From a virus: 40,729 nucleotides of DNA. The notes below the pieces were generated by a model that was given only the letters and a program-made list of their open reading frames with translations, did not search any database and was not told the origin of the DNA. Made by a program: the position numbers and the translations under genes. Positions 1 to 40,729 of this stretch are shown in pieces. The stretch spans positions 1 through 40,729 of the IMG/VR virus record IMGVR_UViG_3300006922_000058; one strand, given 5' to 3'. The first letter of the stretch is position 1, and each line of letters opens with the position of its first letter.

Positions 1-62
1 CCTAATAACTATACCTACTTAACTACTTAGAGAGAGCTAGTAAAGAAATACTTGTAGAAGAC

Positions 63-91
63 TTGACAAAGCCGAATATTTTTGGTATGGT
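63..91 (+). promoter_or_regulatory. sigma70-like promoter for the first gene cluster
   Basis: TTGACA at 63-68, a 17-base spacer and TATGGT at 86-91. It precedes the small gene at 123, which has an AGGAG ribosome site, and probably drives the overlapping genes to 1070. A perfect -35 and optimal spacing make this a likely promoter; the -10 is non-canonical. Confidence 0.65.
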
Positions 92-122
92 GTTTATACC
101 GACAATTAAATAGGAGAGTGTT

Positions 123-266
123 ATGAAAAATAATAAACGCTTGATGGGCAAACCAAGAGCTATGAACAGTAGTTTTACTGAACATAGAGCTGAATTGAAG
201 TGGTCTGAGATGAACAGGCAACAAAGAAGAGCTCATATGAAGAATACTAAGAACAATGCTAAGTAA
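123..266 (+). CDS. small basic hypothetical protein (47 aa)
   Basis: This 47-codon ORF starts at an ATG seven bases after a good AGGAG ribosome site and ends 11 bases inside the next gene. The product is very basic (many Lys, Arg and Asn) with no hydrophobic segment, so it is probably a small nucleic-acid-associated or structural peptide; I recognise no family. The placement between a consensus promoter and an overlapping downstream gene supports it being real. It is the first gene of the transcription unit starting near base 98. Bases 1-62 upstream hold no complete gene that I can support; a reading frame ending at 28-30 could be the tail of an upstream gene. Confidence 0.7.
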   Translation: MKNNKRLMGKPRAMNSSFTEHRAELKWSEMNRQQRRAHMKNTKNNAK

Positions 267-780
267 ATTCTATCCTTATACCTTTCTTACAGCAGAAATG
301 CTAGCTTTTGCTATGGCTCAAGAAGAAGAGAAGAGAGTAGATAGAACTAGAAACAGCCAACACGATACAATTATTGGAATTTGCGGCGAATTAGTGTTTC
401 TACAGTATTGGTTTGGAGATTGGCGTGGTTATACGTCGATATTAGGTGGTATGGGTCAGATTGACCTCAATGGTATAATTGAAATCAAATCCAGTGCTAC
501 CCCTCTACAAGGAAAAGTAAGTTTGATGGCTAGATTAGATTATGTAGATAAGAGAGAACCCGAAGTATATGTTCAAGTTATCTTTGATACTACTGATGGA
601 GAAAAGAATACACTAGTAGAGGGTATGAGAGCACACATTGTAGGTTGGACAACACACGATGAAGTTAAAGATGCCAAAGTAGAAAAGTATGGCTACGATG
701 TTAAAGTCGTGCCAGTATCTGAGCTGAACCCAATCAAAGAGTTGAAATCTTATTTAGAAGACGATACAATAGAGTTCTAA
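256..780 (+). CDS. predicted PD-(D/E)XK-fold nuclease-like protein
   Basis: The 174-residue protein carries the pattern of a PD-(D/E)XK nuclease core: Glu45 in an N-terminal helix (GICGELVF), Asp70 before a turn (QIDLNG) and the Glu76-x-Lys78 pair in the next strand (IEIKSS). Small phage proteins of this fold act as Holliday-junction resolvases, Cas4/RecB-like exonucleases or restriction-like endonucleases. Which applies cannot be told here; the C-terminal half (VGWTTHDEV, KVVPVSEL) looks like the extra strands of the fold. It overlaps the previous gene by 11 bases and the next by one, so it is cotranslated. The family call rests only on the spacing of the catalytic residues. An inactive DNA-binding variant is possible, although all four residues are present. 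Confidence 0.6.
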   Translation: MLSKFYPYTFLTAEMLAFAMAQEEEKRVDRTRNSQHDTIIGICGELVFLQYWFGDWRGYTSILGGMGQIDLNGIIEIKSSATPLQGKVSLMARLDYVDKREPEVYVQVIFDTTDGEKNTLVEGMRAHIVGWTTHDEVKDAKVEKYGYDVKVVPVSELNPIKELKSYLEDDTIEF

Positions 781-1070
781 TGGATAAGAGTAAAAGATTA
801 AACAATGTAGCGAGAAAGTCTGACTTGACTGTTTACGAAGATATGAAAGTATTTATCTTGGCTCTAGAAGATGCTGGTGCTGTTAAAGATAAAGACGATG
901 TCTACTGGGTTATGATTAATTGTAGAAACCACAAACTTATAGATTGCTACTTTACGTGGCACTATGCCGGTCGTCCATATTTGAATGACCCAAAGTTCGA
1001 AGAGTTTTCTAAATTAGATTTTTCTTTCATTGGAGACAATGGAATTGATTTAGAACCAGCAAATTTGTAA
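780..1070 (+). CDS. hypothetical protein (96 aa)
   Basis: The start ATG shares its A with the TAA of the nuclease-like gene, so the two are translationally coupled. The product is acidic and aromatic-rich, with no signal peptide, membrane segment or Cys/His metal cluster beyond two isolated Cys residues. The core (DVYWVMINCRNHKLIDCYF) reads like two beta strands followed by a short C-terminal region. I recognise no family. The next promoter overlaps its 3' end (-35 at 1065-1070), so this gene closes the first cluster. Confidence 0.6.
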   Translation: MDKSKRLNNVARKSDLTVYEDMKVFILALEDAGAVKDKDDVYWVMINCRNHKLIDCYFTWHYAGRPYLNDPKFEEFSKLDFSFIGDNGIDLEPANL

Positions 1071-1093
1071 AAAAGCACTTTCTGTGCTATAGT
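1065..1093 (+). promoter_or_regulatory. sigma70-like promoter (TTGTAA-17-TATAGT)
   Basis: TTGTAA at 1065-1070 overlaps the stop codon of the previous gene; TATAGT at 1088-1093 follows after 17 bases. The extended context GCTATAGTG is shared with the promoter at 2890, suggesting a common class. It drives the genes at 1124 and 1822. Confidence 0.6.
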
Positions 1094-1123
1094 GATAAAC
1101 GACAATAATATAGGAGAATAATT

Positions 1124-1825
1124 ATGGATGACAACAATCCTTATGAACTAGAACAAGTTCAGACTAATCTAACTGACTTAGTGCAAGCCAATGAATCTTT
1201 GGATAAAGCTAAGGATGAGGGAGAGATAGGCATAACTTGGAACGAATGGATAGAGACAGTTCAATATCTATCTACAAGATTTACCAAAGGTGAAGACGCA
1301 CCATCTGAATGGAGTGATACTTACATCAGAGGTATGTTCCAAGACTTACAATATTTTTCATACAAAGCTGTTCAAGGTGCAGTAATTAAATTGCACAATG
1401 AGGGTAGAGCTTATGCTCCTAACTCATCACAGATTATTGGTATGATAAACAAACTAGGTTACAACCAAGTGACTACTTACCACACTTACAATTTGTTAAA
1501 GAAGAATAAAACAGAATGTGGTGCAGGTGGAGAACACGATTGGGTAGATAGTGGATGGGTCTTTGATGACATAGGCACACCAGTCTTCCACGAGTTCTGT
1601 CCAAAAAGAGGTGGTCCTAATTTGCCAGCTTGTTTAGCTGAGAGAGTTAAGTCAACTCCATCAGAATATAACTTGAGAATCAAACCCGAGCCTATGACAA
1701 GAGAGAAGTTCGTAGCAACAATGAAAACTATGAAGCTTAGTCATAAGTTACAAGATGAGATTCTAGAATATAGAAATAGATTACAGACTGAAGAAGAGCT
1801 TGCGGCTAGAGGAGGTGCTAAGTGA
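1124..1825 (+). CDS. hypothetical protein, possible replication/helicase-loader-like
   Basis: The 233-residue product has two parts. Residues 36-115 form a helical segment with the run FTKGEDAPSEWSDTYI, then YKAVQGAVIKLHNEG and YAPNSSQIIGMI. That layout (W..Y..RF, short loop, W....L, AV..L, P-S..I) is typical of N-terminal domains of phage helicase loaders and replisome organisers. Residues 130-172 hold Cys132, His138, His156, Cys159 and Cys170, a possible metal-binding insertion. The C-terminal third is helical. A good AGGAG site precedes the ATG, and the next gene overlaps its stop by four bases. The loader link is a pattern resemblance only, and no polymerase or helicase gene lies in the window to support it. 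Confidence 0.45.
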   Translation: MDDNNPYELEQVQTNLTDLVQANESLDKAKDEGEIGITWNEWIETVQYLSTRFTKGEDAPSEWSDTYIRGMFQDLQYFSYKAVQGAVIKLHNEGRAYAPNSSQIIGMINKLGYNQVTTYHTYNLLKKNKTECGAGGEHDWVDSGWVFDDIGTPVFHEFCPKRGGPNLPACLAERVKSTPSEYNLRIKPEPMTREKFVATMKTMKLSHKLQDEILEYRNRLQTEEELAARGGAK

Positions 1826-2526
1826 TTGACAATGAATTTTATAGAAGATGTCTTTTCGGAGACAATGAAGAAAAGATAAGTCACAACATTTTTGAGGTGA
1901 CAAGTTTCTATCACGCTATGAGAGTTAAGAAATACATAGGTATCATTTCTCAATTAATGAAAGATGAGTTGTATCTCTTACAAGAAGAAGATGAAATAAT
2001 TTTGCAAGTAGACCCGTCAAAGAGTGACACAGTGTTTGATGAGTCAAGTATGGGATTATATACGCACAGTATTATGTCTTTGACTGGTAGATTGCCTATG
2101 CCTAAAAAATATGAAGATAGTGCATACGCAGGTAAAAATTTATTTGATGCTCAAGTAGATTGTGTTTATAAAAAAGTAGATGCAAACAAGTGGAAGAATG
2201 TTTTCAACCATACTTGGTGGGGACAAGACGATGAACTCTACGCTATGCATACAGCACTTAAAAGTTGTATGAGTATCTTGATGCACAAGCTTATAGATAG
2301 CGGCGACTTAGACGATACAGTATCGGTAAAAGATATGTGGAAAATTATAGATAGTGTTATTGAAGAAAACTCAAAAGGATTACCACAAAGGAATGCGGAA
2401 TTTGATGAGGGTAAAACTTCAGAGTTAGCTTTAGATGCTATTTCAAATTTTTATGGAGAAGAAAATTTTATAGAAAAAGCAGTGCAACAAATTTGCAAAG
2501 CTTATAATATAAATACTGAGCAGTAA
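1822..2526 (+). CDS. hypothetical helical protein (234 aa), GTG start
   Basis: Translation most likely starts at GTG 1822, which overlaps the upstream TGA by four bases and has an AGGAGG site eight bases upstream inside the previous gene. The protein is acidic and largely helical, with an aromatic, Cys-containing segment in the middle (NHTWWGQDDELYAMHTALKSC) and a C-terminal half of regular amphipathic helices. I see no catalytic motif, signal peptide or membrane span. Being coupled to the possible replication gene suggests a shared early or middle function. It is followed by the long structured non-coding region. The family is not recognised. Confidence 0.55.
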   Translation: MIDNEFYRRCLFGDNEEKISHNIFEVTSFYHAMRVKKYIGIISQLMKDELYLLQEEDEIILQVDPSKSDTVFDESSMGLYTHSIMSLTGRLPMPKKYEDSAYAGKNLFDAQVDCVYKKVDANKWKNVFNHTWWGQDDELYAMHTALKSCMSILMHKLIDSGDLDDTVSVKDMWKIIDSVIEENSKGLPQRNAEFDEGKTSELALDAISNFYGEENFIEKAVQQICKAYNINTEQ

Positions 2527-2676
2527 CCAAGTGGGAGGGACAGTCCATGCTGGGTGCGATACCCAGCTACTGCACTAGGGAAGAAGAAAGTAACTAAATA
2601 TCTGTATGGATGTTTGATACTAAATGTAGTGATTAAGTAAAAGTTATAGAAGTCTTCCCTTATTTTTTTGCCCACT
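2527..2676 (+). ncRNA. structured RNA element 1 (nested stems, U-tract)
   Basis: No ORF of note lies here. An outer helix can form between AGTGGG 2530-2535 and CCCACT 2671-2676. Inside it are a hairpin with stem GCTGGGT 2549-2555 / ACCCAGC 2561-2567 and loop GCGAT, extended by CAGT 2541-2544 / ACTG 2569-2572, and a long-range 8-bp helix AGGGAAGA 2577-2584 / TCTTCCCT 2653-2660 followed by seven Ts at 2663-2669. The last helix plus the T-run could act as an intrinsic terminator with a long loop. Loop bases GTGC 2554-2557 could also pair with GCAC 2572-2575 as a pseudoknot. A TATAAT at 2503-2508 inside the upstream gene could start a separate RNA, but has no clear -35. The family is not recognised. 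Confidence 0.5.
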
Positions 2677-2832
2677 AGAAAATGTTATTTAAATAATGAT
2701 AATTAAGTAAGTGTTAAGGTGGGCAAGATACGACGAGTATATGAGAGGGTATAATAATAATTGTCGGTGAAAGTTCCTTCGGGGATTTTCATTGCCGATA
2801 CCCTCCCATCGTCGGCTCTCTTAGGAGAGCCG
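2668..2832 (+). ncRNA. structured RNA element 2 (C(UUCG)G hairpin inside nested stems)
   Basis: A second dense set of helices. TTGCCCAC 2668-2675 pairs perfectly with GTGGGCAA 2719-2726. CGACGA 2731-2736 pairs with TCGTCG 2809-2814. GAGGGTA 2745-2751 pairs with TACCCTC 2799-2805. Inside lies a long hairpin at 2764-2798 with TCGG/CCGA, TGAAA/TTTCA and a GTTCC/GGGAT tip closed by the ultra-stable C(UUCG)G tetraloop at 2777-2782. A final hairpin, CGGCTCTC 2813-2820 / GAGAGCCG 2825-2832, competes for two bases with the CGACGA helix. The TTGCCCAC arm overlaps the CCCACT arm of element 1, so the two elements can form mutually exclusive structures. I do not recognise a known RNA family. Confidence 0.5.
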
Positions 2833-2866
2833 TATTCAAAATGAAATAATTTTTTTTATTTAAAAT

Positions 2867-2895
2867 TTGACAAATAAAAACATCTATGCTATAGT
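2867..2895 (+). promoter_or_regulatory. strong sigma70-like promoter (TTGACA-17-TATAGT)
   Basis: TTGACA 2867-2872, a 17-base spacer and TATAGT 2890-2895, the best-matched promoter in the left part of the window. It reads into the small-gene operon 2929-4316. The 33 bases upstream (2833-2866) hold an A/T-rich stretch with eight Ts that resembles an UP element. Confidence 0.75.
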
Positions 2896-2908
2896 GGTTA
2901 TATAACCA
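2895..2908 (+). promoter_or_regulatory. 14-bp perfect palindrome at the transcription start (candidate operator)
   Basis: TGGTTATATAACCA is fully self-complementary and covers the expected +1 (about 2902), touching the last base of the -10 box. A dimeric regulator bound here would block initiation. No second copy was noticed in the window. Confidence 0.45.
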
Positions 2909-2928
2909 ACAAAACAAAAGGGGGTATT

Positions 2929-3177
2929 GTGAAAGAACCAAGAAAATTCTATTACGATATTATACAAATAACAAGAGGGGTAATAAATCATCCTTACTAT
3001 GACGCAGAAGTCGTAGGAGAGGGAGAGATAGAACTCGATACATTTGGATACGCAAATGGAGAAGAAGTTTTCCATAAGTGGTCTACAAAGACCCAGCGTG
3101 CATATACCAAAACAAATACAAAGGATGCTAGAGTGTATTACATTTTTAGACATCCACAATCCGAAGAGGAGGAATAA
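2929..3177 (+). CDS. hypothetical protein (82 aa), GTG start
   Basis: First gene after the strong promoter; the start is GTG 2929 behind AAGGGGG. The product begins with KEPRKFYYDIIQITRG and alternates charged and aromatic residues, like a small beta-rich protein. It has no signal or membrane segment. It ends in four Glu residues whose codons (GAAGAGGAGGAA) form the Shine-Dalgarno site for the next gene, which starts two bases after the stop. This ties the two genes together in one operon. Function unknown. Confidence 0.65.
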   Translation: MKEPRKFYYDIIQITRGVINHPYYDAEVVGEGEIELDTFGYANGEEVFHKWSTKTQRAYTKTNTKDARVYYIFRHPQSEEEE

Positions 3178-3179
3178 TT

Positions 3180-3449
3180 ATGGCGAATGCAAAATGCTCA
3201 GTGAGCTGGTGCAACGGAAGAGGTGTAACTCGTTACAGAGGAGACCGAGTCAATAAAACTGGTCAGACTTTTCACAAGAAAGGTTATCCAGTTTATGCTC
3301 ACCAATTCTACAAATCTTATTTTTGGATTTGTAGGAATCACAACAATGGTAACTTTAGTCCTTATAGCGAGGACAAGAATTGGGATAAATGGAATAAGGA
3401 AAGTTCTATTGCCCGTGAAATTTACCGTGCGAACTGGGGTGATTACTAA
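3180..3449 (+). CDS. hypothetical zinc-finger-like protein (89 aa)
   Basis: The ribosome site GAGGAGG overlaps the end of the upstream gene. Cys6-x4-Cys11 near the start and Cys51-x2-His54 in the middle (FWICRNH) give the C-x4-C...C-x2-H signature seen in many small phage zinc-binding proteins and in the Zn arms of HNH-type proteins. No HNH catalytic motif is evident. Between the pairs lies a basic, aromatic stretch (YRGDRVNKTGQTFHKKGY); the C-terminus is Trp-rich (NWDKWNKESS, NWGDY). A nucleic-acid-binding role is plausible. The next gene starts on the last base of its stop codon. Confidence 0.6.
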   Translation: MANAKCSVSWCNGRGVTRYRGDRVNKTGQTFHKKGYPVYAHQFYKSYFWICRNHNNGNFSPYSEDKNWDKWNKESSIAREIYRANWGDY

Positions 3450-3790
3450 TGGATAAATATTTGTTCCTTGGGTTAGCTGAGCTAGCCCACGGAAGATTTC
3501 CTTATCAGTTGTTCTGTGAGATTGATGGTAAGGAATTAAACTTTAGTTTTAGATTCCAATGGTTTAGCAACTTGATGTGGGCTTGGGCTGTAAGGTCTAA
3601 GAACATTGAAGCTGACCAACAAGGTATTGTTTACTCTAATAAAGTTTGGAGAGCTTGGAAGTTACAACATAATATTTTGTATCGTCTTCATTACAGATAT
3701 GACAGACCTTACGGAGTAGGTATCCACGCAAAGATACAGAAAAGGTGGACTATGAAACTAAAGCACAAAAATAAAGTGAGCTACGTATGA
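3449..3790 (+). CDS. hypothetical Trp/Tyr-rich basic protein (113 aa)
   Basis: It overlaps the previous stop by one base and the next start by four. The sequence is rich in Trp, Tyr, Arg and Lys (FQWFSNLMWAWAVRSKN, VWRAWKLQHNILYRLHYRY), with a basic C-terminus. Hydrophobic stretches are broken by charges, so I do not call a membrane span. I recognise no domain. The tight packing with its neighbours indicates translation as part of the 2929-4316 operon. Confidence 0.6.
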   Translation: MDKYLFLGLAELAHGRFPYQLFCEIDGKELNFSFRFQWFSNLMWAWAVRSKNIEADQQGIVYSNKVWRAWKLQHNILYRLHYRYDRPYGVGIHAKIQKRWTMKLKHKNKVSYV

Positions 3791-3942
3791 AAAAATACAT
3801 AGTTACATTCAAAGGGCATAAAAAAGTATTTGCTAATTCTTACGATGATGCAAAACAAAAAGTAGAAAGCGATTTGGAATTTATTCACCCGAACTTCAAT
3901 ATGAAGTTTGAGTCAATAGGAAAATTCCAAGAGGAGGAATAA
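3787..3942 (+). CDS. small hypothetical protein (51 aa)
   Basis: This ORF starts at ATG 3787, overlapping the previous stop (ATGA), and ends on the first base of the next start. The product (MKKYIVTFKG..., then NSYDDAKQKVESDLEF) has the strand-strand-helix outline of the small phage proteins that begin MKKYxVTxxG followed by an A/E-rich helix. It ends QEEE, and the codons of that tail (GAGGAGG) are the ribosome site of the next gene, which strongly supports real translation of both. Confidence 0.65.
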   Translation: MKKYIVTFKGHKKVFANSYDDAKQKVESDLEFIHPNFNMKFESIGKFQEEE

Positions 3943-4316
3943 TGACTGAAGATTATAAAAGAAGCCTAGGCAAGTTGTATGAGAAAGTTCAGATGATAAA
4001 GAACTTTCCACATATGCTAACCGTTGGCTCAGCTATTAATACAGAGACTAAAAGAAGAGAAGTAGTTCTAGTTCTTAAACAAGAAGATGGACCTATCATT
4101 CCTTTAGCAACTCTTTTAACAGCAGAAGATATTGCATTAAGAGATTACGATGCAAAAGACTCAGCTATATTCGAAAGAGTATTCGACTTGTATGAAGTTG
4201 AAGACGATAGAGGAACTTTTGACGAGCTAAACAATGGCTTTCATCCTAAAGATAGAACTTATGATGATATGTTGAAGTTTATCGACTCTACTAGAGAAGC
4301 TGTAGAAGAACTGTAG
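3942..4316 (+). CDS. hypothetical protein (124 aa)
   Basis: The ATG overlaps the upstream stop by one base and uses the Shine-Dalgarno encoded in the preceding Glu tail. Residues 1-20 form a basic helix. Residues 24-60 look like beta strands (MLTVGSAINTET, EVVLVLKQEDG, IIPLATLL), followed by a very acidic helical C-terminal half (YEVEDDRGTFDELNN, DDMLKFIDSTREAVEEL). There are no Cys or catalytic motifs. It closes the small-gene operon and is followed by a structured gap (4317-4436). Function unknown. Confidence 0.6.
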   Translation: MTEDYKRSLGKLYEKVQMIKNFPHMLTVGSAINTETKRREVVLVLKQEDGPIIPLATLLTAEDIALRDYDAKDSAIFERVFDLYEVEDDRGTFDELNNGFHPKDRTYDDMLKFIDSTREAVEEL

Positions 4317-4321
4317 ATAGT

Positions 4322-4387
4322 TAGGGTTCCTACGACCCCTGTTTGTTTACGTGCGATTAATTTCGTATGAGTGGGAATCCTATAGTG
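4322..4387 (+). promoter_or_regulatory. long hairpin in the leader of the 4437 gene, with a possible -10 box
   Basis: TAGGGTTCCTAC 4322-4333 pairs with GTGGGAATCCTA 4371-4382 over 12 bp (two G-U pairs). TACG 4348-4351 / CGTA 4364-4367 can pair inside. There is no T-run, so it is not a standard terminator. CTATAGTG at 4380-4387 matches the -10 context of the promoters at 1088 and 2890 and overlaps the 3' arm, but no good -35 lies 17 bases upstream. Confidence 0.4.
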
Positions 4388-4436
4388 TTTACAGTATGAA
4401 TGAGGAAAGTAATAACAAGTAGAAAGGCATTGAAAA

Positions 4437-5153
4437 ATGTTAACTAATAATAACAGTGATGTAAACGCTGAAGACTTGGTTGAAAGACCAAGATACGAAT
4501 ACCACGTAGATGGCTGTGCTGTTCGTAAATGTAAGTGGAAATCCCACGATACAAACAACGAAGGTGCGTTGGACCTAATCACTCAAGGTGGTTATGGTGA
4601 TTTTATCGATTTATTCGACCAAAAACCAGCATACTTTAGGTTGTGTCACAAACATAGTCATCAATTTGCTCGTTGGTTGAACAACGATGCAATCCTATTA
4701 ACACATAACGGACACGCTCACAATGGGAGCGAACCCGGTTTTTGGCACGGTCATATTGGCTGGGACCAAAAAACTTGGACTTCGTATGTTACTGGATTCT
4801 TTTATCATTGGATTAAGCAAGGCTTTCGCTCTGCAGTATCTTTTGTTAAAGGTCATTTTAAATCACATAAGCAATGGACTAGAAAAGATATTAACGATTC
4901 AAGCACTCCAGTAGTGTTGTCATCGTTCTTTTTTAAGCTATTCTTTTTAACAAATGCTTATAAAGGTAAAGTTAATTTACTTAGACACCTTTACAACGCT
5001 AAAAAGGTTAAATTAGCTAAGTCTATTTACCGTGATAGCACTAGTTTGTATTCTGAAATATGGACAAACTCTGTCACTGGCAAACTTTCTGAATCAGAAA
5101 GGGCACTCATAATAGATTTAGGTAAAGCTTTTACTTCTTTAGAAGAAGAATAG
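4437..5153 (+). CDS. hypothetical zinc-finger-like protein (238 aa)
   Basis: The N-terminal third carries Cys27-x4-Cys32 (CAVRKC) and Cys70-x2-His73 (LCHKHSH, with His71 and His75 as alternatives). This is the same C-x4-C...C-x2-H pattern found in the proteins at 3180 and 13385. The middle is His/Trp-rich (NGHAHNGSEPGFWHGHIGW), and the C-terminal half is helical with a hydrophobic patch (VVLSSFFFKLFFL). It sits alone between the structured gap and the sRNA unit, directly upstream of terminase, a position often held by the small terminase or an HNH endonuclease. I see neither a clear HNH motif nor a small-terminase fold, so I leave the function open. The ribosome site (GAAAGG) is weak. Confidence 0.5.
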   Translation: MLTNNNSDVNAEDLVERPRYEYHVDGCAVRKCKWKSHDTNNEGALDLITQGGYGDFIDLFDQKPAYFRLCHKHSHQFARWLNNDAILLTHNGHAHNGSEPGFWHGHIGWDQKTWTSYVTGFFYHWIKQGFRSAVSFVKGHFKSHKQWTRKDINDSSTPVVLSSFFFKLFFLTNAYKGKVNLLRHLYNAKKVKLAKSIYRDSTSLYSEIWTNSVTGKLSESERALIIDLGKAFTSLEEE

Positions 5154-5182
5154 TTGACGTAAATTTAATCAATAGGTATAAT
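5154..5182 (+). promoter_or_regulatory. promoter of the candidate small RNA (TTGACG-17-TATAAT)
   Basis: TTGACG 5154-5159 begins one base after the stop of the previous gene; TATAAT 5177-5182 follows after exactly 17 bases. The expected +1 is near 5188-5190. The box lies in the GGTATAATTA context shared with three later promoters. Confidence 0.75.
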
Positions 5183-5185
5183 TAA

Positions 5186-5286
5186 GTGACTTATTAAATC
5201 CTCCTAGGGATGATGAGTCACCCTATTTAATTTAGTCATAGACTAAATGTTGTTGTCGAAGTAGAACCCCACATTAGTGGGGTTTT
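5186..5286 (+). ncRNA. candidate small RNA, about 100 nt, with its own promoter and terminator
   Basis: The transcript predicted from the promoter at 5154-5182 runs to the terminator at 5266-5286 and encodes no ORF. Hairpin 1: GTGACTTAT 5186-5194 / ATGAGTCAC 5213-5221, with an inner ATCC 5198-5201 / GGAT 5208-5211 and a CCTCCT run at 5200-5205 in and beside the loop. Hairpin 2: ATTTAGTC 5230-5237 / GACTAAAT 5241-5248 with a 3-base loop. Hairpin 3 is the terminator. CCTCCT is the exact complement of the AGGAGG ribosome sites used by this phage, so an antisense role on translation initiation is conceivable. Alternatively it is a short terminated leader that isolates the terminase promoter from upstream transcription. 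Confidence 0.55.
5266..5286 (+). terminator. intrinsic terminator ahead of the late (head) genes
   Basis: ACCCCAC 5266-5272, loop ATTA, GTGGGGT 5277-5283, then a T-run to 5286. The stem is perfect. It ends the sRNA unit and insulates the terminase promoter, which lies eight bases downstream. Confidence 0.85.
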
Positions 5287-5291
5287 GCATT

Positions 5292-5299
5292 AGTATAAT
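5292..5299 (+). promoter_or_regulatory. leaderless late promoter for terminase (AGTATAAT)
   Basis: A consensus TATAAT at 5294-5299 ends eight bases before the terminase ATG at 5308, so the mRNA would begin at or within a base or two of the start codon. There is no Shine-Dalgarno sequence between them and no obvious -35. The sequence AGTATAATTA matches the motif at 5175, 15541 and 38333. Confidence 0.6.
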
Positions 5300-5307
5300 T
5301 AATTAAG

Positions 5308-6564
5308 ATGAGTCGTGATTATTTAGAAACAATAGAAGACCCCGAAAGTCAAGTCTTTACAATAGATTTTCCGCCACTACACGAGGCTCAACAAACAGTA
5401 AAAGATGATGAAGCACGTTGGAAGATTCTCTGTGCCGGTCGTCGATTTGGTAAATCTCGCTTAGGTGTGCAACTTTGTTTAGAGCAAGCACTTGACGGTG
5501 GTCGTGTTTGGTGGGTTGCTCCAACATTCGCAATAGCTAGAGTTGGTTGGCGTGATGTAGTAGCAGCAGCATCAGAATTCCCTAAAGAAGCAGGAGTTAA
5601 TATAAAACTCGGAGATATGGAAGTAACCTTTCCTAGTGGTGGTTCTATATCAGTTAAATCTGCAGATAACCCTCAACGTCTTCGTGGTGAAGGTTTGAAC
5701 TATCTAGTTATGGATGAGGCAGCTTTCGTCAGAGAAGAAACTTGGACTGAAGTATTAAGACCTACTCTTACAGAAAATAAAGGTTCTGCATTATTTATCT
5801 CTACTCCTATTGGTATGGACAATTGGTTTTATCATTTATGGGAAAAAGCAGATACAGCAGAAGACTGGGCTAGATTTCAATATCCAACAGTATCTAATCC
5901 AATCATTGACCCAGCAGAAGTTGAATCAGCAAGAGAAGACTTAGGAGAACTAGTTTTTGCTCAAGAGTATCTTGCAGAGTTTATTTCCGAGGGTGCTCAG
6001 ATATTTCGTTCTTCTTGGTTTAACTATTTTAAACAAGGAGTCGGAACGATATGGGCTGATGGTAAAAAATATAAAGAAAGTGAATTACAACGATTTGCTA
6101 CTGTTGACTTAGCTGTATCTACAAAAGAATCAGCTGACTATACAGTTATATCTGTTTTTGGATATCACTCAGAAGATGACAAGTTGTTTATGTTGGATAT
6201 GTTTAGAGATAGAGTTGAAGCTCCCGACATAGTTCCACAAATAGAACGAATGGTTGGAATACATAATCTTGAATGGGTAGGAATTGAAAGAGCTGGTTAT
6301 CAATTAGCTATAGTTCAGTTCGCAAGAAGACAAGGTATAAAAATAAAAGAACTTAGAGCTGATAAAGATAAGCGCTCACGAGCACTGCCTTTGTCTGCTA
6401 AGATGGAAAGAGGATTGGTTTACTTTCCTAAAAATGCAGATTGGGTCAGCGAAGTGGAGCGAGAGCTACTCACTTTTCCAATTGGTGTTCACGATGATAT
6501 CGTGGATACATTGGCTTATGCTACATTAGCTGGCAACAAGAAGAGGAAATGGCAAGCGTATTAA
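5308..6564 (+). CDS. terL: terminase large subunit (ATPase/nuclease)
   Basis: The DNA-packaging motor that cuts concatemers and pumps DNA into the prohead through the portal. The 418-residue length is typical. The ATPase half shows Walker A GRRFGKSR at 44-51, Walker B LVMDEA at 133-138 and coupling motif FISTP at 163-167. The RNase-H-like nuclease half shows the acidic triad Asp267 (TVDLA), Glu327 (GIERAG) and Asp396/397 (HDDIVD), as in the Terminase_6C family. It is the first gene after the strong terminator and has a leaderless-type start. The portal ATG follows directly after its stop. No small terminase is adjacent upstream; the protein at 14743 is a candidate. Confidence 0.95.
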   Translation: MSRDYLETIEDPESQVFTIDFPPLHEAQQTVKDDEARWKILCAGRRFGKSRLGVQLCLEQALDGGRVWWVAPTFAIARVGWRDVVAAASEFPKEAGVNIKLGDMEVTFPSGGSISVKSADNPQRLRGEGLNYLVMDEAAFVREETWTEVLRPTLTENKGSALFISTPIGMDNWFYHLWEKADTAEDWARFQYPTVSNPIIDPAEVESAREDLGELVFAQEYLAEFISEGAQIFRSSWFNYFKQGVGTIWADGKKYKESELQRFATVDLAVSTKESADYTVISVFGYHSEDDKLFMLDMFRDRVEAPDIVPQIERMVGIHNLEWVGIERAGYQLAIVQFARRQGIKIKELRADKDKRSRALPLSAKMERGLVYFPKNADWVSEVERELLTFPIGVHDDIVDTLAYATLAGNKKRKWQAY

Positions 6565-9063
6565 ATGGCTGAAGAGAAAAGTTTATATAGAAGAACCGTA
6601 GAGTATTTACAAGCTCCACCAAAAAGATTAAATGCAGGAACAAAGGGAAGTCCTTATGACCGCAATGATTCTATGCTTACAAGCAATTTTGGTTACAACA
6701 CACAATCGGGACACTTCCCACAAAAACTAATAGACGATATGGGCGATGGTCTAGGCAACTCTGCTGTGACTGCTTGTCTTAATGTTCTAGCAACATCATT
6801 TGCTGAACCAACATTAAAAGTTTATAAAAAAGTAGATGGTGGCAAAGAAGTAGTCCCCTCACATCCAATGGAAATTCTTTTAACAAGACCTAACGAGTTC
6901 CTTAGTGGACAAAGCTTAGCTCACTACATTGTTACTTCTTTATCTGCTCACGGAGATGCATTCCTTATGAAAAGCAGAAACAACAAAGGTGAAGTAGTTC
7001 AATTGATACCTTTGATGCCTTCTTATGTCAAAGTAAGAGGAAATGAAAGAGAATTAATTACTCACTACGAATATTACGCAGTGAAACAAACAAACTCCCT
7101 AACAAAAGATTATATAGAATTACCAAGAGAGAATGTTGTCCACATTCGTCAAGGTATGGACCCGGACGACCATAGAAGAGGCTTTGCTCCAATACGAACA
7201 GTATTGAGAGAATTAGCCGGTGATGAAGCAGCAGGTCAATTTGCTGTTGCCTTGTTACACAATATGGCTGTTCCCGGCGTTATCTTAAGTCCAAAAGATG
7301 ACACTATGGGTGGTCCTTCTAGGGAAGAAGCCGAAGCAATAGCTCAAGCTTTTAAATCTAAGTTCTCGGGAGCCAACAGAGGCGCACCAATGATTATGAC
7401 TGGTGCTATGGATGTAGACGTAGTCTCATTCACACCGGAACAGATGAACCTAACTGCATTGAGAAGACTGCCGGAAGAAAGAGTATCCTCTGTTCTTGGA
7501 GTTCCGGCAATTCTCGCTGGACTCGGCGCTGGATTGGACGCAGCCACGTATAACAATACAAAAGAATTAAGAGAATTCTTTACTGAACAAAAGATGATTC
7601 CTTTATGGAATGCTGTTGCTTCAGAATTAACTCATCAAATATTACATACTGAATTTGAAAAAGATGACTACTCAATGGTCTGTCAGTATGACTTAGAAGA
7701 AGTAAGAGCTTTAGCCTCAGATAAAAAAGAACAAGTTTTAACAATGAACTCCGGTGTGCAAGGTGGTTTCGTTACTATCTCAGAAGCAAGAAAGAGTTTA
7801 GGGTTAGAGGCAGACGAAAGTCACGAAGTTTTCTTAAGACCATTGAATATGGTGGCTGTTCCAGTGGGGGAGACTGGAGTTATGACTCAAATAAATGAGA
7901 GCCAGCAAAACCCTCCGGAACAACCATCTGAAGATGACGAGAAAGCTACACTCAATACAACTGGATTTGAGCCACAAGTAAGAAGAACTAAAAGAGTTGT
8001 TGGTAAAAGACCTAAGAAAAAGAAAAATGTAACCGTTGACTTAACTATGGAGTTTAAAGGTTCTGAAGGAGATTATTCGCTTATGGATGAGAAAGCAGCA
8101 ATATCTGCTAAAGTTAAGAAAGTATTACAAAAAAAGGTAACAGACCACAATGCGAAAGACCCAAAGTATAGAGCAAGTTATGGAATGTTGGCAGCTGTCT
8201 TCAGACGAGGTGTCGGTGCCTATAGAACTAACCCAGCTTCAGTGCGAGGTAATGTTTCTTCAGCAACCCAATGGGGCGTAGCTAGAGTTAACGCATTCCT
8301 TAAAGGATTAAAAGGTAAGTTCCCAAGAACTGCTTTTGACCAAGACTTACTCCCTAGTGGTCATCCTTTAAGTTCTAAGAAATCAGCTAAAGCTGCATCA
8401 GTAAAAGTTGGTGACGCTGTTAGTTGGTCCATAAACAAAGACCCCGACCCACCATCAACCGTTCACGGTATAGTTACTTCTGTAAAAGAAGATGAAGCTT
8501 CAATGATGGTTTGGGCAATTATGGAAAATGGTGACCATAAGAAAACAGATAGAAATGTCACTATGCCAATTTCTAAACTAACAAAGATTAAAGATTGGCG
8601 TAAGGAACAGAAAGCAAAAGAAAAAATTACTGGTTTCCCTTCAGCTGAAGATAACCAAAAGATTAGCTTGAGCAACTCAAATTTTAAACAATTCCCCGAC
8701 CACGCTTATGTCAAAAATCTTAAAGAGAATTACCCAAGCATATGGAAAAGAGCAGGAACCGGTGGCAACCCACCTACTTCCTTCACTGGAAATGATGCAT
8801 ATCGAAACTGGACGAAATACAAAGGTGGAGATAGAAGTGCGTCAGTATTATCTTGGGTAAAAAGACGAGAACGTTTTATGAGCCGACACTCCGGAAACAC
8901 TAGACTAAATGGAATCATTGCCGTTATGAAATGGGGCGGTGTAACCAAGTCCGGTGTTAGCACTATGAAAAAAATCGTAAATGAACAGAAGAAGAAAGAA
9001 GATGACCGTCGTAAAAAGGCTATAGACCTTATAGCTGGAAACAACGACGATTTGACAAGTTAA
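6565..9063 (+). CDS. portal protein with a long multi-domain C-terminal extension
   Basis: Residues about 30-440 are an HK97-type portal: SAVTACLNVLATSFAEPTLKVY, HPMEILLTRPNEFLSGQSL, VHIRQGMDPDDHRRGFAPI and PGVILSPKDD are hallmark segments. Portals of this type usually end near 400-450 residues; this one continues to 832. The extra part contains about 490-600, a conserved-looking block with HNAKDP..., FRRGVGAYRTNPASVR, WGVARVNAFL and DLLPSGHPL; about 613-680, a beta-rich stretch resembling the HVA1-type TUDOR domain (KVGDAVSWSINKD...TVHGIVTSV); and about 700-815, FPDHAYVKNLKENYPSIWKR, RRERFMSRH and IIAVMKWGGVTKSG. These blocks resemble segments of head-associated proteins in other aquatic phages. 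The extension may replace a separate head-morphogenesis protein. No frameshift is needed to join it. Confidence 0.9.
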   Translation: MAEEKSLYRRTVEYLQAPPKRLNAGTKGSPYDRNDSMLTSNFGYNTQSGHFPQKLIDDMGDGLGNSAVTACLNVLATSFAEPTLKVYKKVDGGKEVVPSHPMEILLTRPNEFLSGQSLAHYIVTSLSAHGDAFLMKSRNNKGEVVQLIPLMPSYVKVRGNERELITHYEYYAVKQTNSLTKDYIELPRENVVHIRQGMDPDDHRRGFAPIRTVLRELAGDEAAGQFAVALLHNMAVPGVILSPKDDTMGGPSREEAEAIAQAFKSKFSGANRGAPMIMTGAMDVDVVSFTPEQMNLTALRRLPEERVSSVLGVPAILAGLGAGLDAATYNNTKELREFFTEQKMIPLWNAVASELTHQILHTEFEKDDYSMVCQYDLEEVRALASDKKEQVLTMNSGVQGGFVTISEARKSLGLEADESHEVFLRPLNMVAVPVGETGVMTQINESQQNPPEQPSEDDEKATLNTTGFEPQVRRTKRVVGKRPKKKKNVTVDLTMEFKGSEGDYSLMDEKAAISAKVKKVLQKKVTDHNAKDPKYRASYGMLAAVFRRGVGAYRTNPASVRGNVSSATQWGVARVNAFLKGLKGKFPRTAFDQDLLPSGHPLSSKKSAKAASVKVGDAVSWSINKDPDPPSTVHGIVTSVKEDEASMMVWAIMENGDHKKTDRNVTMPISKLTKIKDWRKEQKAKEKITGFPSAEDNQKISLSNSNFKQFPDHAYVKNLKENYPSIWKRAGTGGNPPTSFTGNDAYRNWTKYKGGDRSASVLSWVKRRERFMSRHSGNTRLNGIIAVMKWGGVTKSGVSTMKKIVNEQKKKEDDRRKKAIDLIAGNNDDLTS

Positions 9064-9094
9064 AATAAAAGAGTATAAAAGGAGTTAATTTTTT

Positions 9095-10360
9095 ATGGCT
9101 AGTGAAAAATTCACAAAGTCAGTGTCATTCAAAACCACTGATGATGAAAAAGGAAATGTTGAAGCAGTATTTTCTGTTTTTAACAACTTAGATAGTGACG
9201 GCGATGTAGTCGTTCCCGGAGCAATCAAATCCGGATTTAAAGATGACCAAGTTCCAATGGTATTCGCACACAAGTGGGACCAACCAATTGGCAAAGGTAA
9301 AATAGTTCAAGAAGACGACAAAGCAGTCTTCAAAGGTAAATTTTTTATGGGAACTGAGGCTGGTAAAGAAGCTTATAATCTTGCAAAAGAAATGGGTGAC
9401 TTACAAGAATGGTCTTTCGGTTTTAGAATTAATGACTATGAAGTCGCAGAATTCAAAAAAGATGGGGAATCAGTAGGAGACGTTCGATACTTAAAAGATT
9501 TAGAAGTATACGAAGTATCACCAGTTCTTGTAGGAGCCAATAGGCAGACCTACACACTAGCCATTAAAACAGGTGAAGAGTCAGTATATGAATCTAGCTC
9601 CGAAGAAAAAGCCGCAAACGACGAAGATATCTTTGATAACGAAGATGATGCCAAAAAAAGAGGCAAAGAGTTAGGTTGTGAGGGAGCTCATACCCACGAT
9701 GTCGACGGCAAAACAGTTTATATGCCTTGTGCAACACATCAAGTATATGAACAAATGATTGAAGATGAAAACGAAAAAGATTTGTCAGAAGATACAGAAG
9801 TTGTTGAAACTGAAGTATCTGAAGAGAAAATTTCAGAAAATGATTCCAGCGTGCAAGGAGTTCGTTTTTCTGATGAGGTGAAAGATGTGCTTGCAGCATT
9901 AGATAGCCTTATTGTTAGAACTAAAGCAATTAGTGTTTTACGTTCTAAAGATGGAAGGAATATATCGGCTAAAGCTGAGTCAGCTCTTAGAGCTGTCCAA
10001 AGCGATTTAGATGATGCTTGGCAAGAGCTAGATGTAATTCTTGGTTCCGAAGAAGATACTCCGGAAGCTGAAATTGATACAGAGGCTGAAGTAGCTGAAG
10101 CAGAAGTTCCAGTAGCAGAAGAGTCAGAGGCAGTAGCCGAAGAGTCAGAAGCTGTTGAAACCGAAGTTGAGGTTACAGAGGAATCTGAAACAGTTGATGT
10201 GGAAGAAGAGGAAGATTCTGAACCCGAGGAAGACACTGCAGTTGAGGAAGAAGAAATTGTTGAACTCGAAGAGGTTGACAGTGAATTCGAAGCTCTTTTT
10301 GCAGAAGCTCAAGCTACAATTGCAGAATCTATAATTGTTGAGCTTGAAGAAGACGAATAG
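9095..10360 (+). CDS. prohead maturation protease with acidic scaffold-like tail
   Basis: Residues 1-160 match the HK97 gp4 / U35 serine protease family, with the expected catalytic His59 (FAHKW) and Ser107 (EWSFGF); the third residue may be Glu140 (EVYEVSP). It cleaves the capsid scaffold domain during maturation. Residues 178-220 form a Cys/His cluster (Cys195, His199, His201, Cys212, His215 in GCEGAHTH and YMPCATH), a possible small metal-binding module. From about 225 to the end the protein is extremely Glu-rich with helical segments, including Ala/Glu repeats at about 320-410. No separate scaffold gene lies between it and the capsid gene, so this tail may act as scaffold. Good AGGAG site. 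Confidence 0.88.
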   Translation: MASEKFTKSVSFKTTDDEKGNVEAVFSVFNNLDSDGDVVVPGAIKSGFKDDQVPMVFAHKWDQPIGKGKIVQEDDKAVFKGKFFMGTEAGKEAYNLAKEMGDLQEWSFGFRINDYEVAEFKKDGESVGDVRYLKDLEVYEVSPVLVGANRQTYTLAIKTGEESVYESSSEEKAANDEDIFDNEDDAKKRGKELGCEGAHTHDVDGKTVYMPCATHQVYEQMIEDENEKDLSEDTEVVETEVSEEKISENDSSVQGVRFSDEVKDVLAALDSLIVRTKAISVLRSKDGRNISAKAESALRAVQSDLDDAWQELDVILGSEEDTPEAEIDTEAEVAEAEVPVAEESEAVAEESEAVETEVEVTEESETVDVEEEEDSEPEEDTAVEEEEIVELEEVDSEFEALFAEAQATIAESIIVELEEDE

Positions 10361-10392
10361 TATAAGTATAAGTTATTTTGGAGAAAAATATA

Positions 10393-11634
10393 ATGTCAGA
10401 TTATAAAGAACAAATTTCCAAGAAGCGTGCTGAGTTAAAAGAAGTATTTGATAACCCAGTAGAAGACGGTAAGTATTCTGCTGAGCAAAAAAATGCTATC
10501 AATGGTTTAAACACCGAACTCGCTGATTTAGTTGATACAGCTAACTTAGAGAAAAGCAAAGCCAAGAATGAAAAAGCTATGGATACAGAAGTTTATGCTT
10601 CTGAAGAACCACAAGCTGGACCTACAAACATTGGTGAAGCTTTCGTTAAGTCTGCTGCTTATCAAAACTACAAGTCAGACGGAGTTAAAGGTGTAGACTC
10701 TACAGTAGGATTTAGCCCAATGGGTTATAAAACTACTTTAGGTGCTGGAACCACTAACTCTTTCGCTCCGGAAGTTTTAAGACAGCCGGGAATCTTAGAG
10801 AAAGCTCTCAGAGACCCCGATGCAGTCATTGGTCTTTTTGACCAAATCGAAACAGACCAAAATTCCTTTGCATATATGGAAGAAACAACCTTCACAAATG
10901 CCGCTGCTGAACAAGCTGAAGAAGCTACAACAGCAGAGGGTGCATTAGACTTCACAGAGCAAACTGCTCCAATCAGAAAGATTGGCGTTTTCTTGCCTGT
11001 GACTGAAGAACTTCTTGCAGATGTAAGTGGAATTCAAGGTTATGTAAACTCAAGGCTCGGCACAATGATGAAATTGAGATTAGATTCTCAACTTCTCAGC
11101 GGTGACGGAACTGCACCAAACATCGAGGGTATCCTTGATGCTGGTAAAACAAACGTAGACACAATTGCCTACGGTTCCTACTCCGGCGAGTTAAAGCAAT
11201 TAGGGGCTTTGTATCAAGCAATTACAAACATCAGAACTGGTGGATTTGTAGAGCCGGATGCAATAATTATGCACCCTAATGACTGGTATCAAGTTGTTAC
11301 CTCAGTAAGCGATTTCGCAGGAACATCTTCAGCAGGTTATGCTGCTAAGAATCCTCTTTTCGTTGTTGGTGGTGGCTTCGGTGATGCACCTCAACCAAGA
11401 ATTTGGGGTATCCCAGTCGTTCCATCATCCGCTATCGCAGAGAACACAGTTCTCGTTGGTAGATTCGGTGGTGGAGAAGCTGCTCACGTTGTTATGCGAC
11501 AAGGAATTGACCTTGCTGTATCAGACTCACATAGTGACTTCTTCCTTAAAGGAAAATTAGCTATTAGAGCAACAATGAGAGTCGGTCTTGCTGTCTACAG
11601 ACAGGAAGCATTCTCAAAGATTACTTCTTTCTAA
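10393..11634 (+). CDS. major capsid protein (HK97 fold)
   Basis: The shell protein, 413 residues from the ATG at 10393. A TTG at 10378 is in frame, but TGGAG at 10379-10383 is a ribosome site correctly placed for the ATG. Residues 1-60 form a charged helical coiled coil (ISKKRAELKEVF, LNTELADLVDTA), the delta-domain scaffold expected to be removed by the upstream protease. The rest has HK97 signatures: the E-loop region around FTNAAAEQAEEATTAEG, IRKIGVFLPVTEELLAD, LDSQLLSGDG, AIIMHPNDWYQV, WGIPVVPSSAI and a C-terminal AIRATMRVGLAVYRQEAF. It follows protease directly, as in HK97-like phages, and is followed by a GC-rich hairpin that may set mRNA levels. Confidence 0.95.
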   Translation: MSDYKEQISKKRAELKEVFDNPVEDGKYSAEQKNAINGLNTELADLVDTANLEKSKAKNEKAMDTEVYASEEPQAGPTNIGEAFVKSAAYQNYKSDGVKGVDSTVGFSPMGYKTTLGAGTTNSFAPEVLRQPGILEKALRDPDAVIGLFDQIETDQNSFAYMEETTFTNAAAEQAEEATTAEGALDFTEQTAPIRKIGVFLPVTEELLADVSGIQGYVNSRLGTMMKLRLDSQLLSGDGTAPNIEGILDAGKTNVDTIAYGSYSGELKQLGALYQAITNIRTGGFVEPDAIIMHPNDWYQVVTSVSDFAGTSSAGYAAKNPLFVVGGGFGDAPQPRIWGIPVVPSSAIAENTVLVGRFGGGEAAHVVMRQGIDLAVSDSHSDFFLKGKLAIRATMRVGLAVYRQEAFSKITSF

Positions 11635-11655
11635 GAGGTATTCTAAGAAATTTTT

Positions 11656-11681
11656 GGAGGGGTGGATTATTCTGCCCCTTC
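11656..11681 (+). promoter_or_regulatory. hairpin after the capsid gene (attenuator or mRNA-stability element)
   Basis: GGAGGGG 11656-11662 pairs with CCCCTTC 11675-11681 around a 12-base loop (one G-U pair). No T-run follows, so termination would be partial at best. Such hairpins after capsid genes commonly raise capsid mRNA over downstream genes. Confidence 0.45.
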
Positions 11682-11711
11682 AAATCCAAACAGAAGGAAA
11701 AAAAGATTTAA

Positions 11712-11957
11712 ATGGAATATATAAAAGTAGAAAAAGATATTTGGAAAATGGCAGATGGTTCATTATTCGAAGGTAACGTCAATGATGTTCCTAAAGGTAA
11801 CCCATCTAATGTAGCTAAAGCCGGTAAAGAGTATTCAATGGAATATTTAGAATTTCACGGTTGGGGTAAAAAAGAAAAAGCTGCTCCTAAGAAAAAAGCT
11901 GCTAAGAAAAAAGTAGAAAATAAAGCCGTTAAACCCGAAGACACAGAAGACAAGTAG
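11712..11957 (+). CDS. hypothetical protein with Lys/Ala tail (81 aa)
   Basis: The start ATG is preceded by GAAGG. Residues 1-50 form a compact domain (IKVEKDIWKMADGSLFEG, YSMEYLEFHGWGKKEK). Residues 51-81 are a low-complexity Lys/Ala/Pro tail (AAPKKKAAKKK) ending in acidic residues. Its position between capsid and connector is where many marine siphoviruses keep a small head-associated or decoration protein; the basic tail could contact DNA. I recognise no family, so this is a positional guess. Confidence 0.6.
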   Translation: MEYIKVEKDIWKMADGSLFEGNVNDVPKGNPSNVAKAGKEYSMEYLEFHGWGKKEKAAPKKKAAKKKVENKAVKPEDTEDK

Positions 11958-11964
11958 TCTTTAA

Positions 11965-12651
11965 ATGGCACTATCAACAGTTTCTGACGTTAAGAGTGTT
12001 ATTGGCGTAGATATGTCTTCAGCTGACGAAACAGCTATAACAAACATTTTTATACCCGCAGTTGACGCAGCAATCAAAAATTACTTAGGCTATGAGCTTG
12101 AGTATACATCTTCTATTAGTGAAACCCTAGATGGGAACAATGAAGAAGAGTTTTATACAAAAGCAGCTCCGATAGTAGCTGTAACATCTATTACAGAAGA
12201 TGCAGTTGCGTTAACTCAAGGTAACGATGAACACTATGTAGTTTATAAAGCAGAGGGTAGAGTTCGTAAAACAAATAGCAAAAGATGGTCCACAATACGA
12301 CTTCAAAACGTGACTATCGTTTATTCTGCTGGATATTCTGATTCAGAAGCAACAGCAGAAGACATTCCCAAAGATTTAAAGTTTATTAGTGCTAAAGGTG
12401 CTGGCAAAATGTTTGTTGCAGCAGCAGCCTTATCAGCACAACAACCAACTGGTGAAGTTTCAACACATACTGCTGACACCTCTACAGATGCTAACTTTAA
12501 CTTAGTTAGACAAGAATCACTAGGTGATTATTCAGCAACATACGAAAGTATCCCAAATTTACTAAATGAGGGAATACTAAACGAGATGGATATGAGGGTA
12601 TTATCAAAATATAAGAGGCAATACTTCACATCGGCATCCATTCTCGACTAG
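11965..12651 (+). CDS. head-tail connector protein (gp6-like)
   Basis: The 228-residue protein begins with the helical layout of the HK97 gp6 / SPP1 gp15 connector family: STVSDVKSVIGVDMSSADETAITNIFIPAVDAAIKNYLGYEL, then alternating strands (APIVAVTSITED, YVVYKAEGRVRK, STIRLQNVTIVYSAGY) and C-terminal helices (LNEMDMRVLSKYKRQYF). Such proteins form a ring under the portal and build the head-tail interface. Its place just after the capsid genes agrees with this. The upstream gene ends seven bases before its ATG. Confidence 0.8.
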   Translation: MALSTVSDVKSVIGVDMSSADETAITNIFIPAVDAAIKNYLGYELEYTSSISETLDGNNEEEFYTKAAPIVAVTSITEDAVALTQGNDEHYVVYKAEGRVRKTNSKRWSTIRLQNVTIVYSAGYSDSEATAEDIPKDLKFISAKGAGKMFVAAAALSAQQPTGEVSTHTADTSTDANFNLVRQESLGDYSATYESIPNLLNEGILNEMDMRVLSKYKRQYFTSASILD

Positions 12652-12661
12652 ACTTAGTTTT

Positions 12662-12862
12662 ATGGATATAGAAGTAAATAAAGCACAAAGAATAGCTTAT
12701 CTTCGTGGAATCGATGATGCTGAATTTAAAGAAGCTGTATTAGACCAAATGAACTCTCTAAGATTACAAAAAGTTAATCTTGTTGACGATATGGATGTAA
12801 TTCTAAACGGGTATCTTTCAGTTTGTAAAAAGTTCCCGATTAAAGCGAAAAAAAAGAAGTAA
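12662..12862 (+). CDS. small hypothetical basic helical protein (66 aa)
   Basis: An ATG ten bases after the connector stop, with only a weak ribosome site. The product is a single helical protein (RIAYLRGIDDAEFKEAVLDQMNSLRLQ) with a Lys-rich end. Its stop overlaps the start of the zinc-ribbon gene by one base. Placed among head-completion genes, it may be a small head or assembly factor. Family unknown. Confidence 0.6.
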   Translation: MDIEVNKAQRIAYLRGIDDAEFKEAVLDQMNSLRLQKVNLVDDMDVILNGYLSVCKKFPIKAKKKK

Positions 12863-13101
12863 TGGCTAGATACGATTACAAGTGTTCTAAATGTGAGCAT
12901 TTGTTTGAGGTCCAGCATTCAATACACGACGAACCAAAGATTAAATGTGAAAAATGTAAAGCACTTTCTACTAGACAAATTAGCACTAGGGTTTATCTCT
13001 ATGGAACTGTTGGCGTTGACTGGAATAGTAATCCTAATGGTGCTAGTAAGTCAATGAGAGACAAAGCCAGTAAAGCCGCTAAAAGAAAAGTTCAGTTTTA
13101 A
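12862..13101 (+). CDS. FmdB-type zinc ribbon protein (79 aa)
   Basis: The N-terminal 40 residues fit the FmdB / CxxC_CxxC regulatory family: YDYKCSKCEHLFEVQHSI followed by KIKCEKC, with two CxxC pairs that would hold one zinc. Proteins of this family are small and often described as putative regulators, and they recur in phage head regions without a known role. The tail is basic (SMRDKASKAAKRKVQF). It is the last + strand gene of the head module; its stop codon overlaps the end of the opposing gene, with no terminator between the converging units. Confidence 0.8.
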   Translation: MARYDYKCSKCEHLFEVQHSIHDEPKIKCEKCKALSTRQISTRVYLYGTVGVDWNSNPNGASKSMRDKASKAAKRKVQF

Positions 13102-13385
13102 GGATTAAAGTATCCAAGGATACCGTATCCACAACTACCACTTTCTATCTCAGATATTAAACAATCTTCCGGCATAATTGAATCATCGTGCTCATCTACT
13201 ATTTCACCCTCATACCAAAATATAGAATCTGTATAGTCAGCTCTATGTTCACAATCTGATGGTGGTGTAGATGCATCTAAGTCTTCACAGTATATTTCTG
13301 TAAAATTATCCCAATACATTGTAGGCATAGCGTTTACATTACTACCCCCACCTAAAATTACTATTCCAAGTAATAATCCAAACAT
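13098..13385 (-). CDS. secreted four-cysteine protein (95 aa), lysis cassette
   Basis: It starts with a signal peptide (MFGLLLGIVILGGGSNVNA) with a plausible cleavage site after VNA. The mature part is acidic with four Cys residues in two pairs (YCEDLDASTPPSDC and DCLISEIESGSC), suggesting disulfides outside the membrane. It is the last gene of the leftward operon and starts on the last base of the previous stop. Possible roles are a lysis accessory or a superinfection-exclusion factor; nothing in the sequence decides. It collides tail-to-tail with the FmdB-like gene. Confidence 0.6.
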   Translation of the reverse strand: MFGLLLGIVILGGGSNVNAMPTMYWDNFTEIYCEDLDASTPPSDCEHRADYTDSIFWYEGEIVDEHDDSIMPEDCLISEIESGSCGYGILGYFNP

Positions 13386-13588
13386 TAGTTATCCTCCAAT
13401 GGATTCTTGTGTCCACGGACACGTCCAGCTTTTTTCGGTGAATGTAAGTAACATTTATCTGAAGGATTGTATTTACTTAAAGTAACTTCACAATCTTCTT
13501 TCACACAAAGTCTGCCTTTATCAAACACTCTACTTTGTCGACTTGCTTCATAGTGGCTTCTTCCACTAATACTAAATTGACCAGCCAT
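13385..13588 (-). CDS. small zinc-binding protein, actinobacterial type (67 aa)
   Basis: Cys28-x4-Cys33-x12-Cys46-x2-His49 with LSKYNPSD between the pairs. The pattern C-x4-C..LSxYNxxxxC-x2-H is common in small actinobacterial and actinophage proteins, where it forms one zinc site. The N-terminus is Ser/Arg-rich and the C-terminus basic (RVRGHK), so DNA binding is plausible. Its start overlaps the stop of the membrane peptide gene and its stop overlaps the next start, placing it firmly in the leftward operon. It is one of the better clues to host phylum, though not proof. Confidence 0.65.
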   Translation of the reverse strand: MAGQFSISGRSHYEASRQSRVFDKGRLCVKEDCEVTLSKYNPSDKCYLHSPKKAGRVRGHKNPLEDN

Positions 13589-13677
13589 TATTTACTCGCT
13601 ATATACATAGCTATATATAAAAAAGCTATTGGACTAATAAAGCCCATTACTATTACTTCTGTTGATAATCCAAACAT
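13588..13677 (-). CDS. 29-residue single-span membrane peptide (holin-like candidate)
   Basis: The ORF MFGLSTEVIVMGFISPIAFL... ends YIAMYIASK and is almost entirely one hydrophobic segment. It begins at 13677, one base inside the stop of the gene at 13677-13808, behind a GAGGAGG ribosome site made of that gene's C-terminal Glu codons, and its stop overlaps the next start. Two genes downstream of a cell-wall hydrolase, such a peptide is a reasonable minimal holin or antiholin candidate, although 29 residues is shorter than most known holins. Confidence 0.55.
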   Translation of the reverse strand: MFGLSTEVIVMGFISPIAFLYIAMYIASK

Positions 13678-13808
13678 TATTCTTCCTCCTCAAACCATTC
13701 TGCGGGAAATCCTATATTACGTCTTTCTTTTTCCCATCTTCTCATCTCTACAAAAGCCATAGCTCTATCTATTAGATTATCTAAAAACTTATCTATTTTA
13801 CTAAGCAC
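13677..13808 (-). CDS. small amphipathic hypothetical protein (43 aa), GTG start
   Basis: It starts at GTG 13808, overlapping the last eight bases of the hydrolase gene, with AAAGGAG correctly spaced upstream. The peptide is one amphipathic charged helix (KIDKFLDNLIDRAMAFVEMRRWEKERRN) ending in four Glu residues whose codons make the ribosome site of the next gene. The overlaps on both sides support translation. Role unknown; it could associate with the membrane peptide encoded next. Confidence 0.6.
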   Translation of the reverse strand: MLSKIDKFLDNLIDRAMAFVEMRRWEKERRNIGFPAEWFEEEE

Positions 13809-14349
13809 TTTGCTCCTTTCTTAATTTATTAATATATCTAGCGTCACTTTTCCAACACCATTCGCTACTTGACCAGTCTTTCCATTGGGAACGACCATAT
13901 ATATCTTGTGATAGTAAATATCCAAACTGGATGTTGTAATATTCTGTATGTTGAACTTTTTTAAACTCAAAACCTACGTCTGATTTAGATGTAGGTCCAG
14001 TGTATGGTTTACCAAAACGCATAACTACCCATTCATCCCACATTGGTAGGTCATATTCTTCTGCAACCCAATTCCAAGTCCAAGACACAAACTGAAATAG
14101 TCCGGAGTCATTATTGCCCTCAGCAGTTCTTAATGCATCGGTATTTCCTCTAGATTCACACCAAATTACTTTTATTGCAGTGTTAAGTTGTATAGGGTCT
14201 TCAAAAGTTTCTATTAACAATTCTGAGTGTTCTCTTACATTACGGGTAACGATTGAGTCACAAAAATGGTAATTTTCTACATAATCAGTGGTTATATAGC
14301 TGTTTTGGGGTAAAGCTGTCGCTAGGAAGATTAAACATTCTGCTATCAT
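13801..14349 (-). CDS. secreted lysozyme/transglycosylase-like cell-wall hydrolase (endolysin candidate)
   Basis: The 182-residue protein begins with a short hydrophobic N-terminus (MIAECLIFLATALPQ), likely a signal or signal-anchor. The catalytic domain shows AIKVIWCESRGN with Glu65 as the probable acid, followed by SGLFQF at 82-87 and W/N-rich segments (FVSWTWNWVAEEY, NIQFGYLLSQDIYG, WSSSEWCW). This is the lysozyme-like layout of soluble transglycosylases and Rpf-type hydrolases. It would cut the glycan strands of peptidoglycan at lysis. It is the first gene of a leftward operon with small membrane and secreted proteins. Being virion-bound is less likely given the signal sequence. Confidence 0.75.
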   Translation of the reverse strand: MIAECLIFLATALPQNSYITTDYVENYHFCDSIVTRNVREHSELLIETFEDPIQLNTAIKVIWCESRGNTDALRTAEGNNDSGLFQFVSWTWNWVAEEYDLPMWDEWVVMRFGKPYTGPTSKSDVGFEFKKVQHTEYYNIQFGYLLSQDIYGRSQWKDWSSSEWCWKSDARYINKLRKEQSA

Positions 14350-14369
14350 TTAGTCTCTTTCTTTGTCAT
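14346..14369 (-). CDS. possible 7-codon leaderless leader ORF before the hydrolase gene
   Basis: The first ATG after the -10 box (14369-14367) lies six bases downstream of it, the spacing seen for the leaderless starts elsewhere in this window. It encodes only MTKKETK, and its TGA overlaps the ATG of the hydrolase (ATGA). If the mRNA starts there, ribosomes would translate the minileader and reinitiate on the lysin. The AAAGAAAGAG inside it can also act as the lysin ribosome site, so the leader may be fortuitous. Confidence 0.3.
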   Translation of the reverse strand: MTKKETK

Positions 14370-14375
14370 ACTATA

Positions 14376-14404
14376 AACATAGCACAACAAAGCAGAAATG
14401 TCAA
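14376..14404 (-). promoter_or_regulatory. leftward promoter of the lysis cassette (TTGACA-17-TATGTT)
   Basis: On the minus strand, TTGACA at 14404-14399, a 17-base spacer and TATGTT at 14381-14376. The perfect -35 and spacing make it convincing. It gives the inverted cassette its own transcription independent of the flanking rightward units. Confidence 0.7.
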
Positions 14405-14637
14405 CTATCTATTTTTAATTTAATTGCTTTTGATAAAACTTCGCTTTCACTGCTACCGGTAACTCCAGTAACGAATTCGTTTACAAACTCTCCATATTGG
14501 TTTTGCTTTTCCATAAATAGTTCAGCTTCCCAACAGTTTGCATACTTATTCCAAGCGATATATATCGTCTTATCTTGAACTTTTAATAACTTTTGTTGTT
14601 CATCAATAGCTATTAGTTCTGCATTGGTTGTGTCCAT
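14401..14637 (-). CDS. hypothetical protein (78 aa)
   Basis: A clear AGGAGG ribosome site precedes the ATG. The product looks beta-rich (AELIAIDEQQKLLKVQDKTIYIAWNKY, CWEAELFMEKQNQYGEF) with one Cys and a C-terminal helix (SSESEVLSKAIKLKI). It has no signal peptide. It is transcribed leftward from its own promoter at 14661-14689; its 3' end overlaps the -35 of the lysis promoter. Function unknown. Confidence 0.6.
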   Translation of the reverse strand: MDTTNAELIAIDEQQKLLKVQDKTIYIAWNKYANCWEAELFMEKQNQYGEFVNEFVTGVTGSSESEVLSKAIKLKIDS

Positions 14638-14660
14638 ACAACCTCCTCTGTCCTAATCCC

Positions 14661-14689
14661 ATTATACACTGTTTTTACTAGAATAACAA
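14661..14689 (-). promoter_or_regulatory. leftward promoter (TTGTTA-17-TATAAT)
   Basis: On the minus strand, TTGTTA 14689-14684 and TATAAT 14666-14661 with a 17-base spacer. It drives the gene at 14637. It lies back to back with the rightward promoter at 14708, leaving 18 bases between the two -35 boxes, room for a shared regulator site. Confidence 0.6.
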
Positions 14690-14707
14690 GAAAATAAACT
14701 TTTTCTA

Positions 14708-14736
14708 TTGACAAACAATACAACCACTAGTAAAGT
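14708..14736 (+). promoter_or_regulatory. rightward leaderless promoter (TTGACA-17-TAAAGT)
   Basis: TTGACA 14708-14713, a 17-base spacer and TAAAGT 14731-14736. The start codon at 14743 follows after six bases, so the transcript would begin at the ATG without a ribosome site. Confidence 0.7.
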
Positions 14737-14742
14737 GAGACT

Positions 14743-15486
14743 ATGATAACAGATAATGACAAGACGACTTATCGACCTAGTTATGAGCAAATGGAGTGGT
14801 TGTTTAACAAGCATCCACACAAAACTCTTAGAGAATGGGCATCCGAATGGGGCTTATCTCACGAGAGAGTGCGACAACTAAGGGAGCAACTAGACGTGCC
14901 ACCTAGAGGTAGTTTCAATAGAGAAATTGCAGAGGAAATTATAGAGTATATACGCAGCGGGAAGGGAACTGTATCTACTGCAAGAACTTATGAAAAATAT
15001 CCTAGTGTTGGTAAACGTAAATTTTTATCTTGGTGCAAAGAGCACTCAGATTTACAACAAAAGTTAGATGAAGCATTTGAATATGTAGAGTTTCAAAAGA
15101 AACATCCTACACATAAAAAATGCCAAATAACTGGAGAAGTATTACCTATCACAGAATTTTATAAAGATAGGAACTCACAAGACGGCTATGGCAGTCGTTC
15201 TAAAGAAGCAGTAAAGACTATGGTTAAATCGTATTACGATAAAAGACCACAGGTTACTGTTCCAACTGTAGAAACTAAGAACTGTGCATCTATACCGGAA
15301 ATTGGTCCTTTACCAGCTTCTGAGTTTGGAGTTAGCACTAAAGCTACTACAGGACTGCAAACATATTGCAAAAAGTTTCAAAGTGAGTATCAGAAACTTA
15401 AAGGGCAAGACAACGCTTTTGATATAGCTAAGGGTAAAACCCTTGATTACTATCTAGAGCAGGGATATACTTTATCTAACACATAG
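14743..15486 (+). CDS. HTH DNA-binding protein, candidate displaced small terminase
   Basis: Residues 25-55 hold a helix-turn-helix (LREWASEWGLSHERVRQLREQL). Residues 59-120 (REIAEEIIEYIRSGKGTVSTARTYEKY..., FLSWCKEHSDLQQKLDEAFEY) resemble the helical DNA-binding domain of Sf6-type small terminases (I..I..G.S....Y.PS....FL.W...H....Y..A). Two further segments, about 125-165 (KKCQITGEVLPITEFYKDRNSQDGY) and 185-225 (GPLPASEFGVSTKATTGL, TYCKK), look like repeats of the C-x2-C..FYK...DGL.xxCKxC module with most Cys lost. It has its own leaderless promoter and is followed by a strong terminator, so it is a single-gene unit. Alternatives are a late-gene regulator or a homing-type DNA-binding protein. 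Confidence 0.55.
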   Translation: MITDNDKTTYRPSYEQMEWLFNKHPHKTLREWASEWGLSHERVRQLREQLDVPPRGSFNREIAEEIIEYIRSGKGTVSTARTYEKYPSVGKRKFLSWCKEHSDLQQKLDEAFEYVEFQKKHPTHKKCQITGEVLPITEFYKDRNSQDGYGSRSKEAVKTMVKSYYDKRPQVTVPTVETKNCASIPEIGPLPASEFGVSTKATTGLQTYCKKFQSEYQKLKGQDNAFDIAKGKTLDYYLEQGYTLSNT

Positions 15487-15508
15487 TAAGGGTGTTCCAT
15501 ATTTAGCT

Positions 15509-15535
15509 AAAGCTCCTCATCCGTGGGGAGCTTTT
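15509..15535 (+). terminator. intrinsic terminator ahead of the tail module
   Basis: AAAGCTCCTCA 15509-15519, loop TCCG, TGGGGAGCTTT 15524-15534 (11 bp, one G-U pair), then Ts. It ends the 14743 unit immediately before the next leaderless promoter. This repeats the terminator-then-promoter arrangement seen before terminase. Confidence 0.85.
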
Positions 15536-15539
15536 CTAT

Positions 15540-15548
15540 TGGTATAAT
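15540..15548 (+). promoter_or_regulatory. leaderless late promoter of the tail module (TGGTATAAT)
   Basis: An extended -10 TGG-TATAAT at 15540-15548 (TATAAT at 15543-15548), with the ATG six bases later at 15555 and no ribosome site. The same GGTATAATTA string recurs at 5175 and 38333. Confidence 0.65.
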
Positions 15549-15554
15549 TACATT

Positions 15555-15902
15555 ATGCCAATACTTTCAACAGCATTATTAAACGAGTCAATAGACATTC
15601 AATCACTATCCGGTAGTGGTGTAGACGATAGGGGAAACTCTTCTGCAACATTCGCTAACTCAGCTACAAGTGTTCAATGTAAAGTAGTCAGAAAAGATAA
15701 AGGCTCTACTGAATTAGACGTAGAGGGCAGAGAAGAATTCAATCAAGAAATACAATTTATAGTTCCCAAAGACACTACAGTAACAACATTAGATAGAGTC
15801 ACTTATGATAGTGATTTCTATAACATCAAAAATGTATACAAAGTAAGAGACAGATTTGGTGCGACAATGTTTAAAAAAATTATCGCTGAATCGGGTTACT
15901 AA
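15555..15902 (+). CDS. head-tail adaptor / head closure protein
   Basis: The 115-residue protein matches the small beta-barrel head-closure proteins (SPP1 gp16 / Phage_H_T_join type): an early strand with an NESIDIQSLS element, DDRGNSSATFANSATSVQCKVV, then EIQFIVPKDTTVTTLDRVTYDSDFYNIKNV near the C-terminus, the pattern 'D.v....y.I..v' being characteristic. It would plug the connector ring and dock the tail. It opens the rightward tail module and shares one base with the next gene. Confidence 0.75.
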   Translation: MPILSTALLNESIDIQSLSGSGVDDRGNSSATFANSATSVQCKVVRKDKGSTELDVEGREEFNQEIQFIVPKDTTVTTLDRVTYDSDFYNIKNVYKVRDRFGATMFKKIIAESGY

Positions 15903-16870
15903 TGGCTAACAAAGCAGTATTAACAACATCTAAAAGAACTTTTAGAAAAGTCAAAGGTGGATTCTCCGGTAAGAAACGTTATAAAAATATGGATGAAGTT
16001 AAGAGCCTTGCTGACTTAAGAACATTCTTTTATGAATATTCACTATTCGTTGGTGACTATAACTCAATACCCGGAGTTCCAAGTTTTAATTTTATGAACT
16101 CTTCTCGTAGTGCTTTCTTAAAAGCAGGTCGTATGGTTGGTGATGCTAGAGCTATTGGAAACACTGTAGATAAAATCTTTGGTAATGCAGGTAACGATGC
16201 TACTAAATTAGGAGAACGTTATTTCAGACGTATTGGTGGTCGTGTAACTGGTAAAGCTCTTATGGCTATTCCCGGAAACAATGTAGTAGCTCGTGCAACT
16301 AGGTCTGTTGTTGGTGCTAATATGCAAAAAGAATTTGATGGTCTTGTTAAGAAAATGACTGGTAAAAGTAAAGCACCTAAACCAACTGTTAAAGTTAGAG
16401 GACGTGTAAAGCACGATTTCTTAAATGGTAGAAAACCACAACAAATAGTTGAAGCTGCAGCAGAAGATATTGCTAGAAATACTTATGTTTATACACCAGT
16501 TAAAACAGGTGCATTAAGAGGTTCTATTAAAACTATTTACAAACCAATAAAAGTAAAAGGTGGATACTTAGAAAGAGCACAAGTAACTATTGGTGGAGGA
16601 ACTGTAGATTATGCAGCAAGAGTAGAATATGGTGCAGGTGAATTATTCGGTATTGGAACGCCAGCAGTTGTTTCTAAATTATTCCCAGCCCCAGCAAGTG
16701 TTTATACACTTAAGTCTGATAGCAACCCTAGAAAAGCTGTTACCGACCAAGGTAAAGGTGCTATGTTAAGAAGAGGTGCTGCTAGAACTAAAGAGAAGTT
16801 TAGAAGAGTTGGTATTAAGAGCAGACAAGAAAGCTGGGATGATGTTATCAGAAAGGCTAAACAAGTATAA
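15902..16870 (+). CDS. HK97 gp10-like tail/neck protein with an N-terminal extension
   Basis: The C-terminal half (residues about 165-322) resembles the HK97 gp10 family of head-tail joining proteins: VEAAAEDIARNTYVYTPVKTGALRGSIKT, then DYAARVEYG, the hallmark 'P..TG.L..S' and 'YA..vE.G' motifs. Family members are usually 110-170 residues. Here an extra, basic, Gly/Arg-rich 165-residue N-terminal region (GGFSGKKRYKNMDEV, RTFFYEYSLFVGDY, GRMVGDARAIG) precedes it, of unknown role. One-base overlaps with both neighbours put it in the tail operon. Confidence 0.7.
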   Translation: MANKAVLTTSKRTFRKVKGGFSGKKRYKNMDEVKSLADLRTFFYEYSLFVGDYNSIPGVPSFNFMNSSRSAFLKAGRMVGDARAIGNTVDKIFGNAGNDATKLGERYFRRIGGRVTGKALMAIPGNNVVARATRSVVGANMQKEFDGLVKKMTGKSKAPKPTVKVRGRVKHDFLNGRKPQQIVEAAAEDIARNTYVYTPVKTGALRGSIKTIYKPIKVKGGYLERAQVTIGGGTVDYAARVEYGAGELFGIGTPAVVSKLFPAPASVYTLKSDSNPRKAVTDQGKGAMLRRGAARTKEKFRRVGIKSRQESWDDVIRKAKQV

Positions 16871-17322
16871 TGGCACAGAATTTACCGGACGCAGAAGTAT
16901 TATTTAGAAGTTGGGCATCTTCTCATTCTTCTATTACAGATTTAGTTAGCACAAGAATAGCAACAAGATTGCCTAGTTCCGGAACACTTCCTTTCTTAGT
17001 TTTTCATCAATTAGGTGGAACTCCTAGTGCTGATGAAGTCTTGATTTATGAAGCAACTATTATGTGTGATGCTTATGCAGGCAAATATGGTAGTGGTGGA
17101 ACAAAGGGTCAACCCGACTATGCAGGTGCTTATAATTTAGCTAATCAAATTGTCAAAGAAAGTTTTGACCATCAACCTACAAAATATACTTCGGATGGTG
17201 GAGTTACTGGTCAGATATACGGATTCTATAATCAAAGTGGACCGGGTCGTATCGATGAGCCCGAGCTAGGTTTAGCACGCTATAATATAGAAGTAGTAAT
17301 GGTATATGGAGCGGTAACGTGA
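16870..17322 (+). CDS. tail terminator / tail completion protein
   Basis: A 150-residue protein with the fold outline of tail terminators (HK97 gp10-neighbour/DUF3168 type): a helix with DAEVLFRSWASSHSSITDLV, then RIATRLPSSGTLPFLVFHQLGG, a strand EATIMCDAYAGKYG, a helix GAYNLANQIVKESFDH, and closing strands (GQIYGFYNQSGPGRID, RYNIEVVMVYGAV). It would cap the head-proximal end of the tail tube and set the junction. The position between gp10-like and tube genes agrees. It overlaps the next start by four bases. Confidence 0.7.
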   Translation: MAQNLPDAEVLFRSWASSHSSITDLVSTRIATRLPSSGTLPFLVFHQLGGTPSADEVLIYEATIMCDAYAGKYGSGGTKGQPDYAGAYNLANQIVKESFDHQPTKYTSDGGVTGQIYGFYNQSGPGRIDEPELGLARYNIEVVMVYGAVT

Positions 17323-17591
17323 AAAATATAAAGTTAAATCCATTTATAAGGGATTTCGACTCGATAAGAGACGAAAAACTTGATGTGATAATAGCAAAAG
17401 AGTGGATTGAAGTTAAAGAATCTGATTGGAAAAGGCTTGCAGAAGCACAGACCAAACAGGGAGATAGTTTACTTCCAACCTTCATTGCTGAGGGTGATGG
17501 AATGGGTGAAGTAAAAAGTTTAGTTTCTGAAAAAGAAGCTATCGATGAGGAATGGTTCGGCACTGACGAAGAAGTAGAAGAAGAAGAGTGA
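17319..17591 (+). CDS. hypothetical acidic protein (90 aa), GTG start
   Basis: It starts at GTG 17319 in a four-base overlap with the previous TGA. The product is acidic, with a short basic start (KNIKLNPFIRDFD), a helix (EWIEVKESDWKRLAEAQTK) and a Glu-rich C-terminus (TDEEVEEEE). No ribosome site is obvious, so translational coupling is likely. It sits between tail terminator and tube protein, where small tail-assembly proteins are common. Family not recognised. Confidence 0.6.
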   Translation: MKNIKLNPFIRDFDSIRDEKLDVIIAKEWIEVKESDWKRLAEAQTKQGDSLLPTFIAEGDGMGEVKSLVSEKEAIDEEWFGTDEEVEEEE

Positions 17592-17628
17592 CAAGCTCTT
17601 CCGTTAGTAATAGGTAGGTAATAAAAAA

Positions 17629-18234
17629 ATGGCACAAAGTATTACAGAAGTAATCTTAGGAACAGGTAACTTGTTCGTAGCTAGTGAAAGTGATTTGAAT
17701 GGGGCTAGCCCAAACGCTACATTCCCAGCGAACCCAACAGCTACACCAAGTGCATCTTATTGGGATAACATTGGTTATTCAGAAGGTGGCTTTTCTTTAG
17801 AATACGATAAAACTTTTGAAGACATTATGGTTGCAGAAGAGATTGACCCAATTAAGACAATCAAAACTGCACAAGAAGTAAGAATCACTGGTGAATTAGC
17901 ACAGGCATCTTTAAGAAGCTTGAAGTTTGCTATGGCTGGTGGAACCACAACAGCTGATGCACCGGCTTCCGGATATACAACATTAGTTCCTCCAACAACT
18001 GACTCTTTTGAAGAGAAGTCATTGTTGTTAAGAGTTAATGCTCCGGGAAATGATGAAGCTGGAACATCCAAAACTAGAGACATTCACGTCCCTAGAGCCG
18101 TAAACATTGGAGCGTTCTCAATGGTTCACGCAAAGGCACCTCAGAAGGTAACAATCACTATCGAATATAAAGTGTTGAAACCAAACTCTGATGCACCATT
18201 TGCAAACATATTTAAAGTTATAGACGAAGTCTAA
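17629..18234 (+). CDS. major tail tube protein
   Basis: The 201-residue protein has the order of a siphovirus tube protein: an N-terminal strand segment (ITEVILGTGNLFVAS), a loop with WDNIGYSEGGFSLEYDKTFEDIMVAEEIDPIKTIKTAQEVRITGEL (the 'G....G..i.........i.v.......v......'), a long Thr/Ala loop and a closing strand pair (MVHAKAPQKVTITIEYKVL). Rings of it form the tube whose length the tape measure sets. It is followed directly by the frameshifting tail chaperone pair, as expected. Confidence 0.8.
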   Translation: MAQSITEVILGTGNLFVASESDLNGASPNATFPANPTATPSASYWDNIGYSEGGFSLEYDKTFEDIMVAEEIDPIKTIKTAQEVRITGELAQASLRSLKFAMAGGTTTADAPASGYTTLVPPTTDSFEEKSLLLRVNAPGNDEAGTSKTRDIHVPRAVNIGAFSMVHAKAPQKVTITIEYKVLKPNSDAPFANIFKVIDEV

Positions 18235-18252
18235 AACCCAAGAGGAGGGTAA

Positions 18253-18594
18253 ATGAGTTATAAAGATTTTGACTCGGCGGTAGAAGAAGCCGACAACGAT
18301 AAGTTAACTTTCAAGGTAGCTGGAAAAGAATATAAAGTTCCTTCACAGCTACCAGCGAAAGTCATCTTAACACAGTTACGATTAGCTAACGATAGTGGTG
18401 AAGTCGGAACTAAGAACATTGGAGAGTGGTTAAAAGCTCTCTTAGGTGATGAGATATACGATGAGATTCTAAATGCTGGGATAACTTGGACAAAACTGGA
18501 AGAGTTACTTACTTGGCTACTAGAAAAATACGGTATCTTACCAAAAGAGGATGATGATGAATCCGAAGGGGGAGAAGAAGAAGCCCCAAAATAA
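18253..18594 (+). CDS. tail assembly chaperone (gpG-like), short form
   Basis: AGGAGGG precedes the ATG. The 113-residue protein has a beta start (LTFKVAGKEYKVP), then helices (LPAKVILTQLRLAND, IGEWLKALLGDEIYDEIL, WTKLEELLTWLLEKYG) and an acidic end. Its last sense codons read C CCA AAA before TAA, a canonical -1 slippery heptamer (CCCAAAA 18585-18591). Equivalent proteins coat the tape measure during tail assembly and are absent from mature virions. It is the short product; the long one is listed separately. Confidence 0.8.
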   Translation: MSYKDFDSAVEEADNDKLTFKVAGKEYKVPSQLPAKVILTQLRLANDSGEVGTKNIGEWLKALLGDEIYDEILNAGITWTKLEELLTWLLEKYGILPKEDDDESEGGEEEAPK

Positions 18595-18860
18595 ACATCA
18601 CTTACGATGATGTTTTACACAGATTTAGTTCTGTTGAGGCTGACTTCCAAAGATTCTACGGATTAGACCCGTTTTCTCTTACTTGGAGAAGGTTCGTTGT
18701 TTTATTATTTAGTCTCGTTTCTGAAGAGTCTGCTTTTTATGCTCCTTATATGAAAGAAATGTATGAGGAATACAAAGAAGAAATGAGCAACGAAAAAAAT
18801 CAAACACCCAAAGTTCAAATTTCATTAGACGAAGCAATGAATGATTTAGGAGTAAATTAA
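18253..18860 (+). CDS. tail assembly chaperone long form (gpGT-like), via -1 frameshift
   Basis: After slipping -1 at CCCAAAA (18585-18591), translation continues from ATA at 18591 to TAA at 18858-18860, adding 89 residues (INITYDDVLHRFSSVEADFQ, FYGLDPFSLTWRRF, then an acidic helical tail ending EAMNDLGVN) for about 202 in all. The added part has the GT hallmark F-G-x-D-P..L.WRRF. The T segment has no start codon or ribosome site of its own at its beginning, which supports frameshifting. A perfect stem AAACATCA 18593-18600 / TGATGTTT 18608-18615 lies immediately downstream. The GT form binds both the tape measure and the tube protein during assembly. Confidence 0.82.
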
Positions 18861-18861
18861 A

Positions 18862-21800
18862 GTGGAAAAAGCAGGTTCGTTATTTTTCGAAACGGCTGTT
18901 GATGATGGAGCTGTAGACGGCGCGGATAAAGTTGCGGTTAAAGTTGGTTCTAGGTTAGCAAAAGCTTTTACTGGTATAGGCGGTATGATAAATACTGCAA
19001 CTGTAGCAATAATAGCCTCACTTGGTGTTGGTATGATTGCAGGAACAAGAGCTGCAATTGAGTTCGAAGATGCATTCGCAATGGTCAAAAAGACTATGGC
19101 TGATGTTGATGACCCGGAAGTCTTTGAGAAAATAGCTGACGACCTACAAAGATTAGCAACACAAATTCCAGTTAGAGCTACTGAATTAGCTGCATTGGGT
19201 TCTGTTGCAGGTCAGTTAGGTGTTGCCTCTGAGGATGTTTCTAAATTCGTTGAAGTCACTGGTAAATTAGGTGTCGCAACAAATATGACTGGTGAGCAAG
19301 CTGCTACATCTCTTGCTCGTTTCTTAAATGTTACAAACCAAACTACTGACGATGTAGATAAATTCGCTGCTATTTTGGTTCAATTAGGTAACAACGTAGC
19401 TGCACAAGAGTCTGAGATTATACTATTAGCTCAGAACTTAGGTGCTGTTGCTTCAGTTGCTGGTTTAGGTGCTACGGAAGTTTTGGCTTTCTCAGCGGCT
19501 ATGCGAGAAACTGGTCAGCAATCATCAGCTGGTGCAACTGCTCTCGGTAAATTCTTTATGGCACTTAAAGGTGCTGAACAAGGTGATGCTCAAGCATTAT
19601 TTAAATTTGCTGAAGTAGCAGGAACATCGGTGACTGAGATGGCAGACCTTATAGAAACTGACATAGGTAGAGCAGCACAAATGTTCTTAGACGGTTTAAA
19701 TAGAATGAATGCACAAGGACAGTCAACTATAGCTGTTCTGCAATCATTAGGTCTAAACCAAGCTAGAACATCTAGGGCTCTTCTTTCCTTAGCTAACAAC
19801 TCGGAAGGTTTAGCAGAAGCTATAAGATTAGCTAATAAAGAAGCTATAGACCAAAATGCTTTGAATGAAGAAGCTGCAACTAGGTTCGAAACTGTCTCTC
19901 AGAAAACAGCACAGTTTAAATCTATTATGAATGTTGCCGGTCAACAGATTGGTGAAATATTTTTACCTTTCGTTTCTAAAGTTGTAGATGTCTTGATACA
20001 AATAGCTAAAGGTGTTGTTGGTGCTATAAGAGGATTCCAAGAGATGAGTAGCGCAATGAGAAAAGTAGCTGCAATCGTCCTAGGTTCCGGAGTCGTCAAA
20101 CTTTTCAAAGCTTTAGGTAGCGCAATAGGTGGGACAGGAAAAGCAGGAGGTTTTCTTTCAAAAATAGCTACAAAATTAGCTGGTGGACTTAAATTTTTAA
20201 TGGGACCTTTATTGACAATAATTGGACTTATGAGAACCTTATTTAACTTAGGGGAGAAACAAGAAACTTTTGAGGGCTTTAACCAAGCCATAGTAAGTAT
20301 TGGTGACACTTTGGAAGAAGTGCAGTCACAAGGTGGAGATTTTGCAGAAAACTTTACTGAAGAAACTATGGATGCTTTAGTAGAGAAGTTCCCCGAAGAA
20401 ATGAGACAAACACTTCGTGATTCTGTAAAAGACGGAGTAATCACAGAACAAGCTGTAGAGTTTGCTGCTGGTATAGGTAGTGCTTTAACTTCAGAAATAG
20501 ATGGTGCTTTAAGAAACAGTGTTGGAGTAGGGGATATCTTCAACAAGTTTACATTCGATGATTTATCAGAAGCAGTTACTTTAATGGAACAAGCTGGAGG
20601 AGAAGAAACTTTCGGTCCTCTTCTAACAATGGCAAGAGAACTAACAGGAGAGTTTGACCAACAAACAGGTGTCTTAACTGAACAAGGTGAAATAATTAAA
20701 ACAAACCTAACAGCAATGTTAGCTATCGCATCAACTTTTGATAAGATACTCACACCAACTGAAAAACTTGCTTTAGAGCTTGGAAATGTCTTAGAGGCAA
20801 CAGGTGAAACAGATGAAAACATTGCAAGAATATTAGCTGACGAAGAATTAATGCTTAAAGTAGCTAAATCACTTACTGGTGAGTTTAAACAATTTGGACC
20901 GTTAATAGAAGCAATACCTTTTCAAGAAGTTACTGACGGAATGATTACAGCACAAGAACAATTATCTAAGAATGCAGAAATTATGAGACAAGTTATCAAT
21001 GATATATTTGAGCCTACAGAAATGAAGTTTGCTGTTGAGATGGCAGAGTTTGATGTCTTAGATGCAATCAAAGAACAGAATGAGTTAAAACAAGAAGGCA
21101 TAGACCTCAATCAAGAAGACGTAGAACTCGGTGAAGAGCTAGCGAGACTCAAAGCTGCAGAATTACTTTCCGAAGAAGAGATATTAGACATACAAGAAAA
21201 AACTGCAGAGATTACAGAGTTACAAAACAAACATCGCACCGAAGGGGTTATGACTCTTGAGGAACAGAGAAAACAACAAGACTTAATTACTGAAGCCTTA
21301 GAGATAGAAGACAGAATACGTAGAGGTATGCTTCTTACTGCTAACGAGCAGTTACAAAAAGAAAAACTGAAAAAAGATTTACGTAAAGTTGAATTAGCTG
21401 CATCACAAGGTTCTTTAGAGTTTGCTGACTTAGAAGCAGAAGCTATTAGAGAAAAAATTAAAGAGATTGATAATTCTGCAGTATCTGCTGAGGATGCAGA
21501 GATACTTAGAGCTAAAGCTGCTGAAACAGGAGAAAAAGCTCAGCTTCGTAGAAAGAATGAACTTAATAAAATTGAAAAACTTACAGGCGAAATACAGAAA
21601 ACAAATGACGATGCTTTAATTCAAAGACAAAAAGAGATTGAAGATATAGAAAAACGTCGTGTTGAAATAAACGAGAAATTATTAGAACTTCCTAGAAAGA
21701 TGAAAGAAGCAAACTTTGAGGTTCTCAATTCACAAAAAGAATTAGCAAACAAGAATTTAGACCTACTATCCGGATTTAAAGAATTAGGAACAGTTGTAGA

Positions 21801-22272
21801 ATCAGAAGCAATGAGAATGGCTAAAGACTTAGGTTTACCATTTACAACACTACAAGGTATGGAAAACATTATTAACACACTTAAGAGTGACTCGGGTGCT
21901 TTTATAAATACAGCAGTAGGTAGAGCAGGTTTAGCCGGTAATACTTTTGTAGAACCGGGACAATCTTCAGCACAAACTTTAGTTCAGAAAGTTGAAGAAA
22001 GAGGTGCAATGCATCAAGGTGGAATGATGAAAGCTGGTTCAAGAGCACTTGTCGGTGAGTTTGGTCCGGAAATAATCAAAACAATGCCGGGTGGTGGTGC
22101 AATGGTATCTAAGATTAGAGATTTTCAAATGCAACAAGGTGGAGGCAATATTGTAAATGTTAATGTTACAGGACTTCCAACTGACCCTATAGCTGCAAGA
22201 AGAATTGCACAGAACATACAAAGAGAACTTAACAAGTTAGCAAAAGATGGTAGGAGTGGCATTGTCAGATAA
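18862..22272 (+). CDS. tail tape measure protein, GTG start
   Basis: The 1136-residue protein sets tail length and is the largest gene of the tail core. The start is GTG 18862 behind AGGAG. Residues 25-360 fit the TP901-type core (AFTGIGGMINTATVAIIASLGVG, FAMVKKTMADVDD, AAIEFEDAF, LAQNLGAVASVAGLGATEVLAFS). Hydrophobic segments lie at about 40-60, 370-395 and 435-465; a long charged coiled coil covers about 700-960. Near the C-terminus, HQGGMMKAGSRALVGEFGPE is the typical Gly-rich GExGPE motif of tape measures. At about 100-120 nm by the usual 0.15 nm per helical residue rule (minus core) it would suit a long siphovirus tail, a rough guess. Confidence 0.9.
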   Translation: MEKAGSLFFETAVDDGAVDGADKVAVKVGSRLAKAFTGIGGMINTATVAIIASLGVGMIAGTRAAIEFEDAFAMVKKTMADVDDPEVFEKIADDLQRLATQIPVRATELAALGSVAGQLGVASEDVSKFVEVTGKLGVATNMTGEQAATSLARFLNVTNQTTDDVDKFAAILVQLGNNVAAQESEIILLAQNLGAVASVAGLGATEVLAFSAAMRETGQQSSAGATALGKFFMALKGAEQGDAQALFKFAEVAGTSVTEMADLIETDIGRAAQMFLDGLNRMNAQGQSTIAVLQSLGLNQARTSRALLSLANNSEGLAEAIRLANKEAIDQNALNEEAATRFETVSQKTAQFKSIMNVAGQQIGEIFLPFVSKVVDVLIQIAKGVVGAIRGFQEMSSAMRKVAAIVLGSGVVKLFKALGSAIGGTGKAGGFLSKIATKLAGGLKFLMGPLLTIIGLMRTLFNLGEKQETFEGFNQAIVSIGDTLEEVQSQGGDFAENFTEETMDALVEKFPEEMRQTLRDSVKDGVITEQAVEFAAGIGSALTSEIDGALRNSVGVGDIFNKFTFDDLSEAVTLMEQAGGEETFGPLLTMARELTGEFDQQTGVLTEQGEIIKTNLTAMLAIASTFDKILTPTEKLALELGNVLEATGETDENIARILADEELMLKVAKSLTGEFKQFGPLIEAIPFQEVTDGMITAQEQLSKNAEIMRQVINDIFEPTEMKFAVEMAEFDVLDAIKEQNELKQEGIDLNQEDVELGEELARLKAAELLSEEEILDIQEKTAEITELQNKHRTEGVMTLEEQRKQQDLITEALEIEDRIRRGMLLTANEQLQKEKLKKDLRKVELAASQGSLEFADLEAEAIREKIKEIDNSAVSAEDAEILRAKAAETGEKAQLRRKNELNKIEKLTGEIQKTNDDALIQRQKEIEDIEKRRVEINEKLLELPRKMKEANFEVLNSQKELANKNLDLLSGFKELGTVVESEAMRMAKDLGLPFTTLQGMENIINTLKSDSGAFINTAVGRAGLAGNTFVEPGQSSAQTLVQKVEERGAMHQGGMMKAGSRALVGEFGPEIIKTMPGGGAMVSKIRDFQMQQGGGNIVNVNVTGLPTDPIAARRIAQNIQRELNKLAKDGRSGIVR

Positions 22273-22351
22273 CATCTACTCTCACGCTAATTTTCACGCT
22301 CACAAAGCTACCCATGATAATGAATACGTAGAATGGGAAGAGGAAGAATGA
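22256..22351 (+). CDS. small His-rich hypothetical protein (29-31 aa)
   Basis: This ORF overlaps the tape-measure end by 17 bases. GTG 22256 and TTG 22262 are both possible starts; AGGAG at 22252-22256 fits the TTG better. The product (SDNIYSHANFHAHKATHDNEY, then VEWEEEE) has four His and an acidic tail whose codons provide the ribosome site for the next ORF, with which it shares ATGA. It contains one of only two CATG words in the window (22313-22316). It is coding in all likelihood because of the linked overlaps, but it is short. Confidence 0.45.
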   Translation: MALSDNIYSHANFHAHKATHDNEYVEWEEEE

Positions 22352-22470
22352 TTGATAATAAAGAAAAACATTATTTAAAGTCTTGCAAGTCAGACTGGGA
22401 TTGTGGAGAATACTTTTATGGACCTCAATACAGTATGTGCAAACAATGTAGAGACAAGGAGATGTGCTAA
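22348..22470 (+). CDS. small Cys-rich protein (40 aa), possible zinc knuckle
   Basis: ATG 22348 follows GAAGAGGAAG, and the TAA shares its last base with the ATG of the next gene. The sequence KSCKSDWDCGEYFYGPQYSM then CKQCRDKEMC has five Cys, including a CxxC, giving a possible single zinc site. Small Cys-rich proteins between tape measure and distal tail genes are unusual in textbook siphoviruses but are seen in environmental phages. Function unknown. Confidence 0.55.
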   Translation: MIDNKEKHYLKSCKSDWDCGEYFYGPQYSMCKQCRDKEMC

Positions 22471-23720
22471 TGGCTAATACTATAACAATAGGAAGAATGA
22501 CATTTACTTCACCAGCAAGTATAAGCTTTGCTTCAGTCCAAGATGGTTCAAGAAACTCTATGGATAGAACAGTAAGTATGGGTGGTCAGTTTGTTGCTGA
22601 TACAGTTGCTGCTGCAAAAGTTTTAAGAGATGAAATAGTCTCAATGGGTAACTCTAACTTAATACTTCCTTTTACTTATGAGGGTGATGACACTTTTACA
22701 GGCTATGCAAAGATTAGTGGTGTTAATGTAGACAGTAGCAAGCTAGGTGTTGGTATGTTTTCTTACAGCTTTTCATTAGAAATAAAAGGTAGAGTTTCTG
22801 AAATGTTATTTGAATCAAATATGTCCGGTGCCTTATTGACAAACTCACATAGCATCACTTCAACAACATATGCTCCGTGGCACGCATTACCAGTTAATGC
22901 TTATAACTACTCTCACGCTCAAGCACCAACTGATGGTATAAGAGCTACAGAAAATGGAAACGTTGCTTTCTTTTATGATACAAACCTAAGAAGCAGTGCA
23001 GCTCAATGGCTTGTTGAGCCAGTAGATTATTACAAAGGTGCATCAAAGATTATTGTAAACAATACAACAATGTCCGGGTATCAAGCACCTAACGAACCTA
23101 CTGCAGTGACACTTACAAATGGTATAATTAAATTAACATCGGGTTCAACCACTGACGAATCCCGATTCACACTAAGTTTCTACGACAATGGTTCATATGT
23201 TAGTAGTAGAGAAATATCAATTAACTATGGAGCATCTAAAACTGAATGGAAGTTATGGAAAACAGTTCAGATTCTGAGGAACGAACCTCACGAATGTGTA
23301 GTGCGTTTTGCTACCTATTCAGACGATAATGGAGATGGGCGACTCACTGTAGATGTGTCATTAAAGAGAGGAGCCCATCACGTTAGCATTGTTTCCAGTA
23401 TGGGACCAACTGCTGATAGAGCTGCTAGCTCACGCATTAATTTACAAGTAACGGAAGACGGAGGAACATTTTCAGATAGCACTGGATATATGATAGAGGG
23501 TTCAGCTGATGCTGCAGGACAAAAATTTATGATTGGAAGTCCCCAAGGCTATACAGCAGTGACGGGAGATAAGTTAATTCATCTATCTACAAGTCAATTT
23601 AAGACTTTTGTAGGATATGAATACAATGCTACCAGTCCAGCTACAATAGATGCAGCGGACGCAGTAAGAGACCAATATCTACAAAGTTTATATGAGAATG
23701 TTCGATTAGTAAGGGCTTAG
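22470..23720 (+). CDS. distal tail-like / baseplate hub protein
   Basis: ATG 22470 has AAGGAG 8-13 bases upstream; an in-frame GTG at 22464 is rejected because its spacing is poor. The 416-residue protein directly follows the tape measure region. Its N-terminal 120 residues (ITIGRMTFTSPASISF, LRDEIVSMGNSNLILPFTYEGDDTFTGYAKISGVNV, SYSFSLEIKG) read like the beta-rich ring domain of distal tail proteins. The C-terminal two thirds look like a carbohydrate-binding or lectin-like beta sandwich (WLVEPVDYYKG, FTLSFYDNGSYVSSREI, ECVVRFATYSDDNGDGRLTV). It would form the tail-tip ring that holds the following fibre. Confidence 0.6.
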   Translation: MANTITIGRMTFTSPASISFASVQDGSRNSMDRTVSMGGQFVADTVAAAKVLRDEIVSMGNSNLILPFTYEGDDTFTGYAKISGVNVDSSKLGVGMFSYSFSLEIKGRVSEMLFESNMSGALLTNSHSITSTTYAPWHALPVNAYNYSHAQAPTDGIRATENGNVAFFYDTNLRSSAAQWLVEPVDYYKGASKIIVNNTTMSGYQAPNEPTAVTLTNGIIKLTSGSTTDESRFTLSFYDNGSYVSSREISINYGASKTEWKLWKTVQILRNEPHECVVRFATYSDDNGDGRLTVDVSLKRGAHHVSIVSSMGPTADRAASSRINLQVTEDGGTFSDSTGYMIEGSADAAGQKFMIGSPQGYTAVTGDKLIHLSTSQFKTFVGYEYNATSPATIDAADAVRDQYLQSLYENVRLVRA

Positions 23721-23721
23721 T

Positions 23722-26700
23722 ATGGCAGTAACAACACGATTGATGTCGCCGGGTAACTATAGCGTTAACTTTTCTCAAGAATTCACACCAACAGAAATAA
23801 TTGAAGCCATTAAAGAATGGGGTCATATTGTTCTTACACCTCAACAAGTTGACGTTACAACCTTAGCTGATTCCGATATATTATCTTCAGCAACATATAC
23901 AGGTATTGTTTTAAATAGAACTCTTGAAGACGGAACCGTAACAGTTAGTGGTCAAGGTCTTGAACTCTATATGGGTGATGGTGCTGCTAAAGGTATGGTC
24001 ATTGCCGAATCAAACAATGTAGGTAAAGTTCGTGTTTATACAGGAACAACACTTGCAGAAACTTTATTTAACTCTACTGCACAAACTAATAAACCATTAG
24101 GGCTAATGCTTGATGAAGCTGGTAACTCACAAGCTATAACACAAGGAACAATAAGTAACCCAACAGGAACTTATACTGGTCAACACTTCGTAGAGACTGC
24201 TTTATCAGCTTTAAAGTTTGTATCAGAAACACTTGATATAGAATACAGAGTTAATCCACAGGGAACCTTAGATGCAGGTCCAGCAGCAAACTTATTCAAT
24301 GGTGTAGGAACTAGTGAGCCAAATACTATAGTTGTTAAATCTGCTTATGGTGAAGACCCAGCATTAGAGGGTATAGTTCCACAGGGATTAAGAACAGAGT
24401 TTGATGCGACTGACTGGGTATCAAGAGTAGACTTTACTGGTGAAGTAGGTTTTTTTGACACAGCTACTGATGTGGCTGGTGAAGCAAATCTATCTTCAAA
24501 CCCATACAAAGACTTACACGGAAATGCTCTTAAAAGAGTTGGGTTAGTTCAAGAACCGGATATTCCAGCAGCTAGTTTGAATGACAGAGCTTCAACTATG
24601 CTCAATGAATTATCAAGAGTAAAGAAAGTTCTTAACTTAGATTTAACACAATATGAAGTAAATGGTGACTTATCAGCTGGAGATTTCATTTATGCGTTTG
24701 ACCCGGATATAGGTTTCGTAGATAGCAGTGCAGATGCAACAGCAGAATCAAGAGATTTATATGAAGTAACATTCCGTGGTGAAGTTATTAATCCAGTCAA
24801 GGTTCGTGTAATAGGTTTAACATTCCCAGTTATTGATGGAATGGGTGTTTACTTTAGAGATAAAGATGGCAACTATACAGACCTATCTGAATATGTTCAA
24901 TATGAAAATGGTTCTGCACAAGTAGAACTCGGTGATGTCATAAGAACTATTGGAGATGACTTAAGATTCTCTGAGTATTCTTTATCAAGAGAAACAGCAG
25001 GTGCATTCTCTATACCGGACTTACCAGCAACACCAACATTACAAGCAGGAACTTATTTAAATGCTACTGGAGACTCAGCAGGTTTCCTTAGAGCTGTTGT
25101 AGCTAAGCCTACAAATATTGATGGCTCACAGATAACAGATGGTTCTCATTATAGAATTAGATACAAAAAGATTACTGACACTCAATACTCATATGCAAAC
25201 TTCCCTTATACAGGTGTAAGTTCTGAGAGTTTATTGATACAAGACTTAACTGTAGGTTCTACTTACGATGTAGGTGTAGCTGTAGTTGATAAATCGGGTT
25301 TCAAAAAGATGTCAGCTTATGATGGCACCGGGGAAGATTTATACACAAACTCTTCTAGCGTTAATGCTAACTTTGCAACAAACGCAAGAGTTGAAATAGA
25401 AAAAGATGGTCAAGCACCATCAAAACCAAAAGCAGCAACTATTGCAGCAGGACCATTAAGAGTTCAAGTTACTCACTACTTAGGTAAAGACGGAACAGAT
25501 GGTGGCGGTAATCCTTATGGCAACTTTACTTTAGAAGGTGATGTTGACCATTTAGATGTATATGCAGTCACACAAAGTGGTAACTCAGCAAGCTTTACAG
25601 TTGCTACATCAAATAAGATTGGTGAAGTAAGAGTTACTTCCGGTAACTTGTTACAACAAATACCAGTCATTGCAACTATAGAACTAGAAGACTCAGAAGA
25701 TTATTATTTTAGAATTGTTGCTGTAGATAAATCCGGTAACTCTTCAGACCCATCAGATGGACAAACTGCTACAGCTAACTTAATTGCAGAAGCTAATATT
25801 GCCGATGCAACTATAACTACAGCAAAAATAGGTGATGCACAAATAACAACAGCTAAGATTGGTGATGCTCAGATTACTACAGCTAAAGTAAATGATTTAT
25901 CAGCAGACAAACTAACTTCCGGAACAATTACTGGTGGAGAGATAACTGTTGGTGGTGTATCTAATACAAGTGGATTTATAAAATCTTATAACTTTTCTAG
26001 TGGTTCTGCTGGATGGGCAATCAATTCAGATGGTAGTGCAGAGTTTGCAAATGCAACTGTAAGGGGAACATTAAATGCTAGTGATATAACAGCAGGAACT
26101 TTAGACGCTTCTGCTATAACAGTATCAAATTTAAATGCAGATAACATAAGCACAGGAACTCTAAACGTTAACAGACTACCAAGTATCACAACTTCTCAAA
26201 TAAACTTTGATGCAGGTGATATTGGTGGTGCAGAATCTGCAACAATACTTGCAACTATTAATGCATCCTCAGAAGGGTTATCAATAACTGCAGACAGATT
26301 AGATTTAAGTGGAACATTATCAGTAGGAGATGCTTTAGACGTAGGTGGTTCTGATACTTCAAGTTTTCACGTTGATGTAAGTGGAAATATGTGGTTAGGA
26401 GCTGGAACTTATGCAGCTGCTCCATTTAAAGTTTCTAATGCTGGTGCTTTAGCAGCTAGCTCATTTTCTTTGACTGGTGGTAGCGCAACTAACTTAGCCT
26501 TAGAATTAGGAACAGATAGTGGTTCGGGTGCTCCGACTGCAGCATCTAGCACAGTTTTAAAAATAGGAACCTCAACTTTATTTGAAAGAAGTAATAAATT
26601 ATTTTCTTCCAAACCTTTTGTAGTTTTTCCCGATGGTGATGAAGATAATCCTTCTCTTACAATTTCCGGTGATTACGATGAAATGGGTTTCTTTGTAAGC

Positions 26701-27735
26701 AATTCAACAGACGCAGGTGGATATTCTACATTTTCAGCATCAAATGGTGATGATGATGTATTCTCTTTCAACACATTAAGTGACCAATTCAATGTTAAGG
26801 GAGACTTACAAGTAGCAGGAAATTCAAGCCTAAATGGAAATGCTTTAAGTGTAAATGGAGATTCCGGTAACAGTAGCCAATACATTGGTAAAGATTCCGG
26901 GGGAACATTAGGATATCACGATTTACCAGCTACTACAGGTAGTTACACAACAAATACAAATCAATTGACTGTAAATAATTCAAACTCAGTTATAAACATA
27001 TCAGTTGGTAATAACTCTAATCAACTTTCAGCAGGACATAACCACCCTTATGGAACAGGTAATGGTGATGGAAACGGTAACTCTAACCTATCAATAGGAA
27101 ACAGTTCTAACGATGCCGCACCCGGTTCTCACCCTAATAGTGGTCATCATAGTCACGGAAATCAAACAGTTTTAACTACAGCAGGTGCTGATAACTTATA
27201 TGCTTCAGCTCATAACCACCCTTATTCTTCATCTAATCACGGAAACAATGCACACAATGTTGACTATGCTGTAGAAAGTTATGTAAACGGACAAATTTTA
27301 GACCATAGGTTTAGTGTAAGCCACTCGGATGAAAGATTAAAAGAAGATATAGCTCCCATAACTTTAGGTCTAGATTTTCTAAACAGGTTGACACCAAGAG
27401 ATTTTAATTGGAAATCTTCTCATCTAGATACTTTATACGCTGAAGATGAATCTATGGATTTAAAGTATAAAGGAATGGCAAGCAACTTACAGCAAGGATT
27501 TGTTGCTCAAGAAGTTAAACAAGCAGTGTTTGATGAAACAGGTAGCAATACAGCTTTTTCCGGTTTAAAAATAGGTGACATAACAGAATATGATTCAACT
27601 ATAACTGGCGATTCAGATAATATGGGTCGAATAGAACTTGAAAATTTTATTCCTCCTTTAGTCAAAGCAGTTCAGCAATTATCAGCTAAGATAGATGTAT
27701 TAGAAGCAAGAATAGATGAGCTTGAAGGTGAATAA
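23722..27735 (+). CDS. tail-tip/fibre protein with C-terminal S74-type chaperone domain
   Basis: The 1337-residue protein starts one base after the previous gene. Residues 1-400 look like a tail-associated hub. Residues about 435-690 contain fibronectin-III-like modules (YRIRYKKITDTQYSYANF, YYFRIVAVDKSGNSSDPSDG). Near 692-720 are the ITTAKIGDAQ repeats common in fibre necks, followed by beta-helix-like segments. Residues about 1105-1180 are Asn/Gly/His-rich with two HNHPY motifs, reminiscent of metal-coordinating His-x-His fibres. The end (SDERLKEDI from Ser1202, with Lys1207, then GLDFLNRLTPRDFNWK and GFVAQEVKQAV) fits the S74 intramolecular chaperone, which trimerises the fibre and then cuts itself off at the Ser of the SDxRxK motif. 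Confidence 0.82.
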   Translation: MAVTTRLMSPGNYSVNFSQEFTPTEIIEAIKEWGHIVLTPQQVDVTTLADSDILSSATYTGIVLNRTLEDGTVTVSGQGLELYMGDGAAKGMVIAESNNVGKVRVYTGTTLAETLFNSTAQTNKPLGLMLDEAGNSQAITQGTISNPTGTYTGQHFVETALSALKFVSETLDIEYRVNPQGTLDAGPAANLFNGVGTSEPNTIVVKSAYGEDPALEGIVPQGLRTEFDATDWVSRVDFTGEVGFFDTATDVAGEANLSSNPYKDLHGNALKRVGLVQEPDIPAASLNDRASTMLNELSRVKKVLNLDLTQYEVNGDLSAGDFIYAFDPDIGFVDSSADATAESRDLYEVTFRGEVINPVKVRVIGLTFPVIDGMGVYFRDKDGNYTDLSEYVQYENGSAQVELGDVIRTIGDDLRFSEYSLSRETAGAFSIPDLPATPTLQAGTYLNATGDSAGFLRAVVAKPTNIDGSQITDGSHYRIRYKKITDTQYSYANFPYTGVSSESLLIQDLTVGSTYDVGVAVVDKSGFKKMSAYDGTGEDLYTNSSSVNANFATNARVEIEKDGQAPSKPKAATIAAGPLRVQVTHYLGKDGTDGGGNPYGNFTLEGDVDHLDVYAVTQSGNSASFTVATSNKIGEVRVTSGNLLQQIPVIATIELEDSEDYYFRIVAVDKSGNSSDPSDGQTATANLIAEANIADATITTAKIGDAQITTAKIGDAQITTAKVNDLSADKLTSGTITGGEITVGGVSNTSGFIKSYNFSSGSAGWAINSDGSAEFANATVRGTLNASDITAGTLDASAITVSNLNADNISTGTLNVNRLPSITTSQINFDAGDIGGAESATILATINASSEGLSITADRLDLSGTLSVGDALDVGGSDTSSFHVDVSGNMWLGAGTYAAAPFKVSNAGALAASSFSLTGGSATNLALELGTDSGSGAPTAASSTVLKIGTSTLFERSNKLFSSKPFVVFPDGDEDNPSLTISGDYDEMGFFVSNSTDAGGYSTFSASNGDDDVFSFNTLSDQFNVKGDLQVAGNSSLNGNALSVNGDSGNSSQYIGKDSGGTLGYHDLPATTGSYTTNTNQLTVNNSNSVINISVGNNSNQLSAGHNHPYGTGNGDGNGNSNLSIGNSSNDAAPGSHPNSGHHSHGNQTVLTTAGADNLYASAHNHPYSSSNHGNNAHNVDYAVESYVNGQILDHRFSVSHSDERLKEDIAPITLGLDFLNRLTPRDFNWKSSHLDTLYAEDESMDLKYKGMASNLQQGFVAQEVKQAVFDETGSNTAFSGLKIGDITEYDSTITGDSDNMGRIELENFIPPLVKAVQQLSAKIDVLEARIDELEGE

Positions 27736-27941
27736 TGACATTCGAATATAAATATGATGCTAAGACTCCAAGCAATGAGGAAAAGCTTGAAGACTTAAAA
27801 GATTATATGAAAGCTCTTGAAGAAGTCCATCGTGCAGAATCTTCAAAAGAATCATCAGATACAGATAAATTAACACAACTTGAAACAGAACTCACAGCTA
27901 AAAGAACTGAGTATGAAAACCTTGGGGGAACTTTCGATTGA
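27735..27941 (+). CDS. small coiled-coil protein (68 aa)
   Basis: It overlaps the previous stop by one base and the next start by four. The whole product is charged helix (EEKLEDLKDYMKALEEVHRAE, DKLTQLETELTAKRTEYENL) with a coiled-coil heptad feel. It could be a fibre trimerisation or assembly helper; small coiled-coil proteins after S74 fibres are frequent in marine phages. No specific family. Confidence 0.6.
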   Translation: MTFEYKYDAKTPSNEEKLEDLKDYMKALEEVHRAESSKESSDTDKLTQLETELTAKRTEYENLGGTFD

Positions 27942-28738
27942 AGTTTTCTTTGGGGGGCAAACAACATATAGAATTCAAAACAGACTTTAAAGGTCTTGAA
28001 GAGTTTGCACCAGTAAAACCATCTAAATTTTTCCTACCTCACTGGTTTAAAGATATGAACGACTATATAGCACAAGATGCTCATCACGAAAAAGGGCAAA
28101 AAAATTACTTTGGAAAGAATAAAGAAACAGCTACTAAATGGAGTGGAGGGACAGTTAAGAGATGTCCAGCAATTGTAGATTTACTTACTGAAGGATTCAT
28201 CATTCCTATATGGGCAGACTTTCTGATACAAAGAGATATGGAAACATTGGAATGGGATAATAAAGGCAATACTAAATACGGTATAGAATTTCACAACAAA
28301 GAGCAAATAACTGGATGGAAATTAAAAAAAACAGATTTCCCGGAAGGTGTTAAGTTCGTAAACCCTTGGAGAATATACACACCACCCGGATATTCAGTAA
28401 TGTTTATGCCTCCAACATATCAATTTGAGAAAAGATTTACAGTTTTGCCGGGAATAGTAGAAACTGACTCATATCATCATATCAACTTCCCGACGATTTG
28501 GCACACGACTAAGGATGCTATAATAGAAAGAGGAACGCCGTTCATTCAAGTCATCCCATTCAAAAGAGATGATTGGTCACATACCACATCTCAAATGAAC
28601 CAAGAAGACTTTGATAACGACATTCAAGAAAAGAGTGAACTTAACAGTAAGTTTAAAAATTCATACAGGAAGATTACAGGGCGATTAAAAGATGGCAGAC
28701 ATAATAAACGAAGGAGATTCCAAATTAGAGGTAGTTGA
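27938..28738 (+). CDS. conserved phage protein of unknown function (266 aa), TTG start
   Basis: Starts at TTG 27938 (TTGA overlap) behind GGGGG. Segments KPSKFFLPHWFKDMN, TVKRCPAIVDLLTEGFIIPIWADF, NPWRIYTPPGYSVMF, VLPGIVETDSYHHINFPTIW and RGTPFIQVIPFKRDDW look strongly conserved, and I associate this arrangement with proteins found in cyanophage and other marine phage genomes. It is a compact beta-rich, His/Trp/Pro-rich protein with a very basic end (GRHNKRRRF), unlike the low-complexity fibres on either side. The Tyr-His-His and Asp/His content might support a metal-dependent enzyme, but I cannot place catalytic residues. The next gene begins 47 bases before its stop in another frame. Confidence 0.65.
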   Translation: MKFSLGGKQHIEFKTDFKGLEEFAPVKPSKFFLPHWFKDMNDYIAQDAHHEKGQKNYFGKNKETATKWSGGTVKRCPAIVDLLTEGFIIPIWADFLIQRDMETLEWDNKGNTKYGIEFHNKEQITGWKLKKTDFPEGVKFVNPWRIYTPPGYSVMFMPPTYQFEKRFTVLPGIVETDSYHHINFPTIWHTTKDAIIERGTPFIQVIPFKRDDWSHTTSQMNQEDFDNDIQEKSELNSKFKNSYRKITGRLKDGRHNKRRRFQIRGS

Positions 28739-29933
28739 TTCCTCAACTGACTCCTTAGCCAAAATAATTGCAGAAATTAACGGTGTTGAGAGAATACACC
28801 AGTCTTCAACAATACTCACATTTACTAATCCAGCTGACCAAATGGAAACTGGTAATGCTACTGATAACCAAAATGGTGCAGCATCAACATTCAATGGGTT
28901 TACAGTTGCCGATGGAACTATAAAAGTTGTATCCGGTGATGGCTCTTCTATTCCTTTATCTAATCTTTATATTGATGGTAAGTCTATTATTTCAGACAAA
29001 ACTTTGTCGATTGGCACCACAGGACAAAAAGAGTTACATTTTGGAACTAACGGAACACAATGGGTAAAGATAACAGAAAGTGGTTACCTAGACTTCTCTA
29101 AACAAACTATTGGAGGTTCACAAGGAACTGCAGGTCAATACATAAGAAATGCAGGAAATGGAACTATCGAATGGGCAACTATAGATAGTAACAACGCTTT
29201 TGGAACTGTAACCGTAGGAGCTACTAACTTAGATGCTGGTAGTGTAGGAGATACATTCACAATTGCAGCAGGAAGCAATATAACGCTAACACCCGATGCA
29301 TCTAGTAATACTTTAACAATTGCTGCTAATGCACAAAACATATTTCAAAACATTTCTGTTTCCGGAGAAGCCACAGTCACAGCTGATGGAGCTTCAGATA
29401 CTTTAACACTTGCAGCAGGTAGTGGAATAACTTTAACTACAAATGCTTCTACAGATACTATAACAATTGCCTCTAGTGGTGGAAGTAGTGGCTCTACTGA
29501 GGATGTTTTTAAAACAATACAAGTTAGTGGTCAAGCAGATGTAGTAGCAGATAGCTCAACAGATTCACTTACATTAGCTGCCGGAACTGGTATAGAAATA
29601 ACAACAAGTGATGCAGATGATTCAATAACTTTCAGAAATGATGCTTTACATAAGTTATCTAAACTAGGTTACTTAGCTATGGCTACTACAAATGGTAGTG
29701 CTACTGAATTACCGGTCAAAAACTACTTTATTAATACTTCTACTTCTTTAAACGTCAATGGTGGTGGCTCACTAGTAGGTATGTCTACACGAGCTTTACG
29801 TCTGCTAAACTCAGATGGTAGCACATATTCTTTTATGATTATGCCAGCTACAAGCGATGGGGACAGTTTAGTCTTTACTTTTACTAAAGCAGATGGGTCA
29901 ACAGTGACAAAGAATTTAACAATGGCGGCTTAA
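28692..29933 (+). CDS. tail fibre protein, repetitive beta type (413 aa)
   Basis: The ATG lies 47 bases inside the 3' end of the previous gene. Residues 1-160 form a head domain (VVDSSTDSLAKIIAEINGV, KELHFGTNGTQWVKI, GTAGQYIRNAGNGTIEWATI). Residues 165-320 are imperfect Ser/Thr/Ala/Gly/Asp repeats of the form SVGDTFTIAAGSNITLTPDASSNTLTI, three to four copies, typical of fibre shafts. The C-terminal 90 residues are a compact cap. The next, giant fibre starts four bases after its stop and shares composition, so they may form a proximal/distal pair. Confidence 0.7.
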   Translation: MADIINEGDSKLEVVDSSTDSLAKIIAEINGVERIHQSSTILTFTNPADQMETGNATDNQNGAASTFNGFTVADGTIKVVSGDGSSIPLSNLYIDGKSIISDKTLSIGTTGQKELHFGTNGTQWVKITESGYLDFSKQTIGGSQGTAGQYIRNAGNGTIEWATIDSNNAFGTVTVGATNLDAGSVGDTFTIAAGSNITLTPDASSNTLTIAANAQNIFQNISVSGEATVTADGASDTLTLAAGSGITLTTNASTDTITIASSGGSSGSTEDVFKTIQVSGQADVVADSSTDSLTLAAGTGIEITTSDADDSITFRNDALHKLSKLGYLAMATTNGSATELPVKNYFINTSTSLNVNGGGSLVGMSTRALRLLNSDGSTYSFMIMPATSDGDSLVFTFTKADGSTVTKNLTMAA

Positions 29934-29936
29934 TAG

Positions 29937-32900
29937 ATGGCAAGTAAAACCCCAATAAGAGGTGATTTCAGTGGTTCCGACTTAGTTGGATTAGCTGAGT
30001 TTCAAGCCTCTGATTTCATTGCAATAGCAGATGGTGGAACTGGTGCAGTTACAGCTAGTGGAGCTAGAACTGCTCTAGGTTTAGCAATAGGCTCAGACAT
30101 ACAAGCTTTTGATGCTCAATTAACAGATATTTCCGGATTAACACCTACAGACGCACACTTCATTGTTGGTGATGGTTCAAACTTCGTAACAGAGACAGGT
30201 TCAACAGCAAGAGCATCTTTAGGATTAAGTAGCTCAGATTCCCCAACATTTACTAATTTAACTATATCCGGTAATCTAACTGTTTCCGGAACCCAAACAA
30301 TCTTATCAACAGAAACTTTAACAGTTGATGATAACCAAATAGTCTTAAACTCTAACGCTACAGGTTCAGCTACTGAAAATGCCGGTATAGAGATAGAAAG
30401 AGGAGATGATACAAATGTAACTCTTCTTTGGGATGAAACTAACGATAGATGGACAATAGGCACAAATAACTTTGTAGCTGCAACATTTATTGGTAACTTA
30501 ACAGGTAATGTTACAGGAACAGTAAGTTCTTTATCCAACCAAGATACAGATAGTTTATCTGAAGGTTCTTCTAATTTATACTTCACAAATACAAGAGCAG
30601 ATGCTCGTATAGCAGCAGCAAGTATAGGTGCTCTATCCGATGTAACTTTAAGTTCAACTACTACAGGAGACATTCTTAGATACAATGGTTCAGCTTTTGT
30701 AAACGAACCATTAAACCTAGGAACTGATACAGAAGGCAACTATGTTGCTGATATCACTGCCGGTGCTGGTCTTGCGACTACCGGTAGTGCTAGCGAGGGT
30801 CAATCTCCTACCTTGTCTGTAAATGTAGATGATAGCTCTATAGAGATAGATACAGATACATTACAAGTAAAAGCATTAGGAATTACAGATGCAATGCTTG
30901 CTGGTTCTATTAGTAACTCGAAACTTACTAACAACACTATAACAGTTACAGATGGTGCTAACTCTACTGCTACAGCATTAGGTGGAACAATAACATTTAC
31001 AGGTGGTGCTGGTGTAGATATAGCAGAATCATCCGGAACATTAACATTTACTGCAGACTTAGGAGAAATCACTACAGACCTCAATGAGAGAATCGATGAC
31101 AGAATTGGTTCCGGTATGGTTGTAGGTGGAGACGGAGTTGATGTAGCTTATGATGATTCAGCAAATACATTTACTTTATCTGCAGACTTATCTGAAATAA
31201 CAGAAGCATTTACTGATAAAGTCGGAACTATGTTCAGTGGAGGAACTGAAACACTTATAACAGTAACTTACGATGATACAAATAACAGGTTTAACTTAGT
31301 AGTTGATAACGATTTAGCCAATTACTCAAATACAAATACAGCTTTCATAACATTAGGAAGTATCTCAGTCACAGATAGTGGTGGAGATGGTTCTTTATCT
31401 TATGATAATTCAAATGGTGTCATTACCTACACCGGACCTAGTGCCGCAGAAACAAGAGCACACTTCTCAGCTGGAACAGGAATTACTTTATCCAGTGGTG
31501 AAATATCTATACCTCAAGCAATCACAACTTCAAGCGATGTAACTTTTAATCAAGTTACTGCTGACTTAGTTGGTAATGTTACAGGAAACGTAACAGGAAC
31601 TGTTTCTTCTTTATCTAATCAAGATACTGATGACTTAACAGAAGGTTCTTCTAATCTCTACTTTACAAATGCTAGAGCTAGAGGTGCCGTTTCTGTAACA
31701 GATAGTGGAGGCGACGGAAGTTTAGCTTATAACTCAACTACAGGCGTAATCACTTACACTGGACCAAGTGCAGCTGAAGTTCAAGCACATATAACAGCTG
31801 GAACTGGTGTCTCAATATCTTCGGGAGAAGTTGCAATAGGTCAAGCTGTAGCAACAACTTCTGATGTAAACTTTGCAACAGTAACAACTACAGGAAATGT
31901 GACAGTTGGTGGAGACTTAACTGTATCCGGAACTCAAACAATAATTAATACAGAGACATTAACAGTAGACGATAACATAATAATTCTTAATTCAAATGCT
32001 GCTTCTACTCCAACAGAGAACGCAGGTATAGAAGTTGAACGTGGAGATTCATCTAATAAAACATTTTTATGGAATGAAACAGATGACAAATGGACAATAG
32101 GTAGTGAGACGTTTGTAGCAGGGACTTTTGAAGGAGCCTTGACTGGAAATGTCACAGGAACTGTATCTAGTATTGCTAATCATTCAACATCAGACTTATC
32201 AGAAGGAACAAATCTTTATTACACAGATGCTAGAGCACAAGCTTCTATCACTGGAGGAACTGGAATATCTAATACTTCCGGAACCTTAGCAATAGACTTT
32301 ACTGAATTTGATACAGATAATATGGTGGAAGGTTCTACCAATCAATATCATACAGCAGCAAGAGCAAGAGCATCAGTATCGGGTAGCACAGGAATAACTT
32401 ACAACAGTAGCACTGGTGCTATAAGTATTGATGGAACTGTAGCAACACTTACTGGTTCACAAACACTAACAAACAAAACAATCAACTTAGAAGATAGCAA
32501 TGATGTCATATCCGTAATTATGGTTACTGTAGACAATGCTTCCGGTTCTAACAAATATTTATTAGATGGAGAAGTAGCTGGAAACATACAAATAACACCG
32601 GGAGTTACTTATAGATTTGATATGTCAGATAACTCTAACAGCAACCATCCATTTAGGTTCTCAACAGTTTCTGACGGAACACACTCTAGTGGTTCTCAAT
32701 ATACAACAGGTGTAACAACAAACGGAACTGCAGGTTCTGCAGGAGCTTATGTTGACATTAAAGCAGATGCTTCTACACCGGATAGATTGTTCTACTATTG
32801 TGGTAATCACTCCGGAATGGGTGGAGGTCTATTAGAAGTTGCAGGTAACTCAATGGTTACTTTTGCAGTGACAGTAGCCAACGTAAGTGGTAACAAATAT

Positions 32901-35900
32901 CATCTTGATGGAGAAACTTCTGCTAGCGTTCAATTAGTTCCGGGAACAGTTTATAGATTTGACCAAGGAGATAGTTCTAACAGTGGTCATCCATTTAGAT
33001 TCTCTACTACAAAAGATGGAACACATAACAGTGGTAGCGAATACACAACTCAAGTTTCTACTTCCGGAACTCCGGGAACAGCAGGTTCATACACACAAAT
33101 AATTGTAAATGCTGCAACCGCAGATTCTCTTTATTACTACTGCACTAACCACAGTGGAATGGGTGGAAATGGTGTTGTTTCAGTTCAAGGATTGTCATTA
33201 GCAGATAGTGACACAGATGATTTATCAGAAGGCAGTTCTAACCTTTACTTTACAAACGCAAGGGCTAGAAGTGCAGTTTCCGCAACAGACGCAGGTGGAG
33301 ATGGTAGTTTCGCATATAACTCTTCAACTGGAGTATTTACTTATACAGGACCAAGTGCTTCTGAGACTAGAGCACACTTTAGTGGCAGCACTGGTATAAC
33401 TGTAACAAACGGAGCTATAGCGATAGACGGAACAGTATTAACAAGTAGCAACACAACTGATGATGTTACAGAAGGTTCCAGTAATCTCTATCACACAACA
33501 GCTAGAGCTAGAAGTGCTATCTCGGTAACAGATGCCGGAGGAGATGGAAGCCTTGCTTATAACAGCTCTACAGGAGTTATAACATACACAGGACCTTCTG
33601 CAGCAGAAGTCAGAGCTCATATCACTGCAGGAACAGGTGTATCTATAGCATCCGGTGAAGTTGCAATTGGTCAGTCAGTTGGAACCTCAGATAACGTAAC
33701 CTTTAACGATATGACAGTTGCAGGTAATTTAACAGTCAGTGGAACTACAACAACTATAAATACAGAGACTCTTACTGTTGATGACAACATAATTGTATTA
33801 AACAATAACGCAACAGGAACACCTAGTGAGAATGCAGGTATAGAAATAGAACGAGGTAGTTCTACAAATGTCACATTCTTATTTGATGAGTCTGCAGATA
33901 AATGGACAATAGGTTCAGAAACTTTTGTTGCAGGAACAGTAGAAGCTAACTTAACTGGAAATGTAACAGGTGATGTTACTGGTAATGCTGATACAGCAAC
34001 TGCTTTAGCAACAGCTAGAACTATTGGTGGAGTTTCTTTCAATGGAACAGCAAGCATAGATTTACCCGGCGTTAACACAACTGGTAATCAAAATACAAGT
34101 GGTAGTGCTGCTACCTTAACAACAGCAAGAAACTTTTCATTAACTGGAGATGTTACTGCAAGTGCAGTTAGCTTTGATGGTTCCGGTGCCGTAGCTTTAG
34201 CTACAACAATAGGTGCAGGTGCTGTTGACTTTGCAATGATTGCAGACACTATTGATGAAGACAATATGGCTTCTGATTCTGCCACAAAAATACCTACACA
34301 GCAATCTGTTAAAGCATATGTAGATGCTGAAGTCACTGCTTCTAATATATCAGATACAGACGGATTATCAGAAGGTTCTTCAAACCTTTATTACACTAAC
34401 GCAAGAGCAGATGCAAGAATAGCATTAGCGAACTTAGAAGATTTAGCTAACGTAGGTTTCACTGCACCGGGTTCTGCTGAAAACCAAAAAGTTGTATCTT
34501 GGGATAATTCAGCTGGTGCATTTGCTTTATCATCAGTATCCGGTCTATCCGGTTCGGGTGAAACTAACACAGCTTCTAACGTTGGAACATCCGGTGTAGG
34601 AATCTTCGATGCTAAAGTGGGAGAAGACTTACAGTTTAAAAAACTAAATGCAGGTTCTGCAAAGATAACAATTACTGATGACCCTAGTAACAATGAAGTA
34701 GATGTTAACTTAGGAACTGTATCAATAGATGATTTAAGTGATGTTGATATAACAACATCAGCACCTACAAGTGGTCAAGCTCTAAAATGGGATGGCTCTA
34801 ACTTTGTTCCGGGAGATGCTAGTTCAAATGTATCACAACTAACAGATGTTACATTAACTTCATTAGCAACAAATCAAGTATTAAGATACAACGGTTCTGC
34901 TTGGGTAAATGTTACTTTAGATACAGATGACATTGGTGAAGGTTCTACAAACCAATATCACACAACAGAAAGAGTTCAAGATGTTACTGGAGCTCAATTA
35001 GTTACAAATGGTTCTCATACCAATATTACTGCTGCTTATGATGACAGTGGTGATGGTGCTATAGACCTATCCATAGCTGATACAACTATAACAGGAAAGA
35101 TATCTGTAACAGACTCCGGTGGAGATGGTTCATTAGCTTATAACAATAGCACAGGTGTAATTACCTATACAGGTCCTAGTGCCTCCGAGGTTCAAGCACA
35201 CATAACTGCAGGGACTGGAGTAACAATAAGTTCCGGTGAAGTAGCAATCGGACAGGCTGTAGCTACAACAAGCGATGTAACATTTAACGACTTAGTAGTT
35301 AGTGGTAACTTAACAGTTTCCGGAACACAAACTACTGTCAATACAGAAACAATAGCTTTAGCTGATAATCAAATCGTTCTTAATTCCAATGCAACTGGCT
35401 CTGCTTCAGAGAATGGTGGTATTGAAATTGAGAGAGGTGACGACACTAACAAGACACTTATTTGGAACGAAAGTATAGATAAGTGGACAGTAGGCTCAGA
35501 AACATTCGTAGCTGGAACTTTTGAAGGTAATGCTACAGCAATTACATCAGCTGCTATAACAGGATTAACAGAAGATACTTCTCCAGCAGAAACAGATTTA
35601 ATTGTTGTTTATGATGGAAGTGCTGGTGCCTTAAAGAAAGTAGCTAAGTCTAACTTTGCTGGCTCAGTTACTTTTAGTGTAAATGATGAAATGCCTCTTA
35701 CACTTGCAGATGCAAGCTCAGACCCAATACAATTTAGCAACGTTGGAACATCCGGAACAGACTTAGATGTAGTTCTCGCTGATGGAACAACAGACCCAAT
35801 AAATATTACAGGAACTTCAAACTCTTCAACAGTATTTAGAGATGGAGACACAGACACATTCGTTGCAGTAGAAACTTCTAATTCAGATGATGACAAGATA

Positions 35901-36332
35901 AGAATGAACACTGCAGGTAGTGAAAGAGTAACTATTGATAATACAGGAGTTGTTGATTTTAAAGGTAATAACCTAAAAGCTTACTCAGAAACAAAACAAA
36001 CTGTTACATCTTCTTCTAGTGTTGTAGCAATAGATATGTCAGCAGGCAACACAGGTGCGATTACTTTATCAGAAAACATTACAGATATAGACTTTACCAA
36101 TGTCCCAACCTCCGGTGTATCAACATTTACACTACAAATTACACAAGATAGCACAGACAGAACTGTTGCAATAAATGCTGTAACTGTAAATGCTGGTTCT
36201 GATGTTACTGCTAAAACAGCAGCTGGAGCAGGATACACAGTCAGCACAGGAAGTGGAGCTATAGACCTTGTGACATTTTTATTCGTCGACGCAGGAACAC
36301 CTTTACTTACCATACAACAAGCTTTTAGTTAG
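29937..36332 (+). CDS. giant repetitive tail fibre (2131 aa) with two cupredoxin-like domains
   Basis: The largest gene. The protein is Ser/Thr/Gly/Ala/Asn-rich and built from recurring modules: NLTVSGTQT..NTETLTVDDN.IVLNSNA..., with E-NAGIEIERGD and KWTIGSETFVAGTF (four copies); VTDSGGDGSLAYNSSTGVI and YTGPSA..VRAHITAGTG (five copies); and EGSSNLYFTNARA links. Two unrelated globular domains interrupt the shaft at about 859-1087: each has NHPFRFS or GHPFRFS and, 51 residues after the His, Cys-x2-His-x2-Met (His904/Cys955/His958/Met961 and His1018/Cys1069/His1072/Met1075), the ligand set of a type 1 copper site with amicyanin-like spacing. The C-terminus is a non-repetitive beta cap. It is presumably a receptor-binding or side fibre; no chaperone domain is at its end. 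Confidence 0.85.
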   Translation: MASKTPIRGDFSGSDLVGLAEFQASDFIAIADGGTGAVTASGARTALGLAIGSDIQAFDAQLTDISGLTPTDAHFIVGDGSNFVTETGSTARASLGLSSSDSPTFTNLTISGNLTVSGTQTILSTETLTVDDNQIVLNSNATGSATENAGIEIERGDDTNVTLLWDETNDRWTIGTNNFVAATFIGNLTGNVTGTVSSLSNQDTDSLSEGSSNLYFTNTRADARIAAASIGALSDVTLSSTTTGDILRYNGSAFVNEPLNLGTDTEGNYVADITAGAGLATTGSASEGQSPTLSVNVDDSSIEIDTDTLQVKALGITDAMLAGSISNSKLTNNTITVTDGANSTATALGGTITFTGGAGVDIAESSGTLTFTADLGEITTDLNERIDDRIGSGMVVGGDGVDVAYDDSANTFTLSADLSEITEAFTDKVGTMFSGGTETLITVTYDDTNNRFNLVVDNDLANYSNTNTAFITLGSISVTDSGGDGSLSYDNSNGVITYTGPSAAETRAHFSAGTGITLSSGEISIPQAITTSSDVTFNQVTADLVGNVTGNVTGTVSSLSNQDTDDLTEGSSNLYFTNARARGAVSVTDSGGDGSLAYNSTTGVITYTGPSAAEVQAHITAGTGVSISSGEVAIGQAVATTSDVNFATVTTTGNVTVGGDLTVSGTQTIINTETLTVDDNIIILNSNAASTPTENAGIEVERGDSSNKTFLWNETDDKWTIGSETFVAGTFEGALTGNVTGTVSSIANHSTSDLSEGTNLYYTDARAQASITGGTGISNTSGTLAIDFTEFDTDNMVEGSTNQYHTAARARASVSGSTGITYNSSTGAISIDGTVATLTGSQTLTNKTINLEDSNDVISVIMVTVDNASGSNKYLLDGEVAGNIQITPGVTYRFDMSDNSNSNHPFRFSTVSDGTHSSGSQYTTGVTTNGTAGSAGAYVDIKADASTPDRLFYYCGNHSGMGGGLLEVAGNSMVTFAVTVANVSGNKYHLDGETSASVQLVPGTVYRFDQGDSSNSGHPFRFSTTKDGTHNSGSEYTTQVSTSGTPGTAGSYTQIIVNAATADSLYYYCTNHSGMGGNGVVSVQGLSLADSDTDDLSEGSSNLYFTNARARSAVSATDAGGDGSFAYNSSTGVFTYTGPSASETRAHFSGSTGITVTNGAIAIDGTVLTSSNTTDDVTEGSSNLYHTTARARSAISVTDAGGDGSLAYNSSTGVITYTGPSAAEVRAHITAGTGVSIASGEVAIGQSVGTSDNVTFNDMTVAGNLTVSGTTTTINTETLTVDDNIIVLNNNATGTPSENAGIEIERGSSTNVTFLFDESADKWTIGSETFVAGTVEANLTGNVTGDVTGNADTATALATARTIGGVSFNGTASIDLPGVNTTGNQNTSGSAATLTTARNFSLTGDVTASAVSFDGSGAVALATTIGAGAVDFAMIADTIDEDNMASDSATKIPTQQSVKAYVDAEVTASNISDTDGLSEGSSNLYYTNARADARIALANLEDLANVGFTAPGSAENQKVVSWDNSAGAFALSSVSGLSGSGETNTASNVGTSGVGIFDAKVGEDLQFKKLNAGSAKITITDDPSNNEVDVNLGTVSIDDLSDVDITTSAPTSGQALKWDGSNFVPGDASSNVSQLTDVTLTSLATNQVLRYNGSAWVNVTLDTDDIGEGSTNQYHTTERVQDVTGAQLVTNGSHTNITAAYDDSGDGAIDLSIADTTITGKISVTDSGGDGSLAYNNSTGVITYTGPSASEVQAHITAGTGVTISSGEVAIGQAVATTSDVTFNDLVVSGNLTVSGTQTTVNTETIALADNQIVLNSNATGSASENGGIEIERGDDTNKTLIWNESIDKWTVGSETFVAGTFEGNATAITSAAITGLTEDTSPAETDLIVVYDGSAGALKKVAKSNFAGSVTFSVNDEMPLTLADASSDPIQFSNVGTSGTDLDVVLADGTTDPINITGTSNSSTVFRDGDTDTFVAVETSNSDDDKIRMNTAGSERVTIDNTGVVDFKGNNLKAYSETKQTVTSSSSVVAIDMSAGNTGAITLSENITDIDFTNVPTSGVSTFTLQITQDSTDRTVAINAVTVNAGSDVTAKTAAGAGYTVSTGSGAIDLVTFLFVDAGTPLLTIQQAFS
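30250..35530 (+). repeat. coding repeats of the giant fibre
   Basis: A module of about 280 bp (TVSGTQT...TVDDN...WTIGS) recurs near 30255-30530, 31880-32155, 33710-33985 and 35285-35535. A second module (VTDSGGDGSL...HITAGTG) recurs near 31364, 31689, 33273, 33515 and 35097. Copies keep the amino-acid sequence better than the bases, so they are diverged rather than recent duplications, with scope for homologous exchange between copies. Confidence 0.75.
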
Positions 36333-36340
36333 GGGTAAAT

Positions 36341-36913
36341 ATGCCATTAGGTAGTGCAAGATTCGGACTTCTTGGAGGATTAGTAGCAGCTGGTAGTTTA
36401 GAACTTATTGAAAGTCAAAGTATTACTTCTTCTACATCAACTATGAATTTTACAAGCATAAAAGAGGATGAATATGATATTCACTTATTACAATATAAAG
36501 GATTTGCAGTTGATACTACTAATGCTAGACCAATAATGAGATTTTATGAAAGTGGCACTTTAGAAACTGCTAGCGTTTATCAATCTGCACATCAACAAAT
36601 GAGAGCTACAGGAACTTATTCAGAGCCAAAAAGCACAGGACATTCTTATATAAGATTAGGTGGTGGTGGTAGTAATTCAAATGACCCCGATAATGGTTAT
36701 GTTTACATATACAATGCAGGAAATTCAAATAGATATACACAGACAAGTGAACACACAACAGGTATTTATTTTGGGGATAATGCTTTGATGACAGAATTTG
36801 GTGCTGGGGTATTACCACAAACAAGTGTTGTTGATGGACTACAAATTTTAACTTGGTCTACAGGTAATAACATAACTAATCTACAAGCAAAATTGTTTGG
36901 TGTGAAACAATGA
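36341..36913 (+). CDS. fibre-tip/adhesin-like protein, paralogue A (190 aa)
   Basis: AGGGG precedes the ATG. After an N-terminal Gly-rich segment (LGSARFGLLGGLVAAGSL), the protein follows a beta-sandwich plan: IESQSITSSTSTMNFTSI, then YDIHLLQYKGFAVDT, a long Gly/Asn/Ser loop (GGGGSNSNDPDNGYVYIYNAG) and closing strands (NITNLQAKLFGVKQ). The outline 'I.SqsitSsts...fT.i...YD.h' and the closing 'i....LyGv' is shared with the next two genes, so the three are diverged tandem copies. It is likely a tail-tip adhesin. It overlaps the next gene by four bases. Confidence 0.6.
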   Translation: MPLGSARFGLLGGLVAAGSLELIESQSITSSTSTMNFTSIKEDEYDIHLLQYKGFAVDTTNARPIMRFYESGTLETASVYQSAHQQMRATGTYSEPKSTGHSYIRLGGGGSNSNDPDNGYVYIYNAGNSNRYTQTSEHTTGIYFGDNALMTEFGAGVLPQTSVVDGLQILTWSTGNNITNLQAKLFGVKQ

Positions 36914-37458
36914 GTAATCTAATACTAATTGATGAAACTACTGTTACATCAGCAGTAAATAGAATAAGTATTACAGATGTATTTTCTGCTGATTACGATA
37001 CTTATTGTATTCAAGTTGTAGGAACTTCATCAGCTACAAGCACAGCTAATAATAATATGGATGTTCAATTAATAAATTCTAGTGGAAGTGTTGTTAGTTC
37101 ATCAGATTATGACAGCGAAATGATGTATGCTAGGGGTTTTAGTGCAGCTTATTTACAGGTTGGTGGTGCTGGTAGAGATGAAATTGCAATACTGTATCAC
37201 GACACTGCTGCAAATAACGCTTTTGGTAATATGACAATGTGGATGTTTAATCCATTCCAATCAGATAGTTATACATATCAAGTTCAACAAAGCTCCGGTT
37301 ACGCTAGGGATGGAGCTAGTGCTATAGTCCCTATGTTTCACAAAGGTATTGGAGTGTTAAAACAAGAATCTAGTATTACAGGTTATTCTTTTGTTAACAG
37401 AAATAGCCTTAACATATCTACAGGCACCTTCAGAACTTATGGGTTGAAAGTCGACTAA
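36910..37458 (+). CDS. fibre-tip/adhesin-like protein, paralogue B (182 aa)
   Basis: Starts in an ATGA overlap with paralogue A. The plan is the same: IDETTVTSAVNRISITDVFSADYDTYCIQVVG, then NMDVQLINSSGSVVSSSDYDSE, a variable loop, MTMWMFNPFQSDSYTYQV and a final NISTGTFRTYGLKVD. The strand order and the 'SGTF.LYGi' ending match a family of small marine phage tail proteins, but the loops differ greatly from A and C, as expected for receptor-contacting surfaces. It shares one base with paralogue C. Confidence 0.6.
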   Translation: MSNLILIDETTVTSAVNRISITDVFSADYDTYCIQVVGTSSATSTANNNMDVQLINSSGSVVSSSDYDSEMMYARGFSAAYLQVGGAGRDEIAILYHDTAANNAFGNMTMWMFNPFQSDSYTYQVQQSSGYARDGASAIVPMFHKGIGVLKQESSITGYSFVNRNSLNISTGTFRTYGLKVD

Positions 37459-37967
37459 TGGGATTAAAACAAATAGCTTCAGAAACAGTTACAAGTGCTA
37501 CATCTTCTGTAGATTTAATAGGAACAACAACTGATGATTGTTATATGATTGTAGTCAATGGATATATACCTACTTCTGACGCAGCAGATTTAAGAGCAAG
37601 AGTTTTAGAAAGTTCAACACCCAATACAACTGCAAATTATGATAGAGCTTTTTTAGCTATAAGAACTGATACAACTTATAGTAATCAATCAAATACTAAT
37701 GAGAGTTATTATGATTTAACAACTGCTGTAGGTAATAGCACAGGAGAAAAAATGAATGGAATTATGTATCTATATAATGCCAATGACAGTAATGAGTTTA
37801 CATATATTACTGCTGAAAATTCTCAGTTATCACACACAAATTTGTTAATAGGTAATCAAGGAAGTGCAGTGTTTACAAGCAATAGTCAAGTAAATGGTAT
37901 AAGACTTTATCCAAATACAGGGACTATAGCGAGTGGCACCTTCACACTTTACCAAATCGAAGATTAG
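37458..37967 (+). CDS. fibre-tip/adhesin-like protein, paralogue C (169 aa)
   Basis: Third tandem copy, starting on the last base of the previous stop. It begins GLKQIASETVTSATSSVDLIGTTTDDCYMIVVNG, continues ADLRARVLESSTPNTTANYDRAFLAIRT, has YLYNANDSNEFTYITAENSQL in the core and ends IASGTFTLYQIED. The Tyr-Leu-Tyr-Asn-Ala-Asn segment aligns with VYIYNAGNS of paralogue A. Differences are concentrated in loops. Probably a tip adhesin, perhaps forming a hetero-oligomer with A and B. Confidence 0.6.
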   Translation: MGLKQIASETVTSATSSVDLIGTTTDDCYMIVVNGYIPTSDAADLRARVLESSTPNTTANYDRAFLAIRTDTTYSNQSNTNESYYDLTTAVGNSTGEKMNGIMYLYNANDSNEFTYITAENSQLSHTNLLIGNQGSAVFTSNSQVNGIRLYPNTGTIASGTFTLYQIED

Positions 37968-37988
37968 AGATGTTAGAATAGGAGATAT

Positions 37989-38315
37989 ATGGCAACTTTA
38001 GATGAAATCAAAAGCTCAGCAAGAGCAGAATTACAAGAACTTAGAGATACAGAAGGTATTTTTAAACAGGTAAATAAAGCAAGAATAGCTATAACAGATG
38101 ACGATTTTGAACAAATGGTTCTCGACAAAGCTTATTATGAATTTGACCAACAAGAAAATGGTTATAAAACTGCTAGACAAGAAGCTTATCCATCAATTAT
38201 GGATTTTATAGAAGCATACACAGAAAAAGAAATAGGCGAAGACTCAACAAAATGGGACGCTTATGTCATCAAGTATAATCAAGTAAGAACAGACTACCCA
38301 AAGCCTAGTGAGTAA
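37989..38315 (+). CDS. hypothetical fibre-region protein (108 aa)
   Basis: AGGAGA precedes the ATG. It is a helical acidic protein with DDDFEQMVLDKAYYEFDQQENGYKTARQEAYPSIMDFIEAYTEKEIG and ending RTDYPKPSE. The 'R...YPSI.D.......I......W...I......YPKP' outline is frequent in small proteins next to tail fibres of marine and enteric phages, where they may help fibre assembly. Here it ends the unit before the GGTATAATTA promoter. It is distinct in composition (charged, no repeats) from the fibres around it. Confidence 0.6.
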   Translation: MATLDEIKSSARAELQELRDTEGIFKQVNKARIAITDDDFEQMVLDKAYYEFDQQENGYKTARQEAYPSIMDFIEAYTEKEIGEDSTKWDAYVIKYNQVRTDYPKPSE

Positions 38316-38331
38316 TAGTGATGATTAAACT

Positions 38332-38340
38332 TGGTATAAT
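38332..38340 (+). promoter_or_regulatory. late promoter (TGGTATAAT) inside the fibre region
   Basis: An extended -10 TGG-TATAAT at 38332-38340 in the intergenic gap 38316-38369, followed by a 25-30 base leader with AAGGA before the ATG at 38370. It shares GGTATAATTA with the promoters at 5175 and 15541. No -35 is evident. Confidence 0.55.
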
Positions 38341-38369
38341 TATAGTGTTCAACAATTCAAGGATTAACG

Positions 38370-38828
38370 ATGGCAAATAGACAACATTTAATACGTGTAG
38401 CTACAACAGCCGGTGGTGACACCAATGGATTAGCTGAATTTGCAGCAGGTTCAACAGAAGGTGGACCATTAATCCCAGCTTACACAACTACTGAAAGAGG
38501 AAATATTGCCTCACCAGCTAGTGGTATGGTTATATATAACTCTACAGATTCACGTCTTCAAGTATATACAGGCTCAAGTTGGCAAGTATTAGAACAAGGT
38601 GACGTTACAGGTGTCACAACAGCAGCTACTTCCGGTCTTAACGGAGGAGCAGATTCCGGTGCAGTCACACTAGTAGTTGACGCATCAAGACTAACAGACG
38701 GAACATCAATAGATGTAGACGAAGATAACGATTTAGTAATGTTATACGATAATTCCGCTAGTGCAATGGTAAAGGTAAAAGCTCAACAGCTTCATACTAC
38801 AGAAGCACTTCAGTGGATGGGATTATAG
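38370..38828 (+). CDS. tail fibre-associated protein (152 aa)
   Basis: First gene after the late promoter at 38332. Residues 30-70 contain PAYTTTERGNIASPASGMVIYNSTDSRLQVYTGSSWQ, a segment very common in tailed-phage fibre and structural proteins (the 'G..iYNstt..l..y.gs.W' motif). The remainder is GVTTAATSGLNGGADSG and SIDVDEDNDLVMLYDNSASAMVKVKA, similar in style to the shaft modules of the giant fibre. Probably a small fibre or a fibre-attachment protein. Confidence 0.65.
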   Translation: MANRQHLIRVATTAGGDTNGLAEFAAGSTEGGPLIPAYTTTERGNIASPASGMVIYNSTDSRLQVYTGSSWQVLEQGDVTGVTTAATSGLNGGADSGAVTLVVDASRLTDGTSIDVDEDNDLVMLYDNSASAMVKVKAQQLHTTEALQWMGL

Positions 38829-38836
38829 GAGAATAA

Positions 38837-39166
38837 ATGGCTATATATACAGCAGCAGAACTTGCAGAGGTAACTGCGTTAGGAACGTCTGAAGCAGAAG
38901 TTTTCAGCAACTCTAACAAATGTATCATCAAGCAAATGTTGTTGGCTAACTATACAGCGACTGATAGAACAGTGGAAATCAAAGTTATTCCTACAGGGGA
39001 TACAACTGGTGACCAACACATCATTTTTGGTGATGTTACTGTTCTTGCTAACACAACCACAACTATTGATTTAGCTATGGTTATACCAGCATCAGCTTCA
39101 GTTGCAGCAAAATGTTCAGCAGCATCAGCAGTAAATATACACGTTTCCGGTGTAGAGGTAACTTAA
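38837..39166 (+). CDS. small structural protein, beta-sandwich type (109 aa)
   Basis: AGGAGA precedes the ATG eight bases after the previous stop. The sequence alternates strands (CIIKQMLLANYTATDRTVEIKVIP, HIIFGDVTVLANTTTTIDLAMVIP, SVAAKCSAASAVNIHVSGVEV). It resembles the small single-domain beta proteins found beside fibres in environmental phages ('i.kq.l..N.t..d..v.l.........'), which may be fibre adaptors or capsid/tail decorations. Not assigned to a family. Confidence 0.6.
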   Translation: MAIYTAAELAEVTALGTSEAEVFSNSNKCIIKQMLLANYTATDRTVEIKVIPTGDTTGDQHIIFGDVTVLANTTTTIDLAMVIPASASVAAKCSAASAVNIHVSGVEVT

Positions 39167-39167
39167 A

Positions 39168-40478
39168 ATGGCTGAGATTGAAATCCCGGAGCCACTGTTA
39201 TTAGACAGACTTGGCGGGGAAGAAGTTTATGGTTTTGGTCAAGACGGAGATGTAACAATAGCAGCAGATACAACCCTAACAAGGGATATGTATTACAACA
39301 ATCTAACTATCAATGCAAGTTGCACAATAGACACAAATGGATACAGAGTATTCGTTAGAGGAACATTGGCTTTTGCAGACGCTACTTCTCGTATTGGTAG
39401 ATTCACATCTAAAACAACAGCAGGAACACTTAAAGGTGGTTTTGCTAAGGGTGTAGATGCAACAGATACTCTTGGTGGAGCTTCCGGTGAGCAGGGTGGT
39501 TCACACTCTTCCGGAGATGAATTCTTTAAAGGTGATAACGAAATGTTTAACCTTACAGTAGCTTTATTAGGAAAAAAATTCGACCCTTCAGATGATACCA
39601 CTAAGTTTATTGGTGGAGGTTCGGGAGGAGACGATGGAGCTATCACAGCAGGTGCGGGAGCAGGTGCAGATGGCGGAGACTCGGGCTGGGGAGACTATCA
39701 AGTAGTAGGAGCAGCTGGAGGTAAAGGGTCTAGTGGTAATGCAGCAACGGCAGGAACAGGAGCTGTTGGTGGAGGAGTTGTTTTGGTTTTAGCTAAGACA
39801 ATCACGGGAGCAGGAAGTATTAGAGCAGATGGAGACAATGCAACAGCAGCTTCAGCAGGTAATGCTGGAACACCAGCACCTAATGCATCAACTCCGGGAA
39901 ATACTAATCCAACTAACTATGGTTCTAACCCAACTAACTATGGGTCAAACTCCGGTTCAAACTCCGGTTCTAACCCTACAAACTATGGTTCAAATAACCC
40001 ATCTCCTTATTCTTATCCGGGTAACTCGGGTTCTAACCCACACACACACTATCACTGGCATCCAGTGACAATTAATAACTACTCAACAGGTAGTTATCAC
40101 TATCACTATGCACATTGGCACCCATATTCAAACCCAACGAACTACGGTGCAAACCCGGGGAATAACTATTCATATCCCGGAAACAATTATTCTTATGGTT
40201 ATTCTTATGGCTACAGCTATCCCGGTAACAACTACTCTTATGGTGGTAATAATAACCCTACAAATAATCACCCCGGTGGAGCAGGTGGTTCAGCAGGAAC
40301 AGCTTCAGATGGTTACAATGCGGGTGGCGGAACAGTTATACTAGTAACATCAACAAAACCTTTACCATCACTAACTTTGGCTGCAGCAGCAGGAACTGGT
40401 GGTTCCGGTAGTGCTAGTGCAGGTTCTGTTATAACAGTATTCAATATAGACGCAGATGACACAGACCCATCGGGCTAG
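39168..40478 (+). CDS. Gly-rich adhesin-like tail protein with Asn/Tyr/His low-complexity insert
   Basis: Residues 15-75 form a conserved-looking N-terminal module (YGFGQDGDVTIAADTTLTRDMYYNNLTI...NGYRVFVRG) that is repeated at the start of the next gene. Residues 80-240 are Gly/Ala-rich (GGGSGGDDGAITAGAGAGADGG, AKTITGAGSIRADGDN), like polyglycine-rich phage adhesins. Residues about 245-370 are an extreme low-complexity tract of NPTNYGSN, SGSN, NNYSYPG and SYGYSYG units containing two His clusters (HTHYHWHP and YHYHYAHWHP). A short Gly-rich segment and a strand pair (GGTVILVTSTKPLP) close the protein. It is likely a distal receptor-binding protein; the insert may be a flexible, metal-binding or self-associating segment. 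Confidence 0.7.
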   Translation: MAEIEIPEPLLLDRLGGEEVYGFGQDGDVTIAADTTLTRDMYYNNLTINASCTIDTNGYRVFVRGTLAFADATSRIGRFTSKTTAGTLKGGFAKGVDATDTLGGASGEQGGSHSSGDEFFKGDNEMFNLTVALLGKKFDPSDDTTKFIGGGSGGDDGAITAGAGAGADGGDSGWGDYQVVGAAGGKGSSGNAATAGTGAVGGGVVLVLAKTITGAGSIRADGDNATAASAGNAGTPAPNASTPGNTNPTNYGSNPTNYGSNSGSNSGSNPTNYGSNNPSPYSYPGNSGSNPHTHYHWHPVTINNYSTGSYHYHYAHWHPYSNPTNYGANPGNNYSYPGNNYSYGYSYGYSYPGNNYSYGGNNNPTNNHPGGAGGSAGTASDGYNAGGGTVILVTSTKPLPSLTLAAAAGTGGSGSASAGSVITVFNIDADDTDPSG

Positions 40479-40487
40479 GAGTAAATT

Positions 40488-40729
40488 ATGGCAATCACAC
40501 AAATAGGAAAAGCAGTATCAGATTTCGAGAACTTCGATATCATTCCGGACAGCATTTATGGTTCCGGTATGGACGGAAACGTTACAATAAGTAGCAATAC
40601 ATCACTCACTAGAGATATGTATTACAACAACTTACAAGTAGATGCAGGAATAGTTTTAGATACAGCAGGATTTAGAGTTTTCGTAAGAAATAGATTAACA
40701 ATGGCACCAACCAGTGCAAACCAGTCAGA
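40488..40729 (+). CDS. second Gly-rich adhesin-like gene, partial (cut by window end)
   Basis: AGGAG precedes ATG 40488. Eighty codons are visible before the window ends. Residues 25-70 (YGSGMDGNVTISSNTSLTRDMYYNNLQVDAG, GFRVFVRNRL) match the N-terminal module of the upstream gene almost position for position, so this is a tandem paralogue. The rest, including whether it carries its own low-complexity tract, lies outside the window. Confidence 0.7.
   Translation, partial: MAITQIGKAVSDFENFDIIPDSIYGSGMDGNVTISSNTSLTRDMYYNNLQVDAGIVLDTAGFRVFVRNRLTMAPTSANQS

Follow-up and report, generated by a model that had tools for sequence, protein, structure and literature searches.

The window, the whole 40,729-nt stretch of DNA analysed here, is a 40.7-kb virus record with genes for terminase, portal, protease, capsid and tape-measure proteins. 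On its + strand, no gene lies between the stop codon at 2526 of a 234-aa ORF and the start codon at 2929 of an 82-aa ORF, so that the gene-free stretch noticed in a preliminary description of this DNA was borne out, with 2520–2835 non-coding. Its limits, first placed at 2527–2860, shifted: the element really starts at 2520, inside the closing codons of the gene before it, and runs to ∼2832–2835. Outside the RNA, a sigma70-type promoter for the downstream operon (TTGACA-17-TATAGT with TG, 2867–2895, + strand, 11 of 12 consensus positions) is found at the same place in most relatives. As had been claimed, the stretch folds beyond chance: + strand 2527–2875 reaches a minimum free energy of −113.9 kcal/mol, whereas dinucleotide shuffles average −76.6 ± 5.0 (z −7.53) and none of 100 attains the natural value. 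The − strand folds less well (z −4.75), and the sub-elements 2670–2727 and 2728–2835 have z scores of −4.3 and −5.5. The stretch is best read as a locus of phage non-coding RNA, set between a replication-type operon and a late operon. The earlier proposal of a novel phage ncRNA thus stands, except that sequence comparison supports at least two modules rather than a single uncharacterised RNA: one is tRNA-like and carries a terminator-like hairpin, and the other is a conserved small RNA in its own right.

The small RNA covers 2763–2832 of the + strand, which also bears all RNA features described below. Comparison defines a 5′ hairpin, GUCGG...CCGAU (2763–2799), within which lies the C(UUCG)G-capped hairpin seen earlier; a seed, CCUCCCAUC (2802–2810); and a covarying 3′ terminal hairpin (2813–2832), whose 8-bp helix CGGCTCTC/GAGAGCCG (2813–2820/2825–2832) had likewise been recognised. 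A −10 box, TATAAT (2750–2755), lies 7 nt before the 5′ end. Six loci were retrieved by the upstream 234-aa protein, and five of them are near-identical in the RNA. In L006, whose 234-aa protein is 54% identical, the helices are kept through paired changes of CGGCTCTC-TTAG-GAGAGCCG to CGACTCTC-TTCG-GAGAGTCG and of CCUUCGGG to CUCGCAAGG. Terminase relatives and pattern scans brought this class (class A) to 25 distinct cores. RNAalifold of alignment A4 gave 27 pairs, 8 of them changed on both sides, and the apical hairpin and the terminal pair covary. All 46 distinct sequences have an intact terminal hairpin, in which positions 4–6 show compensatory types (C-G/G-C/A-U exchanges); 318 pairs are formed, compared with 190 ± 10 when partners are shuffled. 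The preliminary description had set one case against a structured RNA, that of relatives sharing the flanking genes but no conserved pairing; the opposite was seen, since pairing was kept through compensatory changes. The tetraloops UUCG, GCAA and GAAA (UUCG/GNRA types) are exchanged at the hairpin tips, which argues for an RNA on the + strand.

A covariance model built from the relatives (R1), a step that had been suggested from the outset, scored 106.8 bits in the window (E 3e-23) and found a diverged homologue in L030, syntenically placed in a record whose terminase is 59% identical (18.8 bits; E 0.054 over 321 kb). In that homologue the seed is unpaired and the terminal hairpin forms a genuine terminator. 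Three classes share the 5′ hairpin, seed and 3′ hairpin and differ elsewhere: class B reads GTCGG-NNTCCACA-CCGAC-CTCCTCCCATCATCG-hairpin, and class C reads GTCGG-CTACTAAA-CCGAC-TTCCTCCCATCATCG-hairpin-U-tract. The terminal hairpin takes the form of an intrinsic terminator in class C, and because no U-tract follows it in classes A and B, their 3′ end is uncertain. In all three classes, TAnnnT stands at −12 to −7 from GTCGG; ACC at about −36 to −34 is found in classes B and C and not in class A, where we found no −35 box. As computed, the structured ends and accessible, conserved seed are those expected of a trans-acting sRNA.

How widespread and how conserved is this RNA? A relaxed pattern recovered at least 119 contigs (∼30 expected by chance, an estimate), uncultured and mostly marine viruses, and nearly all that were read showed the same architecture. 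Four hits were discarded as chance matches in coding sequence: the viral L008 and L011 and, in bacterial MAGs, L071 and L072. To avoid the bias of patterns that fix part of the seed, we measured conservation again on loci retrieved by the terminase alone. Among those with at least 1.3 kb upstream, 65 of 67 contained the 36-nt core, in four versions and with the 9-nt seed identical in all, so that the seed is invariant in loci found without using it. Over 300 pairs the core was 98% identical, compared with 76% for terL DNA and 61–65% for the flanks; in 217 pairs with terL DNA below 80%, the figures were 98% for the core, 72% for terL and ∼62% for the flanks. Rfam gave no match at curated thresholds over the whole window, a check named in the preliminary description, and BLAST of INPHARED, PLSDB and E. 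coli, like Rfam, gave none to the small RNA. At low stringency, Rfam matches to the gene-free stretch and its relatives were at chance level, the tmRNA domain described below excepted, and RAGATH-16, potC, MIR394 and others were rejected as chance hits. A core almost unchanged in uncultured viruses and absent from the searched databases looks like a new viral regulatory RNA family, and as an RNA family it is well supported, its mechanism being inferred. Conservation above that of the terminase, together with absence from Rfam and the cultured-phage collection, points to a function that these phages can hardly spare.

Class A has a further feature upstream of +1, a masking strand (2731–2751) whose complementarity to the seed side is kept in 25 of 25 relatives and occurs in this class only. 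CGACGA (2731–2736) pairs with TCGTCG (2809–2814), the 6-bp clamp already reported, and GAGGGTA (2745–2751) pairs with TACCCTC (2799–2805). Changes in the relatives are G-U-compatible, with one internal mismatch in L052, and in L070 the pairing persists although its register has moved with respect to the −10 box, pointing to selection that acts on the pairing itself. In RNA starting at +1, the seed is predicted to be 98–99% unpaired in every class (98% in class A); with upstream sequence it is predicted to be open at 82% in class B, 62% in class C and, with 60 nt, 20% in class A. Thus, an RNA read through from upstream would carry a masked seed and an RNA started at +1 an open one. Alternatively, the two conserved masking helices might indicate that class A acts solely as a single long RNA. 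A long-range pairing of GGGAGGG (2533–2539) with CCCUCCC (2801–2807), the sole candidate for the pseudoknot suspected earlier in the first element, was rejected because it has no conserved partner in relatives and a tRNA-like fold explains that element better.

This tRNA-like structure (2520–2577), which emerged from folding and whose acceptor and T-arm are rebuilt in relatives, has an acceptor of GCAGUA (2520–2525) paired with UACUGC (2568–2573; 6 of 7 pairs in the window, by hand and fold), a D-arm-like CC-AAGUGGGA-GG (2527–2538), a stunted GGACAGUCC, a T-arm CUGGG-UGCGAUA-CCCAG (2550–2566), and a 3′ end of A2574 followed by CUA (2575–2577), that is A-CUA in place of ACCA. In the 15 related class-A loci tabulated (the near-identical L001 was kept apart), we searched for and found an acceptor stacked directly on a 5-bp T-arm, then N73 and CUA or CGA. 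The GCAGUA acceptor is common to the window and L006, for both of which the script favoured another 5′ strand; relatives have GCCUGUG, CCUUGUG, GGAAUAU, GGGAUAU, GGAAUGA, GGGGGUG or GGGCGUG, and GGAAUAA was read by eye in L053. T-arms differ likewise. T-loops keep C56-R57-A58 in some loci and are degenerate in L044, L058 and the first copy of L066. The fold departs from tRNA in its stunted or replaced anticodon arm and its N-CUA/CGA end, and ARAGORN detected no tRNA or tmRNA in the window or in 24 loci. Two motifs, UGGACACUUGU and (U)UG[C/U]GGGACAG, recur in differently built 5′ domains (L021–L025, L044–L068).

L066 and L068 carry tandem pairs of tRNA-like copies, and the second copies match Rfam tmRNA (RF00023) in the tRNA-like domain only, with 42.1 bits (E 2e-15) in L068 and 33.0 bits (E 1e-9) in L066, both below the curated threshold of 47 bits. 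The window's own tRNA-like part had no tmRNA match in the Rfam searches. The L068 and L066 copies align with G3:U70, A73 and the T-arm of tmRNA but lack its tag reading frame and pseudoknots, 12–13 nt replacing ∼280–294 model positions; CUA stands for CCA, further RNA lies 3′ of the tRNA-like part, and the window acceptor lacks G3:U70. YrlA, a bacterial Y RNA, is a tRNA mimic bound by Rsr/Ro60 and likewise a non-coding RNA with a tRNA-like module, but a Y RNA reading was rejected: PF05731 (TROVE/Rsr) was absent from 13 records, the control genome being positive, and no Rfam match was found. tmRNAs encoded by marine phages are known (PMC9004378). With tRNA mimics of which some can be traced to tmRNA, the virus appears to rebuild a host RNA fold repeatedly with different sequences.

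Two hairpins follow. The long one pairs GGGAAGA (2578–2584) with TCTTCCC (2653–2659) and is terminator-like in sequence (2578–2669), with a T-tract, TTATTTTTTT (2660–2669), at its 3′ side; most relatives have a T-tract after the homologous hairpin, and in L070 and L030 a plain hairpin with T-tract closes the upstream operon at the same place. Its inner motif, UAACUAAAU...ACUAAAUGUAGUG(A/U)UU(A)AGUA(A)AAGUUA, is unusually well conserved and was seen in the window (2578–2659) and in L021–L025, L044–L049 and L058–L068. The third hairpin, TTGCCCAC/GTGGGCAA with a conserved inner ATTATTTAAATAATGATAATTAAGTA (2668–2726; z −4.3 alone), has its stem altered on both sides in relatives (GCTCAC/GTGAGC, GCCCAA/TTGGGC, TTACGCC/GGCGTAA, TTATGTC/GACATAA). 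A possible −10 region for the tRNA-like RNA, TATAATATAAA (2503–2513), lies inside the end of the 234-aa gene. In the window this upstream promoter matches the consensus poorly (7 of 12 positions, a score that 42% of random windows equal), and its sigma70-like counterpart in ten related loci has 9–11 of 12. Its −10 stands at three offsets from the stop codon in relatives, so coding does not explain it.

Which host might carry these phages? WhiB, a protein specific to Actinobacteria, is encoded by all 8 class B/C records and by none of 8 class-A records. The capsid protein of the window has actinobacteriophage proteins (∼30% identity) among its best matches, together with others. WhiB-bearing phages of the low-GC marine ‘Ca. 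Actinomarinales' (host ∼32.5% GC) have been described (PMC7771536, PMC3861242). On these grounds, a marine actinobacterial host is likely for classes B and C and plausible for the window. Highly expressed ncRNAs are reported in mycobacteriophages D29, Kampy and L5 and in Rhodococcus phage WC1 (PMC10986025); these abundant ncRNAs also come from actinobacterial phages and have no assigned role, but they map to terminal or central positions of other phage genomes, and BLAST of INPHARED found no sequence relation to them.

What does the small RNA do? We favour, with a probability of roughly one half, a trans-acting sRNA with an anti-Shine-Dalgarno-like seed, accompanied by an upstream tRNA-mimic RNA. 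Rightward transcription from the −10 box at 2750–2755 would start at ∼2763 and end in or just after the hairpin 2813–2832, and the two hairpins would guard the ends and expose an unpaired and almost unvarying seed, (U/A)CCCUCCCAUCGUC. The likeness of the seed to the anti-Shine-Dalgarno CCUCC suggests that it pairs where translation starts; most likely it would bind Shine-Dalgarno-like GGGAGG in host or phage mRNAs and control their translation. A target search within the window gave best sites no better than those of shuffled seeds. A second, tmRNA-TLD-like RNA upstream would have its own promoter in relatives and end at the terminator-like hairpin; read-through from that promoter may yield the masked seed, and a start at +1 the open one. 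A fuller version, in which read-through of a tmRNA-TLD-related mimic masks the seed and the internal start frees it, retuning the translation of a probably actinobacterial host, seems to us quite unlikely. Known bacterial and phage sRNAs with C-rich anti-Shine-Dalgarno seeds also combine two hairpins, a single-stranded CCUCCC-type seed and a terminator-like 3′ hairpin, but the small RNA has no sequence or Rfam match to them, its whole 36 nt are conserved rather than the seed alone, and class A has its own masking strand upstream of +1. Conservation on this scale goes beyond the requirements of a typical sRNA seed and would suit an RNA bound by protein, or a DNA site. The core could be used to probe metatranscriptomes and perhaps to mark the host, and it provides a phage RNA, putatively aimed at translation, that can be tested.

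Alternatively, the locus may specify one long ornate RNA, ∼315 nt in the window and as much as ∼500 nt in relatives, whose tRNA-like domain, T-tract hairpin, third hairpin and core would fold together into a single ribonucleoprotein scaffold; the short sRNA would then be a reduced form present in other phages. All modules keep one order; class A preserves RNA pairing in the third hairpin and in the masking strand, both of which lie before the +1 of the small RNA; the upstream promoter fits a single start; and the minimum-energy fold of the whole region joins its 5′ and 3′ ends. That long-range helix of the window, however, is not conserved, a T-tract after the second hairpin would stop most transcripts, classes B and C keep the core without the upstream modules, and a −10 box stands directly before it; we therefore regard the long RNA as unlikely. 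Because of synteny with terL, we also kept a DNA element (a pac/cos packaging site, replication site or operator) read by a phage protein. The core is always upstream of terL, at 0.7–2.2 kb in class B and as far away as ∼2.7 kb in class A, and in L117 and L090 it lies between a TerS-like gene and terL; its 36 nt are essentially invariant, and classes B and C contain a GTCGG-N8-CCGAC palindrome. The arms of this palindrome are much further apart in class A, though, and a covarying terminal hairpin with RNA tetraloops, a −10 box at fixed spacing and the U-tract terminator of class C make a DNA site improbable.

Could the region simply be a leader or terminator array of the flanking operons, acting in cis and devoid of trans function? 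It does have terminator-like hairpins after the upstream operon and stands directly before the late promoter. That promoter, however, belongs to the downstream operon itself, which disfavours such an array and with it the cis-regulatory switch of the preliminary description; the invariant unpaired seed, the tRNA-like fold and conservation above that of terL would be left unexplained, and we rate this reading as distinctly improbable. Conservation due to a protein on the opposite strand deserves almost no credence. Class C has convergent minus-strand ORFs that end ...SADDGRKSV inside the small RNA gene (L030 5187–5357, L078, L085, L124, L149), and in that frame the R of CATCRTCG is synonymous. 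But their N-termini are unrelated (charged or membrane protein) and only the overlapped tail is in common; class A and most of class B have no such ORF, the GGG and AGG codons show no variation at their wobble bases although the phages are AT-rich, and hairpin changes are compensatory rather than synonymous. The tail thus appears to be imposed by the RNA. The trans-acting sRNA with its tRNA-mimic companion remains our preferred reading.

In classes B and C, other short ORFs on the minus strand, located upstream of the small RNA, share a tail, ...EDDLP (mostly TEDDLP), on differing N-termini (L030 3915–4109, L084, L090, L099, L112). In class B (for example, L074, L077 and L117), downstream genes have an apparent extended −10 (TGnTAAAAT-like) ∼6 nt before the ATG, which suggests leaderless transcripts. 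Finally, the two CATG words counted earlier in the window (2546 and 22313) compare with ∼137 expected from base composition; over 1–40729, GATC, GTAC and GGCC are absent, and CTAG (128) and CCGG (117) are common, unlike the avoided 4-base palindromes. This selectivity looks like restriction-site avoidance.
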